This document shows positions 1-64,000 of a stretch of 64,000 nucleotides of DNA, one piece after another. How positions within the stretch are numbered: the first letter of the stretch is position 1; each line of letters starts with the position of its first letter. The stretch spans positions 744,001 to 808,000 of the forward strand of contig NZ_JAMGBE010000001.1 in NCBI RefSeq assembly GCF_023516575.1, read 5' to 3'. A program made the position numbers and the translations under genes. The notes under the pieces were generated by a model, which worked only from the letters and a program-made list of their open reading frames with translations, searched no databases and was not told where the DNA came from. This DNA comes from Sphingomonas hankyongi (GTDB lineage Bacteria > Pseudomonadota > Alphaproteobacteria > Sphingomonadales > Sphingomonadaceae).

Positions 1-1000
1 ACTTGACCTGTCCCAACGCGTTGGTCGGCCCCGGCGGCTGACGCCAGCGCTTCCCATCGGACGACTTTACGAAGCCCTTCTTGCCCACGACCTCGTGGGT
101 GATGCTGGGCGGGACTTCCCACCAGGGGTTGAGCATCACGCCGACCGCCATGGCCGAAAGCTGCGGGGTCGGAGTCTTGGTCGCACCCGCGATCGCCCGA
201 TGCTTCCAGCGATTCACGCCATTCTCGACCAAAGTGGCGTGAAAGCCGGGCACGTTGACGATGATATATTTTTCGCCGAGCTCGCGCGGCAACCAGCGCC
301 AGCGATCCATGTTCAGCTTGATGCGGTTGAGCTTGGCCGCATCCGACGCGGGAGTAACCGCCAGCGCTTCCTTGAGCGCAGCATATTGCGGATGGGTTGG
401 AAGCAGCCCGTCGAGCGCGCCGCGGATGTTGTGGCTCGCCAGCGCCGACCGCAGCAGCGCATCCTGCCTGGCGGCATCGAGGTCCTTGTCGACGACGAAC
501 CACTGAGTCCGGGCCGACCTGTGGACATGGCCCAACGCGAGGTCGTTGGAAACGCGATTGAAGCGGCTCGTCGCCTCCTGCGACATCAGCAGCGGGTTGC
601 CCGAGCGGATCGCAGATTCCAGCCCGGCCAGGTCGTAATCAGCGGGCTCGAGCCCATCGCGGCCGATCTGCTGAATATAATAAACCAGGTCTTGCGCGCT
701 CACCGGATCCCAAACGGCCGGCGGCAACGGCGGCGGTTCCGGAAGCGGCTGCGCCACAGGGGCTCCCGGCACGGCGCCTTGATTCACAGGGACCGGAATT
801 GCCGGCGTGCCCGTAACAGGACCCTGCGTCACCGGCCTTGCCAGCGGAGCCGGCGCCTTCGGCGCGGGCGCTGTCGGAGCTGGAGCCGGAGCGACCGGGC
901 GAAGCTGCGCAAGAGCCGGAGAGGCGACGATCAGGGCGGCGCAGCAAGCGAGTGACAGACGCTTTGCGCGAAAGCCGAAGTGCGACGTCAAACCATTCAT
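1..1000 (-). CDS. L,D-transpeptidase, YcbB/YkuD type (partial, 3' end outside window)
   Basis: The reading frame is open on the minus strand from an ATG at 1000 to the window edge (333 codons visible). The product starts with a signal peptide ending near ALAQ (about residue 32), followed by a Pro/Ala-rich linker, a scaffold/peptidoglycan-binding-like region, and the sequence NMDRWRWLP that marks YcbB-type transpeptidases just before the YkuD catalytic domain. The catalytic His and SxGC(R) motifs lie beyond the window edge, so activity cannot be judged. Known members make 3-3 cross-links in periplasmic peptidoglycan. An ATG four bases downstream (996) is in another frame. The gene is divergent from the PilZ genes. 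Confidence 0.85.
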   Translation of the reverse strand, partial: MNGLTSHFGFRAKRLSLACCAALIVASPALAQLRPVAPAPAPTAPAPKAPAPLARPVTQGPVTGTPAIPVPVNQGAVPGAPVAQPLPEPPPLPPAVWDPVSAQDLVYYIQQIGRDGLEPADYDLAGLESAIRSGNPLLMSQEATSRFNRVSNDLALGHVHRSARTQWFVVDKDLDAARQDALLRSALASHNIRGALDGLLPTHPQYAALKEALAVTPASDAAKLNRIKLNMDRWRWLPRELGEKYIIVNVPGFHATLVENGVNRWKHRAIAGATKTPTPQLSAMAVGVMLNPWWEVPPSITHEVVGKKGFVKSSDGKRWRQPPGPTNALGQVK

Positions 1001-1165
1001 TTCAAACGATTACCCCCAACTACGCCCAGTCATACACGCCGCCTGTCGGCGCTACCAGTGACGCGGCGGCAACACTCGCCGCGAGAAACAATGCAAACGC
1101 ATCGCAAACCAATCCTTAAGGGGGGCTGGCTAAGTTCGACATCCAGCCATGTGGGGAGGCTTTAG

Positions 1166-1471
1166 GTGTCGTCCAGGTTCATTCTCGACGGTGCGATGAT
1201 TCCGCGCAGCGAGAAGCGTACGATCGATGAGCGTGATGAGCCGCGTTATGCTGCCTCGTCCAGCACGGCGGTGATGGAGTTTCGCGGCCGCAAGCACGTC
1301 ATCCGCCTCATCAATGTCTCCAAATCGGGTGCCATGGTCATTTTCCCACACACGCCGAACATCGGCGAGCGACTGACGCTCCAGCTGCTTGACCGCGGAA
1401 TGGTCACGGCACAGGTGCGCTGGGTCAAGGACGGGCGGATCGGCTTGTCCTTCCTCACGCCGATGGAGTAG
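1166..1471 (+). CDS. PilZ-domain protein (first of a tandem pair)
   Basis: A 101-residue protein that is essentially one PilZ domain. It has both c-di-GMP contact motifs: RxxxR in RDEPR (about residues 23-27) and [D/N]xSxxG as NVSKSG (about 50-55). The GTG start is chosen because GGGGAGG lies 6-7 bases upstream; an in-frame ATG at 1196 has no such site. PilZ domains bind cyclic di-GMP and pass the signal to motility, polysaccharide or other targets; the target cannot be read here. It is followed at once by a second PilZ gene. Two diguanylate cyclase genes elsewhere in the window could supply the ligand. Confidence 0.8.
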   Translation: MSSRFILDGAMIPRSEKRTIDERDEPRYAASSSTAVMEFRGRKHVIRLINVSKSGAMVIFPHTPNIGERLTLQLLDRGMVTAQVRWVKDGRIGLSFLTPME

Positions 1472-1484
1472 GTTTCGCGTGGAG

Positions 1485-1793
1485 ATGAGTTTTTCGATGA
1501 TCAAGGCGCGCATCGCCGAAGACCAGAGCGATCGCCGGCGAATGTCCCGCTGGTCGGTCGACCTTGACGCCAAGGTGCGCGAGTTGGGCGCAAGCGGCGT
1601 CGAGGCCCGCGTGCTGAACATCTCCGAAAGCGGCTTCATGGCCATATCCGACGGGCGCTTTGAAGTCGGCTCGCGCGTATGGTTGATCCTGCCGGGGCGC
1701 GAGCGCGCCAACGCGCTGGTGAAGTGGACTGCGGGCGACAAGCTCGGCGCTGAATTCGCCGAGCCGATCTCGCTCGAAGGCCTGAAGGCCTGA
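1485..1793 (+). CDS. PilZ-domain protein (second of a tandem pair)
   Basis: About 102 residues forming a second PilZ domain, with RRMSR (RxxxR) near the start and NISESG ([D/N]xSxxG) about 30 residues later, so the c-di-GMP motifs are kept. It begins 13 bases after the first PilZ gene and is probably co-transcribed. The start is uncertain. GTG 1479 and ATG 1485 follow the weak site GAGTAGG; ATG 1497 has GGAGATGAG at good spacing and is a real alternative. Sequence similarity to the first gene is low outside the motifs, so this is an old duplication or independent pairing. Confidence 0.75.
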   Translation: MSFSMIKARIAEDQSDRRRMSRWSVDLDAKVRELGASGVEARVLNISESGFMAISDGRFEVGSRVWLILPGRERANALVKWTAGDKLGAEFAEPISLEGLKA

Positions 1794-1811
1794 CCTTACC
1801 CAACATCTGAC

Positions 1812-1831
1812 CGAACCCGTCCGTCGGTTCG
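1812..1831 (+). terminator. Weak hairpin after the PilZ pair
   Basis: CGAACC at 1812-1817 pairs with GGTTCG at 1826-1831 across an 8-base loop, 19 bases after the second PilZ stop codon. There is no T-run, so termination is only possible, not shown. Confidence 0.3.
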
Positions 1832-1926
1832 TCTCGTTCTTACCTCCGAACTGCCGAGACCGGCCTCGCGACGCGCAACCGCCCGCATCGTCGCTCGTTG
1901 GGGTCGGCGCAAAGGAAGGAATGCAG

Positions 1927-2175
1927 ATGCCTGTAGGCTTCACCGCAAGCGAACTTCGCAGGCCCTCAGAGCGGGGTTATCACGCCGTCTATCGCGAACA
2001 TGAGGTCAATCACTGCCCCGGCTGCGGCCGCACCCAATGGCTGATCGGCCGCATGTCCGCTGAATGTGCGTTCTGCGCGACCGCGCTACCGCTCGCCGAG
2101 GCGAGCATGCGCTCGCACAACGGACCGGTGGTCATCCAGCACAAGAACCGGCACGCGGACGCCTGGGCGGCCTAG
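1927..2175 (+). CDS. Small zinc-ribbon protein of unknown function
   Basis: An 82-residue protein with two Cys pairs, CPGC (residues 30-33) and CAFC (47-50), laid out as a rubredoxin-like or zinc-ribbon knuckle separated by 13 residues. The ATG at 1927 is preferred to that at 1921 because AAGGAAGGA sits about 6 bases upstream of it. I do not recognise a named family. It may bind nucleic acid or a partner protein through the ribbon. The gene runs convergently into the cyclophilin gene and overlaps its 3' end by 4 bases. Confidence 0.7.
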   Translation: MPVGFTASELRRPSERGYHAVYREHEVNHCPGCGRTQWLIGRMSAECAFCATALPLAEASMRSHNGPVVIQHKNRHADAWAA

Positions 2176-3071
2176 CCGCGCTCGCCCGTCACCTTCCGTC
2201 GAATCGGAACCTGGACGTTGCACAGATCGACGCCGCCCGCAGGTCGCTTGTAGAAATCGTCGTTTCGGTTGGCTCGGACTCGCAGATAGTCAGCGAAGCT
2301 GGCGCTTGAAGTGTCGAGATATTCGAATGCCGGCCGGTCGGCGACGGGCATCTGGCTTGCAAGCCTCAGTGCGCTGATTGGAACGTACTGGGCCTTGTCC
2401 TTGTAAAACCCGAGGGCTTCGGTGCCGCGAGGAAGCGAGCTCAGCCGATCGATGCCTTCGATGACGCGCCCGACAACAGCGAGGTTGCGATCCATATGCC
2501 GCGGCGCGTGGCCGATTACCGCGTAAAGCTCACCGCCGGTCCCGGTGTCGGGATCGAGCCCCCGCCCTACGCCGACCGTCGCGTAGCAATGGGCAAGCGT
2601 CGCCCAGCCGTCTTTCGGGCTGTAGGCGACCGGCCAGCCGTTGGCGAAGCCCGCCGCCGGCGCATAGGGATCGGGCGAACCGAGAGGCGTGATCACCAGC
2701 CCGTCCATCGCGCGCCAATATTCCGCCGGAGGCTTTGGCGTCACGCCCTGCGGCCAGGGCTTCTCGCTGTCGTTATTGCCCCATTGGGCCACATAATTGT
2801 CCTGAACCCGATATACGGTGGCGCCAGCCCAGTAACTGGCGCGGGCAAGCGCTTTCACGTTGGCTACGTGCACGGGAGTGAAATCAGGGGCCAGCTGGAC
2901 AACGACCCGGCCTCCGTTCTGCAGGTCGAGCACCAGCAGGTCATCCGCCGGGATCGTTTTCCAGGCTGAAGCCGGAGCGGCCGTGACGATGTCGGTAGGA
3001 GTCGCAAGCTTTTGAGGAGGCGCTGCCCCGATCAGGGCCGCTGCGGTACTCACCAACAACAATGCACGCAT
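2172..3071 (-). CDS. Peptidyl-prolyl cis-trans isomerase, cyclophilin type
   Basis: A 299-residue exported protein with a signal peptide (cleavage near GAAPP, about residue 18) and a cyclophilin domain over roughly residues 40-210. The segment VYRVQDNYVAQWG matches the catalytic Arg and Gln stretch of cyclophilins (RxxxxFxxQxGD type), but the region after it is unusually long and the usual active-site Phe is a Tyr. The last 80 residues are an extra C-terminal region. The likely role is periplasmic protein folding. The start is clear: the ATG opens a good signal peptide, and the gene is divergent from purT. Confidence 0.8.
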   Translation of the reverse strand: MRALLLVSTAAALIGAAPPQKLATPTDIVTAAPASAWKTIPADDLLVLDLQNGGRVVVQLAPDFTPVHVANVKALARASYWAGATVYRVQDNYVAQWGNNDSEKPWPQGVTPKPPAEYWRAMDGLVITPLGSPDPYAPAAGFANGWPVAYSPKDGWATLAHCYATVGVGRGLDPDTGTGGELYAVIGHAPRHMDRNLAVVGRVIEGIDRLSSLPRGTEALGFYKDKAQYVPISALRLASQMPVADRPAFEYLDTSSASFADYLRVRANRNDDFYKRPAGGVDLCNVQVPIRRKVTGERG

Positions 3072-3131
3072 GTTTCCTCCCCCTCTGTGGCCGGTCTAGC
3101 CGACGATAACGCCGCCCGCTATCGCCGGTCC

Positions 3132-4307
3132 ATGTATCTTGCGACGCTGATGTTGTTGGGCTCGGGTGAGCTGGGTCGTGAATTCGGGATTGCCGCCAAG
3201 CGGCTGGGCTGCCGGCTGATCGCCTGTGACCGCTACGCCGGGGCGCCGGCCATGCAGATTGCCGATGCATCGGAAGTCTTCGCAATGCTCGACGGGGCTG
3301 CGCTCCGCGCCGCGGTCGAGAAGCACAAGCCCGACTTCATCATCCCCGAGATCGAGGCCATCGACACCGCTACGCTGGCTCAGCTCGAAGGCGAAGGATG
3401 GCGCGTCGTTCCGTCAGCGAAGGCAGTGCAGCTGACGATGAACCGCGACGGCATACGCGACTTCGCTGCGCGAGAGCTGGGCCTGGTTACCTCGAAGTAC
3501 CGTTTCTCCGAAAGCCGAGACGAGGCGATCGCTGCCGCCGAGGAGATCGGGCTGCCGTGCGTGATCAAGCCGGTGATGTCGAGCTCGGGCAAGGGACAAA
3601 CCGTTGCAAAGACCGCGCAGGATGTCGGCAAGGCGTACGGCTATGCCGTAGCCAACATGCGCGGGGATCGACCGCGGGTGATCGTCGAGGAATTTGTCGA
3701 GTTCGACAGCGAGATCACTTTGCTCACGATCGCGACCAAGGACGGCATCCTGTTCTGCCCGCCGATCGGCCATCGCCAGGAGGCAGGCGATTATCGGGAA
3801 AGCTGGCAGCCTGCCGGCATTCCGCGCGAGGCGCTGCATTCGGCGCGACACCAGTCCCGCAAGGTCGTCGAGGCGCTCGGCGGACACGGAATCTTCGGCG
3901 TCGAATTCTTCGTCCGCGGCGACCAGGCAATTTTCTCGGAGCTTTCGCCCCGGCCGCACGACACTGGAATGGTCACGCTGATCTCCCAGGCGCCGAATGA
4001 GTTCGAGCTGCACCTGCGGGCGATTCTCGGGCTACCCATCCCGTCGATCGAGCTGATTGGTCCTTCGGCATCGGCAGTGATCCTCGCCGACAGGGAAAGC
4101 GATTCTTTCCACTATGAAGGGGTCGAAGAAGCGCTGGCAGTCGGCGCGCCAGGAAGCCCGGTCGATCTGCGCATTTTTGCCAAGCCGAACACGCTCAAGA
4201 ACCGCCGCATGGGTGTCACTCTGGCGCGCGCCGAGAGTGCTGAATCTGCAGTCGCCCGTGCTGTCGCTGCAGCCGGTCGCGTCCGCATTCGTTATGATGG
4301 CAAGTAA
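3132..4307 (+). CDS. purT: Formate-dependent phosphoribosylglycinamide formyltransferase
   Basis: A 391-residue ATP-grasp enzyme, the same length as the E. coli protein (392). It makes formyl-GAR from GAR, ATP and formate, the folate-independent route for step 3 of purine synthesis. Visible motifs are GSGELGREF at the N-terminus (biotin-carboxylase N-like domain), SSGKGQT in the ATP-grasp loop (about residues 153-159), and FVRGDQAIFSELSPRPHDTG near the metal site. An upstream in-frame ATG at 3012 would add 40 residues that do not resemble the family, so the ATG at 3132 is used. A lipoprotein gene follows 10 bases later. Confidence 0.93.
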   Translation: MYLATLMLLGSGELGREFGIAAKRLGCRLIACDRYAGAPAMQIADASEVFAMLDGAALRAAVEKHKPDFIIPEIEAIDTATLAQLEGEGWRVVPSAKAVQLTMNRDGIRDFAARELGLVTSKYRFSESRDEAIAAAEEIGLPCVIKPVMSSSGKGQTVAKTAQDVGKAYGYAVANMRGDRPRVIVEEFVEFDSEITLLTIATKDGILFCPPIGHRQEAGDYRESWQPAGIPREALHSARHQSRKVVEALGGHGIFGVEFFVRGDQAIFSELSPRPHDTGMVTLISQAPNEFELHLRAILGLPIPSIELIGPSASAVILADRESDSFHYEGVEEALAVGAPGSPVDLRIFAKPNTLKNRRMGVTLARAESAESAVARAVAAAGRVRIRYDGK

Positions 4308-4317
4308 GGAGCCCCCG

Positions 4318-4728
4318 ATGCGAGCCCGCCTAATCCTATTGGTGTCCGCCCTTGCTCTCGGATCTTGCGGGCAGGAGGCCGACAATAGTTCAACCAACCG
4401 GCCGCAGATCAAGGTGCGCGGCGCAACGCAGGATGCCCTGCACGACCTCGATGCGATGAACCTGGCCATCGCTCTCAAGCGCGCGATCTATGGCGCGGGA
4501 TATCGCTGCAAGAGAATCACGGACGCTGGGTTCGTTGGGGAATATCAGAATCTGGACATGTGGATGGCACATTGCGTCGAAGACCGCGGCGGGTCGCGCG
4601 ATTGGGCGATTTTCACGGGCCCGGACGGAAGTGCGCAGGTCCGGGATTGCCGGGACGTGCCTGGAAGCGGGCTACCGCTTTGTGAAATCAAGAAGCGCCC
4701 GAAAGGGAAATTCGGGACTGTCGGCTAA
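4318..4728 (+). CDS. Small lipoprotein of unknown function
   Basis: A 136-residue protein opening with a lipoprotein signal: a short hydrophobic stretch ending in the lipobox LGSC (Cys about residue 19). The mature part has three further Cys residues and no motif I recognise. AAGGAG lies 6 bases upstream of the ATG, which fixes the start against an upstream in-frame ATG at 4294. It sits 10 bases after purT and may be co-transcribed with it, although no functional link is apparent. Location is probably the periplasmic face of a membrane. Confidence 0.7.
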   Translation: MRARLILLVSALALGSCGQEADNSSTNRPQIKVRGATQDALHDLDAMNLAIALKRAIYGAGYRCKRITDAGFVGEYQNLDMWMAHCVEDRGGSRDWAIFTGPDGSAQVRDCRDVPGSGLPLCEIKKRPKGKFGTVG

Positions 4729-4745
4729 GCGCTAGCTCGCGATGA

Positions 4746-5009
4746 TCAATTGGGGCTGCACTGGCGAGTTTCCTTATACTCGCCGGCTGCGGTGCGCTCC
4801 TTCACGGTCACGCATTTGCCCTGCTTCGACTCTTCCCGCCAGCTGCCGTCCGCATTGGTCACGCGATTGGCCTTGGGAACCCGCTTGCCGTCCTTGATCT
4901 CGTAGTTCCAGCCGCGGGGCGTGGACTGGTTCTGCGCGTTGGCCGTGCCCGCCGTCGCGACGAGCGCGACCGCGCCGAGCATCAGCGCTTTCATGGCGGT
5001 GGTATTCAT
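4746..5009 (-). CDS. Small secreted protein of unknown function
   Basis: An 87-residue protein with a clear Sec signal peptide ending in TANAQ (about residue 26). The mature region of about 60 residues has two Cys residues near the C-terminus (GKCV and RQCS), which could form a disulfide. The ATG at 5009 is preferred to the upstream one at 5027 because GAGGAG lies 7 bases before it. The gene is monocistronic and convergent with the lipoprotein gene. Function unknown. Confidence 0.65.
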   Translation of the reverse strand: MNTTAMKALMLGAVALVATAGTANAQNQSTPRGWNYEIKDGKRVPKANRVTNADGSWREESKQGKCVTVKERTAAGEYKETRQCSPN

Positions 5010-5161
5010 TGCACGGCTCCTCATCAAATCCGTCTACCACCCGACACATGAACCCGCCCTGACGGCAGGTTGAGCGTCGGACACGACGAATCGTTCACTA
5101 GGAAGGTGGCGTTTTTTCCTGCTTTTACAAGGGGCTCCGCGCAGAGCGGAACGCCTGGAGC

Positions 5162-5287
5162 TTAGCCCTGGCGAGCCTTGAACCGGCGGTTCGTCTTGTT
5201 GATGACGTAGGTACGGCCGCGACGGCGGATGACACGGCAGTCACGGTGGCGCGCCTTGAGCGACTTGAGAGAATTGCGAATCTTCAT
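5162..5287 (-). CDS. rpmJ: Ribosomal protein L36
   Basis: A 41-residue, strongly basic protein ([16 protein letters not shown] at the start, then [19 protein letters not shown]). This is the bL36 form of alphaproteobacteria, in which the zinc-binding Cys set is largely lost: only one Cys remains, at residue 18. It is a component of the large ribosomal subunit. It stands alone, as is usual for this paralogue in the group. The 167 bases upstream to glpK should contain its promoter. Confidence 0.93.
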
Positions 5288-5454
5288 GGCGCGGCGCCTG
5301 CCTCGTTCACTGCTGTTACGTTGTTGGAAAGGTCCGAAAACCGGCGGTTCCCCTAGAGAGCGCTGGGCGCCAAGTCAAGGCGTGCACCCTAGTGCAGCAC
5401 CATATTATCGCCTTTGATCTAGACCGACGCGAATTTACTGAGAAACGACTGGCG

Positions 5455-6942
5455 CTAGCGGCCAAGCGTTCGTGCGACGGCATCCTTCCATCCGTCGAGA
5501 AGCCGTGAACGCTCGCTCTCCGACATCCGAGGCTCGAAAATGTCTGACCTTGCCCACGTGTTCGGCAACGCCTCGATGCCTGACCAAATGCCGGTCGCGA
5601 GGCCGGCATGAAATGCTACGCCCAGCGCCGTCGTCTCGACATTCGCGGGGCGCTGCACAGGCACTTCGAGGATGTCGGCGAGGAATTGGCACATCCAGTC
5701 GTTCCCGGCCATTCCGCCATCGACGCGGATGGCCGTTGCCTTCCGCCCGGCGTCACCCGTCATGGCCGTTGTGAGATCGAACGTCTGATAGGCAACCGAC
5801 TCCAGTGCCGCCCGCGCGAGATGCGCCCCTGTCGCATCGAGCGTCAGGCCGAGGATCGCACCGCGCGCTTCCGGTTCCCAATATGGCGCGCCAAGGCCGA
5901 CAAAGGCCGGAACCATGTAGATCCCGTGGCTGCTCTCGACGCGCGTCGCCAGGCTGTCGGTGTCTCGCGCATCCGCAATTACTCCCAGGCCGTCTCGCAG
6001 CCATTTGACCGCAGCGCCTGCAACGAAGATCGAGCCCTCGAGGGCGTAGGATGTCTCACCGTTGATCCGATAGGCGGGGGTTGTCAGCAATCGGTTATGG
6101 GATTCGATCGGCTCTTGGCCTGTATTGAGCAGCAGGAAGCAGCCTGTTCCGTAGGTCGATTTGACCATCCCAGGTGCGAAGCAGCCCTGCCCGAACAATG
6201 CCGCCTGCTGGTCGCCCGCCATTCCGCCAACCGGGATCGGAGCGCCGAAAAGGTCGGACAGGGTGGCACCGAAGATGTGGCAATTATCGTGGACATCCGG
6301 AAGGATCGCTTCAGGCACATCGAACATCCGGCAGAGTTCCGCGTCCCAGCTTTGCGCATGAATGTCGAACAGCATCGTGCGCGAGGCGTTGGTGACATCG
6401 GTCGCGTGAACCGCGCCGCCAGTGAGCCGCCAGAGAAGGAAGCTGTCGATCGTTCCGAAGGCCAGCTCGCCTCGATCTGCCCGTTCGCGCGCTCCCTCAA
6501 CATGGTCGAGAATCCATGCGAGCTTGGTTGCTGAAAAATACGGATCGAGAAGCAGTCCGGTTTTGGCGGTCACGAGCGGCTCCGCGCTGTCAGCCCGCAG
6601 GCGAGCACAATGGTCGGCACCGCGCCGATCTTGCCAAACGATCGCGCGATGAATCGGCTGTCCCGTTGCGCGATCCCACACGACGGCCGTCTCGCGCTGG
6701 TTGGTGATTCCAATCCCAGCAATGCCAGGCATGGGGACGCCACTCATGGCGACGGCATCCCGAGCCGTCGCCAGAACGCTTTGCCAAATCTCCTCGGGAT
6801 CATGCTCAACCCAGCCGAGCCGGGGATAATGCTGGGTTAGCTCGCGTTGCGCGTGAGCGACCTTTTGTCCGCTGGCATCGAACAGGACCGCCCTCGTCGA
6901 GGTTGTGCCCTGGTCGATGGCGAGGACATGGTCAGAGCGCAT
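5455..6942 (-). CDS. glpK: Glycerol kinase
   Basis: A 495-residue FGGY-family kinase, the usual length. It phosphorylates glycerol to glycerol 3-phosphate. Seen are the N-terminal phosphate loop IDQGTTSTRA (residues 8-17), the substrate region GWVEHDPEEIW, TYGTGCF in the ATP domain, and the FGGY-type segment VGLGAPYWEPEARGAI. The ATG at 6942 gives the standard N-terminus; the frame is open further upstream only because it overlaps galE. The start overlaps the galE stop by 11 bases, so galE and glpK form one minus-strand unit. No glycerol transporter or glpD is in the window. Confidence 0.95.
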   Translation of the reverse strand: MRSDHVLAIDQGTTSTRAVLFDASGQKVAHAQRELTQHYPRLGWVEHDPEEIWQSVLATARDAVAMSGVPMPGIAGIGITNQRETAVVWDRATGQPIHRAIVWQDRRGADHCARLRADSAEPLVTAKTGLLLDPYFSATKLAWILDHVEGARERADRGELAFGTIDSFLLWRLTGGAVHATDVTNASRTMLFDIHAQSWDAELCRMFDVPEAILPDVHDNCHIFGATLSDLFGAPIPVGGMAGDQQAALFGQGCFAPGMVKSTYGTGCFLLLNTGQEPIESHNRLLTTPAYRINGETSYALEGSIFVAGAAVKWLRDGLGVIADARDTDSLATRVESSHGIYMVPAFVGLGAPYWEPEARGAILGLTLDATGAHLARAALESVAYQTFDLTTAMTGDAGRKATAIRVDGGMAGNDWMCQFLADILEVPVQRPANVETTALGVAFHAGLATGIWSGIEALPNTWARSDIFEPRMSESERSRLLDGWKDAVARTLGR

Positions 6943-7930
6943 TCGCCAGCAGCTTTCGCTCCCAGGCGAGCGCATCCCCGACGATCTCGTCGATGTCGGC
7001 GTGAGCCGGCCGCCAGTCGAGCTCTGCGAGCAGCTTCGCGTTCCCGGCGACCAGCATCGGCGCATCGCCCGCGCGCCTTCCCTCCATGGCCCGCGCGATT
7101 GGCGAGCCATTGGCCCGGTCGACTGCGTCGAGGACTTCAAGCACTGAAAGCCCGCGCCCGTAGCCGCAGTTCATGACCAGATTCTGCTCGGGCCGCTCGA
7201 TCAGCTTCTCCAGCGCTGCGACATGCGCCGCAGCAAGATCGCTGACGTGGATGTAATCGCGAATGCAGGTGCCGTCGGGCGTCGGATAGTCCGATCCATA
7301 GACAGCGACATGGTCTCGCTTGCCGACGGCTGCCTCGACCGCGACCTTTATGAGATGTGTCGAACCGCGCCCGATCTGGCCGGACCGGCCCTGGGGATCG
7401 GCCCCTGCCACATTGAAGTAGCGCAGGGCGCCGTAGTTGAACGGATAGGCGGCCGAGGCGTCTTCCAGCATCCGCTCGGTCATCAGCTTCGACGCGCCAT
7501 AGGGATTGATGGGCTGCTTCGGATCGCTCTCCTCCACCGGTACCCGCTCCGGCGCGCCGTACACTGCGGCAGTGGAGGAAAAGAGGATATGCTTCACGCC
7601 CGCCGCGACCGCGGCGGTGACCAGCGAGTGCGAAGCGACGGTGTTGTTCCGGTAATAATCGAGCGGCTTCTCGACGCTCTCCGGCACCACGATTGAGCCC
7701 GCGAAATGCATGATCGCGCCGGTCCGTTGTTCCGCGAAAATGCGCTCGACGAGAAGCGTGTCCGCGATATTGCCTTCGTAGAAGGGCACGCCTTCCGGCA
7801 CGACCTGCCGCGTTCCGTTGGACAGATCGTCGATGACTGCCACGCTCCAGCCCGCGTCGAGCAGGGCCAGGACCGCATGGCTTCCGATATATCCGGCGCC
7901 GCCGGTTACGAGCACTGGAACCTTGTTCAT
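6932..7930 (-). CDS. galE: UDP-glucose 4-epimerase
   Basis: A 332-residue extended short-chain dehydrogenase that interconverts UDP-glucose and UDP-galactose with bound NAD. The nucleotide loop GGAGYIGSH (residues 10-18), the catalytic Ser in FSSTAAVYG and the YxxxK pair in PYGASK are all present, followed by RYFNVAGADP and the substrate-binding segment RDYIHVSDLA. Length is normal (about 330-340). It is the first gene of a pair with glpK. It may serve lipopolysaccharide, exopolysaccharide or galactose metabolism; the context does not decide. Confidence 0.95.
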   Translation of the reverse strand: MNKVPVLVTGGAGYIGSHAVLALLDAGWSVAVIDDLSNGTRQVVPEGVPFYEGNIADTLLVERIFAEQRTGAIMHFAGSIVVPESVEKPLDYYRNNTVASHSLVTAAVAAGVKHILFSSTAAVYGAPERVPVEESDPKQPINPYGASKLMTERMLEDASAAYPFNYGALRYFNVAGADPQGRSGQIGRGSTHLIKVAVEAAVGKRDHVAVYGSDYPTPDGTCIRDYIHVSDLAAAHVAALEKLIERPEQNLVMNCGYGRGLSVLEVLDAVDRANGSPIARAMEGRRAGDAPMLVAGNAKLLAELDWRPAHADIDEIVGDALAWERKLLANAL

Positions 7931-8043
7931 CGCACGGCGCTAGCGAAGCGGCGGCATATGCGCCAGACCAGAACTATTGCCGTTTACCCCTTCGTGATGA
8001 CTCGTTGGTAAACTCCTGATATCGCACGCCCGAAGGGGCTTGG

Positions 8044-9849
8044 ATGACGGACATTTTCGTCTCCTACGCGAGGAGTGACGAACCGCACGCGCAACGGGTC
8101 ACCGAGGCGCTTCGGGCGGACGGCTTCCGTGTCTGGCGCGACGAGGACCTTCCCGCGCACCGGCCTTACGCCGAGGTAATCGAGGAACGGCTGAACTCCG
8201 CCAAGGCGGTGATCGTTATCTGGTCGGCCGAAGCGGCCAGGTCGCACTGGGTGCGCGCCGAGGCCGATACCGCGCGCACCGCGGGAACACTCGTGCAGGC
8301 GACGCTCGACGGCAGCATGCCGCCGCTGCCCTTCAACCAGATCCACTGCGCCGACCTCAGCAGCTGGGACGGCAAGAACCATGCGCCCGGCTGGGCCAAG
8401 CTCAAGGACAGCGTCGCCGCCCTTGCTGGCGCTCCTCCGTCCGCAGCCGCGGCGACCAAGGGCAAGCGCGCTGCCCACAGCCAGGTCTGCGTCTGCGTGC
8501 TGCCATTCCAGAACATGAGCGGAGACGCCGAGCAGGAATATTTCAGCGACGGTATCAGCGAGGACATCACGACCGATCTGTCCAAGATCTCCGCGCTCGG
8601 CGTGACCGCCCGGAATACCGCCTTTACCTTCAAGGGCCGCGCGGTCCACGTCTGCGAGGTGGCGAAAGAGCTCGGAGTCAGCCACGTGCTCGAAGGCAGC
8701 GTGCGCAAGGTCGGGGACCGCGTGCGCATCAATTCGCAGCTGATCGACGGCGCCACCGGCGAGCATGTCTGGGCCGAACGCTACGACCGCGACCTCACCG
8801 ACATCTTCGCCATACAGGACGAGATCAGCCACTCGATCGTTCGCGCATTGAAGCTCAAGCTGATGCCCGACGAGCGCAAGGCGATCGAGCAGCGCGGAAC
8901 GGCCAACGCCGACGCCTACAAATTGTACCTGCTCGCGCGCCAATATTGGGTCACCGGCAACCACGGCGACATCAAGCGCGAGGAGCGCGTGATGCGGATC
9001 GCAAGCAAGGCGGTCGAGCTCGATCCTTATTATGCGCACGCATGGGCGCTGCTCGGGCTCGCCCAGTCCAACCTTCGCTACGGCTTCCGCAGCGAGGTGG
9101 AGGATGGAGTCGCCGCCGCGCATACCGCGCTCGCCATCGACGCGACCATCGCCGAGGCCCATTGTCCGATGGTCCGGCGGCTGGAGCAGCGAGGGCTCCA
9201 CGACGATGCCGCTGCGGCCCTTCAGAAGGCGCTCGAGCTCGACCCCGAATCATGGGAAGTGAACAAGGAAGCCGCGCGCGTCCGGATCCGCGAGCGCCGG
9301 ATAGAAGACGCCACGCGGCACTATGAGAAGGCCGTGTCGGTGATGGACTCCGACCTCCATGCCTGGGGTTGGCTGGTCAGCTGCTATCATGCGCTCGGCA
9401 ATGCCGAGGCCGAGCGTGAAGCAGCGGAAATGGCGGTCGCCCGAGCGGAAGACGTGCTTTCCCACGACCCGAGCAACGGTGCGGCATTGAGCTTCGGCGC
9501 GCGCGGCCTCGCCGTGCTGGGCAAGGTCGACAACGCGCGCGAGTGGATGGAGCGCGCCATGCTCGTCGATTTCGACAACCTCGACATGCGCTTCAACTTC
9601 GCCCGCATGCTTGCCGCCCAGCTCGACGACCTGGATGGCGCCCTCAAGCTTCTCCAGCGCAACTTCTCGTCAATCGACGCCTACATGCTCAAATTGGCCG
9701 AAGCAGACCCCGACCTCGATGCGCTTCGCGGAGATTCCCGTTTCCTGAACATGATGGCGCGCGCGAAGAGTCGGCTGGGCGTCAAGGAGGAAGGCGGGAT
9801 CGCTGCGGCGCTTGGCGCATCGCCTGCTTCCCGTTCGGCCGGCCTGTAA
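8044..9849 (+). CDS. TIR domain - TolB/FlgO-like - TPR repeat protein
   Basis: A 601-residue three-part protein. Residues 1-130 form a TIR domain: it opens IFVSYARSD, and SHWVRAE places a Glu (E73) where TIR NADases such as SARM1 have the catalytic Glu (DWVHKE). Residues about 150-275 match the TolB/FlgO-like region found in many CadC- and adenylate-cyclase-type proteins (VLPFQNMSGD, EYFSDGISEDI, LEGSVRKVGDRVRI). The rest is a run of TPR repeats. GAAGGGG precedes the ATG. There is no transmembrane segment, no cyclase domain and no partner gene. It could be an NAD-cleaving enzyme, a signalling adaptor, or a scaffold; only the architecture is certain. Confidence 0.85.
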   Translation: MTDIFVSYARSDEPHAQRVTEALRADGFRVWRDEDLPAHRPYAEVIEERLNSAKAVIVIWSAEAARSHWVRAEADTARTAGTLVQATLDGSMPPLPFNQIHCADLSSWDGKNHAPGWAKLKDSVAALAGAPPSAAAATKGKRAAHSQVCVCVLPFQNMSGDAEQEYFSDGISEDITTDLSKISALGVTARNTAFTFKGRAVHVCEVAKELGVSHVLEGSVRKVGDRVRINSQLIDGATGEHVWAERYDRDLTDIFAIQDEISHSIVRALKLKLMPDERKAIEQRGTANADAYKLYLLARQYWVTGNHGDIKREERVMRIASKAVELDPYYAHAWALLGLAQSNLRYGFRSEVEDGVAAAHTALAIDATIAEAHCPMVRRLEQRGLHDDAAAALQKALELDPESWEVNKEAARVRIRERRIEDATRHYEKAVSVMDSDLHAWGWLVSCYHALGNAEAEREAAEMAVARAEDVLSHDPSNGAALSFGARGLAVLGKVDNAREWMERAMLVDFDNLDMRFNFARMLAAQLDDLDGALKLLQRNFSSIDAYMLKLAEADPDLDALRGDSRFLNMMARAKSRLGVKEEGGIAAALGASPASRSAGL

Positions 9850-9930
9850 TGGCGCGCCGCTGTTTGCCTGATCGCGAGCGCCGCACTATCAGCCCGGCCT
9901 GACTTCCACCTCATTGTTCAAGAAGGTCCG

Positions 9931-11097
9931 ATGGCACTGGTGATTTCGAGCGCGTTCGACGCGGGCAATATTCGCGTCGCGAAGCAGAATGGGGACACGG
10001 TCGATCTGGAGATCGTGACCGATCACATGTCCGACTTCTATCAATGGTTCTACTTCCGGCTGTCGGGAGCAGCGGGCCGCGAGGTCACCCTGCGCATCAC
10101 AAATTGCGCCGCTTCCGCCTATCCCAACGGCTGGCCCGACTACAAAGGCGTGATGTCGCTCGACCGCGAGGACTGGATCCGGATTTCGGAAACGAGTTAC
10201 GCCGATGGCGTCCTGACGATGAAGCTCACGGCGCCGCAGGACTTGGTCTGGATTGCTTACTTCGCGCCTTATTCGATGGAGCGGCACCACGATCTCGTGA
10301 CGCAGACCGCGGCGCTTCCCGGCGTCGGCTACCGCTCGCTCGGAAAGAGCCTCGATGGTCAGGACCTCGATTGCCTGACGATCGGCGAGGGCCCTCTCAA
10401 TGTCTGGCTCTACGCACGTCAGCATCCCGGCGAGACCATGGCCGAATGGTGGATGGAAGGCGCGCTTGAGAAGCTCACCGACGAAGACGATCCTGTGGCC
10501 CGCGTACTGCGGTCCGAATGCACCTTCCGCATCGTTCCCAATATGAATCCCGACGGATCGAGGCGCGGCCACCTCCGGACCAACGCGGCGGGCATGAACC
10601 TCAACCGCGAATGGCATGCGCCTTCGGCCGAGAAGAGCCCCGAGGTCCTCTGCGTCCGCAATGCCATGGACGAGACCGGCGTCGATTTCGCGATGGACGT
10701 CCACGGCGACGAGGCGATTCCGGCCAACTTCCTCGCAGGATTCGAAGGAATCCCATCGCACACCGATCGCCAGCAGCGGCTCTTCAACCTGTTCGGCGAA
10801 ACGCTCGAGCGCATCTCGCCCGATTTCCAGCGCGAGCAGGGCTATGAAATTCCCGCGCCGGGCGAGGCGAACATGTCGATGTCCACGACGCAGCTGGCGG
10901 AGCGCTACGGCTGCGTTTCGATGACCCTTGAAATGCCCTTCAAGGACAATTTCAACCTGCCCGACGAAGTCTACGGCTGGTCGCCTCAGCGCTCGAAATA
11001 TCTCGCCTATGCGTGCCTCGATTCGCTGCACGCGATCCTTCCGGAGCTGAAGGCCGCGCGGACCGAGAAAGCGAAGACCGAGAAAGAGCTCGCCTGA
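9931..11097 (+). CDS. M14-family zinc carboxypeptidase (cytosolic CCP-like)
   Basis: A 388-residue protein without a signal peptide. The N-terminal 130 residues are the beta-rich domain typical of cytosolic carboxypeptidase-like M14 members. The catalytic domain keeps the zinc ligands HPGE (H165, E168) and DVHGD (H258), the substrate-binding NLNRE, and a Glu in MTLEMPF (E334) where the catalytic base belongs. Family members remove C-terminal residues, including Glu from polyglutamate tails in eukaryotes; the bacterial substrate is unknown. AGAAGG precedes the start. The stop overlaps the ATG of gpmA by one base, so the two are co-transcribed. Confidence 0.85.
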
Positions 11098-11783
11098 TGC
11101 CGACGCTCGTGCTGCTCCGGCACGGCCAGTCGCAGTGGAATCTGGAAAATCGTTTCACTGGCTGGTGGGACGTCGACCTTAGCGAGAAAGGCATTGCCGA
11201 AGCGCGAGCCGCCGGCGCGCTCCTTCGCGACCGCGGCCTGGATTTCGACTGCTGCTTCACCAGCGTGCTGACGCGCGCCATCCGCACGCTACACCTTGTG
11301 TTGCATCAGATGGATCGACTGTGGCTTCCGGTGACCAAGGACTGGCGCCTGAACGAGCGGCACTATGGCGGCCTGACCGGCCTCAACAAGCAGGAGATGA
11401 TCGACAAGGTTGGCGCGGATCAGGTCAAGATCTGGCGGCGCTCCTACGACATTCCGCCACCGGATTTGGCCGAAGACAGCCCGTACAATGTTTCCGGCGA
11501 TCGCCGTTATTCCGATGTTGCGGTGCCACGCACGGAAAGCTTGAAGGACACCATCGCGCGCGCCGTCCCTTATTACGAAAAGGAGATTGCGCCGGCCCTC
11601 CATGCAGGCAAGCGCGTGCTGGTCTCAGCGCATGGCAACTCGCTTCGGGGAATCATCAAATATCTGTCGGACATCAGCGACGATGAGATCGTCGGGCTGG
11701 AGATCCCGACCGGCAAGCCGATCGTATACGACCTTGCGGACGACCTTTCGGTCAACCGCCGTTACTATCTGGAAGACGCTTAA
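11097..11783 (+). CDS. gpmA: 2,3-bisphosphoglycerate-dependent phosphoglycerate mutase
   Basis: A 228-residue enzyme of glycolysis and gluconeogenesis that interconverts 3- and 2-phosphoglycerate. The phosphohistidine loop LRHGQS (H9), [16 protein letters not shown], the acid [13 protein letters not shown] and the second catalytic His in SAHGNSLRG are all present. Length fits the proteobacterial form. The ATG is fused to the stop codon of the M14 gene (TGATG). The 3' end overlaps the convergent GGDEF gene by 4 bases. Confidence 0.95.
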
Positions 11784-12358
11784 GCCGCGGCCTTCCGGCG
11801 GTACATTTCCTCGTCAGCGCGCGCCATGACCTGCGCGGGCGTGTCTTCTCCGTCGATCATCGCCACACCGATCGCGACGCTGAGCGGAAGCGAATCACCG
11901 TCATGGCTGAACTCGCAATCGCAGATCAAATCGGCCAGACGATTCGCCGTATCGTGGGCGCTTGTCTGATCGGCATTTTCGATGAGGATTCCGAACTCGT
12001 CGCCGCCGATCCGCGCGACGACGTCGCTGCGCCGGACGCCCCGGCTCAACAGGTCGGCAACCTGGATGAGGGCCTCGTCGCCCGCGCCGTGGCCGAAAGT
12101 GTCGTTGATCATCTTCAAGCCGTCGAGATCGACGAAGAGCATCGCGGAGCGATGCCCATAACGTGCTGCACGATCGACCAGGCGTTCCAGCTCGCGCATG
12201 AAGCCGCGCCGGTTGGGCAGGCTGATAAGCGTATCCTGGTGGGCGAGCTGGTCGAGCTGCTGGATATGCTGCTCCAGCTGCGCGACATGTGCGCGCAGAC
12301 GACCAATTTCAGTAACGAGCGCCTCGACGTCGTTCACTTCCGTCACTTGGTCAGACAT
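11780..12358 (-). CDS. Diguanylate cyclase (GGDEF), soluble
   Basis: A 192-residue protein made of a short N-terminal coiled coil (residues 5-45, heptads such as [20 protein letters not shown]) and one GGDEF domain. The active-site GGDEF is intact (118-122), and an RxxD inhibitory site (R109-D112) lies exactly five residues before it, so product feedback is expected. It makes cyclic di-GMP from two GTP. There is no membrane segment or sensor domain; the coiled coil probably dimerises it. The ATG at 12358 is preferred to one at 12388, whose extra residues look non-native. It lies convergent to gpmA. Confidence 0.88.
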
Positions 12359-12425
12359 GGCCCCCGAGCAGCCCCCTCTGTCGTGCATGATTCATAGCGG
12401 CAAACCAAAGCCTTGAAAATCCAGT

Positions 12426-12470
12426 TGCTTGGCCGCGCTCCCCACCTCGCTAGAATCGCACGGCCAAGCA
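12426..12470 (+). promoter_or_regulatory. Inverted repeat around a promoter-like element, upstream of purE
   Basis: TGCTTGGCCG (12426-12435) and CGGCCAAGCA (12461-12470) form a perfect 10-base inverted repeat with a 25-base spacer. Between the arms lies TAGAAT (12451-12456), a good -10 match, with TTGGCC 16 bases upstream inside the left arm as a possible -35. The layout suggests a repressor site or leader hairpin controlling purEK, whose ATG is 67 bases further on. Confidence 0.45.
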
Positions 12471-12537
12471 GCAATTGCGTGCCACGAATCCTGCCCTTAA
12501 ACGAGCCGCCTGTGGGCAACTGCACCAAGGCGGGACA

Positions 12538-13020
12538 ATGACCGAGCCGCTCGTCGGCATCATCATGGGTAGCAAGTCCGATTGGGAGACGATGCGCCAT
12601 GCGGCCGATACGTTGAGCGAGCTCGGCGTCGCCCACGAGACCAAGGTGGTCTCGGCGCATCGGACACCCAAGCGGCTCTATGACTATGCCCATTCCGCGC
12701 GCGACAGGGGCCTGAAGGTCATCATCGCGGGCGCCGGCGGGGCCGCCCATCTTCCGGGAATGACCGCGTCGATGACGTCACTGCCCGTTCTCGGGGTTCC
12801 GGTCGAAAGCCAGGCGCTAAAGGGCATGGATAGCTTGCTGTCGATCGTTCAGATGCCTGCGGGGGTGCCGGTAGGCACATTGGCGATCGGCAAGGCAGGT
12901 GCCGTCAACGCAGGACTGCTGGCGGCAGCGATCCTCGCCAATTCGGATTCGCAGCTCGCCTCCCGGCTCGAGGCGTGGAGGGAACACCAGACGGGATCGG
13001 TCGTCGAAGCTCCCGAATGA
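12538..13020 (+). CDS. purE: N5-carboxyaminoimidazole ribonucleotide mutase
   Basis: A 160-residue class I PurE that moves the carboxyl group of N5-CAIR to give CAIR in purine synthesis. Signature segments are [10 protein letters not shown] (residues 10-19), VSAHRTPKR (about 39-47) with the catalytic His, and the glycine-rich [13 protein letters not shown]. The ATG at 12538 gives the family N-terminus; AAGGCGGG lies upstream. Its stop overlaps the purK start by 4 bases (ATGA), so the two steps are translated together. Confidence 0.95.
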
Positions 13021-14078
13021 CGATTGCTCCAGGGTCCACCATCGGCATCATCGGCGGCGGCCAGCTCGGCCGAATGTTGTCCGTGGCCGCGGCGCAACTC
13101 GGCTACAAATGCCATATCTTCGATCCCCACGAGCATCCCCCCGCAGCCGACGTAGCCGCCAGGTTCACGCGTGCAGGGTTCGACGACCCTGCCGCCATCG
13201 AGGAGTTCGGGAGGTCGGTAGATGTCGCGACCTACGAATTCGAAAATCTCGCCGTGGGTCCGCTGCGGATGCTGGGCGACACGCTCCAGCCCGGGACGCG
13301 GTCTCTTGCAGTCGCTCAGGACCGGGCGCTCGAAAAGCAATTCATTGAGGACTGCGGAGGAAAAGTCGCCCCGTGGCGTCAGGTATCGAACCTCGAAGAA
13401 GTGCGGCGCGCGATAGAGCAGCTCGGCTGCGCCGTCGTGCTGAAGACCCGCCGGTACGGCTACGACGGCAAGGGCCAGGCGTGGATCCGCGCCGAAAGCG
13501 AGTGCGAAGCATGTTGGCAGGCGATTGGCGAACAACCCGCCGTCGCAGAGTCGGCGGTGAATTTTGATGCGGAATTTTCGGTGATCGTCGCGCGGTGGGC
13601 CGACGGCCTCCACGCTTTCTGGGACTCGCCGGTGAACGAGCACCGCGAAGGGATTCTTCGGCGCTCGACGGTGCCTTGCACCGCGCTGGTGGCCCGTCAG
13701 GTCGACGAAGCTCGCGGAGCCGCACTGCGCATCGCGGAGGCGCTCGGGCATGTCGGTGTGCTCACGGTCGAGTTCTTCGCGAGCAAGGACGGGCCGCTCG
13801 TCAACGAGATCGCACCGCGCGTCCACAATAGCGGGCACTGGACGATCGAGGGCGCCGAGACGTCACAATTCGAGCAGCATATCCGGGCCGTCTGTGGTTT
13901 GCCGCCCGGCTCGACCCGCCTCGTGAGCACCGGCGCGACGATGGACAATTTGATCGGCGAAGATGTCGATCGCTGGCCCGAGCTTGTCGCCGAGGAAGGC
14001 GCACACCTCCACCTTTACGGCAAAGGCGAGGCGCGTCCGGGCCGCAAGATGGGCCACGTGACCCGTATCACTCGGTAA
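13017..14078 (+). CDS. purK: N5-carboxyaminoimidazole ribonucleotide synthase
   Basis: A 353-residue ATP-grasp enzyme that makes N5-CAIR from AIR, ATP and bicarbonate, feeding PurE. The N-terminal [11 protein letters not shown], the ATP loop [12 protein letters not shown] (about residues 148-159), and [16 protein letters not shown] near the C-terminal metal site are diagnostic. The start ATG overlaps the purE stop. Length is usual. Together with purT and the separate purE it shows a complete bicarbonate- and formate-using set of purine steps in this window. Confidence 0.95.
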
Positions 14079-14146
14079 TCGCCCGACCGGAACCGAACGA
14101 CTGGCCAGCCATTATCGGCCCATCTCGAAGTTCAGGAGATGGAGTC

Positions 14147-14227
14147 ATGCGTTCTGTCCTGCTGTGGCTGATCGGCGTCCCAATCCCGATCATTCTGCTC
14201 CTCGCCTTCTGCACCCATCATCTTTGA
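14147..14227 (+). CDS. 26-residue hydrophobic membrane peptide
   Basis: A tiny open frame with sequence MRSVLLWLIGVPIPIILLLA followed by FCTHHL. It is one transmembrane helix with a central PIP kink. GGAGATGGAG lies just upstream at proper spacing, which supports translation. I recall similar LLWLxGVPIPIIxLL peptides in other alphaproteobacteria, annotated only as hypothetical. It lies between purK and the sulfatase and is transcribed like purK, 68 bases downstream. Function is unknown. Confidence 0.6.
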   Translation: MRSVLLWLIGVPIPIILLLAFCTHHL

Positions 14228-14249
14228 GGGGTGCGCGCCCCGCCGACAC

Positions 14250-15899
14250 CTAGTTCGGCCAGTAGACATATTCCTGATCAGGCTTCCACGGCGCGTCGGC
14301 CGGCACGTCGATACGGATCGGCTCTTCGAGCAGGGCCGGCCATAAAGGCTTGCTCTGCTCGCGGTCATGAGCGGCCAATTCGGTCCGCAGGCGCGCCACG
14401 ACATCGGGCCTCGCGCCCGAAAGGTCCTTCCGTTCCGTCGGATCCGCACGCAAATCGAACAGCCAGATGCGCGGGGGATTTCGCGACAGCTGCAATTTCC
14501 AGTCGCCATCCCGCACCGCTTCATAGCCGCCGGACCGCCAGAAGAGGGTTCGCCCGCGAAGAGGCGGCTCCTGCCCGGTCACGAATGGCAACAGGTTTAT
14601 GCCGTCGATGGAACGCCCGGCGGGGAGTGCAGCCCCCGCTGCGGCGGCAATGGTCGGAAAGACATCGATATGCTGCGCAGGCATGACCAGGCCTTCACCC
14701 GCTGGAATCCTGTCCGGCCAGCGCAGGAAGAACGGCACGCGTATGCCACCCTCGAAAAAGGTGCCCTTCCAGCCGCGGTAAGGCTTGTTGATATCGGGAA
14801 GGCCCGCATACCAGGCGCCGCCGTTGTCGTTGGTGAAGATGACGAGCGTATTCTTGTCGATGCCCTCGGCCTTTAGCGCCGCCATCACCTCTCCGACGCC
14901 GCGGTCGAGAGCGCGGACCATCGCGCCATAAACTCGCAGCTTGTTATCCTTGATAGCGGCGAGGGCGTCATAGTCGCTCTTCTCCGCCTGGAACGGGGAA
15001 TGGGGAGCGCTGTACGCCAGATACATGAAAAAGGGGCGATGGCGGTTCGCCCGGATCGCCGCGACGGCCTGGTCGCTTAAATAATCCGTCAGATATTCGC
15101 CGGCATGGAAGCGGGGACCTCCGTTGAACTGGACAGCGTCGGTAAGGGCCATCCAAAGCAGGCGATCCAGGGGGTCGCGCGGAAGCTTCGCGGCAAAGGC
15201 CGTGTCCGGCTCATATTTCGACGCTCCGGGCATGAAACCTAGGCTCTCGTCGAAGCCCTGCGCTTCGGGGCGCATCTCCGGCGCCTCGCCGAGGTGCCAT
15301 TTGCCGAGATGGATCGTGTGATAACCGCGGGTCTTGAGCAATTCCGCGATCGTCACTTCCTCGGCAGGCATCCCCATCTCTTCCATCGGCGGCGCCTTTC
15401 CCTGGAGCTCGGCGTGGTAGATGGTCGGATGCAGCCGATCCTGCTGCGAGTAGCGCGGCACATATTTGGCGAGCTGGTCGGGAACGGCAGTGAACTCGAA
15501 CCCAAAGCGCGTTGGGTATCGCCCGGTCATCAATGCCGCGCGCGACGGCGAGCAGGTCGCGTTGGCGGCGTAAGCTTCAATGAACTCTGCGCCCTGGCGC
15601 GCAATCGCATCGATGTTCGGTGTCGGCACCAGCCCCCCGGCAACGCCACTGCGGCCACCTCTGACCGTGAGATCGTTGATTCCGAGATCGTCGGCGACGA
15701 TCAGGACGATGTTCGGCGGTCTGGGACCAGTCTCGGGAGTTTGCGGACCCTCCGCCCAATGCACGGCCTGTGCCGGCTCGACGGGGTGCCGAAGCCGGTC
15801 GGCGAAGACCAGGATCTGAACCGGATAGAAATGCCAGGCCAGCCCTGCGGCGAGCACCAGCAGTCCAAATATTGCGACCGGGATGGTGACCCGCTTCAC
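14250..15899 (-). CDS. Sulfatase (arylsulfatase family), membrane-anchored or exported
   Basis: A 549-residue type I sulfatase. The N-terminus is a signal-anchor (residues 5-27). The metal-binding DDLG lies about residues 70-73. The active-site CSPSRAALMTG starts at about C116, the Cys that is converted to formylglycine; LGKWHLG and TNDNGG complete the core. It hydrolyses a sulfate ester of unknown identity. The GTG at 15899 is preferred to a TTG at 15911 because GGAG lies 6 bases before it. No sulfatase-maturing enzyme is seen in the window, so maturation depends on a gene elsewhere. It is convergent with the 26-residue peptide. Confidence 0.88.
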   Translation of the reverse strand: MKRVTIPVAIFGLLVLAAGLAWHFYPVQILVFADRLRHPVEPAQAVHWAEGPQTPETGPRPPNIVLIVADDLGINDLTVRGGRSGVAGGLVPTPNIDAIARQGAEFIEAYAANATCSPSRAALMTGRYPTRFGFEFTAVPDQLAKYVPRYSQQDRLHPTIYHAELQGKAPPMEEMGMPAEEVTIAELLKTRGYHTIHLGKWHLGEAPEMRPEAQGFDESLGFMPGASKYEPDTAFAAKLPRDPLDRLLWMALTDAVQFNGGPRFHAGEYLTDYLSDQAVAAIRANRHRPFFMYLAYSAPHSPFQAEKSDYDALAAIKDNKLRVYGAMVRALDRGVGEVMAALKAEGIDKNTLVIFTNDNGGAWYAGLPDINKPYRGWKGTFFEGGIRVPFFLRWPDRIPAGEGLVMPAQHIDVFPTIAAAAGAALPAGRSIDGINLLPFVTGQEPPLRGRTLFWRSGGYEAVRDGDWKLQLSRNPPRIWLFDLRADPTERKDLSGARPDVVARLRTELAAHDREQSKPLWPALLEEPIRIDVPADAPWKPDQEYVYWPN

Positions 15900-15982
15900 G
15901 GCCGACTCCAAAGGATGGGCGTCAACGCGTTACCGGGTCGATATCTCCGTCCCGCCGGCTCGAACGCAAGCGGGGCGTAGCA

Positions 15983-18784
15983 TCAGGGCGCCTCGACCGT
16001 CTCAATCGGCATCCCGAGCTTCTCCAGCTGCGGCCGCACTTTTGCGGCATCGCCGACGACGATCCAGGTGAAGCCGTTCGGGTCCACTGCCCTGCGGATG
16101 GCCTGGTCCGCGCTTGCGGTCGTCAGTGCGCGATATTTGCCTGGCAGCGTCTCGTAATAATTGTCGGGCCGGCCGAGCAGGTCCATGCGCATCAGCGCGC
16201 TGATCACGGCCCCGGCCGTCTCGAACTCGCCGGGCAGCTCGTTGATGCTGCGCGCTACCGTGCGCGTCAGCTCATCCTGGGTGACGCCCTTGGTGCTGAG
16301 GAAATCCTGGACCTGCTTGTTCAGCTCCGCGAGCGCATCGCCCGTGCGATCCGCCTGGACCGGCGCCGAGATCACATAGCTGGCGCTGTTCTCAAGCAGC
16401 CGCTCTCCGCCGCCGACGCCGTAGGACCATCCCTTGTCCTCGCGCAGGTCGAGGTTGAGCCGCGACAGGAAGCCGCCGCCCAGCGTGTCGTTTGCAGAGT
16501 GCAGCGGGATGATGTCGCCTTTCGGGTCGATCGGAAGCAGCTGCGCTCCGACGATGCTCGACTGCGGCGCTCCCGGCCTGTTGACGAGCAGGATCTTCTG
16601 CGCGGTCGGCCGCGGCGGGGGCGCCGTAAAGGTCTTCGTACCCTTCGCCGCCGCGGGCGCTGCCCAATGCCCAAGCCGCGTCTCCAGCATCGGCTTCACC
16701 TCCGACAACGGCAGGTTCGACACGACGAAGAACTTCGCATTGTCGGGCCGCAGCCAGCGCTGCTGGAAGTTGGCGAGGTCGGCGCGCGTGAATGCGGCGA
16801 TCGCCTTGGGGTCTCCCCCGGACGGGCCGCCATAAGGGTGCGAAGCGCCGAACAGGACGCCCGGCAGCACGCGGTTCGCGACTCGCGTCGGGTCCTTCTG
16901 CAGCTGCGCGATGCCGGTCAGCGCCTGCGCCTTCACGCGCTCGATTTCGGCCGGCTCGAACGCCGGGTTCAGCACCACGTCGGTGAACAGGTCGAGCGAC
17001 GCCGCAAGGTTCGGCGAGAGCGTGTTCAGCATCACGTACGACCGGTCGGCCGAATTGCTCGAGCTGACGTTCGCGCCCAGCCGCTCCTCCGCCTCCGCGA
17101 TCTCCTGCGAAGACAATGACGTCGTGCCTTCGTCCATCAGGCCCATCGTCATTCCCGCGAGCCCGCGCGCGCTCACCGGATCGGCTGCGTCGCCGGCATC
17201 GAACTGGAGCGCGAGCTGGGTGACCGGAACGCCGGTGCGCTGGACGAACTCGACCGGTATCCCGTTGGCGAGCTGGGTATGCTCGATGGCAGGGAAGTCG
17301 AGCGCGGACAATTGCCCCAGCGGCGGCACCTGCCTCGTCGGCTTGGCTGCGGGAGCGGCGGACTCCGATTTCGCAGCCGCCGCGGCCTTTGTTTCGGCAT
17401 AGTCTGCATCACGCTCGCCCGGCACCAAGGTGATCGTCAGCGGCGGGCGGCTGATCCACTGCCGCATCGCCGCGCGAACGATGGCCGGCGTTATCCCGGC
17501 ATAAGCGGCAAGCGTCTTTTTGTAATAATCGCTGTCGTTGGCGTAGGTCTGGCCCTCGGCGAGCGTCACCGCCTTGCCGCCGAAACCGCCGACCTGCTCG
17601 AGCCCGCGGATGCGCCCGCCGACCTCGCCCATGATCGCGCGCTGCACCTCGTCCTCGGTGGGGCCCTTGGCCAGGTAATCCGCGAGCACCTCGTCGAGCC
17701 GTTTCGACACGAGCGCGGGATCGACGCCCGGCTTCACCGTCGCGGTCATCGTGAAGATCCCCGCGCGCTGCAACGGTATGAGGTCGGCAGTCACGCCGAC
17801 CGCGATCTTCTCCTCGCGCACCAGGAGCTTGTCGAGCCGCGAGCTGGCAAGCCCGCCGAGCACCGATCCGCCGATGTCCAGCGCGGCAAGCCTCTTGTCG
17901 AGCAGGCCCGGCACCGCCCAGAAGCGCTGGATCGTCGTTGCCGCGACATTGTCCTTCATCTCGATCGACTGCGGCTTGGCCAGCGTCGGCACGGTCGCCA
18001 TCGCCGGGCGGTTGACCGGCCCGCGCCCAATGCTTCCGAAATATTTCTCGACCAGCGGCTTTGCTTCCGCGGCCGTCACGTCGCCGGCGATCACCAGCAC
18101 TGCGTTGTTCGGCCCATATCGGTCGCGGAACCACTGCTTCACGTCTTCGAGGCTCGCGGCATCGAGATCGGCCATCGAGCCGATGGTCGTGTGATGGTAT
18201 GGATGGCCGTCCGGGAACAGCCGGCCGAACATCTCATATTGGACGAGGCCGCCGGGCTGGCTGTCGCCCTGCCTCTTCTCGTTCTGGACGACGCTGCGCT
18301 GGTTATCGAGCACGCCCTGGGTGACCGCCCCGAGCAGATAGCCCATGCGGTCGCTTTCCATGAACAGGGTCCGCTCGAGCGCGCCCTTCGGCACCGTCTC
18401 GAAATAATTCGTGCGGTCGTAGGAGGTGGTGCCGTTGTAGTCGGTGGCCCCGATCTGCTGCAGATATTCGAAATAATCGCCGGGAAGATTCTCGGTCCCG
18501 TTGAACATCAGATGCTCGAACAAATGCGCGAAGCCGGTCTTGCCTTTCGGCTCATCCTTCGACCCCACGTTATACCAGGTGCTGACCGCGACGATCGGGG
18601 TCTTGTGATCCTCGTGGACGATGAACGTCAGGCCGTTCGCCAGGCGGAAGGTCGAATGGGGAATGGTGATCTGCTTGACCAGTGTCGGGATCGGGACCGA
18701 CTTCGCTATCGGCGCGGCAGCAAGCGGCGGACAGGTGAGGACCGCGGCTGCGGTCAAAAGTGCAAGGCGGCTCAGGACGCGCAT
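15983..18784 (-). CDS. M16 zinc peptidase, two-domain (pitrilysin type)
   Basis: A 933-residue exported peptidase with a signal peptide (cleavage near LAAAP, residue 24). The N-terminal M16 half carries the inverted zinc motif HLFEH (residues 87-91) followed by FNGTENLPGD, with the distal Glu in the NEKRQ region about 75 residues later. The C-terminal half repeats the fold without a zinc motif, as is usual for single-chain forms. A Lys/Ala/Pro-rich linker near residue 470 separates the halves. The likely task is degradation of periplasmic peptides. The gene stands alone between the sulfatase and msrB genes on the same strand. Confidence 0.92.
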   Translation of the reverse strand: MRVLSRLALLTAAAVLTCPPLAAAPIAKSVPIPTLVKQITIPHSTFRLANGLTFIVHEDHKTPIVAVSTWYNVGSKDEPKGKTGFAHLFEHLMFNGTENLPGDYFEYLQQIGATDYNGTTSYDRTNYFETVPKGALERTLFMESDRMGYLLGAVTQGVLDNQRSVVQNEKRQGDSQPGGLVQYEMFGRLFPDGHPYHHTTIGSMADLDAASLEDVKQWFRDRYGPNNAVLVIAGDVTAAEAKPLVEKYFGSIGRGPVNRPAMATVPTLAKPQSIEMKDNVAATTIQRFWAVPGLLDKRLAALDIGGSVLGGLASSRLDKLLVREEKIAVGVTADLIPLQRAGIFTMTATVKPGVDPALVSKRLDEVLADYLAKGPTEDEVQRAIMGEVGGRIRGLEQVGGFGGKAVTLAEGQTYANDSDYYKKTLAAYAGITPAIVRAAMRQWISRPPLTITLVPGERDADYAETKAAAAAKSESAAPAAKPTRQVPPLGQLSALDFPAIEHTQLANGIPVEFVQRTGVPVTQLALQFDAGDAADPVSARGLAGMTMGLMDEGTTSLSSQEIAEAEERLGANVSSSNSADRSYVMLNTLSPNLAASLDLFTDVVLNPAFEPAEIERVKAQALTGIAQLQKDPTRVANRVLPGVLFGASHPYGGPSGGDPKAIAAFTRADLANFQQRWLRPDNAKFFVVSNLPLSEVKPMLETRLGHWAAPAAAKGTKTFTAPPPRPTAQKILLVNRPGAPQSSIVGAQLLPIDPKGDIIPLHSANDTLGGGFLSRLNLDLREDKGWSYGVGGGERLLENSASYVISAPVQADRTGDALAELNKQVQDFLSTKGVTQDELTRTVARSINELPGEFETAGAVISALMRMDLLGRPDNYYETLPGKYRALTTASADQAIRRAVDPNGFTWIVVGDAAKVRPQLEKLGMPIETVEAP

Positions 18785-18887
18785 CGGCTACAGGTCTCCG
18801 GGCAGAAAATGTCAGGCGCAACCTAAAGCCGCGCGCGATCAACACAATTGCTGTCGGGCAAGACGGCTGGCTTTTCGATGAACGGGT

Positions 18888-19373
18888 TCAGGCGCCTAAG
18901 GGTTCGCCTTCGGGAGCACCTCGTCCAAGCTTGTCGGGCAACGGTTCGTCCGCCGGCGTGAAATCCAGGCTCACCGAGTTGATGCAATAGCGCTCGCCGG
19001 TGGGCGGCGGCCCGTCGGGGAAGACATGGCCCTGGTGCGATCCGCAGCGTGCGCAGACGATCTCCGTGCGGATCATGCCGTAGCTTGTGTCCTGGATGTA
19101 TTTGAGATGGTCGGCCGCAAAGGGCTGGGTGAAGCTCGGCCATCCGGTCCCGCTCTCAAACTTTGCTCCGCCCCTGAACAGGGGCAGTCCGCACAGCCGG
19201 CACGTGAAGGCCCCCGGCCGCTTCTCGTCGAGGAACACGCCGCAAAATGGGGCTTCGGTGCCATGCTCCAGCAACACGTGGCGCTCTTCGTCCGTGAGGT
19301 CCGCCTCCAGGCCGCGCAACTGGTCGGCGCTCGGCGGCGTCAGGTCGAACTGCAAGGTGGTGAGGTCATTCAT
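18888..19373 (-). CDS. msrB: Peptide-methionine (R)-S-oxide reductase
   Basis: A 161-residue MsrB that reduces the R form of methionine sulfoxide in proteins. It has both zinc-binding Cys pairs (CRLC 58-61, CARC 107-110) and the catalytic Cys in RYCINSVSLDF (C130), with ESGTGWPSF and GHVFPDGP as family markers. There is no signal peptide, so it is cytoplasmic. GAGGAG precedes the ATG at 19373; the frame continues upstream but that part is not conserved-looking. Confidence 0.94.
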   Translation of the reverse strand: MNDLTTLQFDLTPPSADQLRGLEADLTDEERHVLLEHGTEAPFCGVFLDEKRPGAFTCRLCGLPLFRGGAKFESGTGWPSFTQPFAADHLKYIQDTSYGMIRTEIVCARCGSHQGHVFPDGPPPTGERYCINSVSLDFTPADEPLPDKLGRGAPEGEPLGA

Positions 19374-19459
19374 GCGCTTCTCCTCGAAGCGGGGCCCATA
19401 GCAGTTTTTGCTCGAAAATGCGGCGGGCAGATCCGTCCAGGCCCGCCCGCCGCCAGCGC

Positions 19460-20761
19460 TCAGTTGCGCAAGGTCCGGAACCCCGCGCGCATGTCGTCGA
19501 CGAGCGCCTTTGTCTGTTCCCATGCGGCGAAATGAGCGCCCTCCGGATGCTTCTGATAATAAAGCAGGTTCGGATAGGCGGCCTCGGCCCATTTGCGCGG
19601 AACGGGGCAAATTTCCTCGGGGAAAGCGCTCACCACAGCAGGCACCTTCACGCCCTTAACCGCGAAGAACACCAGCTTGTTCTCCCAGTATAGGCGGGCG
19701 GAAGAAACCGCGGTCTCCGTCAGCCAGTAGAGGGTGATGTTGTCCAGGATCTCGTCACGGCTGAAGCCCAGCTGCTCGCCGTCGAACAGGCGCGCTATCT
19801 GCTTGTAGGTCCAGATATCGTGATCGATGATCCAGGCGGCGAGGCCGATCGGGGAGTCCTCGATCCCGTAGAGCGTCTGCGGACGGTTTCCCATCTCCTG
19901 CGCGTAGCCGAGACCGTATTTGTAGAAGAAGGCGACATGATCGAAGGAGCGCCGCTCTTCCTCGTCCAGCGCGCGGGGCGGCGCGGTGCTTGCCAGCGCG
20001 GCCGCGTTGATGTCGTCGGGAATCGCGCCGGCCATGTTCGTGTGGATTGCGAGCAATCCAGGAGGCGCCTGGACGCCCATCTGATCGACGATCAGCGCAC
20101 CCCAGTCGCCGCCTTGCGCGACGTAACGGTCATAGCCCAGCCGCTTCATCAGCACGTCCCACGTCCGAGCGATGCGAGGAGCATCCCAGCCCGTAGTCGT
20201 CGGCTTTCCGGAGAAGCCGTACCCCGGCATCGACGGGATCACGACATCGAACGCGTCGGTTTCCAAACCGCCGTGGGCGGTGGGATCGGTCAGTGGCCCG
20301 ATCACTTTCAACTGCTCGATTACCGAGCCTGGCCAGCCATGCGTGATTATGATCGGAAGCGCGCCGTCATGCTTCGATTTCACGTGGATGAAATGGATGT
20401 CGACGCCATCGATATTGGTGACGAATTGCGGAAGGGCATTCAGGCGCGCTTCGACCCGTCGCCAGTCGTAATCGATCGTCCAATGGCGCGCGAGCTTCTG
20501 CAGCGTCTCGAGCTGGACGCCTTGTGAAGCGTCGCTGACGACTTCTCGCGTGGGCCATCGCGTAGCGACGATGCGCCGGCGGAGGTCGTCGAGCGCATCC
20601 TGCGGTGCTGAATATTGGAAGGGCCGAATGGCAGTATCGCCGCTCTGATCCGCATCCCGGCGGGCGGCGATAATCGTTTGTTCGGCGATGCTGACATGCT
20701 TGGGTTCGGATTTGGGTTCGAGGGTCGGGGTCGGCGAGGGAGGCTGCGTGGTTTCGGCCAT
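19460..20761 (-). CDS. Epoxide hydrolase (EHN-domain alpha/beta hydrolase)
   Basis: A 433-residue protein. A Pro/Glu-rich 45-residue leader precedes an epoxide-hydrolase N-terminal domain (IRPFQYSAPQ, LRRRIVATRWP), then the alpha/beta hydrolase core. The oxyanion HGWPGS is present, and the nucleophile elbow GGDWG (about residue 217) carries Asp instead of Ser, as expected for an epoxide hydrolase. A His near EGAHFAAWEQ closes the triad. It opens epoxides to diols; the substrate is unknown. The ATG at 20761 has AGGAG 7 bases upstream, better than the ATG at 20767. It is divergent from another alpha/beta hydrolase. Confidence 0.88.
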   Translation of the reverse strand: MAETTQPPSPTPTLEPKSEPKHVSIAEQTIIAARRDADQSGDTAIRPFQYSAPQDALDDLRRRIVATRWPTREVVSDASQGVQLETLQKLARHWTIDYDWRRVEARLNALPQFVTNIDGVDIHFIHVKSKHDGALPIIITHGWPGSVIEQLKVIGPLTDPTAHGGLETDAFDVVIPSMPGYGFSGKPTTTGWDAPRIARTWDVLMKRLGYDRYVAQGGDWGALIVDQMGVQAPPGLLAIHTNMAGAIPDDINAAALASTAPPRALDEEERRSFDHVAFFYKYGLGYAQEMGNRPQTLYGIEDSPIGLAAWIIDHDIWTYKQIARLFDGEQLGFSRDEILDNITLYWLTETAVSSARLYWENKLVFFAVKGVKVPAVVSAFPEEICPVPRKWAEAAYPNLLYYQKHPEGAHFAAWEQTKALVDDMRAGFRTLRN

Positions 20762-21048
20762 CCTCATTCTCCTGATTGGGGGACACGGGGCGACGCGTGA
20801 CGAACGCGGTTGCTCGGCCGTGGAGAATGCTGGTGCGCTACCTGACGCGCGGCCTGAAACGGCGCTGCGCCTCTCTGCTGAGTCGGGTCAATAGGTGTAA
20901 TCGCGACCGGCCATGGAACGTGCTACGGGCGCGCTGCGTCGCGAGCGAGTCGAGCGTTCGACGGTCCTGTTGATTGCCCGCCATTCGTCCTCATCGAGAC
21001 ACCGGCGCCGGCCCCGCCGACCGGCACCCGCTTTGAGCGAGGCAAGCG

Positions 21049-21930
21049 ATGCCATTCATCACTACGAGAGACGGGACGCAGATCTTCTACAAGGACTGGG
21101 GATCGAGGGACGCACAGCCGATCGTGTTCCACCACGGCTGGCCGCTGAGTGCCGACGATTGGGACAATCAGCTGATGTTCTTCCTCGGCCATGGCTATCG
21201 GGTGGTCGCGCACGACCGGCGCGGGCATGGCCGATCCAGCCAGACCGACGGCGGGAATGACATGGACACTTATGCCGAAGACGTGATCGAGCTTGTCCGC
21301 GCGCTCGATCTTCGTGGCGCCGTCCATGTCGGTCATTCGACCGGCGGCGGCGAAGCGACTCATTATGTCGCGCGGGCCGATCCCGGCCGGGTCGCGAAGC
21401 TCGTGCTGATCGGCGCCGTTCCGCCCCTCATGCTCAAGACGGATGCCAATCCGGGTGGACTGCCGCTCGAGGCCTTCGACGGCTATCGCCATGCCGTCGC
21501 GGCGAACCGCGCGCAGCTCTATCTCGATATCCCGACCGGCCCCTTCTACGGCTACAATCGGCCGGGCGCGCAGCCGTCAGAAGGTATCATCCGCAACTGG
21601 TATCGCCAGGGCATGATGGGGGGCATCAAGGCCCAATACGACTGCATCAAGGCCTTCTCCGAGACCGACTTCACCGAAGACCTTCAGAAGATCGACGTCC
21701 CGGTCCTGCAGATCCACGGCGAGGACGACCAGGTGGTGCCTTATGAGGACTCAGCTCCGCTTGCGCACAAGCTCCTGCGCTATTCGACGCTGAAGAATTA
21801 TCCGGGGCTTCCGCACGGCTGCATGACCACCCACCCGGAGATCATCAACAACGACATCCTGTCGTTCATCCGCGGCGAAGAATTGCCGACCGATGACCAC
21901 AAGATCATTGTTGAGCCGATCCCTGCCTAG
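21049..21930 (+). CDS. Alpha/beta hydrolase, non-heme chloroperoxidase/arylesterase type
   Basis: A 293-residue cytoplasmic hydrolase. The oxyanion segment [14 protein letters not shown], the nucleophile elbow GHSTGGG (Ser about 98), the acid in HGEDDQVVP and the His in GLPHGC form the triad seen in cofactor-free haloperoxidases and aryl esterases. Natural activity is probably ester hydrolysis or perhydrolysis; halogenation is a side reaction in this family. It lies 63 bases before the cNMP/oxidoreductase gene on the same strand, suggesting co-transcription and a possible redox or detoxification link. Confidence 0.9.
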
Positions 21931-21993
21931 TGGCGAACGCCGCCGGACCGGGCTACTTCCCGGTCCGGCGGTCACTTTGGGCGGACAGTAAGG

Positions 21994-23685
21994 ATGGCCG
22001 AAATCTCCGAGCTTACGACCTATGCGACGCGGGGCGCGCAGATGTTCCTGCGCTTCGACGATGACGAGATCGCGCGGCTCGCCCGCTTCGGCGAAAAGCG
22101 CTGCTATCGCGCGGGGGAGATGCTGGCGCGCGTGGGCGAAGCTGGCCCCGGCCTGATGCTGATCCTTTCCGGCCAGGTCGAAGTGACCCAGTCCGGGGGT
22201 GGCGAGCGAAGGCATATCGTCACGCATGAGCGCGGCAACTTCATGGGCGAGCTCGCGCAATTGTCGGGCAGGCCCTACCTCGTCGATGAAAAAGCGCTGA
22301 CGGACGTCGAGGCCGTCGCAATTCCGGCTGATCGGTTGCGCGCGCTGCTGGTCGCCGAGGCCGAGCTTGGCGAACGCATCATGCGCGCCCTGATCCTGCG
22401 TCGGATGGGGCTCATCGAGTCCGGTGCCGGGCCCATCGTCGTCGGTGAGGACGCGGATGCGGACGTGCTTCGCCTGACCAACTTCCTGCGCCGTAACGGT
22501 CATCCCTTCGAGCAGCTCGATCCAAAGGAGGACGATTGCGCAAAAGCACTGATCGATCGCTTCCAGGTCGAGGTCGAAGAACTGCCGATCGTGCTCTGCC
22601 CGAGCGGAAAGCTGCTTCGGAACCCGAGCGAGGACCAGCTTGCCCGCTGCGTTGGCCTCGTCGGGCCAATCGATCCCGACAAACTCTATGACGTCGTCGT
22701 TGTCGGCGCTGGCCCTTCCGGGCTGGCGACTTCCGTCTACGCGGCTTCGGAGGGTCTTTCCGTTCTGACACTCGATTGCCGCTCCTTCGGCGGGCAGGCT
22801 GGCGCCTCGGCGCGGATCGAGAACTATCTTGGCTTCCCGACTGGCATTTCAGGGATGGCGCTCATGGGTCGCGCATTCAGCCAGGCCCAGAAGTTTGGAG
22901 TCGAGCTGGCAATCCCCGACGAAGCCGTGAAGCTCGAATGCGGGAATGACCCCTGCCACGTGCAGCTCGCGACGGGCGAGCGGGTCAAGGCGCGCTGCAT
23001 CGTCCTCGCCACCGGTGCGCGATACCGGCGCCTGGAGGTCGATCGGCTCGAAGAATTCGATGGCTCCTCGGTCCACTATTGGGCCTCTCCACTCGAGGCC
23101 GACCTCGCAGCGGGACAGGATGTCGCGCTCGTCGGCGGCGGCAATTCCGCAGGCCAGGCCACCGTCTTCCTCGCCAGCCGCGCGCGCCGTGTCGTCCTGC
23201 TTGCGCGCCGACCGCTCAGCGCGACCATGTCCCAATATCTCGTCGACCGAATCTCGGCTCTGCCCAACGTCGATATCGTCGACGGTTGTGAGATCGCGAG
23301 CCTCGAAGGGTCGCAGGGCGTGCTGGAATCGGTAAGCTGGCGTGACCGGTCGACGGGGGAGCAAAAGCGGCATCCGGTCCGCTTCCTCTTCTCCTTCATT
23401 GGCGCGGAGCCGAACACGGATTGGCTGCAATCGTCGGGAATCCGCATGGACAAGCGCGGCTTCGTCCTTACCGGCGACGACGCGGGTGAGAACCGCTTCC
23501 CGCTCGAGACCAGCCGGCGCGGCGTGTTCGCAGTCGGCGACGTACGCTCAAGCTCGGTGAAGCGGGTTGCCGCGTCCGTCGGCGACGGTGCGCAGGTCGT
23601 CGCGGCAATCCACGCCTATCTCGCCAGCGCCTCCGAACCGGCGCCTGCGCCTGCAGCGGAGCCTGCTCAGGCCGCCGCCGAATAA
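21994..23685 (+). CDS. Cyclic-nucleotide-binding / thioredoxin-reductase-like fusion flavoprotein
   Basis: A 563-residue three-part protein. Residues about 15-135 form a cNMP-binding (Crp-type) domain ending in GNFMGELAQLSGRP. Residues 146-225 look like a thioredoxin/glutaredoxin fold without a CxxC. From 232 on comes a thioredoxin-reductase-like FAD/NAD(P)H module: GAGPSG (238-243), SFGGQAGASARIENYLGF, VGGGNSAGQA and a C-terminal AVGDVR. The CxxC of true thioredoxin reductases is missing; its place is taken by VHYWASPLEA. It is therefore not a classical thiol-disulfide enzyme. An oxidoreductase regulated by cAMP or cGMP is inferred. Confidence 0.85.
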   Translation: MAEISELTTYATRGAQMFLRFDDDEIARLARFGEKRCYRAGEMLARVGEAGPGLMLILSGQVEVTQSGGGERRHIVTHERGNFMGELAQLSGRPYLVDEKALTDVEAVAIPADRLRALLVAEAELGERIMRALILRRMGLIESGAGPIVVGEDADADVLRLTNFLRRNGHPFEQLDPKEDDCAKALIDRFQVEVEELPIVLCPSGKLLRNPSEDQLARCVGLVGPIDPDKLYDVVVVGAGPSGLATSVYAASEGLSVLTLDCRSFGGQAGASARIENYLGFPTGISGMALMGRAFSQAQKFGVELAIPDEAVKLECGNDPCHVQLATGERVKARCIVLATGARYRRLEVDRLEEFDGSSVHYWASPLEADLAAGQDVALVGGGNSAGQATVFLASRARRVVLLARRPLSATMSQYLVDRISALPNVDIVDGCEIASLEGSQGVLESVSWRDRSTGEQKRHPVRFLFSFIGAEPNTDWLQSSGIRMDKRGFVLTGDDAGENRFPLETSRRGVFAVGDVRSSSVKRVAASVGDGAQVVAAIHAYLASASEPAPAPAAEPAQAAAE

Positions 23686-23688
23686 AGC

Positions 23689-24879
23689 TTAGGGGAACGG
23701 CACTCCGCCGATCAGGTCGCCCAGCCCGAATTTCTTCTTCTTTTTCGGTTGTTGTTGCTGTGGCTGGGAAGGCGCCGGCTCGTCGCCGTCCATTCCTCCG
23801 CCCATCATCCCGTGCATGCCGCGCATCAGCGAAGCCGTCGTTTTGTAACGAACCTTGGCTGTCCACTTGGGGGCCTTGGGCGCCTCGGCGAAGTTCACTT
23901 CCGGCCCGTAGCCGATCATGGTCACCATGCCCGCCGGAGCTGCTGCCGCGACCTCGGCCGGAAGCAGGCATTCGTTGGCCGACGGGGGAAGGACCGTTCC
24001 TGCCGCGATCAGGCGCTTCACTTCTGCGGGCGCGAGATAATCGAGCGTCGCCATCGATGCGGTCTTGGCCGAGCTCCACATAATCACGTCGCCCGACTGG
24101 TTGCTTCCGAACATTGCGAGCGCATAGCCGGTCGCCTGCGCCGAAGGCTGCCAGTTGAGGCGAGCGGCCCCCGAGGGCAAGCCGCCGCCCTCGCGAAATC
24201 CCAGACCAGGCATGAAGTCCTGGCCCGCGGCGAGGCTAAATCCGATGTCGGGCGAGTAATTGCCCGCCACCTTGTGGGCTCCGAGGAGCGAGCCTGCCGC
24301 CGGGACGGCGCGGCTGTCGCGGTCATTCGGCCAGTGGCCGAAGCCGGGTGCGCTGTGCGGGCCGCTGACCGCCTTCGCCATGCTGGCCATCGATGCCATG
24401 CCCGGGGGAACCTTGCCCGGAGCAAGCTTGGAGAAGTCGATGACCGTCGGCTGGCCCGCGCTGACATGCTCGCCGCAGCCCCAATAGATCAGCATTCGGC
24501 CCTTGGGCTGCTGCCATTGCGTCGGCATGCCCGTCGGCACGGGCTCTTCCTTCGCGACCGCCGGAGTCACCAGCGGAAGGCTCGGGCCCATCTGCAGCCC
24601 GGTGGGGATCCAATGGTCCGCCTTCGGCCCTGGCGGGGCCTTCGTCTTGGACGCCAAACGCAGGTCGATCGTGTGCCCGACCGAGTTTCCTCCGCCCGAC
24701 ATCATCTGCATGACCTGGCTCATGTTCGGTCGGCCGCCACCGGTCATGCCGGCGCCGAAGCCGCTCGTGGTCGCCACGTCCATCCAGTAATTTGCGATTG
24801 GCGGCGGGTCCTTCGCCGGCGCTGCCGCGATGACGATGGCCGCGCACATGCCCGCGCCCACTACGCTTGTTCTTTTCAT
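23689..24879 (-). CDS. Secreted protein of unknown function, Met/Gly-rich
   Basis: A 396-residue protein with a signal peptide (cleavage near AAAPAKD, residue 22). The mature part has Met/Gly-rich stretches (MTGGGRPNMSQVMQMMSGGG; GMHGMMGGGMDGD) that could bind copper or other soft metals, and a C-terminal QPQQQQPKKKKK tail before a short hydrophobic end. Similar proteins occur in sphingomonads as hypothetical; I know no function. The ATG at 24879 sits 43 bases from the divergent lepA. The frame stays open far upstream, but only as a shadow of lepA. Confidence 0.75.
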   Translation of the reverse strand: MKRTSVVGAGMCAAIVIAAAPAKDPPPIANYWMDVATTSGFGAGMTGGGRPNMSQVMQMMSGGGNSVGHTIDLRLASKTKAPPGPKADHWIPTGLQMGPSLPLVTPAVAKEEPVPTGMPTQWQQPKGRMLIYWGCGEHVSAGQPTVIDFSKLAPGKVPPGMASMASMAKAVSGPHSAPGFGHWPNDRDSRAVPAAGSLLGAHKVAGNYSPDIGFSLAAGQDFMPGLGFREGGGLPSGAARLNWQPSAQATGYALAMFGSNQSGDVIMWSSAKTASMATLDYLAPAEVKRLIAAGTVLPPSANECLLPAEVAAAAPAGMVTMIGYGPEVNFAEAPKAPKWTAKVRYKTTASLMRGMHGMMGGGMDGDEPAPSQPQQQQPKKKKKFGLGDLIGGVPFP

Positions 24880-24921
24880 CGATTTGCCCCCGTTTGAGCA
24901 GCCTCTATAGCGCCGCTCGAA

Positions 24922-26742
24922 ATGGCAGACATCAGCAAAATCCGAAATTTCTCGATCATCGCGCATATCGACCACGGGAAGAGCACGCTCGCGGACCGGC
25001 TCATCCTCCGCACCGGGGGCCTCAGCGAGCGTGAGATGACCCACGGCCAGGTCCTCGACAATATGGAGATCGAGCAGGAGCGCGGGATCACCATCAAGGC
25101 GCAGACCGTGCGGCTCGAGTGGAACGGCTACGAGCTCAACCTGATGGACACGCCCGGCCACGTCGACTTCGCCTACGAGGTCAGCCGCAGCCTCGCCGCC
25201 TGCGAGGGCGCGCTTCTCGTTGTTGATGCTGCTCAAGGCGTCGAAGCCCAAACGCTGGCGAATGTGTACCAGTCGATCGAGCACGACCACGAGATCGTCC
25301 CGGTCATCAACAAGATCGACCTCCCCGCCGCGGACCCGGAAGGCGTTCGCCAGGAGATCGAGGAGATCATCGGCCTCGACGCCAGCGAAGCCGTCCTCGC
25401 CAGTGCGAAGAGCGGGATCGGAATCGACGAGGTGCTGCAGGCGATCGTCGACAGGATCCCGCCCCCGAAAGGCGATCGCGACGCGCCCCTGAAGGCAATG
25501 CTCGTCGACAGCTGGTACGACCCCTATCTCGGCGTCGTCATCCTCGTCCGCGTCATCGACGGCGTCTTGAAGAAGGGCCAGCAGGTCAAGTTCATGCAGG
25601 CGGGCACCACGCACCTGATCGACCGCGTCGGCTGCATGCGCCCCAAGATCGAGCAATTGCCCGAGCTTTCGGCGGGCGAGATCGGCTTCATCACCGCGCA
25701 GATCAAGGAAGTCGCGGAAACGCGCGTGGGCGACACGATCACCGACGCCAAGCGCCCCGCCCCCGCCCCGCTCCCGGGCTTCAAGGAAGTCCAGCCGGTG
25801 GTCTTCTGCGGCCTGTTCCCGGTCGACGCCGCGGACTTCGAGAAGCTCCGCGAAAGCCTCTACAAGCTCCGCCTCAACGACGCCTCCTTCAGCTTCGAGA
25901 CCGAGAGCAGCGCGGCGCTCGGCTTCGGCTTCCGCTGCGGCTTCCTCGGCCTCCTCCACCTCGAGATCATCCAGGAGCGGCTGACCCGCGAATATGACCT
26001 CGACCTCATCACCACCGCGCCGTCGGTGGTGTACCGGATGCACCTCACCCATTCGAAGAACGAGCCGGCGCAGGTGATCGAGCTGCACAACCCGGCCGAC
26101 ATGCCCGACCCCAACCGGATCGAGATGATCGAGGAGCCGTGGATCGAGGCGACCATCTATACCCCCGATGAGTATCTGGGGCCGATCCTCAAGCTGTGCC
26201 AGGACCGCCGCGGCATCCAGAAGAACCTCACTTATGTCGGCACCGGCGCCCACCAGCGCGCCCAGGTCACCTACGAGCTGCCGCTCAACGAAGTGGTGTT
26301 CGATTTCTACGACCGGCTGAAGTCGATCACCCGCGGCTATGCGAGCTTCGATTACCACCAGATCGGCCACCGTGAGGGCGACCTCGTCAAGATGAGCATC
26401 CTCGTCAACGAGGAGCCGGTCGATGCCTTGAGCATGATCACCCACCGCGGAACCGCCGAGGCCCGCGGGCGCGGCATGTGCGAGCGCCTGAAGGATTTGA
26501 TCCCCAGGCACATGTTCAAGATCCCGATCCAGGCCGCGATCGGCGGCAAGGTCATCGCCCGCGAGACGATCAGCGCGCTCCGGAAGGACGTCACCGCCAA
26601 ATGCTATGGCGGCGACGCGACCCGCAAACGCAAGCTCCTAGAGAAGCAGAAGAAGGGCAAGGCGCGGATGCGGGAATATGGGAATGTGAGCATCCCGCAG
26701 GAGGCATTCATCGCGGCCCTGAGGATGGGGGACGAAAGCTAA
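24922..26742 (+). CDS. lepA: Elongation factor 4 (LepA), ribosome back-translocating GTPase
   Basis: A 606-residue translational GTPase of normal length. Domain order is G domain with AHIDHGKST (14-22), [14 protein letters not shown] and NKIDLP; then domain II, the EF-G-like III and V domains, and the LepA-specific C-terminal domain ending near [19 protein letters not shown]. It binds the ribosome and helps translation initiation or elongation under stress. It is divergent from the secreted Met/Gly-rich gene and followed by the candidate toxin-antitoxin pair. Confidence 0.97.
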
Positions 26743-26755
26743 AGCTTCCGTCACC
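26728..26755 (+). terminator. Imperfect hairpin spanning the lepA stop codon
   Basis: The arms (GACGAAAGC and GCTTCCGTC flanked by GGG and CCC) pair with one mismatch and one bulge around a TAAA loop containing the stop codon. No T-run follows, so intrinsic termination is only possible. Confidence 0.35.
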
Positions 26756-26902
26756 CAAGCGGCGTCTTTCACCATTCGGCCAAGGCCGGGGTTGCTATTG
26801 TGACTCGGCGTGGCAAGGTGCTTGCGCTCGGATCAAGCATGTTCGTTTGTGCCGGTGGGCGGTGAAGCACGAACGAAACGCGCAGGCCGAGATTGGAGCG
26901 AG

Positions 26903-27076
26903 ATGACCGCGACTGAAGTTCTTGAAAAGCGTCGCGCCGCGTTACGCGCGTACGATAAGAAGGCGAAGGCCGACCCCGGTGGTGCACGCAAGCGCCTGAT
27001 CGCGACCGGCATCTACACGAAGGCTGGGAAGCTCCGTCCCGAGTTCGGCGGAGAGCCCGGCAAAGCGAAGGATTGA
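26903..27076 (+). CDS. Small basic protein, candidate antitoxin
   Basis: A 57-residue basic protein (start MTATEVLEKRRAALRAYDKK) with a helical N-terminal half and the segment RKRLIATGIYTKAGKLRPEF. I recall the GIYTKxGKL pattern from small proteins encoded beside toxin-like genes, but not a named family. GGAGCGAG lies just upstream of the ATG; the upstream in-frame start at 26810 has no site and is rejected. Its stop overlaps the next start by 4 bases (TTGA), the usual layout of an antitoxin-toxin pair. Confidence 0.6.
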   Translation: MTATEVLEKRRAALRAYDKKAKADPGGARKRLIATGIYTKAGKLRPEFGGEPGKAKD

Positions 27077-27669
27077 GCCGCCTCGCGGCGTCGTTCGTCC
27101 TTGGCTATCACGGCTGCGAAGCCCGAGTTGCCCGCAAGATCATCAATTGCGAAGAGCCTCTTCGGGCGAGCGACAAGAAATATGATTGGCTAGGGCCGGG
27201 CACCTATTTCTGGGAGTCCGATCCTTTCCGGGCAATGGAGTGGGCGCAACAGGCGAAGACGCGCGGCCGGATCGAAACGCCCGCTGTCGTCGGCGCCGTC
27301 ATCGATCTCGGTAATTGCCTCGACCTCCTCAACCGCGAAAATATTGAGTTGGTGCGCGATGCTCACCGGCTCTTCGTTCAGGAGCAAAAGCGCTCCGGGC
27401 TTCCCATACCGGCGAACCGCAGCCTGGAGGGCGAGCCGGAACGAATCCTTCGCTTCCTGGACCGGGCCGTTATCCAATTCCTTCATGAGATATTCGAGGT
27501 TGCGGGCGAGGCGGCGTTCGACAGCGTGCGCGGGCTGTTCCCCGAAGGTGACGAGCTTTACCCCGGCGCCGGGTTCCGACGGCGCAATCATATCCAGATC
27601 GCGGTATGCAACCCGAAGTTGATCCTTGGATTGTTCTACCCGCCGGATTACCCGCCAGCGGGCGACTAG
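27073..27669 (+). CDS. Putative ADP-ribosyltransferase-like toxin
   Basis: A 198-residue protein starting at a TTG that overlaps the previous stop. The N-terminal GYHGCEARVARKI (H13) and, about 30 residues later, DWLGPGTYFWESDPFRAMEWA (Y45) resemble the His and Tyr strands of ADP-ribosyltransferase folds, in which an H-Y-[E/Q] set binds NAD. NHIQIAV (H173, Q175) near the C-terminus could provide the third strand. The middle is helical. These matches are by eye only. With the small basic gene in front, this is a likely type II toxin-antitoxin module, but the toxin activity is inference. An alternative is a stand-alone nucleotide-binding enzyme. Confidence 0.55.
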   Translation: MSRLAASFVLGYHGCEARVARKIINCEEPLRASDKKYDWLGPGTYFWESDPFRAMEWAQQAKTRGRIETPAVVGAVIDLGNCLDLLNRENIELVRDAHRLFVQEQKRSGLPIPANRSLEGEPERILRFLDRAVIQFLHEIFEVAGEAAFDSVRGLFPEGDELYPGAGFRRRNHIQIAVCNPKLILGLFYPPDYPPAGD

Positions 27670-27738
27670 GCTCGGTGCTTCCGCCCTAACTTTTGCTAAT
27701 CTTGCGTGACGGCATCGTAACGATAGCCATTGCTCCAC

Positions 27739-27840
27739 TACCGCCGTTCCCAAGCGGCGGTACTCGGCGGGCAGCCTTCAGGCTGGGCCGATTGGGGGGA
27801 GGTCCGCGCTCATCCGCAACCCACGGGCGAGAGCGGACCT
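27739..27840 (+). ncRNA. Cluster of three hairpins, candidate structured RNA
   Basis: Three stem-loops follow each other. TACCGCCG/CGGCGGTA is at 27739-27762 (8 pairs, 8-base loop). CAGCC-TTCA-GGCTG is at 27772-27785. AGGTCCGC/GCGGACCT is at 27800-27840 with extra inner pairing (CTC/GAG), followed by TTTC. The last could be a terminator for the toxin-like gene. The set could also be a small RNA or mRNA 3' structure. No known RNA family was recognised. Confidence 0.35.
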
Positions 27841-27870
27841 TTCATCGAGGATTAGCCGGGCCAGACTGAC

Positions 27871-27896
27871 GTCACGTCGGATTTACTCCGCGTGAC
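27871..27896 (+). repeat. REP-like palindrome (variant 1)
   Basis: A 26-base imperfect palindrome with outer arms GTCACG/CGTGAC and inner CGGA/TCCG around TTTAC. It closely resembles, in inverse orientation, the element at 30584-30609. Confidence 0.6.
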
Positions 27897-27978
27897 GCAT
27901 TTTATCTTCTATGGCGGCTCCAAGTGAATTTGCGGCGGTGACTCATCCGCCGATCCTCGATCGAAAGACAAACCAACC

Positions 27979-28287
27979 ATGACCTACAACAGCACATTCA
28001 AGGACCGCGCCGCCCAGGCGGCCGAGGCCAAGCAGAAAGCGCTCGAGCGTTATCGCGCGCGGCCGCCGGTCGACCCGAAGGTCGCGGCGGAACGCGCCTC
28101 CGCCGCGCAGGAGCGGGAAGCCGCCAAGGCGCAGAGGGCCGCCGAGAGGAAAGCCGAGCGGCAAGCCGCCGCCGAGGCCAAGGCGGCCGGCGATGCGGCG
28201 AAGGCGGCAGCGGCGGCGCCGAAGACCGAGGCCGAGCTCAAGGCTGCGCGCGACGCGCGCTACGCTGCACGGAAGGCGAGGAAGTAA
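27979..28287 (+). CDS. Ala/Lys/Glu-rich coiled-coil protein (DUF6481-like)
   Basis: A 102-residue, almost entirely helical protein rich in Ala, Lys, Arg and Glu. It begins MTYNSTFKDRAAQAAEAKQK and carries on as one long charged coiled coil. I recall a sphingomonad family of this type (DUF6481) with the same NSFxDRAAxAAEAKxxAL opening; the assignment is from memory. Function unknown; nucleic acid or ribosome association would fit the charge. No signal peptide. Confidence 0.7.
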   Translation: MTYNSTFKDRAAQAAEAKQKALERYRARPPVDPKVAAERASAAQEREAAKAQRAAERKAERQAAAEAKAAGDAAKAAAAAPKTEAELKAARDARYAARKARK

Positions 28288-28301
28288 GTCGAGCGCCCGA
28301 G

Positions 28302-28339
28302 CATAAGCGAGCGCTCTGCAAGGCAGACGTGAGCTTATG
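28302..28339 (+). terminator. Nested hairpin after the coiled-coil gene
   Basis: CATAAGC (28302-28308) pairs with GCTTATG (28333-28339). Inside, TCTGC (28315-28319) pairs with GCAGA (28323-28327). It begins 15 bases after the stop codon and may end that transcript, although no T-run follows. Confidence 0.35.
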
Positions 28340-28406
28340 TCGAAGAGAGCGCGAGGCTCGGCCGGCGCGCGAGCGAGCGGCTAAACCGCGAGTGAGACGC
28401 GACCGA

Positions 28407-28431
28407 CGTCACGGGATTCACTCCCGTGACG
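28407..28431 (+). repeat. REP-like palindrome (variant 2, left copy)
   Basis: A 25-base perfect hairpin: CGTCACGGGA, loop TTCAC, TCCCGTGACG. Its exact reverse complement occurs at 31189-31213, 2.8 kb away. Confidence 0.75.
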
Positions 28432-28436
28432 GTCAC

Positions 28437-28611
28437 CTACAAATTGTTCGCGACGGTGTTGAACACGTCGGCGAGGATCACCCCCAACATCTGGAACGCG
28501 ATCAGGCACGCGACGGAGATGAGCGCGGCGATCCGGTCCGTACTCTTTGGACGTTGCGGCGCTTGTATAGTGGCTAGCTCTAAAACAATCGACTTCTTCC
28601 CGACAGTCCAC
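28437..28611 (-). pseudogene. Frameshifted Flp-type pilin remnant
   Basis: Read on the minus strand, one frame gives a leader ending SAATSKEYG. The frame shifted by one base gives RIAALISVACLIAFQ, then MLGVILADVFNTVANNL and a stop at 28437. Together these match the Flp/Fap pilin layout (G-A-T-A-I-E-Y-G-L-I-A-A-L-I-S-V, then a hydrophobic helix and F-N-T-x-x-x-N-L). Removing one base near 28535-28541 restores EYGRIAALIS. The putative GTG start at 28611 and the leader lack the usual basic residues, so decay is likely. A sequencing error is the other explanation. A REP-like palindrome follows the stop directly. No tad or cpa genes are in the window. Confidence 0.5.
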
Positions 28612-28689
28612 TTTCTTTCTTATCGTTATTGCCTATAGTTGTTTCTGAGGGCCTGATGGGGAGTAGTACAAGTCATGTGGACGCCGACA

Positions 28690-29193
28690 CTAAGCCCGTC
28701 GGAAAAAGAACTTGCCAGCACACGATCCGATTTCATGAAGCGTTGGGAGGTTCGGTTTTCCGAGGAAGCGCGAAGACTTCGAAGCCTCGAGCTTGATATT
28801 GGCAACTTTCTGCCAGCGTATCGGCGTGAGGTTGTCGAACCCCACCTTCCGAGCCCGGACCTGAAAGTCAGCGGAAAGTGGCAGAACGTAGTGCCTGCCC
28901 GCTTGGCGTCGAGAAACGCAGACGTCCCCTACGACACAGCAGACCCGACCACCTGGAACAAGTACACGCAGGCACTCTGCCCAGACTTTATCCATCTCTT
29001 CGAGGAATAACTCGTATGAGGCCATGTTCCCCAACTGGCCCTCGTGATCAGGATATTGAATTAGGGCCCCATAAGGCGGACTCGTGCAAACGAGGTGCAC
29101 GCTTTCAGTAGCAACTTCGGCCAGCTGCAGGTTTCGTGCGTCGCCCTCGATGATCTTATGCGTGCTCAACCACGGCGCCGTCGGCTTACTCAT
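28690..29193 (-). pseudogene. DNA methyltransferase (N4/N6 amino type), C-terminally truncated
   Basis: A 167-residue product. It has IIEGDARNL and the catalytic TSPPYGALIQYPDHEGQLG (SPPY motif IV), then RVLVPGGRVCCVVGD (motif V-VI region) and SRFLGKPNLP. Intact relatives usually go on for another 100 or more residues, with a conserved stretch after KPNLPN; here the frame leaves that pattern at about 28755 and ends 20 residues later. Either the enzyme is decayed or a frameshift has removed the end. No restriction endonuclease gene lies nearby. The ATG at 29193 has GGGAG upstream. Base composition around it is visibly poorer in G and C than in neighbours, which suggests transfer. Confidence 0.65.
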
Positions 29194-29494
29194 GCTCACT
29201 CCCGCCCAATGCGCTACTTAAGACGGGCTCATGCTTCTACGGCCAGCCCCCCCGGTGTGTTTATCGGGGATAAGTACCGCAGGCTGGACTCGTCTATCGC
29301 CAGCGTTAGATTCACCTTATGTTCTACTTGTTTGTACTGGAACCGGCTGAGGAGTCCAGCCGTGCAAAAAACGAGTCAGTCCGTTTTGGTGCTTGTTGAA
29401 GTGTGCCCGCTAACCTCCATCGACAGCCTGCCGAGCTTCGAAATGCGTCTTCGCCGTGCGTTCCCATTCGGCTTGCTCCTCACCGCCGTGCTCG
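29194..29494. other. 301-base non-coding stretch upstream of the methyltransferase remnant
   Basis: No credible gene is present. It contains the palindrome TTATCGGGGATAA (29261-29273) and a perfect 10-base inverted repeat, GGCTGGACTC (29282-29291) with GAGTCCAGCC (29352-29361). The part 29290-29400 is rich in T and A for this genome. The methyltransferase promoter would lie at its left end. Confidence 0.5.
29282..29361 (+). repeat. 10-base perfect inverted repeat, 60-base spacer
   Basis: GGCTGGACTC at 29282-29291 and GAGTCCAGCC at 29352-29361 would pair fully. They could be ends of a small decayed element or a long-loop RNA stem; no direct target duplication was recognised. Confidence 0.5.
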
Positions 29495-30532
29495 TCAGTC
29501 ACCCCGGACTGACTGCGCGCGACGGTCCTCCGCCCCCTGCCTCTCTTGCCAATCGGCTCTCGCCGCCGCCTCCCAACTGCGTTGCTCCTCGGCGTCTTCG
29601 GCGTTTTGCTTTTCCCGCGCCAGCTCCTGCTCGCGGTTGTCCATCTTCGCCCATTCTTCCTGTGAGTATCCGCGCGCGGGATGGCTGAGCGCGCCATAGT
29701 TCCTGTCGTCGACGGCGGTGCTCCAGCCGCCCGCGCCGCGGTTCCCCCACGGCCCTTCGCCATGCTTCACCGTCAGGCGCGGGTCGGGATGTTGGGGCCG
29801 GGGCGGGTCGCCCTGCTCCTCCCAATAGACCCTTCGCGCATTGTCGAGCCAGGTGGAGAAGGGCGTCTCGACCACCTCCAGCAGGCGGTGGCCGCCGCGG
29901 CGCAGGTTGCGCAGCACCTCCTGCGCGTCCCAGCCGAACTTGCTCGCGGTGAGGTCGAAAAGGATTTCGATCATCGTGATCTGACGCAGGTAGAAATCGG
30001 CGGCGACGATCCGGCCGGCGAGCCGCGCCTCCCTCTCCGCCATCACCTTGCGCAGGAACTTGGCGCCGAGCTTCTCCATCAGCTCCATCTTCAGGTCGTT
30101 GGACATTTCGGGCTCGGGCTCGGGGAATGGCCCGCCGCCCGCGGACGAAAGAAGCTTAGCGCGGCGGGTGATGCCCGGCACCTCGCCCAGGAAAGGCGGC
30201 TGGGAGTCGAGGCCGTTGCGGCGGCGGCCGATGATGATCGCGGCGTCCCACGACTGGCGGAAGCTGGTCGCGCCGGGAGTCTTGTAGAGCGCCTCCGCCC
30301 CCGTCGCATGCTTCCCCATCTGCCACACGGCCGATTGCACGGTGCCCGTGGCGGCGATGCGCGCGACCAGCTCCCTCTGAAGCTCCGGAGTCCAGCCGTC
30401 CGGGCGCTTCACCTTGCGGACGACGGGATCGAAGCGGAGCAAGGGCGCGATCTCTGGATCGGCGGCGAGGGTTGCGAATTCGGGGATTTCGGGGCCGCTT
30501 GCGGGCGCGGCCGACCCAATGAGTGCGTTCAT
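29495..30532 (-). CDS. Hypothetical protein with helix-turn-helix-like N-terminus
   Basis: A 345-residue protein I cannot name. Residues about 44-105 (KRPDGWTPELQRELVARIAA, then a Q-M-G-K-x-A-x-G turn and FRQSWDAA) look like a helix-turn-helix of the kind seen in terminase-small-subunit-like and recombinase-associated proteins. I recall sphingomonad hypothetical proteins with a similar WTPxxQxxFLxxLAxxGxVxxAA opening. The middle is helical. The last 100 residues are rich in Glu, Gln, Arg and Trp and predicted largely helical. The ATG at 30532 is chosen; the frame is open upstream only through repeat sequence. Prophage or mobile origin is possible but not shown. Confidence 0.6.
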   Translation of the reverse strand: MNALIGSAAPASGPEIPEFATLAADPEIAPLLRFDPVVRKVKRPDGWTPELQRELVARIAATGTVQSAVWQMGKHATGAEALYKTPGATSFRQSWDAAIIIGRRRNGLDSQPPFLGEVPGITRRAKLLSSAGGGPFPEPEPEMSNDLKMELMEKLGAKFLRKVMAEREARLAGRIVAADFYLRQITMIEILFDLTASKFGWDAQEVLRNLRRGGHRLLEVVETPFSTWLDNARRVYWEEQGDPPRPQHPDPRLTVKHGEGPWGNRGAGGWSTAVDDRNYGALSHPARGYSQEEWAKMDNREQELAREKQNAEDAEEQRSWEAAARADWQERQGAEDRRAQSVRGD

Positions 30533-30557
30533 CCGCGAGTCTGGAGCAGAAAATATT

Positions 30558-30596
30558 CGAGTAGGAAAATTCGTGAGGGAAGCGTCACGCGGAATG
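30558..30596 (+). repeat. 39-base direct repeat, copy 1
   Basis: Begins CGAGTAGGAAAATTCGTGAG and runs to GGAATG at 30596; identical to 30709-30747. It lies just upstream of the HTH-like gene and runs into the palindrome at 30584-30609. Confidence 0.8.
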
Positions 30597-30609
30597 AATC
30601 CGACGTGAC
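30584..30609 (+). repeat. REP-like palindrome (variant 1, inverse orientation)
   Basis: A 26-base imperfect palindrome, GTCACGCGGA, ATGAA, TCCGACGTGAC. Its reverse complement differs from 27871-27896 only in the loop region. Confidence 0.6.
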
Positions 30610-30708
30610 GTCGATCGCCACTCGCAATGCTCGGGCGTCGGCCGACGTTTCGCATCTCTCGACTAGCTCGCGTGGCGCCTGCGCCTGCTCGCTATTCTCG
30701 GTGCTTCA

Positions 30709-30747
30709 CGAGTAGGAAAATTCGTGAGGGAAGCGTCACGCGGAATG
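30709..30747 (+). repeat. 39-base direct repeat, copy 2
   Basis: Identical to 30558-30596, 151 bases downstream, upstream of the Pro-rich secreted gene. Its right end runs into a different hairpin (30749-30769). Confidence 0.8.
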
Positions 30748-30772
30748 GATGCTGAAACGAGTTCAGCATGAC
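30735..30772 (+). repeat. REP-like hairpin of the ATGCTGAA/TTCAGCAT type
   Basis: ATGCTGAA (30749-30756) pairs with TTCAGCAT (30762-30769) around ACGAG, inside outer GTCA/TGAC ends. I remember this GGATGCTGAAACxAGTTCAG motif as a frequent intergenic repeat in sphingomonads. Confidence 0.6.
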
Positions 30773-30798
30773 GGTTCGGAGGAGTATAAGCCCCCTGC

Positions 30799-31179
30799 AT
30801 GAAGGCCGCTTGCTTCGCCTTGCTCATCCTCGCGGCGTCGGGCGCGGGGGCGCAGTCGCTTCCGCCGGGCGGCTTCCGGAGCCCGCCGCCGCCCGCTGCG
30901 CATGGCGGCTTCCACGGCTTCCCGGGCGCCTTCTTCCCGATCGAGAATGACGTCGTCTATGTCGAGCGCGAGGTGATCCGCGAAGTGCCGGTCGCGCCCG
31001 CCGCTCCGCCCGCTCCTCCACCGCCGCCGCGCAAGCCCTGGTCGCTCGGCGCAAGCTACGACTCGCTGCCGTCCGGATGCATGAAGATGCTGTCCGACGG
31101 CGTGTCCTTCTACAATTGCAGCGGCGAATGGTACCGGCAGGTCGCGGCGCACAGCTACAGGGCTGTCGAGGGGCCGTAG
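30799..31179 (+). CDS. Small secreted Pro-rich protein of unknown function
   Basis: A 126-residue protein with a signal peptide ending at GAGAQ (residue 19), then a Pro/Gly-rich segment, the acidic stretch IENDVVYVEREVIREVPV, a run of Pro and Ala, and a C-terminal module with two Cys (SGCMKML and FYNCSGEWYR) that may form a disulfide. The C-terminal GCxxxxxxGVxFYxCxxxWYR pattern looks like a small surface-exposed domain; I do not know a family. It lies right after the 39-base repeat and REP-like hairpin and is followed by another REP-like palindrome. Confidence 0.65.
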   Translation: MKAACFALLILAASGAGAQSLPPGGFRSPPPPAAHGGFHGFPGAFFPIENDVVYVEREVIREVPVAPAAPPAPPPPPRKPWSLGASYDSLPSGCMKMLSDGVSFYNCSGEWYRQVAAHSYRAVEGP

Positions 31180-31188
31180 GGCCGCACG

Positions 31189-31213
31189 CGTCACGGGAGT
31201 GAATCCCGTGACG
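31189..31213 (+). repeat. REP-like palindrome (variant 2, right copy)
   Basis: CGTCACGGGA, loop GTGAA, TCCCGTGACG: the exact reverse complement of 28407-28431. It begins 9 bases after the stop of the Pro-rich gene and could also act as its terminator hairpin. Confidence 0.75.
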
Positions 31214-31325
31214 TCAGTCCTGTCGCTCCGCGCAGGCCGGCCGCGTCGGCGAGCGTCTCTCGGCCAAGCCAAAGCGTGCTTGCGCATCGTTTGTCTTAGC
31301 CGCGGCGCATCGCTACGCTACCGGC

Positions 31326-32258
31326 ATGATTATCGACGTCCGGGCGCTGTTCGAACGGCAGATGACGTTTCCGAACCCGGATGCGCGCGCCCGGCTCCAC
31401 AGCCTCGTCGGGCTGGACGGGCACATCGACCTGCTGCGCAAGATCCTGGCGCTCCTGGTCTATCCGACCGCGCTGCTGCGCTGGGGCGAGAAATATCATC
31501 CGGGCGCGAAGCTGCTGATCGACGCGGTGCTGACGCGGCCGCCGCTGGTGATCCTCGCCGGGGACGTCGGGTCGGGCAAGACGGCGCTCGCGGAATCGAT
31601 CGGCGACGCAGTGGCGCGCGACGCGATGATCGAGGTGACGCTCTTACCGCTGAGCCTCGCGGCCCGCGGCCAGGGGCGGATCGGCGAGATGACGCAGCTC
31701 ATCTCCGCCGCGTTCGACCATACGATCAAGGAAGCGAGCACGATGATCGCCGGCGAGATCACGGAGGGCGCGGTGATCCTGCTGGTCGACGAGGCCGATG
31801 CGCTCGCCCAGTCGCGCGCGACCGCCGAGATGCATCATGAGGACGTCAGTGGCGTCAACGCCTTCATCCGCGGCATCGACCGGCTGTCGAGCCGGCGGCT
31901 GCCGGCGGCGGTGATCATGTGCACCAACCGCTACGAGGCGCTCGACCCGGCGGTGAAACGGCGCGCGGCGGAGATCCTGACCTTCGAGCGGCCGAACGAC
32001 GAAAAGCGCAAGCTGCTACTCGGCCCGAAGCTCGCCGAGCTCGGCTTCTCGGACGCGGAGATCGACAGGGTCGTCGCGGCGACCGGGCCGCGCAACGGCA
32101 CCTACGGCTTCACTTACTCCGACCTCGCCCAGCGGCTGATCCCGGCGATGGTGCTCGACGCCTATCCGGAGCAGGCGATCTCTCCGGCGCGGGCGCTTGA
32201 GCTCGCCGAAGCGATGGTGCCGACGGCGCCCTTCAACGAAGCGGGCGGCGCGCTCTAG
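31326..32258 (+). CDS. AAA+ ATPase, Pch2/TRIP13-like
   Basis: A 310-residue single AAA+ module. Walker A is GDVGSGKT (79-86), Walker B ILLVDEAD (151-158), sensor 1 MCTNR (198-202) and a basic KRRA (about 211-214) follows as arginine-finger candidate. The region between the Walker motifs (LAARGQGRIGEM, then RGIDRL) resembles Pch2/TRIP13 ATPases, which remodel HORMA-domain proteins in eukaryotes and in some bacterial CBASS defence systems. No HORMA, cyclase or effector gene is near, so the partner is unknown. The family call is by eye. A hybrid kinase gene begins 74 bases downstream. Confidence 0.7.
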   Translation: MIIDVRALFERQMTFPNPDARARLHSLVGLDGHIDLLRKILALLVYPTALLRWGEKYHPGAKLLIDAVLTRPPLVILAGDVGSGKTALAESIGDAVARDAMIEVTLLPLSLAARGQGRIGEMTQLISAAFDHTIKEASTMIAGEITEGAVILLVDEADALAQSRATAEMHHEDVSGVNAFIRGIDRLSSRRLPAAVIMCTNRYEALDPAVKRRAAEILTFERPNDEKRKLLLGPKLAELGFSDAEIDRVVAATGPRNGTYGFTYSDLAQRLIPAMVLDAYPEQAISPARALELAEAMVPTAPFNEAGGAL

Positions 32259-32332
32259 CCAAGTGCATCGCGCAGCAGCCAAACGTCTGTAATAACGCGT
32301 TTAGCCCGAGTCGTGCGGGTGCAGGGGAGTAG

Positions 32333-34705
32333 ATGGCGCGCAAGGCGAAAGACGTGATCGAGTCGGACACCGCTCCGCCTCCCATCGAGCTGCCTGCAGC
32401 GATGTTCAGCGGTCCCGGGCTGCTAACGCTTGCCGACCTGCTGCCGGTCATGACGGCCTTCGTCGACCGCGACCTTCGCTATCGCTTCATTAACAAGCCG
32501 CTCGCCGAATGGCTCGAGCAGCCGCGGCGTAAGTTGATCGGGCTGCACATGCGGGAGGTCATCGGCGACGAGGCGTTCGAGCATCGCGAACCGATGCTGA
32601 AGGCCGCGCTGGAGGGCGAGCGGCAGTTCTTCGCATCCACCTTCAACCACCCGGCGCGCGGGCTCGTCGCCGCGCAGACCGACTACACTCCCTGGGTGAA
32701 TCCCGGCACCGGCGAGGTCGACGGGATCGTCATCGTCGTCACCGACATCACCGAGCAACGCGTCACCGAACGCGCGCTTAGGGAAAGCGAGGAGAGATTT
32801 CGCCGCATCGCGAACAATGCGCCGGCGCTGATGTGGGTGACCCGGCTCGACCGCGTGCGCGACTTCGTCAACGACGCTTATTGCGAGTTCCTCGGAATGG
32901 CGCACGAAGAGGCGCGGGTGCTCGACTGGCGAGATCGCATTCATCCGGAGGATGTCGACCGAATCGTCGCCGAGAGTATCGCGGGGGAAGCGGCCCTGCA
33001 GCGCTTCACGCTTGAGGGGCGGTACCTGCGGCATGACGGCGAATATCGCTGGATCCGAAGCGTATCCCAGCCGCGCTTCGGTCCCGACGGCGACCTCAGC
33101 GGCTTCATCGGCGTCGGAACGGACATCACCGTCCGGAAGGAGGCGGAGCTCGAGCTCATGCGCCTCGTCGAAGAACGCACTGGCCAGCTGGCAGCCTCCG
33201 AAGCCCAGTTCCGCGCGGTGTTCGAAGCGGCGCTGGAAGTCATGGTGCTGCTGGAACCGGACGGCACGGTGATAGCGGTGAACAACCGGCGGGAGATCTG
33301 GCGGCACCCCAAGCCGGAAGATGCAATCGGCACGAAGCTGTGGGACGCGCCGACCATGAGCGCCTATCCGCAGCACCGCGCAGTGATGCAGGAAGGCATC
33401 CGCGCCGCGGCGCGCGGAGAAGTGTTCACCACCGAAGTGAAGATGGAGCGCGAGAGGATGCCGACGGCATTCCTCGATGTTTCCGTGCAACCTGTCCGCG
33501 GGCCCGACGGATCGATCATCTATCTCCTCTTCGAAGCGCGCGACATCACCGAGCTCAAGACTGCGCAGGAGCAGCTGCGGCAGAGCCAGAAGATGGAGGC
33601 GCTAGGCCAGCTCACGGGCGGCATCGCGCACGATTTCAACAACCTCCTTACCGTGGTCGTCGGCGGGCTGGACCTCATCGCCAAGCGTGCCGACGATGCC
33701 AAGCTCAGGCGCTACGCCGAAAATGCGCTTGCAGCGGCCGAGCGCGGAGCACGGCTTACCGGCCAGTTGCTTGCCTTCAGCCGCGTGCAGCGGCTGGAAG
33801 TACGCCCGACGCAGGTCGCTCCGCTGATCGAGAGCATGCGGCCTTTGCTCCGAAACGTGCTCGGACCCGGGATCAGCAAGACCTTCGACCTGGACGAGGA
33901 AATGCTGCCGGTTATGGCCGATCCGACGCAGCTGGAGGTCGCCGTCCTGAACCTTGCGATCAATGCGCGTGACGCCATGACCGACGGGGGCGTGCTCCAT
34001 TTCGCAAGCCGCAAGGTCGAGGTCACGAGCGATTCCGAGCTGGAAGACGGCAGCTATATCGAGCTTACGATCAGCGACACCGGCGCCGGCATGACGGAAG
34101 ACGTCGCCAGCCGCGCCTTCGAGCCGTTCTTCACCACGAAGGAGGTCGGCAAGGGTACCGGGCTAGGCCTGTCGATGGTCTACGGAATGGCGCGGCAGTC
34201 GGGCGGCACGGCGCGGATCGAAAGCGCGCCAGGCCTCGGCACCGCCGTCAAAATGTACTTCAAGGCAGCGGAGGGCGCCACGGTAGCCGATGCCGCACAT
34301 CCGGACAGGGAGGCGGAGGAGGATTTGGCGACTCACCACGCCGCCTCCGTGCTGGTGATCGACGACGATCCGGATGTTCGCAGCTTCATCGTCGCGACGC
34401 TTGAGGAGCAGGGCTATCGCGTCCACGAAGCGAGCGACGGGCGAGCGGGTCTCGCTGAACTGCAGCGCGCGGACCCGGACCTGGTTATCCTGGACTTCAT
34501 CATGCCCGGCCTGTCCGGAGCGGAGGTCGCCAGCCGGATACTTCGCAAGCAACCCGACCTGCCGATCCTGTTCGTGTCCGGCTACAGCGAGACAGAGGCG
34601 GTCAAGCGGGTTGCGCCCCACGCCCCATTGCTCGCGAAGCCGTTCCGCTCCGATGCGCTCGAGAAGGCCGTGCGCGGAGCCCTGGCCGAACGGGCAAATT
34701 CCTAG
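32333..34705 (+). CDS. Hybrid sensor histidine kinase (PAS x3 - HisKA - HATPase - receiver)
   Basis: A 790-residue cytoplasmic kinase. Three PAS domains (about 30-145, 150-275 and 290-405) come first; the second ends with a typical PAC motif. The phosphoacceptor is in [12 protein letters not shown], followed by an ATPase with [10 protein letters not shown] (N box), DTGAGM and GTGLGLSM. A receiver domain closes the protein: [10 protein letters not shown], the phospho-Asp in VILDFIMPG, and the Lys in LAKPF. There are no membrane segments, so it senses an internal signal. No output-domain regulator is adjacent. GGGGAG precedes the ATG. Confidence 0.93.
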
Positions 34706-34721
34706 CCGCTCCCTATTTGTT

Positions 34722-34741
34722 GGAAATTGTTGGAAATTCCC
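34722..34741 (+). repeat. Short tandem repeat TGTTGGAAAT x2
   Basis: Two adjacent copies of TGTTGGAAAT lie in the 110-base gap between the hybrid kinase and the EF-hand gene. They could be an operator half-site pair; no function is known. Confidence 0.4.
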
Positions 34742-34815
34742 CGACGGAGTTCCGGCCCGGCCGGCTGTCCGTTTCCTGGTGGAAATCCGAGCTTGTTCGC
34801 GCGTTTTATCGGGCG

Positions 34816-35115
34816 ATGACCCGGCTGCTTGTTCTTACCTGCCTGCTCACCGCAGCGTCGGCGGCCGCGGCTCAGACCATGACCCGGGCGAGCGCTCCGA
34901 ACTTTTCGCGCTCCGCCGAGCTGTTCGAGCGCGATTGGGTGCTCATGAACTGGGCGCTCAAATTCTACGATCGCGACCGGGACATCCTGCTTTCACCATC
35001 GGAGGCGCAGGCCGCTGCGGCCGAGTTCCGCAAGATTGCCGACGCGGACAGCGACGGACGCGTCACCCCGCAGGAGTATCGGGCGGCACGCGAGTTCATC
35101 CTCGCTCGCTATTGA
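34816..35115 (+). CDS. Secreted EF-hand protein
   Basis: A 99-residue protein with a signal peptide (cleavage after SAAAAQ, residue 20) and two EF-hand loops. One is DRDRDILLSPSE, a good 12-residue loop; the other is DADSDGRVTPQE, a canonical calcium-binding loop. It probably binds calcium in the periplasm. The ATG at 34816 is taken because it opens the signal peptide; the frame begins earlier at 34717 with non-matching sequence. Partners unknown. Confidence 0.8.
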   Translation: MTRLLVLTCLLTAASAAAAQTMTRASAPNFSRSAELFERDWVLMNWALKFYDRDRDILLSPSEAQAAAAEFRKIADADSDGRVTPQEYRAAREFILARY

Positions 35116-35174
35116 GCAACAGTTACTGATCGAGGTTAGCAGCGGCCCGCTCGCGATCGGCCTACGGTCGCGCC

Positions 35175-35375
35175 ATGCCTGCGCCCAAAACCTACTTTGA
35201 AAGGCGTGCCGCCCAGGAACGCGACGCTGCGAGTCAGGCGAGTGACGAGCGCGCCGCTCAAGCGCATCTTGAGCTTGCGGAGCGCTACGCGAAACTTGCT
35301 GAAGGCGGCGGCGAAATCGACACCCGCAAGGAAACGGGGGCGGTGCTGACCGCGGAGTTCCGGATCCTGCCGTAG
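35175..35375 (+). CDS. Small helical protein of unknown function
   Basis: A 66-residue soluble protein with the pattern YFERRAAQERDAAS and AHLELAERYAKLAE, mostly charged helix. Similar short proteins with HLELAxRY occur in sphingomonads without known role. The ATG has no strong ribosome site. It stands alone and is followed by two hairpins. Confidence 0.6.
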   Translation: MPAPKTYFERRAAQERDAASQASDERAAQAHLELAERYAKLAEGGGEIDTRKETGAVLTAEFRILP

Positions 35376-35383
35376 ACATGGAA

Positions 35384-35440
35384 GGAGGGAGTGCGGTCTC
35401 GGGGGCCACACTCCCTCCAAGGGAAGGTCTCACGAAGACC
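35384..35440 (+). terminator. Two consecutive hairpins
   Basis: GGAGGGAGTG (35384-35393) pairs with CACTCCCTCC (35409-35418), a 10-pair stem. GGTCT (35426-35430) pairs with AGACC (35436-35440). They begin 9 bases after a stop codon and probably end the small transcript. No T-run is present. Confidence 0.5.
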
Positions 35441-35588
35441 CGGACCGATTCTTAGACTCGAGGCGGCAGCCGCGTAAGCTATCCAAAGATTACTCTAACT
35501 ATCGTTAGTGTGACTCGCGCGCCGCAACGCCGGTTAACATCGCAGAGCGGCGTAGGCTGTTCGGCCACGGCTGTGCGGAACGCATTCG

Positions 35589-37232
35589 ATGCGATACGAT
35601 ACAGGCGTGGGGAGGAATATCGCTCTGTCTTCTGGCCGCGTGATCGCGCTGGGGCGATTGCTCCTGGCGCTCCTTTTCCTGCTGCTCACGTGGATCGACG
35701 CCTACAAGATCCCCGGATATCCGAATTCCCACTTCGCCCTGTTCGGCCTCTACTCCATCTTTGCCGCATCGATCGTGGCGGTCACCTGGAACAACTGGTG
35801 GCTGGAGGCCCGGCTTGCAGGGGCCGCCCATACGATCGACATCGCGCTTTTCGCGATCCTGGTTTACCTGACGCACGGCGACAATAATCCGTTCTTCACC
35901 TTCTCGATTTTCATTTTCCTGTCGGCCGCGCTGCGTTGGGGCTGGCGCTCGACCGCGCTCACCGCGGTCCTCCTCAGCCTGCTTTTCTTGCTCGCTGCGT
36001 CCTTCCATGTGTCGCAGCAAATCAAGTTCCGCTTCACGGACTACATGGCCGGTGCCGGCCAACTCTTCGTCCTGTCGCTGATCGTGATCTGGTTCGGCGT
36101 GAACCAGTGGCGCAGCGAGCAGCAGGATCCGCGCGAGGATCGACTGGCGGACCCGTCCAAGATTGCGGCGCTCGAGAATGGGCTGCGCTCGGCGATGGCA
36201 CGTGCCGGGGCCTCGTCGGGCGCGCTGGTCTGGACCAGTCTGCGCAAGCCGGCGCCGACCGCTCTCGTGATGAACGACGGCGAGTTGTCGGTCACCGAGC
36301 TTCCCGGCGCCAACATCTCGCGGGTCGGCCAGGACGTGTTCCTTTACGATGCGCCACGCGATCGATCGCTGAGGCGGGATGCGCACGACAACTTGCGCCC
36401 GGCGAAACTCAGCAGGCACAGCCTCGATACGATCGCCGCCGGAATCCCGCTTCGAGAAGGCCTGTCAGTGCCTGTCTTCAGCGAGCGAGGCGAGGGCCGC
36501 ATGTATCTGGAGAACGTGCGCGGATTGTCGATCGATCACCTTCGCCTCGGCTCCGCGCTTGCATCCGAGGTTGCGACCAAGGTCGAACGACGAGCCCTGA
36601 TGAAGGCTGCGGAGGAAAGCGCCGAGTCCCGGTCCCGTCTCGCCATGGCTCGCGACCTTCACGACAGCGTGGTGCAATTCCTGGCTGGAGCTGCTTTCCG
36701 CCTGGAAGCGCTCAAACGGTCCGAAGCATCGGGCCGGAACCTGGTGCCCGAGCTCAACGAGCTGAAGGAGCTTATGCTTCAGGAACAAGGGGAGCTGCGG
36801 TCGTTCATCGCCGCCCTGCGCGGCGGCGCCCAGACGGACCTGGTGGAGCTCGCGAAAGACCTTCAAGCGCTTGCCAAGCGCCTTGCCCGCCAGTGGGACA
36901 TCCAATGCACCTTTTCGGCCGATGCGGCCGATTTCCCGGTCGCGGCCCGGCTGCATCTCGACGCGCAACAACTGGTTCGCGAAGCGGTGGCAAACGCCGT
37001 CCGCCACGCCGGCGCCAAGAATGTCAGCATCCGGCTCGCGGGGCAGGCCAATGAGGTGAAGCTCGACCTCATCAATGACGGAAGCGCATACCCGCGGACG
37101 GAGGGTGGTCAGTCGATGCCGAAATCCCTGAAGGAACGCGTCGAGGCAGCCGGGGGAGCAATCGATCTCTCGAGGGGAATGGGGGTCACACGGGTGTCAA
37201 TCTCGCTTCCGGCAGCTGGGAGAGCGGCGTGA
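35589..37232 (+). CDS. Membrane sensor histidine kinase, HisKA_3 (NarL partner) type
   Basis: A 547-residue kinase. About five or six transmembrane helices lie between residues 18 and 175; a GAF-like region follows (about 195-335); then the dimerisation/phosphoacceptor segment ARDLHDSVVQFLAGAAFRLE (H about 357) and a degenerate HATPase with REAVANAVRHAG. It belongs to the class that phosphorylates LuxR-type regulators, and such a regulator starts within its stop codon (GTGA overlap). The signal is unknown. CTAAC/GTTAG (35495-35508) in the upstream gap could be an operator. Confidence 0.9.
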   Translation: MRYDTGVGRNIALSSGRVIALGRLLLALLFLLLTWIDAYKIPGYPNSHFALFGLYSIFAASIVAVTWNNWWLEARLAGAAHTIDIALFAILVYLTHGDNNPFFTFSIFIFLSAALRWGWRSTALTAVLLSLLFLLAASFHVSQQIKFRFTDYMAGAGQLFVLSLIVIWFGVNQWRSEQQDPREDRLADPSKIAALENGLRSAMARAGASSGALVWTSLRKPAPTALVMNDGELSVTELPGANISRVGQDVFLYDAPRDRSLRRDAHDNLRPAKLSRHSLDTIAAGIPLREGLSVPVFSERGEGRMYLENVRGLSIDHLRLGSALASEVATKVERRALMKAAEESAESRSRLAMARDLHDSVVQFLAGAAFRLEALKRSEASGRNLVPELNELKELMLQEQGELRSFIAALRGGAQTDLVELAKDLQALAKRLARQWDIQCTFSADAADFPVAARLHLDAQQLVREAVANAVRHAGAKNVSIRLAGQANEVKLDLINDGSAYPRTEGGQSMPKSLKERVEAAGGAIDLSRGMGVTRVSISLPAAGRAA

Positions 37233-37864
37233 CGAAGATCGTACTGGCCGACGATCATCCGATGATCCGCACCGCGATCGAAGTGCTTTTGCGGGAGACC
37301 GATTACGAGATGGCGGGCACCGCTGAGACGGGGGCAGCGACCCTGCGCGTGATCGAGGAGGTGCGCCCCGACCTCCTGCTTCTCGACCTGCAGATGCCGG
37401 GAGGCGGCGGGATGGAGGTTGTCCGTGCGCTCCAGTCCGACAAAGCGGCGCCGCAAATCATCATCCTCACCGCAGCGATCGACGATTCCTCATTGCTGGA
37501 AGCGAAGAAGCTCGGCGTTCGCGGCATGGTGCTGAAGAATTCCGACCCGGCTTATTTGCTCGAGTGCCTCGATCGGGTGAGCTCCGGCGGGACGTGGATC
37601 GATCCGGAGCTGAGCATAAGGGCGGATGAGCTGGTCCAGTCGCTCAGCGAGCGACCGAGGATCCAGTTGGCACCCCGCGAGCGCCAGTTGATCGGCTTCG
37701 TGCGGCAGGGGTTGCGCAACCGCGAGATCGCCAATGAGCTCGGCGTCACCGAAGGCACTGTGAAGGTCTACCTCCACGGCGTGTTCGAGAAGCTGGGTGT
37801 CAATTCCCGAACCGAGCTGGCGGTTCGCGCGGACGAGTTCCTAAGCGACGCCTACATCAAATAG
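37229..37864 (+). CDS. Response regulator, NarL/LuxR type
   Basis: A 211-residue regulator: receiver domain (VLADDHPMIRTAI; phospho-Asp in LLLLDLQMPGG, about residue 54; Lys in MVLKNSD about 104) and a LuxR helix-turn-helix (LAPRERQLIGFVRQGLRNRE, then EGTVKVYLHGVFEKLGV). It starts at a GTG fused to the stop of the kinase gene, so the pair forms one two-component system. It binds DNA after phosphorylation; targets are not visible. Confidence 0.93.
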   Translation: MTKIVLADDHPMIRTAIEVLLRETDYEMAGTAETGAATLRVIEEVRPDLLLLDLQMPGGGGMEVVRALQSDKAAPQIIILTAAIDDSSLLEAKKLGVRGMVLKNSDPAYLLECLDRVSSGGTWIDPELSIRADELVQSLSERPRIQLAPRERQLIGFVRQGLRNREIANELGVTEGTVKVYLHGVFEKLGVNSRTELAVRADEFLSDAYIK

Positions 37865-37977
37865 GCATAAGCCGCTTTAATCGATCGCCGATCGTCTTTT
37901 GTTGGCGGCCCGCATTCCGCAGACGTAAATGAAGTACCCGTGGCGGCTGGAGAATGAGACAGCCCCAAGAGGAACTT

Positions 37978-38658
37978 ATGGAAAACAAAATCAGCCCTGA
38001 CCCGGAACTGGGCGTGCTCGGAACCGGCAGGATGGGCGTTCGCCTCGCGGCGATGTTCGCACGCGCCGGACGGAACGTGGTGCTCGGCTCGCGCGATGCC
38101 GACAGGTCGGAGGCGATTGCGGAGCAACTGGCCATCCCGACGTTGCGCGGAAGCTGCAATGCCGATGCGTTGCGCGCTCCCGCAATCATCCCGGCGGTAT
38201 TCCTGCGCGACGGATTGCTTGACCTGCTCAACCGGCATTGCACGAAGCTCCGGGGCAAGCTGCTGATCGACATCAGCAATCCGTTCAATGAGGATTACAG
38301 CGACTTCACGACGCCCTGGGACACGAGCGCCGCCGAGCAGATCCAGCAGCACTTTCCGCAAGCCAATGTCGTCGGCGCGTTCAAGAACGTCTTCTGGGAA
38401 GTGTTCGACCAGCCCCAATTCGGCGAGAGCCTGAGCGATGTGCTCGTCACAGGAGACGACGACCAGGCGAAGCAGCGGTTCCTCGCGCTCGCGGACGGCA
38501 CTCCGTTTCGCTACCTCGACGCGGGGCCGCTGGTGAACAGCCGCACGGTGGAGCGGCTGACCTTCATCACCAGCGCGCTCGGACGGCAGCTCAATTCCTA
38601 TCCGCGAATGAACTGGAGGCTGCTGACGCAGCCGCAGCAGGAAGCGGTGGCGGGTTAG
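37978..38658 (+). CDS. NAD(P)-binding oxidoreductase, F420H2:NADP reductase-like
   Basis: A 226-residue Rossmann protein starting ENKISPDPELG and then the dinucleotide loop GVLGTGRMG (GxGxxG). The segment NVVLGSRD has the Arg expected for NADPH, and DISNPFNEDY and NVVGAFKNVFWE match NADPH-dependent F420 reductase-type proteins. Whether it uses F420 is doubtful; many relatives in non-F420 bacteria act on other substrates. AGAGGA precedes the ATG at 37978, chosen over 37954. Its 3' end overlaps the convergent GGDEF-EAL gene by 4 bases. Confidence 0.8.
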   Translation: MENKISPDPELGVLGTGRMGVRLAAMFARAGRNVVLGSRDADRSEAIAEQLAIPTLRGSCNADALRAPAIIPAVFLRDGLLDLLNRHCTKLRGKLLIDISNPFNEDYSDFTTPWDTSAAEQIQQHFPQANVVGAFKNVFWEVFDQPQFGESLSDVLVTGDDDQAKQRFLALADGTPFRYLDAGPLVNSRTVERLTFITSALGRQLNSYPRMNWRLLTQPQQEAVAG

Positions 38659-40991
38659 CCCGCCATGCGCCGAGCGCCGAGGCCGACCACCATCTGGTTG
38701 GCGCGATCGTACGACAGAGGCTTACCGAACAGGTAGCCCTGGATGATGTCGCAGCCAAGCTCACGCATCCGCTCGAAGTCCTCGGCGGTCTCGACGCCTT
38801 CCGCGGTCACCGACATGCGGAAGCTCTTCGCGAGCTGCACGATCGACTGGATGATGGCGACATTTTCGGGCCGCGTACCCGCTTCGCGGACGAAGCTGCC
38901 GTCGATCTTGAGCTTGTGGAAGACGGCCTTGTTCAAATAGCCGATCGACGAATAGCCGGTCCCGAAATCGTCCAGCGCGATGCCGACGCCGAGCGCGCGC
39001 AGCCGCTTCAGCACGTCGAGCGTCGAACCATTGTCGCCGAGGAACACCCCTTCGGTGACTTCCAGCTCGAGCCGATTGCCGGGAAGCTTGTGGCGCGCCA
39101 GCGCCTCGCTCACGACGTTGGGCAGGTTCGGAAGCACGATCTGCTTGGGGCTGATGTTGAGCGCCACGGTGATCGGCTCCGGCCAGGAGGCGGCCGCGCG
39201 GCATGCTTCGTCGATCACCCAGGCGCCGATGGTCGGCATGAGGCCGCTTTCTTCGGCCACCGGGATGAAGACGTTCGGCGGCACGAAGCCCCGCTGCGGA
39301 TGATTCCAGCGGATCAATGCCTCGAAGCCGATCAACTTCTGCGTCTTCGCATTCACCAGCGGCTGGAAGACGAGGTGGAATTGCTTCGACGCAATCGCCG
39401 AGCGCAGGTCGCTTTCGAGGCGGACGCGGTCTTCCTGCTCCGATTGAAGCTCGGACGAGAAATAGCGCGCGCAACCGCGGCCGGCGTCCTTCGCCTGGTA
39501 CAGCGCAAGGTCGGCCTTGAGGATGAGATCGTCGACGGTCGCGCCGTCGATCGGTCCGAACGCGCAACCGATGGACACGCCGATCCGGATCTCGGTCTGG
39601 TCGATCTGATACGGTTCCTTGATCGAGTTGATGATGCGGTCGGCGAGCAGCTCCACCTGCTTGCGGCTCTGCGCGTCGGTGATCACGATCGCGAACTCGT
39701 CTCCGCCCATGCGTCCCACGTGTCCGTCAGCGCCGACCTCGTCGACCAGGCGCTTGGCGACGGCGCGCAGTACCGCGTCGCCTTTAGGATGGCCGAAGGT
39801 GTCGTTGACCGGCTTGAAGCCGTCGAGGTCGAGGAACATGATCGCGCAGGGGACATTGCCGCTGGTCGCGCCCCGAAGCGCCTCGCCGAGCAGCTGGCGA
39901 ACCCGCCCGCGGTTGGGCAGGCCTGAGAGCACATCGACGTTGGCGAGATGCGTCAGCCGCTCCTGCGTCTGGCGGATCTCGGTGATGTCGGAGCCTACGC
40001 CGCGGAACCCCTCGAACCGGCCGGCGGTATCGATGATCGGGTCTCCGGCCATTGAGATCCAGCGCGGCCCGCGGGCGGTGCCAAGCTCCATCTCCAGCGA
40101 ATTGAACGGCTGCTTTTCGAGCAGGACGCGGCCCAGCTCGGCATTGCCGCCGAGCAGCGCTGGAAGCGAATGGCCGATGAGCTGGCTCGCGGGCTTGCCC
40201 AGCAGGGCGGTCATGCGCGAGCTGATGTAGGTGACGCGATTCTCGGAATCGACTTGCCACAGCCAGCCCACGCCGCGCTGCTCATATTCCTGGAGGAGCA
40301 GGCTTGCGCCTTCGCTCTGGCTGCCGACGTCGACGTTGGTCTTGAGCTGGTGGAAGGCCCAGCGGGCGACGGTCATGACGCCGACGACGGCGACGCCAAT
40401 CGTGAAGAGGATCGACAGCATGTGCTGGAACGGAATGCTGTGCCGGCCGAGCAGCAAGGATCCGCCGACTCCGACCGTGAACGCCACCATCCAAGTCGTT
40501 GCGCACGGTGGTACGACGACGAGGCCGAGCGCGCCGATGCCGAGCCCCGCAGTGATCGAGGCGGCGATCACCTGCGTACCGGCGTCGAAAGTCGGGAACA
40601 GATAGACGGGAAGACTGAGCCAGATTGCCGCGCGCACCGCGACCTCGCCCACCAGCAGCCAGTTCGGCACGCGGCGCCCCGACCGGCCGACGCAGGTGAT
40701 CGACTGATGCCTGGCGAGCTGCATGGCCGTGAGATTCACGGCCACGACGGCGAGCGCCCATGGCGCCACCAGCTCGAAGGTCACGATATCCCACAGGTTC
40801 GCGCACATCATCAGCGCAGCGACGATATTCGCAGCCGCGAAGAAGGGCGCGAGCTGCGCCCGCGAAATGAGTTGCACATCGCGCAAGGGCGAGCTTTCGG
40901 AATCGGCCGCACGCGCCGCTAGGCCCGCCGATTCCCCGCCCGGAAGGCGAGCCGCAATTAAGCGCTTATAACGATCTGGAGCCTCGTACAT
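38655..40991 (-). CDS. Membrane PAS-GGDEF-EAL protein (c-di-GMP turnover)
   Basis: A 778-residue protein with about five membrane helices (residues 45-220), one PAS/PAC domain (about 235-350), then GGDEF (intact GGDEF in RMGGDEFAI) and EAL (FEALIRW, DDFGTGYSS, both catalytic motifs kept). No canonical RxxD inhibitory site is seen before GGDEF. Both cyclase and phosphodiesterase activities are possible; dominance cannot be told. It lies 55 bases downstream of the M1 peptidase on the same strand. Confidence 0.92.
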   Translation of the reverse strand: MYEAPDRYKRLIAARLPGGESAGLAARAADSESSPLRDVQLISRAQLAPFFAAANIVAALMMCANLWDIVTFELVAPWALAVVAVNLTAMQLARHQSITCVGRSGRRVPNWLLVGEVAVRAAIWLSLPVYLFPTFDAGTQVIAASITAGLGIGALGLVVVPPCATTWMVAFTVGVGGSLLLGRHSIPFQHMLSILFTIGVAVVGVMTVARWAFHQLKTNVDVGSQSEGASLLLQEYEQRGVGWLWQVDSENRVTYISSRMTALLGKPASQLIGHSLPALLGGNAELGRVLLEKQPFNSLEMELGTARGPRWISMAGDPIIDTAGRFEGFRGVGSDITEIRQTQERLTHLANVDVLSGLPNRGRVRQLLGEALRGATSGNVPCAIMFLDLDGFKPVNDTFGHPKGDAVLRAVAKRLVDEVGADGHVGRMGGDEFAIVITDAQSRKQVELLADRIINSIKEPYQIDQTEIRIGVSIGCAFGPIDGATVDDLILKADLALYQAKDAGRGCARYFSSELQSEQEDRVRLESDLRSAIASKQFHLVFQPLVNAKTQKLIGFEALIRWNHPQRGFVPPNVFIPVAEESGLMPTIGAWVIDEACRAAASWPEPITVALNISPKQIVLPNLPNVVSEALARHKLPGNRLELEVTEGVFLGDNGSTLDVLKRLRALGVGIALDDFGTGYSSIGYLNKAVFHKLKIDGSFVREAGTRPENVAIIQSIVQLAKSFRMSVTAEGVETAEDFERMRELGCDIIQGYLFGKPLSYDRANQMVVGLGARRMAG

Positions 40992-41046
40992 CCGCCCGCC
41001 GTTTCACGTCCGACAAGCGGCTTAGCCAAAGAGCGTAAAAGCAGTG

Positions 41047-42993
41047 TTAAGGAGCAGTGCTTTTTGCGCCTTGCGATGCGGGCTGCGCGAGCTTCAGTTC
41101 CTCGAGGTCCCGCACCACCATCGGATGGTAGAAATTGCGCGTTTGCGCGAAGATGCGTTCAGCGATGGGCCTGCCCCACTGCCCGTCCTTCGCAAGCGCC
41201 TTGATCAGCGGCTTGACGAACTTCCCGCGGCCCTGGCTGGTCAGGAACTGCTCGAGCGACGGAATACCGGGGTCGTAGCGGTTGCCAACCACCAGATCGA
41301 GCCACGCGTAACGCACCTCCATGTTGCCTATGCCGTTGAGATCATAGGCATTCTGGAGTGCATCCAAGCGCTGCTTCGGGATGCTGCGCGGGAGACGGTT
41401 CAGGAAGCGCAATCGCTCGTCCGTGGTCCATTTGGTCCAGTCGGGAGCCGTCGATCCGCCAGCGAAGGCAGCTGCCGCCTGATCCTGTTCGGCAAATGTG
41501 CCGGCAGGCGGGCGCACCATGTTCGGCGGCACGCCAGGCTCATAGACCCAGCGATCAAGCATCAGCTTGGATTCAAGCCCTTTGTCGCCCTTCACGAGGT
41601 GCTGGCGAATGTCGTCGAGGAAAATTTTCGAGGTTACCGGCTGGAAGGCGTGCCGGCTGAACCAGCCCTTGAGCCACTCGTCGAATCGTTCGCGTCCAAC
41701 GTTCGCCTCGATCGTGCGCAGGAAGGCCGCCCCCTTCTCATAGGCTATGTCGCTGCTGCCCTCGTCGGGATGGCGGCCCTTCACATCGAGATGAAGGCGC
41801 GTGTCGGCACCGCTCGGCCCGCCATTGTCCTTAACGGCCTTGTTCATGGCATCGATTCCGAGCGCGATTTGCTCGTCGGCGACCTTCTTTCCGTAGAGCT
41901 CCTCGACAATCCGCCGCTCGGCGTAGGTCGTCATGCCTTCATTGAGCCAGAAATCGTTCCAGGTCGCGTTGGTCGCGAGATTGCCGGACCAGCTGTGCGC
42001 AAGCTCATGCGCGATGAGGCTTACGAGGCTGCGGTCGCCCGCGATGAACGTCGGCGTCGCGAAGGTGAGGGTCGGGTTCTCCATGCCGCCGAAAGGGAAT
42101 GACGGCGGAAGGACAAGCACGTCATACCGTCCCCACTGGTAGGGGCCGTAGAGCTTCTCGGCGGCGTCGACCATCTTCTCCGTATCGGCGAGCTCATTGG
42201 CGGCAGCGGGAAGCGTCGCGGGCTCGGCCCAGACGCCCGTGCGCGATCCCAGCGATTTGAAGGCCAGGTCGCCGACGGCGATGGCGATCATATAGGGCGC
42301 CACACTGTGGCCCATCTTGAAGCTGAACACGCTCTCGCCGCCTTGTGTGATCGGTTCGGCTGACCGGGGAGCGCTCATGACCGCGGTCATGCCTGCCGGC
42401 ACGCGAACGGTCGCTTCCCAGGTCTGCCGCACGCCCGGGGAATCCTGGGTCGGAATCCAGCTCCGGTTTTCGATCGATTCGCCCTGGCTGAACAGGAAGG
42501 GCGCCTTCTTGCCCGCGGTCTGCTGCGGCGTCAGCCAAAGCAATGCGCCGGCTTGGGGCGCGCTCTTGTACTTGATGACCAGGCGCTTCGTGTCGGGATT
42601 AAGCGCAACCGCCAGCGGGCTCCCCAGGTTCGGGTCCGCTGCGCCCACCTTCCATTGGAGGGGCCGGTTGGCGCCGTCCGTTATGCTTTCGATCTCGAGG
42701 CCCTTGTCATCGAGCACGATCTCTTTCGCGTCGGCCCGGCGGTCGATGTCGAGCGTCGCCGTTCCCGCAATCCGCTTGCTGTCGAAATCGACGCCAAGAT
42801 CGAGCGCGACGTGCGTGACCCTCGCTTCGAGGGGCTTCGCGAAGCTGCTGACGTCCAGCGCATCCTCGCTGGTCAGGATGGGGGCCACAGTCATCTCGCC
42901 CGGGCTGGCATCGGCGCGATTTCCCTCTTCGCCGGCACGGCAAGCGGCAAGCAGGACAGCGGCAGCAAAAAAGGCGGAACGAAGCAGCGTCAT
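41047..42993 (-). CDS. M1-family aminopeptidase, lipoprotein
   Basis: A 648-residue zinc peptidase. It has a lipoprotein signal with lipobox LLAAC (about residue 18), an N-terminal beta domain, the substrate motif GGMEN (302-306) and the zinc site HELAHSWSGN (HExxH 329-333) with the third ligand in FWLNEGM, 18 residues on. A C-terminal ARM-like helical domain resembles leukotriene-A4-hydrolase-type M1 enzymes. It trims N-terminal residues from peptides at the periplasmic face of a membrane. The ATG at 42993 opens the signal. It is divergent from the LytS-type kinase gene. Confidence 0.92.
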   Translation of the reverse strand: MTLLRSAFFAAAVLLAACRAGEEGNRADASPGEMTVAPILTSEDALDVSSFAKPLEARVTHVALDLGVDFDSKRIAGTATLDIDRRADAKEIVLDDKGLEIESITDGANRPLQWKVGAADPNLGSPLAVALNPDTKRLVIKYKSAPQAGALLWLTPQQTAGKKAPFLFSQGESIENRSWIPTQDSPGVRQTWEATVRVPAGMTAVMSAPRSAEPITQGGESVFSFKMGHSVAPYMIAIAVGDLAFKSLGSRTGVWAEPATLPAAANELADTEKMVDAAEKLYGPYQWGRYDVLVLPPSFPFGGMENPTLTFATPTFIAGDRSLVSLIAHELAHSWSGNLATNATWNDFWLNEGMTTYAERRIVEELYGKKVADEQIALGIDAMNKAVKDNGGPSGADTRLHLDVKGRHPDEGSSDIAYEKGAAFLRTIEANVGRERFDEWLKGWFSRHAFQPVTSKIFLDDIRQHLVKGDKGLESKLMLDRWVYEPGVPPNMVRPPAGTFAEQDQAAAAFAGGSTAPDWTKWTTDERLRFLNRLPRSIPKQRLDALQNAYDLNGIGNMEVRYAWLDLVVGNRYDPGIPSLEQFLTSQGRGKFVKPLIKALAKDGQWGRPIAERIFAQTRNFYHPMVVRDLEELKLAQPASQGAKSTAP

Positions 42994-43119
42994 GGGGGGC
43001 CTCTTTGGGATCTTGCCGGACAACGCGCGGCAGCGAGATTTGGGCCGCTAGAGGCTATCGCCCCCTTTCCGCAAGCCCTGCGCTCGCAAAGGCGGCTGCG
43101 CGCCTCTATATCGGCCTTG

Positions 43120-44292
43120 ATGGCGACAGACAGTGCGACCCTCGACCGGCGCTCAGCAACGCCGCGCCGTGCGGCCGACGCCGGGGCGATCCGCTCCCCG
43201 GCAGCGCCGATCGCCCGGGGAATCGGGCTCGACCAACCGTTCTTCGACGACAAGAATCGCGCCTTCTGGATCCTGCAGTCGATCGGCTGGAGCGGCTATT
43301 TCTTCCTGAGGTCGCTCTCGGGTTTTGCCAATTCGATGGGCTGGATGTGGCTGGTCCACACCCTGCTCCTGACCGCGACCGGCTATTCCCTGACCCTGTT
43401 GATGGCCTCCCTGTTCCGGCGGTTGATCCGGATGAAGCCGGTCTTCACGCTGGTGCTCTCCCTCGCCGCGGTCCTGCTCGCCTCTACCGCCTTCTCGATC
43501 ATCGAGACATGGAGCTACGCGACCTTCCTGAAGCCCAACGCCAAGCCGGCCGGGGTCGAATATTTCGGCGCGATCCTGCTCAATTTCTCGCTGCTCGCCG
43601 CATGGGCGGCGCTCTATTACGGGATCAATTACTTCCTGCTGCTGGAGGACCAGATCAACCAGCGCGAGAAGCTGGAAAGCCAGGCATCATCCGCCCAGCT
43701 CGCGATGTTGCGGTATCAGCTGAACCCGCATTTCCTGTTCAATACGCTGAATTCGATTTCCACGCTCGTTCTCCTCAAGCAGACGGAACGCGCCAATGCG
43801 ATGCTGGCCCGGCTGTCGTCCTTCCTGCGCTACACGCTGGTCAATGAGCCGACGGCGAAAGTCACGCTCGCCCAGGAAGTCGAAACGCTGAAGCTTTATC
43901 TCGAGATCGAGAAGATGCGGTTCGAGGATCGGCTGCGCCCGCATTTCCGCATCGAATCCGAAACCATCGGCGCGCGCTTGCCCTCCTTGCTGCTGCAGCC
44001 GCTGATCGAGAACGCCATCAAATATGCAGTCACCCCCAGCGAAAATGGCGCCGATATATGGATTACGGCGGTCCCGGACGGCCAGGCGGTGCGGATAGAA
44101 GTCGCCGACAACGGAAACACGGACGGGCAGGACATCGCAGCCAGCCCGTCGACCGGAGTCGGACTGGCGAATATTCGGGACAGGCTGTCGCAGGCCTATG
44201 GCGCCGAGCATCGTTTCGACACCAGGAAGAACGAGAAGGGGGGCTTCAGCGTTATCGTGGAAATTCCCTTCGAGAGCGGAGACAGAGCCTAA
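43120..44292 (+). CDS. Membrane sensor histidine kinase, LytS/YehU type
   Basis: A 390-residue kinase with about four membrane helices (residues 50-185), then a His_kinase domain: the phosphoacceptor is in RYQLNPHFLFNTLNSIS, and the ATPase has LLLQPLIENAIKYAV (N box), VADNG and GVGLANIRDR. The partner is the LytTR regulator whose ATG overlaps the last base of the stop codon. The ATG at 43120 gives the expected N-terminus. The signal is unknown; such pairs often sense envelope or metabolite states. Confidence 0.92.
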   Translation: MATDSATLDRRSATPRRAADAGAIRSPAAPIARGIGLDQPFFDDKNRAFWILQSIGWSGYFFLRSLSGFANSMGWMWLVHTLLLTATGYSLTLLMASLFRRLIRMKPVFTLVLSLAAVLLASTAFSIIETWSYATFLKPNAKPAGVEYFGAILLNFSLLAAWAALYYGINYFLLLEDQINQREKLESQASSAQLAMLRYQLNPHFLFNTLNSISTLVLLKQTERANAMLARLSSFLRYTLVNEPTAKVTLAQEVETLKLYLEIEKMRFEDRLRPHFRIESETIGARLPSLLLQPLIENAIKYAVTPSENGADIWITAVPDGQAVRIEVADNGNTDGQDIAASPSTGVGLANIRDRLSQAYGAEHRFDTRKNEKGGFSVIVEIPFESGDRA

Positions 44293-45095
44293 TGAGCATC
44301 CGGACCATATTGGTCGACGACGAGCCGCTGGCGACCCAGGGCCTGCAACTACGGCTGCAAGCGCATGAGGACGTCGAGGTCATCGCGACCGCGGCCAACG
44401 GGCGTGAAGCCATCCGCCAGATCAAGACGCACAAGCCGGATCTCGTCTTCCTCGACATCCAGATGCCGGGATTCGACGGTTTCTCCGTGATCCAGGGGCT
44501 GATGGACATAGAGCCGCCCCTCTTCGTGTTCGTGACTGCCTTCAGCGATCACGCCTTGCGGGCATTTGACGCGCAGGCGGTCGACTATCTGATGAAGCCG
44601 GTCGACGAGGACCGCCTTGCCGCGACCATGGATCGCGTTCGGCAGCGGCTTTCCGAAAAAAGAAGCGCCGAGGAGGCCGGGCGCCTGAAGGAAGCGCTCG
44701 CCGAGCATGCGCCGGAGGCAGCTGAGGAGCTTGCGGACGCCGCCCCTGAAGGACCGGCCGCCAACCGCTACGAGAAGATGATCAACATCAAGGATCAGGG
44801 CCAAATCTTCCGGGTCGATGTCGACACCATCGAGCGCATCGATGCGGCCGGCGATTACATGTGCATCCAGACAGGCGAAAACACCTTGATCCTGCGGGAA
44901 ACGATGAAGGATCTGGAGAAGCGGCTCGACCCGCGCCGATTCCAGCGCGTGCACCGGTCGACCATCGTCAACCTCGACCTCGTCCGCCAGGTGAAGCCGC
45001 ATACCAACGGCGAATGTTTCCTGGTCCTCGACAGCGGCGCCCAGGTGAAAGTCAGCAGATCATATCGGGACGTGGTGGCGCGGTTCGTCCATTAG
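44292..45095 (+). CDS. Response regulator, LytTR type
   Basis: A 267-residue regulator: receiver (TILVDDEPLAT; phospho-Asp in VFLDIQMPGFDG, about residue 56; Lys in LMKPVD), a charged Ala/Glu linker, and a LytTR DNA-binding domain (IDAAGDYMCIQT, FQRVHRSTIVNLDLVRQ). It is translationally coupled to the kinase before it. LytTR proteins bind paired 9-base repeats; none was identified here. The M49 peptidase follows 46 bases downstream and may be in the same transcript. Confidence 0.93.
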   Translation: MSIRTILVDDEPLATQGLQLRLQAHEDVEVIATAANGREAIRQIKTHKPDLVFLDIQMPGFDGFSVIQGLMDIEPPLFVFVTAFSDHALRAFDAQAVDYLMKPVDEDRLAATMDRVRQRLSEKRSAEEAGRLKEALAEHAPEAAEELADAAPEGPAANRYEKMINIKDQGQIFRVDVDTIERIDAAGDYMCIQTGENTLILRETMKDLEKRLDPRRFQRVHRSTIVNLDLVRQVKPHTNGECFLVLDSGAQVKVSRSYRDVVARFVH

Positions 45096-45141
45096 TCGAT
45101 AAGATTGCCGCAGCGGGGGAACCGCTGCTAACCAGCCGCGC

Positions 45142-46806
45142 ATGACGAAGACGTACTGGCTCGCGGCCGCCTCCGCGCTCTCGCTTGTCGCTTGCAGCGG
45201 CACGTCCACCAGCAACGAGCAAGGCTCGACCAACGCGACCGCGTCCGCGCAGCAAGGCGCCGCGGACAAGCTCGCCCGCATCGATATGCAGGCGGATACG
45301 AGCTACCTGACCGACGAAGAGCGGCAGGTCGTCAACCTCCTGATCCAGGCCGCGGACCTGATGAACCCCATCTACCTGCGCCAGGTTTCGGCCGACAATC
45401 CGCGTATCCGCGAGGAAATCGCGAAGAGCGGCGACAAGGCGATGCTGGATCGTTTCGACACGTTCATGGGCCCCTGGGACGAGGTCGACGAGGACAAGCC
45501 TTTCCACGGCAGCGCGACCCGACCAGTTGGGGCGGGCTTCTATCCCGCCGGCCTGACCAAGGAGCAGTTCGACCAGTATCTGGCTGCGCACGCGGATCAG
45601 AAGGATGCGCTGACCAGCGGCTACACGGTGGTGAAGCGTGACGGGGATAAGCTCGTCGCCGTCCCATACAGCGTCGAATATAAGCAATGGCTGGAGCCTG
45701 CCGCGCAGAAGCTCGAGCAGGCGGCCGAGATCACCACCAACCCGAGCCTCAAGAAGTTCCTGACGCTGCGCGCCAAGGCCTTCCGCGACGACGATTATTT
45801 CCAGTCGGAGCTGGCGTGGATGGACCTCAAGGACACGCCGATCGAGATCGTGATCGGCCCCTATGAGACCTACACGGACGGGCTTTACGGCGCGAAGACC
45901 GCATTCGAGGCATTCGTCGTCCTGAAAGACCCGAAGGAGAGTCAGACGCTGGACGTCTACAAGAGCCACCTGCGCGACATGGAGGCCAACCTCCCCGTCG
46001 AGGAGAAGTATAAGAACTTCCAGCGCGGATTCGAATCCCCGATCTCGGTCGGCGACCAGATCCGGGGCGGCGGCGACAGCAATCACGGCATCCAAACGAT
46101 CGCCTTCAACCTTCCGAACGACGAGCGCGTGCGCGAAGCCAAGGGCGCCAAGAAGGTCATCCTGCGCAACCTCATCGCCGCCAAGTACGACCGCATCCTG
46201 AAGCCGATGGCCGGCCTGGTCCTGGTCCCCGAGGAAGCGGCCAACGTGAACAGCCGCTACATGTACCTGGAGACCTTGTTCCACGAACTGAGCCACAGCC
46301 TCGGGCCGGGCTCGATCGTCGTGAACGGACGCAAGACGACGGTCGACAAGGAGCTGAAGGACGTCGGCAGCGGCTTCGAGGAAGCCAAGGCCGATGTGAT
46401 GGGCGCCTACAACGTCCTCTTCATGATGGACAAAGGCGTGCTGCCGGCGGCCGAGAAGCCGCAGATCCGCGCGTCTTATGTCGCGGGCCTGTTCAGGGCG
46501 ATGCGGTTCGGCGACACCGACGCCCACGGCAAGGGCGCGGCGATGCAGTATCGTTACCTCCGCGACAAAGGCGGCATCGTCTGGGATGCGAATGCCAAGC
46601 GCTTCCGCATCGACTCGGCGAAGCTGGACGCCGGGATCCGCGACCTCGTCGGCAACATCGTTCGCCTGCAGGCCAACGGCGACTACAACGGCACCAAAGG
46701 ATTCCTGGCCAAGTGGGCGGTGATGGACGCGGAAGCCAAGCAAATCACCGGCGAGATGGGGCATATCCCGGTCGACATTCATCCGATCTACCCAAATCAC
46801 GTCTGA
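45142..46806 (+). CDS. M49-like (dipeptidyl-peptidase III family) lipoprotein
   Basis: A 554-residue protein with a lipobox LVAC (Cys 18). The zinc region is HELSHSLGPG (381-390) and EEAKAD (413-418), which lines up with the HELLGH and EECRAE of dipeptidyl-peptidase III, except that the unusual six-residue HExxGH is a normal five-residue HExxH here. Length is shorter than eukaryotic enzymes (about 700) but fits bacterial ones. It probably cleaves short peptides in the periplasm. It follows the LytS/LytTR genes. Confidence 0.82.
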   Translation: MTKTYWLAAASALSLVACSGTSTSNEQGSTNATASAQQGAADKLARIDMQADTSYLTDEERQVVNLLIQAADLMNPIYLRQVSADNPRIREEIAKSGDKAMLDRFDTFMGPWDEVDEDKPFHGSATRPVGAGFYPAGLTKEQFDQYLAAHADQKDALTSGYTVVKRDGDKLVAVPYSVEYKQWLEPAAQKLEQAAEITTNPSLKKFLTLRAKAFRDDDYFQSELAWMDLKDTPIEIVIGPYETYTDGLYGAKTAFEAFVVLKDPKESQTLDVYKSHLRDMEANLPVEEKYKNFQRGFESPISVGDQIRGGGDSNHGIQTIAFNLPNDERVREAKGAKKVILRNLIAAKYDRILKPMAGLVLVPEEAANVNSRYMYLETLFHELSHSLGPGSIVVNGRKTTVDKELKDVGSGFEEAKADVMGAYNVLFMMDKGVLPAAEKPQIRASYVAGLFRAMRFGDTDAHGKGAAMQYRYLRDKGGIVWDANAKRFRIDSAKLDAGIRDLVGNIVRLQANGDYNGTKGFLAKWAVMDAEAKQITGEMGHIPVDIHPIYPNHV

Positions 46807-46873
46807 GGCGCATTCGCGCGCCGCGCTCAATTGGGTGGATGCGCGCGGAGCGTCGGGGCGCTAGGCTAGGCTC

Positions 46874-47236
46874 ATGAGCGAACTGGCCGGCTGCAGGATA
46901 CTCGTCATTGAAGATTCCCCCGTGGTGGGCCCGTTCACCGCGGAGTTGCTGGCTGAGCTCGGCTGCGAAGTGGTGGGGCCCGCGCCCAACATGGCGGCCG
47001 CACGGGAGCTCGTCGAAAACGAGGAGGTCGACGCGGCCGTGCTCGACGTCCACATCCGTGGAGAGCGCGTCTTTCCCATCTGCGAGATGCTCGAGGCGAA
47101 GGGCGTGCCGTTCCTGCTTACGAGCGGATATGCCGACTGGCAGATGCCGGAGAAGTGGCGTGACCGGCCTCGGCTCCAGAAGCCGTACACGCTCGACCAG
47201 GTTCAGGCCGCGCTGGCTGCGCTGCTGCCCGCCTAG
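46874..47236 (+). CDS. Single-domain response regulator
   Basis: A 120-residue receiver with no output domain. The acidic pair is in LVIEDSP, the phospho-Asp in AAVLDVHIRGE (about residue 56), Ser in LLTSGYAD, and Lys in RLQKPYT. It may act as a phosphate sink or allosteric partner for a kinase; the hybrid kinase or PhoR could be candidates, but nothing links them. It ends convergently against phoR with a 4-base overlap. Confidence 0.9.
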   Translation: MSELAGCRILVIEDSPVVGPFTAELLAELGCEVVGPAPNMAAARELVENEEVDAAVLDVHIRGERVFPICEMLEAKGVPFLLTSGYADWQMPEKWRDRPRLQKPYTLDQVQAALAALLPA

Positions 47237-48237
47237 CGGGCGATTGGCAGGCGCACTTTGACGCTGGTGCCGGTGCCGACAATGCTCTTGATCTCGAGCG
47301 TTCCGCGATGCCGCTCGATGATGTGCTTGACGATGGCCAGGCCGAGACCCGTACCGCCCGATTCACGACTCCGAGCTGCATCAACGCGGTAGAAGCGCTC
47401 GGTCACCCTCGGGAGGTGCTCGCGCGGGATGCCCGGACCATGATCGGTGATCGCGAGAATGATCCAGGAGCCGCTTCGCGAGGCGTTGAGCTCGACCCTG
47501 GATTGCGGGCTGTCGCAACCGTAGCGCACGGCATTGCTGATCAGATTGTCGAGCACCTGAATCAGCTGCGCGCGATCCCCTCGGATGGCTGGCAAGTCGC
47601 CAGCGACGCTCACGTCCAGCTCGCACTGGCCGCCCCGCCCGGGGCCGGCATTCGCGAGGGCCGTATTCACGATCTCGTCGACCTCTACCGTCTCGGCCGG
47701 CGCGACGAACCGGTCCGCCTCGATCCGCGACAGGCTCATCAGATCTTCGATGATGCGCAGCATTCGGCGGCCTTCATCGCGGATGGTGCGGCCGAAGTTC
47801 GACCGCAGCTCCGCCGGCAGGTCGCCTTCGTCCGCAAGCGTTTCGGCATAGCCGATGACGGTCGACAGCGGCGTCCTTAGCTCGTGGCTTGCGTTCGCGA
47901 CGAAATCGACGCGCATCTTTTCCGCCGACACCGATTCCGAGCGGTCGAACAATCGGAGGAGGGAGGCGCCATGATGCAAAGGCCGGATTACAAGGCGCCA
48001 GGAGCGTCCCAGCTCCACGATGCCGGTAACGTCCACTTCCGCGGCTTCGTTCGCGAGGATGCGCTCGAGCGCCTGCGGCTGGCGGATGGCGAGGCGCACG
48101 TCGCGGCCCTCGATGCCGCCGCCGAACAGCTCTCGGGCCGGGCCGTTCCCGACCCGGACGATGCCGCCACTGACGATCAGCGCCGGCTCATCCAGCGCGT
48201 CGACGATCGCCCGTTCCGAGGCTGAAAGTTCCGCCAT
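47233..48237 (-). CDS. phoR: Phosphate-regulon sensor histidine kinase
   Basis: A 334-residue kinase: a PAS-like region (residues 5-95), the phosphoacceptor in VANASHELRTPLSTVIGYAE (H about 128), and an ATPase with LDNLISNAVRYG, DHGPGIP and GGTGLGLAIVKH. The sequence matches PhoR of alphaproteobacteria, without an evident membrane anchor in the chosen form. The ATG at 48237 is preferred; a start at 48369 would add Pro/Arg-rich residues that come from the intergenic hairpin. It is the last gene of the phosphate cluster, far from phoB, which is unusual. Confidence 0.88.
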   Translation of the reverse strand: MAELSASERAIVDALDEPALIVSGGIVRVGNGPARELFGGGIEGRDVRLAIRQPQALERILANEAAEVDVTGIVELGRSWRLVIRPLHHGASLLRLFDRSESVSAEKMRVDFVANASHELRTPLSTVIGYAETLADEGDLPAELRSNFGRTIRDEGRRMLRIIEDLMSLSRIEADRFVAPAETVEVDEIVNTALANAGPGRGGQCELDVSVAGDLPAIRGDRAQLIQVLDNLISNAVRYGCDSPQSRVELNASRSGSWIILAITDHGPGIPREHLPRVTERFYRVDAARSRESGGTGLGLAIVKHIIERHRGTLEIKSIVGTGTSVKVRLPIAR

Positions 48238-48290
48238 CGCGCCTTCTGTAGCGGATTGATCCGCTTCGGCCACGCCATCCACGGCAGTCG

Positions 48291-48315
48291 CCCCCTCGCC
48301 TGGTTGGCGAGGGGG
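48291..48315 (-). terminator. Strong GC hairpin between the porin and phoR
   Basis: CCCCCTCGCC (48291-48300) pairs with GGCGAGGGGG (48306-48315), 10 pairs with a 5-base loop. It would end or attenuate porin transcripts before phoR. No T-run follows. Confidence 0.5.
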
Positions 48316-48372
48316 CTGCCTTTCGAGCCGAAGGGGAGAGGGGGACCGAAAGGCGTCGCCTGACGTCACGCT

Positions 48373-49920
48373 TTAGAAGTCGATCTGCGCGCGCATAGTG
48401 AAAACGTCGCTGTCGAACTCACGCTTGTTCGCCGGCTCCGACGTGTCGTTGCTCACCAGGAAGCGGGGGCCACCGGTCACGTTGATGTGCGAATATTGCG
48501 CCATCAAGCGGACATAGTCGGTCGGATTCCAGATCCCGCTGAGCTGGTAGGCAACCTGCTTGCCGCCGTTGACGTAGTTCGGAGCGGTCACGGTTGCGCT
48601 GTCTGCGACGCGATCGTTCAGATCCAGGTAGTCGACGCGCCCGTTGATCTGGAATGCGCCCCAGCCGCCCTCATTGAACGGGTGAAGAACCTTCACTCGG
48701 CCGAAGCTTCCGCCCTTGTAGGCGCGAGTCTCTCCGGTGAGATAATAGCCGAGCTCGAAATAGCCGCCCCAGAAGCCCGGGTTGCCGTTGAGCGCAGTGC
48801 CGTTCGGCGTCGTGTTGGTGTCGGGGTCGAGAAGAAGCGCGGCCTGCTCGGCGGGCGTGTAAGTCCCGCGCACCCATACCTTCTGCGCTTCCGCAGCGAC
48901 GTGGAAGCTCTTCAGGATCGCCGCGACCTCGAGCCCTAGTATGTCGTCACCCTTGGACGAAAGAGCGCCGGTGCTGATGAAGCGCTGGTCGGTGATCTGG
49001 GTCATCGGTCGCGCCTGATAGTTGCGGGACTGCGCTTCCTTCTTGTTCGTGCGATGCTCGAAGTTCGCGCCGAGGTGCAGGCGAGCGGAGCCGAGGTTCG
49101 GCGAGAAGACGCCGCGCGCTGCGAACACCCAGCCGGTGCGGTTGAAGCTTTCCTGGTTCATTTCCTCGCTGAAGATGCCGCTCTGGAACGTCCAGCGATC
49201 GGTCGCCTTGTCGGTAGCGATCAGCGCGGCACCGATGCGGCGGTTATGGCTGAACGCGTCCGTGATGCCGGCGCGCTCCATGAAGGACGTGTATTTGGAG
49301 CTGGTCATCGTCTCGAGGCTGGAGAACGGATAGAAATATCCGGCCTGGACCGTCAGCGGCGACTTCCCGCCCTTGAAGTCATAGGCGAGGAACACGTCCT
49401 CGAAATCGACCAGCGACTGCGCGAAGTTGAATTCCGCGCTGTAGCGGAAGCCGCCGGGGATCGTGCCGTCCGCGCCGATCGTCAGTCGACGGGCGCGCGT
49501 GTTCCAGCCGAGGTTGCCGTAGTTCAGACCGCTGACCGTACCGCGGCGCTCATCGCCATCCGGAAAGCCCACGTAGCCGGCGTCATATTGCAGCAGGCCC
49601 TTGGGCTTGAAGCTCCAGCCCGCTTCCTTATCCTCATATTGCGGCGCGCCCTTCCATGACGGTGTCACCTTGGTGACTTGGGCCTTCAGCTGCTCGATCG
49701 AGTCCTGCAACGCTTCGATTTGCGCCTGCATCAGCTCGATCTTCGCCTCCGCGTCGTCGACCGGAGCGGCCTGCGCGATCGCCTGGTCCGCGGTCGCATC
49801 CGACTGATCGGGCTCCGTCGGCTCGGGCTGAGCCTGTGCGGCAAGATCCTGCGCCCATGCCGGCGCCGAGAATGTGAGTGCGCTACTCGCGAGGAGAGCG
49901 GCGACCAACTTCAACTTCAT
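48373..49920 (-). CDS. Phosphate-selective porin, OprP/OprO type
   Basis: A 515-residue outer-membrane protein. A signal peptide (cleavage after APAWAQ, residue 24) precedes an Asp/Glu/Gln-rich coiled coil (residues 50-80) and then a beta-barrel ending with Phe (TMRAQIDF), the usual terminal residue for outer-membrane assembly. Segments such as GLLQYDAGYVGFPDGDERRG and FAQSLVDFEDVFLAYDF fit the OprP/OprO family. It lets phosphate or polyphosphate cross the outer membrane. It lies downstream of pstS2 and is likely PhoB-controlled. ATG 49920 has AGGGGAA upstream. Confidence 0.87.
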   Translation of the reverse strand: MKLKLVAALLASSALTFSAPAWAQDLAAQAQPEPTEPDQSDATADQAIAQAAPVDDAEAKIELMQAQIEALQDSIEQLKAQVTKVTPSWKGAPQYEDKEAGWSFKPKGLLQYDAGYVGFPDGDERRGTVSGLNYGNLGWNTRARRLTIGADGTIPGGFRYSAEFNFAQSLVDFEDVFLAYDFKGGKSPLTVQAGYFYPFSSLETMTSSKYTSFMERAGITDAFSHNRRIGAALIATDKATDRWTFQSGIFSEEMNQESFNRTGWVFAARGVFSPNLGSARLHLGANFEHRTNKKEAQSRNYQARPMTQITDQRFISTGALSSKGDDILGLEVAAILKSFHVAAEAQKVWVRGTYTPAEQAALLLDPDTNTTPNGTALNGNPGFWGGYFELGYYLTGETRAYKGGSFGRVKVLHPFNEGGWGAFQINGRVDYLDLNDRVADSATVTAPNYVNGGKQVAYQLSGIWNPTDYVRLMAQYSHINVTGGPRFLVSNDTSEPANKREFDSDVFTMRAQIDF

Positions 49921-49942
49921 CTTCCTATTCCCCTTATCCCCC

Positions 49943-49960
49943 ACCCCGAAACTGCGGGGT
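49943..49960 (-). terminator. Short hairpin between pstS2 and the porin
   Basis: ACCCCG (49943-49948) pairs with CGGGGT (49955-49960). It sits in the porin leader and could attenuate read-through from pstS2. Confidence 0.3.
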
Positions 49961-50024
49961 CTGGGGACGCCCGAGCCGACCGGGCCCAGGCGTCCAATTC
50001 CGAATTGCACTTCGCCGACGAACC

Positions 50025-51062
50025 CTATTTGAGGCTCGCCAGATTCAGCGGAGCCAGGTTACGCGCAGCCATCTGGCTGCGGGCACGAATATTGTTCGGC
50101 GCCGCGATCATCCCGCCCGACCGTCGCAGATAGCCGTTCGGACCGAACGTGCTTTCCTTCGTGAACTCTGCGACGAACGCGCGGACCGCCGGGATGGCGG
50201 CGACGTGGGCGTTCTTCACATAAACGAAGAGCGGACGTGCTCCAGGATATTTGAAGCTGCTGATCGAATCGTACGTCGGCGTCACGCCGTTGATCGGAAT
50301 GCCCTTCAACTTGTCCATATTCTCTTCGAGATAGGAGAAGCCGAACACGCCGATCGTGCCCTGGTTGGCCTCGATCTTCTGGACGATGAGGTTGTCGTTC
50401 TCGCCGGCCTGGATGTAGGCGCCGTCCTCACGAACGCCCTGGCAGATCGCCTTGAACTTGTTCTCGTCGCTCTTCTTCAGCGCAGCCATCGAGGCATTCG
50501 CTTCGCAGGGCGGCGTCAGGATGAGCTCCGCGAGCGCGTCGCGCGTGCCGCTGGTCGTCGGCGGGCCGTAGACCCGGATCGGAATGGCCGGCAGGCGACC
50601 ATTCACGTCCTTCCAGGTCTTCGCGCGGTTCGGCTTCCCGAACGGCGTCTTGGCGAGGGCGAGATAGATGTCGCGCTGGCTAAGGTTCGCCAGCGGGCTG
50701 TTCTTCGCGGTGGCGAAGGTCACGCCGTCGAGGCCGACCTGGATCTCGGTGATCTTGCTGACGCCGTTCGCAGCGCACAGCTTGGCCTCGGACGCCTTCA
50801 TACGCCGCGACGCATTCTCGATGTCCGGGAAGCGCTCGCCAACGCCGGCGCAAAAGAGCTTCATGCCCGCGCCGGTGCCTGTCGATTCGATGATCGGCGT
50901 GCCGAGGCGTGGATTGGCGCGAGCAACGCGCTCCGCCACCAGCTTCGCGAACGGATATACGGTCGACGATCCGACCGCGCGCATGGAGCGCGCATCGGCG
51001 TTTCCGGAAATGGTGAGCGCCATCACCGCGGTCGCGGCGAGGCCAATCGACTTGCAATACAT
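50025..51062 (-). CDS. pstS: Phosphate-binding periplasmic protein, second copy
   Basis: A 345-residue substrate-binding protein with an ordinary signal peptide (cleavage near NADA, residue 23) and no lipobox. The phosphate loop region VGSSTVYPF, ESTGTGAGMKLFC, PTTSGTRD and GENDNL are shared almost residue for residue with the lipoprotein PstS at 57951-58997, so the two are paralogues. This copy is apparently soluble in the periplasm. GGGGAAGG precedes the ATG. A Pho-box-like site lies about 85 bases upstream. Confidence 0.9.
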   Translation of the reverse strand: MYCKSIGLAATAVMALTISGNADARSMRAVGSSTVYPFAKLVAERVARANPRLGTPIIESTGTGAGMKLFCAGVGERFPDIENASRRMKASEAKLCAANGVSKITEIQVGLDGVTFATAKNSPLANLSQRDIYLALAKTPFGKPNRAKTWKDVNGRLPAIPIRVYGPPTTSGTRDALAELILTPPCEANASMAALKKSDENKFKAICQGVREDGAYIQAGENDNLIVQKIEANQGTIGVFGFSYLEENMDKLKGIPINGVTPTYDSISSFKYPGARPLFVYVKNAHVAAIPAVRAFVAEFTKESTFGPNGYLRRSGGMIAAPNNIRARSQMAARNLAPLNLASLK

Positions 51063-51144
51063 TCTACCTTCCCCTTGAACGGACATCATCTCGTCCGCTG
51101 AGTCGGGGACTAGGCCGGGGTCGCGACGGTTGTTTGAAGCTTTT

Positions 51145-51162
51145 GTTTCGTTTCTGTGACGG
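51145..51162 (-). promoter_or_regulatory. Pho-box-like site upstream of pstS2
   Basis: Read on the minus strand, the sequence is CCGTCAC, AGAA, ACGAAAC: a good first PhoB half-site, a 4-base spacer and a weaker second half-site. It lies in the gap between pit and the second pstS. The pattern follows the known 7-4-7 spacing of PhoB boxes. Confidence 0.5.
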
Positions 51163-51192
51163 TGCTCTGGAGCAACAGCGCCCTCAGAACGA

Positions 51193-52206
51193 TCAGAAAA
51201 AGGTCGTCAGTGCGTAGAACATGGCCGCCACGGCAGCGGAGGCCGGAATCGTGATCACCCATGCGACCATCACGTTCTGGGCAACCTGCCAGCGCACAGC
51301 AGATGCGCGCCGCGCCGCACCCGCGCCGATGATGCAGCCGGTGATGGTATGGGTGGTGGACACGGGAATGCCGAGCCAGGACGCGGTCAGAAGCATCACC
51401 GTCCCGCCGGTCGATGCGCTGAATCCCTGATGCTGCGATAGCTTTGTGATGCGCGTGCCCATCGTTTCGATGATGCGCCAGCCACCGGACAGCGTGCCTA
51501 GTCCGATCGCGATGTAGCAGCTGATCGCGACCCAGTGCGGTACGTGAAAATCACCATGAAGATAGCCCGTCGAATAAAGCAGCACGGCGATGATCCCCAT
51601 CGTCTTCTGCGCATCGTTGAGGCCGTGGCCGATCGAATAGGTCGCGGAGGAGACGAGGTGCAGCGCGCGAAAGGTCCGCTCGGCGCCAGCGGCGGTGGCT
51701 CTCACGCCGAGCCAGCTGGTTACCAACATGATGAACATCGACAGGATCATGCCGAGAGTGGGCGAAAGGACGATCGCGATCAGCGTCTTGTTGAGGCCGC
51801 TCCATTGGATACCGGTGAAGCCCGCATGTGCCATGCCGGCGCCGACCAGGCCGCCGACCAACGCGTGGCTCGAAGATGACGGAATGCCTTTGAGCCATGT
51901 CACCACATTCCAGAACATCGCGCCCACGAGCGCGCCAAAGACCACCGCGGGCGTGACGAGATCCTTGTCGATGATCCCCTTTCCGATCGTGTCGGCCACC
52001 TTGTGCAGCTCGGGCACCGCAAGCGAGAGGAAATAAGCCGCGAAGTTGAAGAATGCGGCGAAGATAACCGCCTTTCCCGGGCTAAGGAGGCGAGTGGCGA
52101 CGACCGTCGCGATCGCATTCGCCGCATCGTGAAGGCCGTTCAGGAAGTCGAACGCGAGCGCGACGATGATCAGGCCGACGAGCAGTGGGAAGGCGAGCTC
52201 GTGCAT
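51193..52206 (-). CDS. pit: Low-affinity inorganic phosphate transporter
   Basis: A 337-residue Pit-family permease of about 10 membrane helices. The two inverted family signatures are visible: FDFLNGLHDAANAIAT near the N-terminus and VSTTHTITGCIIGAG near residue 290, with SSSHALVGGLVGAG between. It moves metal-phosphate with protons across the inner membrane. It starts directly after the DUF47 gene, a standard partner. Its place inside a Pho cluster is uncommon for a low-affinity system. Confidence 0.93.
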   Translation of the reverse strand: MHELAFPLLVGLIIVALAFDFLNGLHDAANAIATVVATRLLSPGKAVIFAAFFNFAAYFLSLAVPELHKVADTIGKGIIDKDLVTPAVVFGALVGAMFWNVVTWLKGIPSSSSHALVGGLVGAGMAHAGFTGIQWSGLNKTLIAIVLSPTLGMILSMFIMLVTSWLGVRATAAGAERTFRALHLVSSATYSIGHGLNDAQKTMGIIAVLLYSTGYLHGDFHVPHWVAISCYIAIGLGTLSGGWRIIETMGTRITKLSQHQGFSASTGGTVMLLTASWLGIPVSTTHTITGCIIGAGAARRASAVRWQVAQNVMVAWVITIPASAAVAAMFYALTTFF

Positions 52207-52851
52207 CTAGGCGTGGTCGATTACGATGCCGTCGATCTGGTTGGCGACATCCTCGAACGCGTCAGTGACCCGCTCGAGGTTCTTGAAGACTTCGCGGGAG
52301 ATCGCAAAATCGACCGGACTCTTCGGAGCGATTTCCTGGAAGGCCTTTTTGAGGCCGGCCGCATGAAGGTCGTCGGCATCGCCTTCGAGGCCGACCAGCC
52401 GCCCGGTCAGCTCATGAAGCCTGGCGCCATTGGCACTGACATTGCGAAGAAGCGGAACAGCCTCGGCCGTGACTGCGGCAGCCTCCGCGATCAGATCGAC
52501 GATCTGCTTCATCTCGGGCCGCAGCTCTCTCAAATCGTAAATGTCGACCGCGCGAGCCACGGCGAGCATCTCATCGATTGCGTCATCCATCGCGCCGATC
52601 AGCGACGTGATCGCGCCCCGATCGAACGGGGTCAGGAAGGTCTTCCGAATTGCCGTCAGCACATCGCGGATGATGTCGTCGGCCTGATGCTCCTGATCAT
52701 GAATCTTCTCGAGGATCTCGCTCGGCGTGCCCCCATCCGCTGCGAGCTCCTGCAAGACCTTCGCTGCTCGGACCAGGGTCGCGGCGTGAGCCTCGAACAT
52801 GCCGAAGAAATCGCCCTTCTGGGGCAGCAGCCGCTGGAACCAGGCGAACAT
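52207..52851 (-). CDS. Pit accessory protein, DUF47/PhoU-like
   Basis: A 214-residue all-helical protein of the DUF47 (TIGR00153) family, distantly related to PhoU. It begins MFAWFQRLLPQKGDFFGMFE, typical of the group. The stop and the pit start are adjacent with no gap. Known relatives modulate Pit-type transporters. The N-terminal helix pair and EHQADDI motif suggest metal binding as in PhoU. Confidence 0.9.
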   Translation of the reverse strand: MFAWFQRLLPQKGDFFGMFEAHAATLVRAAKVLQELAADGGTPSEILEKIHDQEHQADDIIRDVLTAIRKTFLTPFDRGAITSLIGAMDDAIDEMLAVARAVDIYDLRELRPEMKQIVDLIAEAAAVTAEAVPLLRNVSANGARLHELTGRLVGLEGDADDLHAAGLKKAFQEIAPKSPVDFAISREVFKNLERVTDAFEDVANQIDGIVIDHA

Positions 52852-52934
52852 GAGCCCCCTTCAAACGATGGCGTAACGCCTCGCATTTAGCCGAAAGCTG
52901 CCCGATGGCCATAGGCCCGGGTGCTCAAAGGGAC

Positions 52935-53636
52935 TTATCGTTCGCTGTCGAGCGAGTAACCCGCCGAACGCACCGTCCGGATCAGATCGGGGCGGCCATT
53001 GGCGTTAAGCGCCTGGCGAAGGCGCCGCACGTGCACGTCGACGGTGCGGGAATCGATGTCTGGGTCGTGCGACCAGACAGCGTCGAGAAGCCGATCGCGC
53101 GAGAAGACACGCCCGGGGTGTTCCAGGAAATGGCGGAGCAGCCGGAACTCGGTCGGCCCCAATGGAACCTGCTCCCCGCCGCGCCGGACCCGATGGGAGG
53201 CCACGTCCATCTCCAGGTCGGCATAGCCGAGCCGCTCGCCGGCAAGAGCCGGGCGCACGCGCCGGAGCACGGCATCCACCCGGGCAACCAGCTCGCGTGG
53301 GCTGAACGGCTTGGTGACGTAATCGTCCGCGCCAGTCTCGAACCCGCGGATTCGATCGCTTTCTTCGCCACGGGCAGTGAGCATCATCACGGGAAGGTTG
53401 GCGGTCGTGGCGCGACGCCGAAGACGCCGGCAAACTTCGATGCCGCTGATTCCCTCGATCATCCAGTCGAGCAGGATGACGTCGGGGCGGACTTCCTCTG
53501 CGAGGATCAAAGCCTCATCGCCATCGCCCGTTCGGGTCACCGCATAGCCGGCGCGCTCGAAGTGGAATGTCACGAGGTCCGCCAGCGCGCGGTCATCCTC
53601 TACCAGCAGCAGATGCTTGCCGGCCAAAGCGTTCAC
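52935..53636 (-). CDS. phoB: Phosphate-regulon response regulator
   Basis: A 233-residue OmpR/PhoB-class regulator. Receiver: LLVEDDRAL, phospho-Asp in VILLDWMIEG (about residue 56) and Lys in VTKPFSPREL (about 108). DNA-binding winged helix: GPTEFRLLRHFLEHPGRVFS and RTVDVHVRRLRQAL. LLDWMIEG with Trp is typical of PhoB. It starts at a GTG overlapping the phoU stop by 4 bases, so it is translated with phoU. It should bind the Pho boxes listed here. Confidence 0.94.
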   Translation of the reverse strand: MNALAGKHLLLVEDDRALADLVTFHFERAGYAVTRTGDGDEALILAEEVRPDVILLDWMIEGISGIEVCRRLRRRATTANLPVMMLTARGEESDRIRGFETGADDYVTKPFSPRELVARVDAVLRRVRPALAGERLGYADLEMDVASHRVRRGGEQVPLGPTEFRLLRHFLEHPGRVFSRDRLLDAVWSHDPDIDSRTVDVHVRRLRQALNANGRPDLIRTVRSAGYSLDSER

Positions 53637-54322
53637 CGCACCGTCCTCCCAAGCCCATCGGCCATGTGCGTTCCCGTCGCCGCATAATAGACCATCTCGG
53701 CGATGTTCGTCGCGTGATCCCCAACCCGCTCCAGGTTCTTTGCGACGAAAAGGAGGTGCGCCGCCTGCCCAATCGTGTGGGGATTTTCCATCATATGCGT
53801 GAGCAAGGTGCGGAAGATCGAATCGTAGAAATCATCGACCGCATTGTCGCGCTCGCATACGCGCACCGCCGCCTCGGCATCGCGTTCGACGAATGCATCA
53901 AGCACGTCGTGCACCATTTGCATTGCGATGCGTGCCATCTCCGGAAGCAGCGACAGCGGCTCGATCTTGCCGACATTCTCGAGCTGCGGGACGCGCTTCG
54001 CGATGTTCTTCGCATAGTCGCCGATGCGTTCGACGACTCCCGAAATCTTGAGCGCCGCGACAACGTCGCGAAGGTCGCCGGCCATTGGTGCCCGCAATGC
54101 AATGAGTTGCACTGCGCGCCGCTCGGTCTCGATCTCAAGCGCGTCGAGCTTCTGGTCATCCTCGACGACCCGCAATGCTCCGTCCAGATCGCGGTCGACC
54201 AGGCAGCGCATCGCCTCCTGGATCGCATGCTCGGCAAGACCGCCCATCTGGCTGATGAGGGCCCGCAGCCGCTCGATATCCTCGTCGAACGCCTTGAGCG
54301 TATGTCCGCTAGCCTGCTGCAT
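53633..54322 (-). CDS. phoU: Phosphate transport regulatory protein
   Basis: A 229-residue protein with two PhoU three-helix repeats. Metal-binding Glu/Asp motifs occur in each (about VVERIGDYAKNIA and NLERVGDHATNIAE). It links PstSCAB activity to PhoR and prevents PhoB activation when phosphate is plentiful. It lies 14 bases after pstB and overlaps phoB. Length is usual (about 230-240). Confidence 0.95.
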   Translation of the reverse strand: MQQASGHTLKAFDEDIERLRALISQMGGLAEHAIQEAMRCLVDRDLDGALRVVEDDQKLDALEIETERRAVQLIALRAPMAGDLRDVVAALKISGVVERIGDYAKNIAKRVPQLENVGKIEPLSLLPEMARIAMQMVHDVLDAFVERDAEAAVRVCERDNAVDDFYDSIFRTLLTHMMENPHTIGQAAHLLFVAKNLERVGDHATNIAEMVYYAATGTHMADGLGRTVR

Positions 54323-54336
54323 TGGTCCTGCTCCGA

Positions 54337-55293
54337 TCAGCCATAGCGGCCCGTGATGTAATCCGTTGTGCGCTGCATGCGCGGATTGGTGAAGATCTCC
54401 GAAGTCTTCCCATATTCGACGAGCTCGCCGAGGTGGAAGAATGCCGTGCGCTGCGACACGCGAGCGGCCTGCTGCATATTGTGGGTGACGATCGCGATGG
54501 CGTAGCGGCCGCGCAGCTCATGTATGAGCTCCTCGATCTTCGCTGTCGCGATCGGGTCGAGCGCCGAGCAGGGTTCGTCCATCAGGATCACTTCGGGATC
54601 GACGGCAATGGCGCGCGCGATGCAAAGCCGTTGCTGCTGGCCGCCGGACAAGGCTGTCCCGCTTTCCTGCAGGCGGTCCTTCACCTCTTCCCAGAGGCCG
54701 GCGCGCCGGAGCGACTTCTCGACGATCTCCTGAAGCTCCACCTTGTTCGTGGCGAGCCCGTGAATGCGGGGGCCGTAAGCCACATTCTCGAAGATCGATT
54801 TCGGGAATGGGTTAGGCTTTTGGAACACCATGCCGACGCGCGCGCGGAGCTGCACGACGTCCATGCTCGACGATGTGATGTCCTCATCGTCGAGCGCGAT
54901 GCGACCGGTCACGCGTGCCGTCGGAATGGTGTCGTTCATCCGGTTGAGGCAGCGAAGGAAGGTGGACTTGCCGCAGCCCGAGGGGCCGATGAAAGCCGTG
55001 ACCAGGTCGTCGTAAATCTTGATCGAAACGTCCTTGAGCGCCTGCTTCTCGCCGTAGAAGACGCTGACCTCGTCCGCGCGCATCTTCGGATCCCGGCCGG
55101 TGTCGAGATCAGGGACAGATGCTTCCTCGATATTCGGCTGGTGCGAGACGTCGATGCGCGGCGCGCTGTCGGTCATGTCCGGCTCGGCATCATCCGCAAA
55201 GGATGGGGCTTCGCGATGGGCGGCGGCGGGAATCGCGGCCGACGGGGTCACCGGCGTCGTGGGCGTGATCGGCATTTTTTCTTTCATATCCAT
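54337..55293 (-). CDS. pstB: Phosphate ABC transporter ATP-binding protein
   Basis: A 318-residue ATPase: Walker [10 protein letters not shown] (about 103-111), Q-loop [10 protein letters not shown], signature LSGGQQQR, Walker [13 protein letters not shown]. An unusual 70-residue Pro/Ala/Asp-rich N-terminal extension precedes the normal domain; internal Mets would give shorter forms. GTG 55296 is also possible; the ATG at 55293 overlaps the pstA stop by one base. It powers high-affinity phosphate import. Confidence 0.95.
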
Positions 55294-56549
55294 CACCAGC
55301 GGCGCTCGAAGCGGTTGCGAAGGTAGATTGCGAGGCCGTTCATCAACAGCATGAACAGCAACAGGACGATGATCGCGGCGCTTGTCTTCTCGACAAATGC
55401 GCGGTCGACTTCATCGGACCAAAGGAAGATCTGAACCGGCAAAACGGTCGCGGGATCGGTGACCCCGTCCGGCGGCGCGGCGATGAATGCGCGCATGCCG
55501 ATCATCAGGAGCGGCGCAGTCTCGCCGAGCGCCCGCGCCATGCCGATGATCGTGCCCGTAAGAATACCCGGCAGGGCGAGCGGAAGCACGTGATGGAACG
55601 TCACCTGCATCTTGGATGCTCCCACGCCTAGCGCGGCGTCACGGATCGACGGCGGCACGGTCTTGATCGCGTTGCGTCCCGCGATGACGATCACCGGCAT
55701 GGTCATGAGCGCGAGCGTCATGCCACCGACCAGAGGAGCGGAGCGCGGCAGGTTCATTACGTTGAGGAAGACCGCGAGCCCGAGGAGGCCGAAGATGATC
55801 GACGGCACGGCGGCCAGGTTGTTGATCGACACCTCGATGGCGTCGGTCCAGCGGTTCCGCGGAGCGAACTCTTCGAGATAGACGGCAGCAAGCACGCCGA
55901 CGGGAAAGGCGAGCGCCATCGTCACGAGGATGGTGAGGAACGTCCCCTTGAGCGCGCCCCAGACGCCGACCGACGTCGGATCGGTCGAATCGGACGATTC
56001 GAGGAAGTTCGCGTTGAAAGTACGCTTGAGCGAGCCACGCGATTCCAGCGCCTTGACCATGCGTTCGCTGGCCTCATCGCCTTCGTGCTTGGCGGCGACG
56101 TCGAGCTTGCTCCCGACCGGCAGCCAGAAGGTGGGCCGCTGCGTCAGGATATCGGGATTGGCGACGATCTCGCGAGTTAGCCGCGTCGTCGCGGCGTCGC
56201 CGAACATTTCCTCGGCACTGCTTCCATAAGCGGCGACTGCCGCCTTCGAGATCGCGCCCTCGATATCCGCCGACGCGACGGTCTGTTCGGCGTCCGGACC
56301 GCGCAGGGTCGCGGGATCGAGGAACAGGTCCGTCTTGCTGAAGTCGATCGGAAGCGCCGCTTCAAAATGGCTGAAGCCGCCGAGCCCGCGCGAGGCCATC
56401 GACCACAAAAGGAAGGCGAGGAAGAGCACGGAAAGGCTGATCGCTGCGAACCCGGCGCCGCGGAACCAGCGCTCCGCGACATACCGCCGGCGCACGCGCC
56501 GAAGCATCTTCTCTTCCTTCCAGCGGGTGGCCGCGATTGCGGTCGTCAC
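55293..56549 (-). CDS. pstA: Phosphate ABC transporter permease A
   Basis: A 418-residue permease. After a basic N-terminus and one membrane helix (about 30-50), a periplasmic insert of about 150 residues precedes the permease core, including the coupling segment [22 protein letters not shown]. The insert makes it longer than the E. coli form (296), which I recall as usual for alphaproteobacteria. It starts at a GTG overlapping the pstC stop by 4 bases. It forms the channel with PstC. Confidence 0.94.
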
Positions 56550-57931
56550 TCGTATTGCTCCTGATATTTGCGCACGATGTGCAGCGCGATGAGGTTGAGC
56601 AGCAAGGTGATCAGGAACAGCGCAAGGCCGAGCGCGAAAGCCGCCAGCGTCTTGGCGCTGTCGAACTCCTGGTCGCCGGTCAGCAGCTGAACGATCTGCG
56701 TCGTCACCGTGGTCACGCTCGCGAAGGGATTGGCGGTCAGGTTGGCGGCAAGTCCGGCCGCCATCACCACGATCATCGTCTCGCCGATGGCCCGGCTGAC
56801 GGCGAGCAGGATACCGCCCATGACGCCCGGGAGTGCGGCGGGAAGCAGCACCTTGCGGATCGTCTCGGACTTGGTTGCGCCCATCGCCAGGCTGCCGTCG
56901 CGCATCGCCTGCGGAACGGCCGCAATCGAATCGTCGGACATCGAGCTGACGAACGGGATGATCATGACGCCCATGACCGAGCCGGCCGCAAGCGCGCTTT
57001 CGCTGCTTGCGGAGCTAACGCCGATCGCAAGTCCGAAATCGCGCACGGCAGGCGCCACGGTGAGCGCCGCGAAATAGCCGTAGACGACGGTCGGAATGCC
57101 GGCGAGGATCTCTAGGATCGGCTTCAGCCAGGCGCGAACCCGCGCATGCGCATATTGCGTGAGGTAGATCGCGCTCATCAGGCCGAGCGGTACGGCAACG
57201 ACCATCGCTATGATCGCGCCGATGAAGAACGTGCCCCACATGAGCGGCACCGAGCCGAAGGCGCCAGACGAGCCCGCCTGGTCGGCACGAAGCGCAGTCT
57301 GCGGGCTCCATTCGAGGCCGAACAGGAAGGATTGGACCGGGTAGAGCCGGAAGAAGCGCAGGCTCTCGAACATCAGCGAGAGCAGGATTCCAAGCGTCGT
57401 CAGGATGGCGATGAGCGATGCCGCGAACAGCAGGCCCATCACCCATCTTTCGACCCCTGTCCGCGCGCGGAATTGGGGGTTGCTTCGCCGCACGGCGAAG
57501 GCGGCGGTAGCCAGCGCAACCGCAATGGCGATCAGGCCGCCAAACAATGCGTAACGCTGCTCGGCAGCGCGGATTCGAGGCGCCAGCGTGGTTGATTCAG
57601 GGTTGAAGCCCGCCTCGCGGTCTCCGTGCGCAATCTCCCGCGCTTCCGACAAAATGGACTCGCGCTGCATCTCGAAGGCCGGCAGCGCCTTGCCCTCGGG
57701 GCTCGACAGGACCGTCTGGTCCACAAGCCGCGACTGCATCGGCGCCCAGGCCGCAATCAGCAACAGCGCCGGGATCGCAGCCCACAAGGCCGCGTGCGCG
57801 CCGTGATAAACCGGCAAGGAATGCAGTCTGCTGCCGCTGCTCGCGCGCAGGCGACGGGCACGGGCATAGCCCAGCCAGGCGGCCGCAAGGGCGACCGCGA
57901 GGATGGCGACGAACGCCAGGCCGAGGCTCAT
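56546..57931 (-). CDS. pstC: Phosphate ABC transporter permease C
   Basis: A 461-residue permease with an N-terminal extension holding two or three membrane helices (about 1-20, 48-67 and 135-155) before the canonical permease domain of about 300 residues. The coupling loop reads MGATKSETIRKVLLPAALPGVMGG. Start ATG is 19 bases after pstS. It is translationally coupled to pstA. The partner order pstS-C-A-B is standard. Confidence 0.94.
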   Translation of the reverse strand: MSLGLAFVAILAVALAAAWLGYARARRLRASSGSRLHSLPVYHGAHAALWAAIPALLLIAAWAPMQSRLVDQTVLSSPEGKALPAFEMQRESILSEAREIAHGDREAGFNPESTTLAPRIRAAEQRYALFGGLIAIAVALATAAFAVRRSNPQFRARTGVERWVMGLLFAASLIAILTTLGILLSLMFESLRFFRLYPVQSFLFGLEWSPQTALRADQAGSSGAFGSVPLMWGTFFIGAIIAMVVAVPLGLMSAIYLTQYAHARVRAWLKPILEILAGIPTVVYGYFAALTVAPAVRDFGLAIGVSSASSESALAAGSVMGVMIIPFVSSMSDDSIAAVPQAMRDGSLAMGATKSETIRKVLLPAALPGVMGGILLAVSRAIGETMIVVMAAGLAANLTANPFASVTTVTTQIVQLLTGDQEFDSAKTLAAFALGLALFLITLLLNLIALHIVRKYQEQYE

Positions 57932-57950
57932 GCCGCTCGCCGCCTTTCGC

Positions 57951-58997
57951 TTACTTCAGCGTACTCGGGTCGAGCGGGTTCAGGTCCGTCGCCTGTTTCG
58001 CGGCGGCTTCGGAGTCCGCGCCAGCGAAGGGCACCAGGCCGACACGCTCCAGCGGGCCGCCCTTGTTCCACATCTTGGCGAACTGGGCGACGAAATCGCG
58101 CAGCTTGGGCTTCGCCTGCATATGCTCGCCCTTCACGTAAATGTAGAGCTTCCGCGCTCCCGGATAGGAGAGGTCAGCGATGGTCGCCTCGGTCGGCTCG
58201 ATGCCGGCGATCTTCACCGGCCGAATACGATCCTTATTCTCTTCGAGATAGGAATAACCGAGGATCCCGAGCGTTCCCGGGTCCGACGAAACCTTCTGGA
58301 CGAGCAGGTTGTCGTTTTCGCCGGCTTCGACGAACGCACCGTCCTCGCGGATCTTCGTGCAGATGTCCTTGTGCTTGTCCTCATTCGTTGTCTTCAATGC
58401 CTTCATCGCCGGGTCGCTCTCGCAGCCCTTGGTCAGGTAGAGGTCGGCGAGGCTGTCGCGGGTGCCGGACGTCGGCGGCGGACCCAGGACGCGGATCTTC
58501 ACCGCCGGAAGCGACGGGTTCACGTCTTTCCAGGTCTGCGCCGTGTTCGGTCCCTTCCCGAACGGATTGGCCGCGAGCGCCTTGTAGATGTCGGCCTGCG
58601 TCAGATTCATGGCGGGGCCGTTCGCGGCTTCGATGACGGTCAGCCCGTCGATGCCGATCGCGACTTCGATGACCTGCTTGACGCCGTTCTTCGCGCACTG
58701 GTCATATTCGCTCTTCTTCATCGCGCGCGAGGCGTCCTCGATGTCCGGGAACTGACTGCCGACGCCGTTGCAGAACAATTTCATGCCCGCGCCTGTGCCC
58801 GTCGATTCAACCGTCACGCGCAGGCCGGGATTGGCGCGCATGAAGTCTTCGGCGACCGCCTTGGTGAATGGGTAAACGGTCGATGAGCCGACGATGCCGA
58901 TGTCGCCGCCCGAGCCGGATCCACCGCCGCCCTTGCCGGACTGACCGCACGCGGCGAGCAGCGCCGCCAAGGGCAGCGCGATGATCATCCTGTTCAC
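57951..58997 (-). CDS. pstS: Phosphate-binding protein, lipoprotein form
   Basis: A 348-residue substrate-binding protein with a lipobox LAAC (Cys 17), followed by a Gly/Ser linker. GSSTVYPF, ESTGTGAGMKLFC, PPTSGTRD and GENDNLLVQK line the phosphate site. It is anchored to a membrane, unlike the second pstS copy. First gene of the pst-pho operon, preceded by a three-repeat Pho box 65 bases upstream of its start. Confidence 0.95.
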   Translation of the reverse strand: MNRMIIALPLAALLAACGQSGKGGGGSGSGGDIGIVGSSTVYPFTKAVAEDFMRANPGLRVTVESTGTGAGMKLFCNGVGSQFPDIEDASRAMKKSEYDQCAKNGVKQVIEVAIGIDGLTVIEAANGPAMNLTQADIYKALAANPFGKGPNTAQTWKDVNPSLPAVKIRVLGPPPTSGTRDSLADLYLTKGCESDPAMKALKTTNEDKHKDICTKIREDGAFVEAGENDNLLVQKVSSDPGTLGILGYSYLEENKDRIRPVKIAGIEPTEATIADLSYPGARKLYIYVKGEHMQAKPKLRDFVAQFAKMWNKGGPLERVGLVPFAGADSEAAAKQATDLNPLDPSTLK

Positions 58998-59061
58998 TGG
59001 CTAGACTCCACTTTGCACGGATATTGCGGATCCGCCGTAGCGGTCATTCGGCGACCCCCTT

Positions 59062-59090
59062 GTGACACTTTCTTTGCACTTTTGTGACGG
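59062..59090 (-). promoter_or_regulatory. Triple-repeat Pho box upstream of the pst operon
   Basis: On the minus strand three 7-base units are separated by 4-base spacers: CCGTCAC, AAAA, GTGCAAA, GAAA, GTGTCAC. The outer two match PhoB half-sites well, and the 11-base period places them on one face of the helix. It lies 65 bases before the pstS start and 47 bases before the divergent PEP-mutase-family gene, so it could serve both. Confidence 0.7.
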
Positions 59091-59136
59091 CGCACGCGGG
59101 ATTGCGCCCGATGTCGCGCGGGCCTAGGCGCGCCGC

Positions 59137-59880
59137 ATGGCCAGCAAATTCGAGACGTTCGCAGCGCTGCACGTGCCTGGAAATCCGGTCGTGCTTTACA
59201 ACATCTGGGACGCGGGAAGCGCCCAGGCAGTCGCACAGGCCGGAGCAAAGGCGCTCGCGACCGGGAGCCACCCTGTCGGCGATGCCGCGGGCTTCGGCGA
59301 CGGCCAGCAAGTGCCATTGGATTATGTCTTCGCGAATGCCCGTCGCATCATGACCGCGGTCGACCTGCCCCTGACCGTCGATTTCGAAGGCGCCTATTCA
59401 ACCGATCCCGAGGAGGGCGGCCGCAATGTCGCGCAGCTGAAGGCGACAGGGGCCGTCGGCTGCAACTTCGAGGACCAGGTGATCGGGGGCGAAGGATTGC
59501 ATCCGCTCGACCTGCAGGTTCGACGAATCCGCGCAATCCGGGATGCGGTCGGCGACGACTTCTTCATCAATGCCCGCACCGATCTGTTCCTGAAGACCCA
59601 GACCTATGACGATGCGCTGATCGACCAGGTCGTGGAACGCGGGAAGGCGTTCGCCGACGCAGGAGCAAGCGGCTTCTTCGTGCCGCGCATCGCGGAGCCC
59701 GCGCATATCGAGCGCGTCGTGCGCGAGGTGCCGCTTCCGCTCAACGCCATCGCCTTCCCCGGCGCGCCGGAGAAGAAGGTCTGGGCCGACGCGGGCGTTG
59801 CGCGGATCAGCCACGGCCCCTTCCCGCACCGGGCCTTGATGGCGAAGCTGACGGAAATGGCGCGCGAAGCGATCGGCTAG
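59137..59880 (+). CDS. Isocitrate lyase/PEP mutase family protein
   Basis: A 247-residue TIM-barrel enzyme of the PEP mutase/isocitrate lyase superfamily. Seen are LYNIWDAGSA, the metal-binding VDFEGAY, NFEDQ and the NARTD segment. It lacks the KKCGH of isocitrate lyase. Relatives include oxaloacetate hydrolases, carboxyphosphonoenolpyruvate and phosphonopyruvate enzymes, and methylisocitrate lyase-like proteins; the exact reaction cannot be read. It is divergent from pstS with a shared Pho box between, which hints at phosphate or phosphonate control without proving it. Confidence 0.8.
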   Translation: MASKFETFAALHVPGNPVVLYNIWDAGSAQAVAQAGAKALATGSHPVGDAAGFGDGQQVPLDYVFANARRIMTAVDLPLTVDFEGAYSTDPEEGGRNVAQLKATGAVGCNFEDQVIGGEGLHPLDLQVRRIRAIRDAVGDDFFINARTDLFLKTQTYDDALIDQVVERGKAFADAGASGFFVPRIAEPAHIERVVREVPLPLNAIAFPGAPEKKVWADAGVARISHGPFPHRALMAKLTEMAREAIG

Positions 59881-59883
59881 GCG

Positions 59884-60681
59884 CTATCGCATCTTCGCCA
59901 CTGCTTTGCGCAGTATCGTTAAATCCTCGCCGACGAGCGGGCCCGCTGAGCTCGGCTCACAATTGCGGCCAATGCTCGCACCTAAAACACCGCACATGTC
60001 GATTGCCCAGGCGGTGATCCCATCGTGATAGTTAACGACGACGGCATGATTGCGTGTGGCGTCGGCCATGCGGTTCCCGAATTCTCGATCAGCGCAGAGC
60101 GCTCCGCGATCATAGTCGATGGCTTCTGATTGCGCTGCGGCAGGATCGAAGCGCACGCGAAGCCGCGTGTCGCCGGGCGCTACGGGTTCTTTCGCCAGGG
60201 ACCGAAAATAGTCGTTTTGTCCCTCGACCCATGCAAGCTGGGAGTTAAAGGACGCAATCGCTTCCCGCACGCGCCTGTCGGGAATGGATGCCAGCCCCCC
60301 AGAGCCCATCATTTCCTGATAGACAGAGCGTGGCACGTCGAATGAAGGCAGCATCTGCGTCGTGTACACGGCTCCCCACATCTCGGCCGGTGGACACTCG
60401 CCACGGCCGAGGCGCGTAGCGAATTCGACCTCGATTTTCCCGAACCCGATCATCACATCGCGGATCTCTCGAAGCGATGCCACATCCTGTTCTGACTCTT
60501 CGAACAACCGCTCCATCATCTGCCGGTGCCGCGCGGCCTCATTCCGGCGGGAGGCCCATTCATTAAGCTCGAAGGCAATCAGAATCCCGGCGACAACGCC
60601 CAACGTCTCAAGCGACAGCAGCGCCCATTCGCGGCTCTCAATTCCTTTGAATGCGCCGCCAACGCGCTTGAACAGGATCAT
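59884..60681 (-). CDS. Membrane-anchored hypothetical protein (DUF6090-like)
   Basis: A 265-residue protein. One membrane helix lies near residues 22-42 (LSLETLGVVAGILIAFELNE), followed by a long helix RRNEAARHRQMMERLFEES and a mostly helical soluble domain with five Cys residues. The layout (helix with E/D-x-W after it, then charged coil) resembles DUF6090-type proteins; this is from memory. Function unknown. Convergent with the PEP-mutase gene. Confidence 0.6.
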   Translation of the reverse strand: MILFKRVGGAFKGIESREWALLSLETLGVVAGILIAFELNEWASRRNEAARHRQMMERLFEESEQDVASLREIRDVMIGFGKIEVEFATRLGRGECPPAEMWGAVYTTQMLPSFDVPRSVYQEMMGSGGLASIPDRRVREAIASFNSQLAWVEGQNDYFRSLAKEPVAPGDTRLRVRFDPAAAQSEAIDYDRGALCADREFGNRMADATRNHAVVVNYHDGITAWAIDMCGVLGASIGRNCEPSSAGPLVGEDLTILRKAVAKMR

Positions 60682-60702
60682 ACACCCGCCCCCCAGCAGG
60701 CG

Positions 60703-61902
60703 TTATGTCACAGGCTTGCGTTTCCACCAACGCGGGCGCGGGCCCGACTTGAGCACCGTTGTCCGGAAGAGCCGCGCGCCCATGCGCAGGATCAGCACGA
60801 CCCACAGCAGCTGCCAGGCGAGCGCGGCAACATGCGTCCAGAGGCCCGGCACTTCGGCCGCCCGCGCAAGCATCACCATTGGCGATGAAAGCGGGAAGAC
60901 GGCCGCAGCAAGCGCTTCAGGTGAATTCGGCGAGCCGATCGACGTCGATGCAAACCCGAAGATCAGCACCTGCGCGAACGTCACCGGCATCGACAGGGTC
61001 TGGACTTCCCGTACCGTCGTCGCCTGCGCGCCGATGGTCAGAAAGACGGCCCCCAGAAGCAGATAATTCATGGCGAAATAGGTGACGCCGAAAGTCAGAA
61101 ACGCCGGCCATCCGACGGCGGGCGGCGGGAGCGCGGAGACGCCGCCCTGCTTGACCAGCTGGACGAGCAGCGCGCCGGATCCCACCCACACCACGATGCC
61201 CAGAACCGAAGCGGCGAGCATCGCGAATAGCTTGCCGACGAACAGAGCGTCGATCGGAACCGCCGCCGCGATCACCTCGATGATCTTGTTCGACTTCTCC
61301 TCGATCAACTGGGACAACAGCATGCCCGACAGCAGGATCGTCAGGAAGAAGAGGATCATCTGGCCGAGCTGGCCAGTCAGCGCGCGATCCTGCGAAAGGC
61401 CCGGCGGCGCGGCTTCAGCCCTGGTCATGCTGAGCGGAGCAGCCCGCGACTCCGGCTCTCGCGCCGTTTTCACGATGAGTCGCAGCTGGCTCGCGACCGG
61501 ATCGTTAGGCGAAAGGTTGCCGACGACGTGCGGCTCATCGAGTGAGCCGTAAAGAACGGCGCGCGCAGACACGCTCGAGCTTGTCAGCACGCGCTCCGGA
61601 TGCCCGCGATCGGCGGGGTCCTGCGTGACGTAAATCAGCCGCACGACCTGCTGCTCGCCCATGGCCTCGGCGAGCTGGTTCCGGGCATTCGAATAGCGCG
61701 TGAAGTCGGATTGCGTGCCGACCACGGCCACGGTCGGGCGTTCCGTCTGCGTTGCGACCCGCGCCCCGATGGTCCCGAACAGGCCGCCGAGCAAGAGCGG
61801 GAACAGCGGTCCGAGGAGGAAGAAGATGAATGCCTTCGAGAGGACCGTCGCCGCGAAATCCCGACGTGCAATCACATAAGCGGAGCGCACCAGCTGCATC
61901 AT
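60703..61902 (-). CDS. ABC transporter permease, NatB/ABC-2 type
   Basis: A 399-residue permease: a membrane helix near residue 22, a periplasmic domain of about 140 residues, and five or six further helices (from about residue 190 on), with the NatB-type motif QLIEEKSNKIIEVIAAAVP. With the ATPase in front it forms an exporter, of unknown substrate (sodium and peptides are known for relatives). AGGAG precedes the ATG at 61902, and the start overlaps the ATPase stop by 4 bases. The frame is open further upstream inside the ATPase gene but without similarity. Confidence 0.88.
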   Translation of the reverse strand: MMQLVRSAYVIARRDFAATVLSKAFIFFLLGPLFPLLLGGLFGTIGARVATQTERPTVAVVGTQSDFTRYSNARNQLAEAMGEQQVVRLIYVTQDPADRGHPERVLTSSSVSARAVLYGSLDEPHVVGNLSPNDPVASQLRLIVKTAREPESRAAPLSMTRAEAAPPGLSQDRALTGQLGQMILFFLTILLSGMLLSQLIEEKSNKIIEVIAAAVPIDALFVGKLFAMLAASVLGIVVWVGSGALLVQLVKQGGVSALPPPAVGWPAFLTFGVTYFAMNYLLLGAVFLTIGAQATTVREVQTLSMPVTFAQVLIFGFASTSIGSPNSPEALAAAVFPLSSPMVMLARAAEVPGLWTHVAALAWQLLWVVLILRMGARLFRTTVLKSGPRPRWWKRKPVT

Positions 61903-62861
61903 TCGCTCGGCTCCTGATGGCCCATGGCTTCTGCTGCGGCGTCGCCCGCAATGGCGACAAACGCGTCGTGAAGCCCGGGGCGTTCGATGGCGAGCGTTTC
62001 GATACCTGCTTCCCCGTCGATCAATGCCTTCAACAGCGGCTCGGGACCGCCTTCCGGCAGTTCGAACACCCATTCTCCGTTGTGGAGCCGCGCCGCGGCA
62101 GGAATGGCGGAGCGCCATGACCCGTCCTGCGACCGGGTCCGCAGCCTTACAATCGGCCGCAGCCGGCCCCGCGCCTCATCGACGCTGCCTTCGAATGCGA
62201 CACGGCCCTGGGCGATGATCGCGATCCGCTCGCACAGCCGCTCCGCATGCGCGATGACGTGAGTCGAAAAGATGATCGTCGCCCCCTCGCGCGCCTGGCG
62301 GCGGATCAGTTCCTCGAGCCGGGCCTGGTTGATCGCATCGAGGCCCGAGAAAGGCTCATCGAGCACGATCAGGCGCGGGCCGTGGATTATGGTACCGAGC
62401 AGCTGGACGGTCTGCGCCATGCCCTTGGACAAGTTGCGGATCGGCCGCCGCGCCCATTCGCCAAGGCCATGCTCCTCCAGAAGCTCATCCGCACGGCGGC
62501 GCCCTTCGCGCAATGGAAGGCCTCGCAGCGCGCCCACGAAGGCGATTGCGTCCCGCGCGTGCATCGAAGGGTACAGACCGCGTTCTTCAGGAAGATAACC
62601 GACCTCGCGAGCCGCTTCGAGCGGCCGCTCATGACCCAGCACGCGGCGCGTTCCGCTTGAGGGATCGATGATGCCGAGGAGGATTCGAAGGGTCGTCGTC
62701 TTCCCCGCGCCATTCGGCCCCAGCAACCCGAAAATGCTGCCCGAGGGAACCGCCAGACTGACGCCGTCTACGGCTCGCGTCTCCCCGAATTCCTTGACGA
62801 GATCGACCGCCTCGACCGCGAATCCTTCATGAACCCGTTCGTGCTGAGCTTGGCGAAGCAC
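61899..62861 (-). CDS. ABC transporter ATP-binding protein, NatA-like
   Basis: A 320-residue ATPase: Walker A GPNGAGKTTT, signature LSKGM, Walker B LIVLDEPFSGLD, switch His in FSTHVI, and a C-terminal 90-residue domain. Starts are few. The GTG at 62861 has TAGGA 6 bases upstream and is chosen; an ATG at 62936 would overlap queG deeply. The start codon lies inside a REP-like palindrome (62841-62861). Confidence 0.88.
   Translation of the reverse strand: MLRQAQHERVHEGFAVEAVDLVKEFGETRAVDGVSLAVPSGSIFGLLGPNGAGKTTTLRILLGIIDPSSGTRRVLGHERPLEAAREVGYLPEERGLYPSMHARDAIAFVGALRGLPLREGRRRADELLEEHGLGEWARRPIRNLSKGMAQTVQLLGTIIHGPRLIVLDEPFSGLDAINQARLEELIRRQAREGATIIFSTHVIAHAERLCERIAIIAQGRVAFEGSVDEARGRLRPIVRLRTRSQDGSWRSAIPAAARLHNGEWVFELPEGGPEPLLKALIDGEAGIETLAIERPGLHDAFVAIAGDAAAEAMGHQEPSE
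62841..62861 (+). repeat. REP-like palindrome at the ABC ATPase start
   Basis: GTGCT (62841-62845) and AGCAC (62857-62861) bracket an imperfect palindrome GAGCTTGGCGA. I remember CGTTCGTGCTGAGCTTGxCG as a very frequent intergenic repeat in sphingomonads. Here it supplies the GTG start and the first codons of the ATPase on the minus strand. Confidence 0.5.
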
Positions 62862-62890
62862 TGAAATTCCTACGAAAAGCGGCCCGGCCA

Positions 62891-63979
62891 ATGTACAGGC
62901 ACCGCGTGCATAAGAGCCAAACTCTTGAGGAAGCAATAAGGTCGGAAGCGGAGCGCCTCGGCTTCGTTGCCTGCGGCTTCACGCGTGCCGACGCCGCGGA
63001 CCCAGCCGGACTGGAGCTCCGGCGCTGGCTGGAGGCCGGCCGACATGGCGCGATGGGCTGGATGGAGAGCCGCGCTCACCACCGTCTCTCGCCGCTCGCG
63101 CTCTGGCCGGATGCCAAATCCGCGATCGCGCTGGGCATGAGCTACGCCCCGGCCTCCGATCCCCTGATGCTGGGGGAGCACCCGGACCTCGGCCGCATTT
63201 CGGTCTATGCTCAGGGCGGCGACTACCACAAGACAGTGAAGAAGGCGCTCAAAGCTCTCGCCCGGTTCATCGTCGACCGCGCGCCGAGCGAGCTCAAGGT
63301 CTTCGTGGACACCGCGCCGGTGATGGAGAAGCCGCTCGCGCAGGCCGCCGGCATCGGCTGGCAAGGCAAGCATACCAACCTCGTCAGCCGCGAGCATGGA
63401 AGCTGGATGTTCCTCGGCGTGATCCTCACCAGCCTCGAGCTCGAGCCGGATGCGCCGGCGAGTTCCGGAGTTCATTGCGGAAGCTGCACCCGGTGCCTCG
63501 ATGCCTGCCCGACCAATGCTTTCGACGGACCGCACAGGATCGATGCGAGGCGCTGCATTTCCTACCTGACGATCGAGCATGACGGTCCCATCCCGCTCGA
63601 ATTCCGCGCAGCGATGGGCAATCGCATCTACGGCTGCGATGACTGCCTCGCGGTCTGCCCGTGGAACCGGTTCGCCGAGAGCGCGGCGGCAAATCGCGCC
63701 TTTCTCCCGCGCGCGGAATTGGCCGCGCCACGGCTCGCGGACCTGCTGGCGCTCGACGACGTCAGTTTTCGGGAGATGTTCGCAGGCTCGCCGATCAAGC
63801 GGATCGGCGTGAAGCGCATGATCCGCAATTGCCTGATCGCCGCCGGCAACAGCGGCGATCGCGCGCTGCTTCCGTCAGTGGAGCGCTATGTCGACGATCC
63901 GGACCCCGTCGTCGCCGATGCCGCGCGCTGGGCGCGGGATCATTTGGTTGCTTCTATCTGCGAGATACAGGCAGCCTGA
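62891..63979 (+). CDS. queG: Epoxyqueuosine reductase
   Basis: A 362-residue cobalamin-dependent enzyme that completes queuosine in tRNA. Features: a reductive-dehalogenase-like N-terminal half, the ligand loop CGSCTRCLDACP and the second cluster CDDCLAVCP (together two 4Fe-4S clusters), and a HEAT-like C-terminus. The ATG at 62891 has no clear ribosome site; a GTG at 62906 is a possible alternative. It is divergent from the ABC ATPase with only 29 bases between starts. Confidence 0.93.
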   Translation: MYRHRVHKSQTLEEAIRSEAERLGFVACGFTRADAADPAGLELRRWLEAGRHGAMGWMESRAHHRLSPLALWPDAKSAIALGMSYAPASDPLMLGEHPDLGRISVYAQGGDYHKTVKKALKALARFIVDRAPSELKVFVDTAPVMEKPLAQAAGIGWQGKHTNLVSREHGSWMFLGVILTSLELEPDAPASSGVHCGSCTRCLDACPTNAFDGPHRIDARRCISYLTIEHDGPIPLEFRAAMGNRIYGCDDCLAVCPWNRFAESAAANRAFLPRAELAAPRLADLLALDDVSFREMFAGSPIKRIGVKRMIRNCLIAAGNSGDRALLPSVERYVDDPDPVVADAARWARDHLVASICEIQAA

Positions 63980-64000
63980 TCCGTATCCTGACCAGACGGC

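Follow-up and report, generated by a model that had tools for sequence, protein, structure and literature searches.

The palindromes with GTCACG/CGTGAC ends that crowd into 3.3 kb of the window, the 64,000-nt stretch of the Sphingomonas hankyongi genome analysed here, are probably the 3′-terminal hairpins of a new family of gene-end RNA elements that would insulate or protect the 3′ ends of mRNAs. The palindrome that a first-pass annotation of the letters had picked out is, judging from aligned copies, only the last ~25 nt of a structure of ~130 nt, and the family is best read as REP-like in position, not in make-up.

Palindromes and element copies in the window

The pattern GTCACGN{6,30}CGTGAC has four matches in the stretch (27871-27896, 28408-28430, 30584-30609 and 31190-31212) against a mean of 0.13 in shuffled sequence, with 0 of 100 shuffles reaching four, in agreement with the four related palindromes of the first-pass annotation. 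A genome-wide count, which that annotation had suggested, finds the loose pattern, which would overlook more diverged palindromes, at ten places in the whole 2.55-Mb genome; six belong to the family by sequence, four inside these 3.3 kb and two outside, at C1:110879 and C1:224381. The clustering is thus real, as four of the six genome copies sit within 3.3 kb. What fails in the proposal that REP elements accumulated here is the REP label, since a larger, covarying structure, usually located at gene ends, has the palindrome as its last hairpin; the grouping itself stands.

Read from the sequence, 28407-28431 and 31189-31213 are exact reverse complements, as had been noted, and longer 36-nt arms of this inverted pair are 92% complementary. 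On the copies compared, the pair is simply two elements facing each other, and the match is exact because they share the terminal hairpin, P3, which is conserved and nearly palindromic; the rearranged segment that the pair was thought to mark is not needed to account for it. A rearranged segment bounded by an inverted repeat was dropped as an explanation once P3 proved to be a conserved module across species. The lepA-to-kinase interval does differ in gene content among relatives, the kinase match at locus L107 starting 241 bp after lepA and the HTH-AAA gap at L122 being 180 bp compared with about 795 bp in this window, but there is no sign that the palindromes caused this variation. At 30735, where a further relative had been placed, half of a palindrome is indeed found, but as part of a chimera, formed through a 42-bp direct repeat, with another palindrome family. 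The two copies of this repeat (repeat family D2; 30558..30599 and 30709..30750, both on the plus strand) are 98% alike; the first contains half of P3 plus downstream flank, and the second runs into the other palindrome family (GTCATGCTGAACTYGTTTCAGCATC), a solitary copy of which was located by palindrome search at 30748..30772 on the minus strand.

The best-preserved element of the window (28287..28434, plus strand; 97.6 bits with the covariance model) lies in sense orientation at the end of the DUF6481 gene (27979..28287, plus strand; PF20089, E 7.7e-12), beginning at its stop codon (TAA, 28285-28287). Its fold reaches −76.4 kcal/mol (z −4.4), a value matched by none of 200 shuffles, with hairpin P2, helix 5 of the structure model, at 28363..28405 (plus strand; minimum free-energy fold) and the terminal hairpin P3, with loop UUCAC, at 28407..28431 (plus strand; sequence, pattern match and fold). 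A distance of 2 nt separates its 3′ end from the stop of a convergent C-terminal remnant of a Flp/Fap pilin gene (28437..28550, minus strand), recognised by translation; the broken pilin gene annotated there is plausible but weak, being 37 aa long with a Flp_Fap E-value of 0.0013, under the Pfam cut-off. The neighbouring DNA methyltransferase (28690..29199, minus strand), in a lower-GC stretch (GC 51-58%), is truncated as described, the match covering only positions 1-84 of 221 of N6_N4_Mtase. Two weaker elements lie on the minus strand: one at 30580..30711 (64.3 bits; P3 at 30584-30609) has no called gene end ahead of it and sits before the minus-strand gene 29495-30531, and the other at 31186..31315 (69.9 bits; P3 at 31190-31212) is located between a small-protein gene and an AAA ATPase gene and runs antisense to these two genes. 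A remnant P3-type palindrome (27868..27898, plus strand; repeat and pattern matches) lies upstream of the DUF6481 gene; around it the rest of the element was not recognised and no model match is found at E 0.05. Lone P3 copies, of which this is an example, also exist. Three of the four window copies lack a host gene or are reduced to remnants.

Structure of the element

Full copies form an element of ~130 nt (about 100-150 nt) with six helices, of which the palindrome is the 3′-terminal hairpin. Laid out along one strand are the basal helix H1/H2, hairpin P1, a GGC/GCC helix enclosing P2, and then P3; a conserved internal loop, CCGAG/GAAGAG, sets off P1, and the P2 hairpin carries a bulged nucleotide. 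Comparison of the copies establishes this structure, along with the position described below. In a seed of 25 sequences, taken from 37 hand-trimmed copies, 31 of the 47 pairs show changes in both partners and most of the six helices covary; 199 cells are changed on both sides compared with 67.5 in shuffles, and the covariation score is 0.440 compared with 0.163 for shuffled and at most 0.067 for slid controls. Covariation of helices beyond both controls, as sought in structured cis RNAs, is therefore present, under a structure model drawn by hand from the same sequences as were tested; an exploratory fold left out 3 of 46 copies. P3 is nearly invariant in the seed, with only one of its ten pairs changing on both sides. 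The strand test gives 40 G-U against 19 A-C cells in the seed and 186:57 in a set of 122 elements, whose pairing filter favours G-U over A-C. This larger set was drawn from 162 distinct aligned matches, kept if pairing exceeded 75% with at least 38 pairs, and one member (L017:1376-1528) overlaps another and matches on the opposite strand. Alignment A4 contains 150 of 177 matches, counting partial matches and those on the opposite strand. The unpaired CCGAG/GAAGAG and the bulge persist across copies, and conservation at unpaired positions of this kind suggests that the fold is recognised by a protein or through a tertiary contact.

Position at gene ends and pairing with the host gene

With genes called by a codon-usage caller, 75 of 120 elements begin no more than 12 nt from the sense-strand stop of an ORF with 60 codons or more, compared with 6-29 of 120 at eight shifted positions and 21 of 113 when the element's other end is taken on the opposite strand; with shorter ORFs, a control of this opposite-strand kind gave 81 compared with 29 of 122. 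Stops fall within −10..0 in 43 of 62 cases, eight of these lepA. The other 45 of the 120 are not at a sense stop, and a few of them follow tRNA or SRP RNA: at three tRNAs the element starts 0-1 nt downstream, and elements also start at the SRP RNA end. Hosts recur, with 19 of the 81 elements that have a host ORF forming eight groups with a common host gene across genomes; these genes include lepA, rpoA, rpoD, nusG, ychF and ctaD.

Helix H1 begins at the end of the upstream gene in most copies and its 3′ strand pairs with the last nucleotides of that gene, so the stop codon is often inside or beside the helix. For elements with the stop inside (n = 44), pairing of H1 with the gene end averages −4.94 with the element's own partner and −3.48 with shuffled ones, and 0 of 5000 shuffles are as low. 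The remaining elements (n = 48) give −4.55 and −3.00; H1 thus pairs equally well away from gene ends, so that the pairing belongs to the element itself rather than to gene ends alone. Among the lepA elements of eight species the last codons differ and, by inspection, the H1 partners match (GAAT/ATTC, GGAGT/ACTCC, GGG/CCC and GCU/AGC, for example); the computed minimum-energy fold lacks H1 in two of the eight (L114 and L117). At rpoA in one genome of another genus, an 11-bp helix, GGCTGATTTTC/GAAAATCAGCC, takes in the stop codon.

Distribution and comparison with known systems

The covariance model (132 positions, E 0.01) has matches in 67 of 71 genomes of the genus, at 0-35 per genome, a range from which no single copy seems indispensable. 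Across a sample of the order it matches in 17 of 147 genomes, all 17 in one family, probably the Sphingomonadaceae, and the element is present in five other genera of that family besides the genus of the window. Tail-to-tail pairs of elements occur, as at C1:264300/264430 of genome G069.

Palindromes of the E. coli REP/BIME type frequently follow a stop codon directly or lie between genes within an operon; their place at gene 3′ ends was reportedly treated by Newbury in 1987 and in work on REPs near stop codons. The present element resembles them in being intergenic, multicopy, hairpin-forming and often right behind a stop codon, but differs in its ~130 nt and six helices, its conserved unpaired loops, a basal helix that pairs with the host's last nucleotides, and its occurrence in some cases behind tRNA and SRP RNA. 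Membership in the REP/RAYT class was rejected: a palindrome of 20-40 nt is the whole unit there and only part of a 132-position model here, no RAYT was found, and whole copies are diverged. The reported lack of a RAYT gene in the window extends to the whole genome, as a profile search with PF01797 (Y1 transposase) returned 0 in this genome (G000), and the profile is present in 2 of 41 genomes of the genus. Near-identical copies within a genome, another mark of REP/RAYT systems, are likewise lacking, yet L148 and L152, from one genome, have P2-P3 stretches of at least 50 nt that are identical.

REPs and Rhizobium-specific intergenic mosaic elements of Sinorhizobium meliloti were reportedly described by Osteras in 1995, and we know of no stop-codon anchoring for them. 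One account counts 26 REP elements with transcriptional activity (PMC2873474). The present family is like the S. meliloti elements, some of which are transcribed, in consisting of alphaproteobacterial intergenic palindromes. With Rfam families of structured RNA the element shares a covarying structure with conserved loops, but no Rfam 15 family scores as high as its gathering threshold on the element across window positions 26700-31400 and 22 related loci. A known RNA family was rejected, as permissive E-values yield only tRNA and SRP RNA above the cut-off and chance-level matches below it. One such chance-level match, RefA5 (E 4.3), just reaches the border of the element at 30580-30711. Titles and abstract openings on the family, its hosts, REPs, mosaic elements and GIY-YIG, with subscription journals outside the scope of the search, contained no description of it.

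Proposed role and alternative explanations

As to function, we infer that the element would be made within the transcript and would fold after the last ribosome leaves the stop codon; once folded, it would act as a gene-end barrier that shields the upstream message from 3′-to-5′ exonucleases and sets it apart from the gene that follows. E. coli REPs protect or separate messages in some operons, and the proposed role resembles this. In the window, one well-preserved element would end the DUF6481 gene in this manner, two weaker ones being antisense with no called host and one consisting only of P3. More specifically, and as something possible rather than probable, the elements may be RNA caps at gene ends, each shutting over a stop codon or tRNA 3′ end by pairing with the host's last nucleotides. 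Such caps could fold only after the last ribosome had left, which would couple the end of translation to what becomes of the transcript, and the helix would be re-matched for each host as species diverge.

A non-autonomous, REP- or MITE-like mobile repeat, inserting preferentially behind gene 3′ ends and dependent for its movement on folding as single-stranded DNA or RNA, is a somewhat unlikely alternative. The variable copy number, the conserved P3, the clusters in the window and elsewhere (four elements within 2.1 kb at locus L051), and the 10 of 122 elements that lie just downstream of a repeated TGTAGGAMA motif are consistent with mobility, as are the identical P2-P3 stretches and the fact that 20 of 101 elements have their nearest relative in their own genome, more than the 7.5 expected. 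Against it stand the rarity of the Y1 transposase, the pairing of H1 with host codons, and the lack of near-identical whole copies among the 122, for which the best normalised alignment score outside P3, 0.70, belongs to orthologous rpoD elements in different genomes. Carriage by phages or plasmids was rejected: two plasmid queries gave no match, and two P3 patterns match viral contigs at 3 and 0 loci. L162, the one inspected of these three loci, holds what looks like a full element. That ordinary REPs piled up here, or that the inverted pair marks a rearranged segment, as the first-pass annotation had it, is highly improbable; the local clustering and the variable lepA-to-kinase gene content would fit, whereas the exact inverted match is accounted for by the larger structure, its tendency to begin at gene ends and a P3 that is conserved across species.

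Termination of the upstream gene's transcription, by an unusual Rho-independent form or in a Rho-linked manner, is unlikely, although the element, like intrinsic terminators, places a GC-rich hairpin directly behind genes, including a few tRNA and SRP RNA genes, and the next gene is convergent in 30/61 and 19/30 cases with a sense upstream gene (L067 being in both sets), compared with 38-43% at background gene 3′ ends. An intrinsic terminator was rejected for want of a U-tract, the share of T being 15-30% at every one of the ten positions that follow the element (n = 122). Moreover, rpoA and rplQ are normally in one operon, and L097 and L100, from two other genera, carry the element between these genes on the same strand. 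Quite improbable, lastly, is that the stems reflect mutation bias rather than use, being kept matched by template switching between hairpin arms and by conversion from copy to copy at conserved anchors. Modules are copied between elements at times, because stretches of P2-P3 of at least 50 nt are identical not only in L148 and L152 but in L067 and L075, from different genomes; between the lepA elements L112 and L115, moreover, P2 is wholly different while P1 is nearly alike, and protein selection fixes gene-end codons, from which the other arm could be copied. Correction between arms should, however, erase the unpaired CCGAG/GAAGAG and the bulge, both of which persist, and elements recur at the same genes.

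The reading as gene-end RNAs points to a large structured element, to which Rfam 15 gave no match, in nearly every examined genome of one genus and with housekeeping genes among its hosts, and indicates that a REP-looking palindrome can be the visible tip of something larger. Since the basal helix often takes in the stop codon and is formed with the last codons of the gene, the family would provide a testable link between the termination of translation and the fate of the mRNA 3′ end.

Palindromes of the Window

The first-pass annotation described four palindromes (at 27871, 28407, 30584 and 31189) and an exact inverted pair among them (28407-28431 and 31189-31213), both of which are present in the sequence. 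Their clustering is borne out by a genome-wide count, in which the loose pattern GTCACGN{6,30}CGTGAC has 10 sites in the 2.55-Mb genome, six belonging to one element family and four of those lying within 3.3 kb. With up to two mismatches allowed, the palindrome is found in 20 of 61 genomes, every one of the same genus, and both arms of some copies have changed to match. A variant stem is common to the copies at 27871 and 30584; the genome's remaining four do not have it.

A Larger Structured Element

Lining up copies reveals a conserved layout 5' of the palindrome, which, on this comparative evidence, is the tip of a larger predicted structure. In 25 copies, 47 pairs in six helices hold in 89.0% of cells. 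Both sides have changed in 31 of the 47 pairs (199 such cells against 67.5 in shuffles), and the covariation score is 0.440, compared with 0.163 after shuffling and at most 0.067 with the partner slid by one to three columns. The element begins with a basal helix (H1/H2), followed by an internal loop, CCGAG/GAAGAG, that is almost invariant though mostly unpaired in the model, then by hairpin P1, by hairpin P2, which carries a bulged nucleotide and is closed by GGC/GCC, and finally by P3, the palindrome itself. The P3 stem is the best-conserved part, with two-sided change at one of its ten pairs in the seed, where the GGC/GCC helix has none. Non-Watson-Crick cells on the modelled strand are G-U in 40 cases versus A-C in 19, and 186 versus 57 in a larger set, which was filtered in a way that itself promotes a G-U excess; such an excess is as expected if the modelled strand folds as RNA. 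For the window copy, the predicted fold is more stable than those of its shuffles by 4.4 standard deviations.

In the window, the element at 28287-28434 closes the DUF6481 gene and ends 2 nt short of the stop codon of the pilin remnant. Two lower-scoring elements (30580-30711 and 31186-31315) follow no called gene, and a lone P3 lies at 27868-27898. A 42-bp direct repeat (30558-30599 and 30709-30750) holds half of P3 plus downstream flank and brackets most of the 30580-30711 element, and has the appearance of a duplication that ends on one side within the hairpin. The pilin remnant and the methyltransferase, whose match is limited to positions 1-84 of the family's 221, lie in a lower-GC stretch (28437-29400).

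Of the genus's 71 genomes, 67 have at least one match to R1, a covariance model of the element; the number per genome runs from 0 to 35 and is five in the window's own. The E-values of R1 are rough because calibration was shortened. Across a sample of the order, matches occur in 17 of 147 genomes, from 6 of 56 genera; these 17 belong without exception to the same family, and six of them to the window's own genus. The closest named relative encountered is Sphingomonas sediminicola. No Rfam 15 family scores above its cut-off on the element, either in positions 26700-31400 of the window or at 22 related loci.

Position at Gene Ends

With genes called by a codon-usage gene caller, 62 of 90 elements have a same-strand upstream gene, and 43 of these 62 (eight fetched via lepA) have the last nucleotide of the stop codon 0-10 nt within the element, counted from its start. 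In a set of 120 elements that excludes the lepA loci, 75 have a same-strand ORF of 60 codons or more ending within 12 nt of the element start, versus 6-29 at eight shifted positions; the opposite-strand control at the element's other end gives 21 of 113. Three elements (L028, L031 and L079) start 0 or 1 nt past a tRNA, and another (L016) begins at the end of the SRP RNA. Convergent neighbours are somewhat commoner beside elements than in the background.

Hosts recur across genomes for 19 of the 81 elements with a host ORF, in eight groups, and named host genes include RpoA, YchF, CtaD, RpoD and NusG. A GcrA-like gene (NCBIfam E 9.2e-42, yet below that model's cut-off) carries the element in three genomes, the window's included, as judged by gene ends. 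The lepA stop carries it in 8 of the 19 relatives with the lepA end in the fetched stretch; lepA of the window's genome has none at its stop. The interval from lepA to a PAS/histidine kinase gene (window 26742-32333) differs strongly in gene content among 20 relatives fetched, ranging within the genus from 241 bp between the lepA and kinase matches (L107) to more than 7 kb (L117). Near the lepA stop of one locus (L124), tandem long-hairpin units repeat the lepA end and stop.

Pairing with the Host Gene and Copying between Elements

The basal helix takes in the end of the host gene. Where the stop lies inside the element (n = 44), pairing between the 9 nt preceding H2 and the element's own partner strand averages -4.94 kcal/mol, compared with -3.48 when partners are taken from other elements; 0 of 5000 shuffles reach so low a mean. 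Pairing is as good where the stop lies just before the element (n = 30; -4.31 versus -3.16) and in the rest (n = 48; -4.55 versus -3.00). By inspection, the last codons of lepA vary by species and the partner strand varies along with them; minimum-energy folds contain the gene-end helix in six of eight lepA elements. In rpoA of another genus the stop codon lies within an 11-bp helix, and in nusG (L052) the last codons and the stop are spanned by a helix that has a single bulge. A copy that had transposed with a fixed end would not readily give such pairing, which fits selection in place or a process that uses one arm as the template for the other.

There is little evidence of recent spread: the 122 elements include no near-identical whole copies, a RAYT was not found in this genome, and plasmids gave no match for two queries. 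On the other side, the nearest relative lies in the same genome for 20 of 101 elements (7.5 expected), and two pairs, L148 with L152 in one genome and L067 with L075 in two, are identical over a P2-P3 stretch of 50 nt or more and differ elsewhere, which points to the copying of this module. Some copying between elements therefore takes place. A TGTAGGAMA motif stands just before 10 of the 122 elements (L029, L050, L022, L054, L018, L024, L026, L159, L129 and L137). The sequence TGTAGGACAG occurs 38 times in 1.0 Mb of fetched DNA when the two strands are taken together, overlapping loci being counted more than once, and GTGTAGGACAGC is absent from the window's own genome.

A Second Palindrome Family

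The relative annotated at 30735 proves to be in part a different repeat, from a second palindrome family, GTCATGCTGAACTYGTTTCAGCATC, with a solitary copy at 30748-30772. This family is present in 14 of 31 genomes searched, and many copies are solitary. The places listed include five closely spaced pairs, at distances of 366-419 bp, in five genomes (C1:334771-335181, or L011, in the window's own genome G000, and L165, L192, L193 and L194); four are inverted and one is direct. Since all five enclose a small GIY-YIG endonuclease gene, confirmed by Pfam in four, they suggest a REP-type repeat in which a GIY-YIG partner replaces RAYT. A literature search on these palindromes with GIY-YIG found no match.

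Possible Function

The element is not an intrinsic terminator of the classical kind: a U-tract was looked for after it and none was found, and it lies between rpoA and rplQ in two other genera. The comparisons show the structure, its preferred strand, where it sits and that it pairs with the gene end. In the preferred reading, the element probably serves the transcript as an insulator or as a barrier at its 3' end; it would be transcribed together with the gene end, would have a protective role and may bind a factor.
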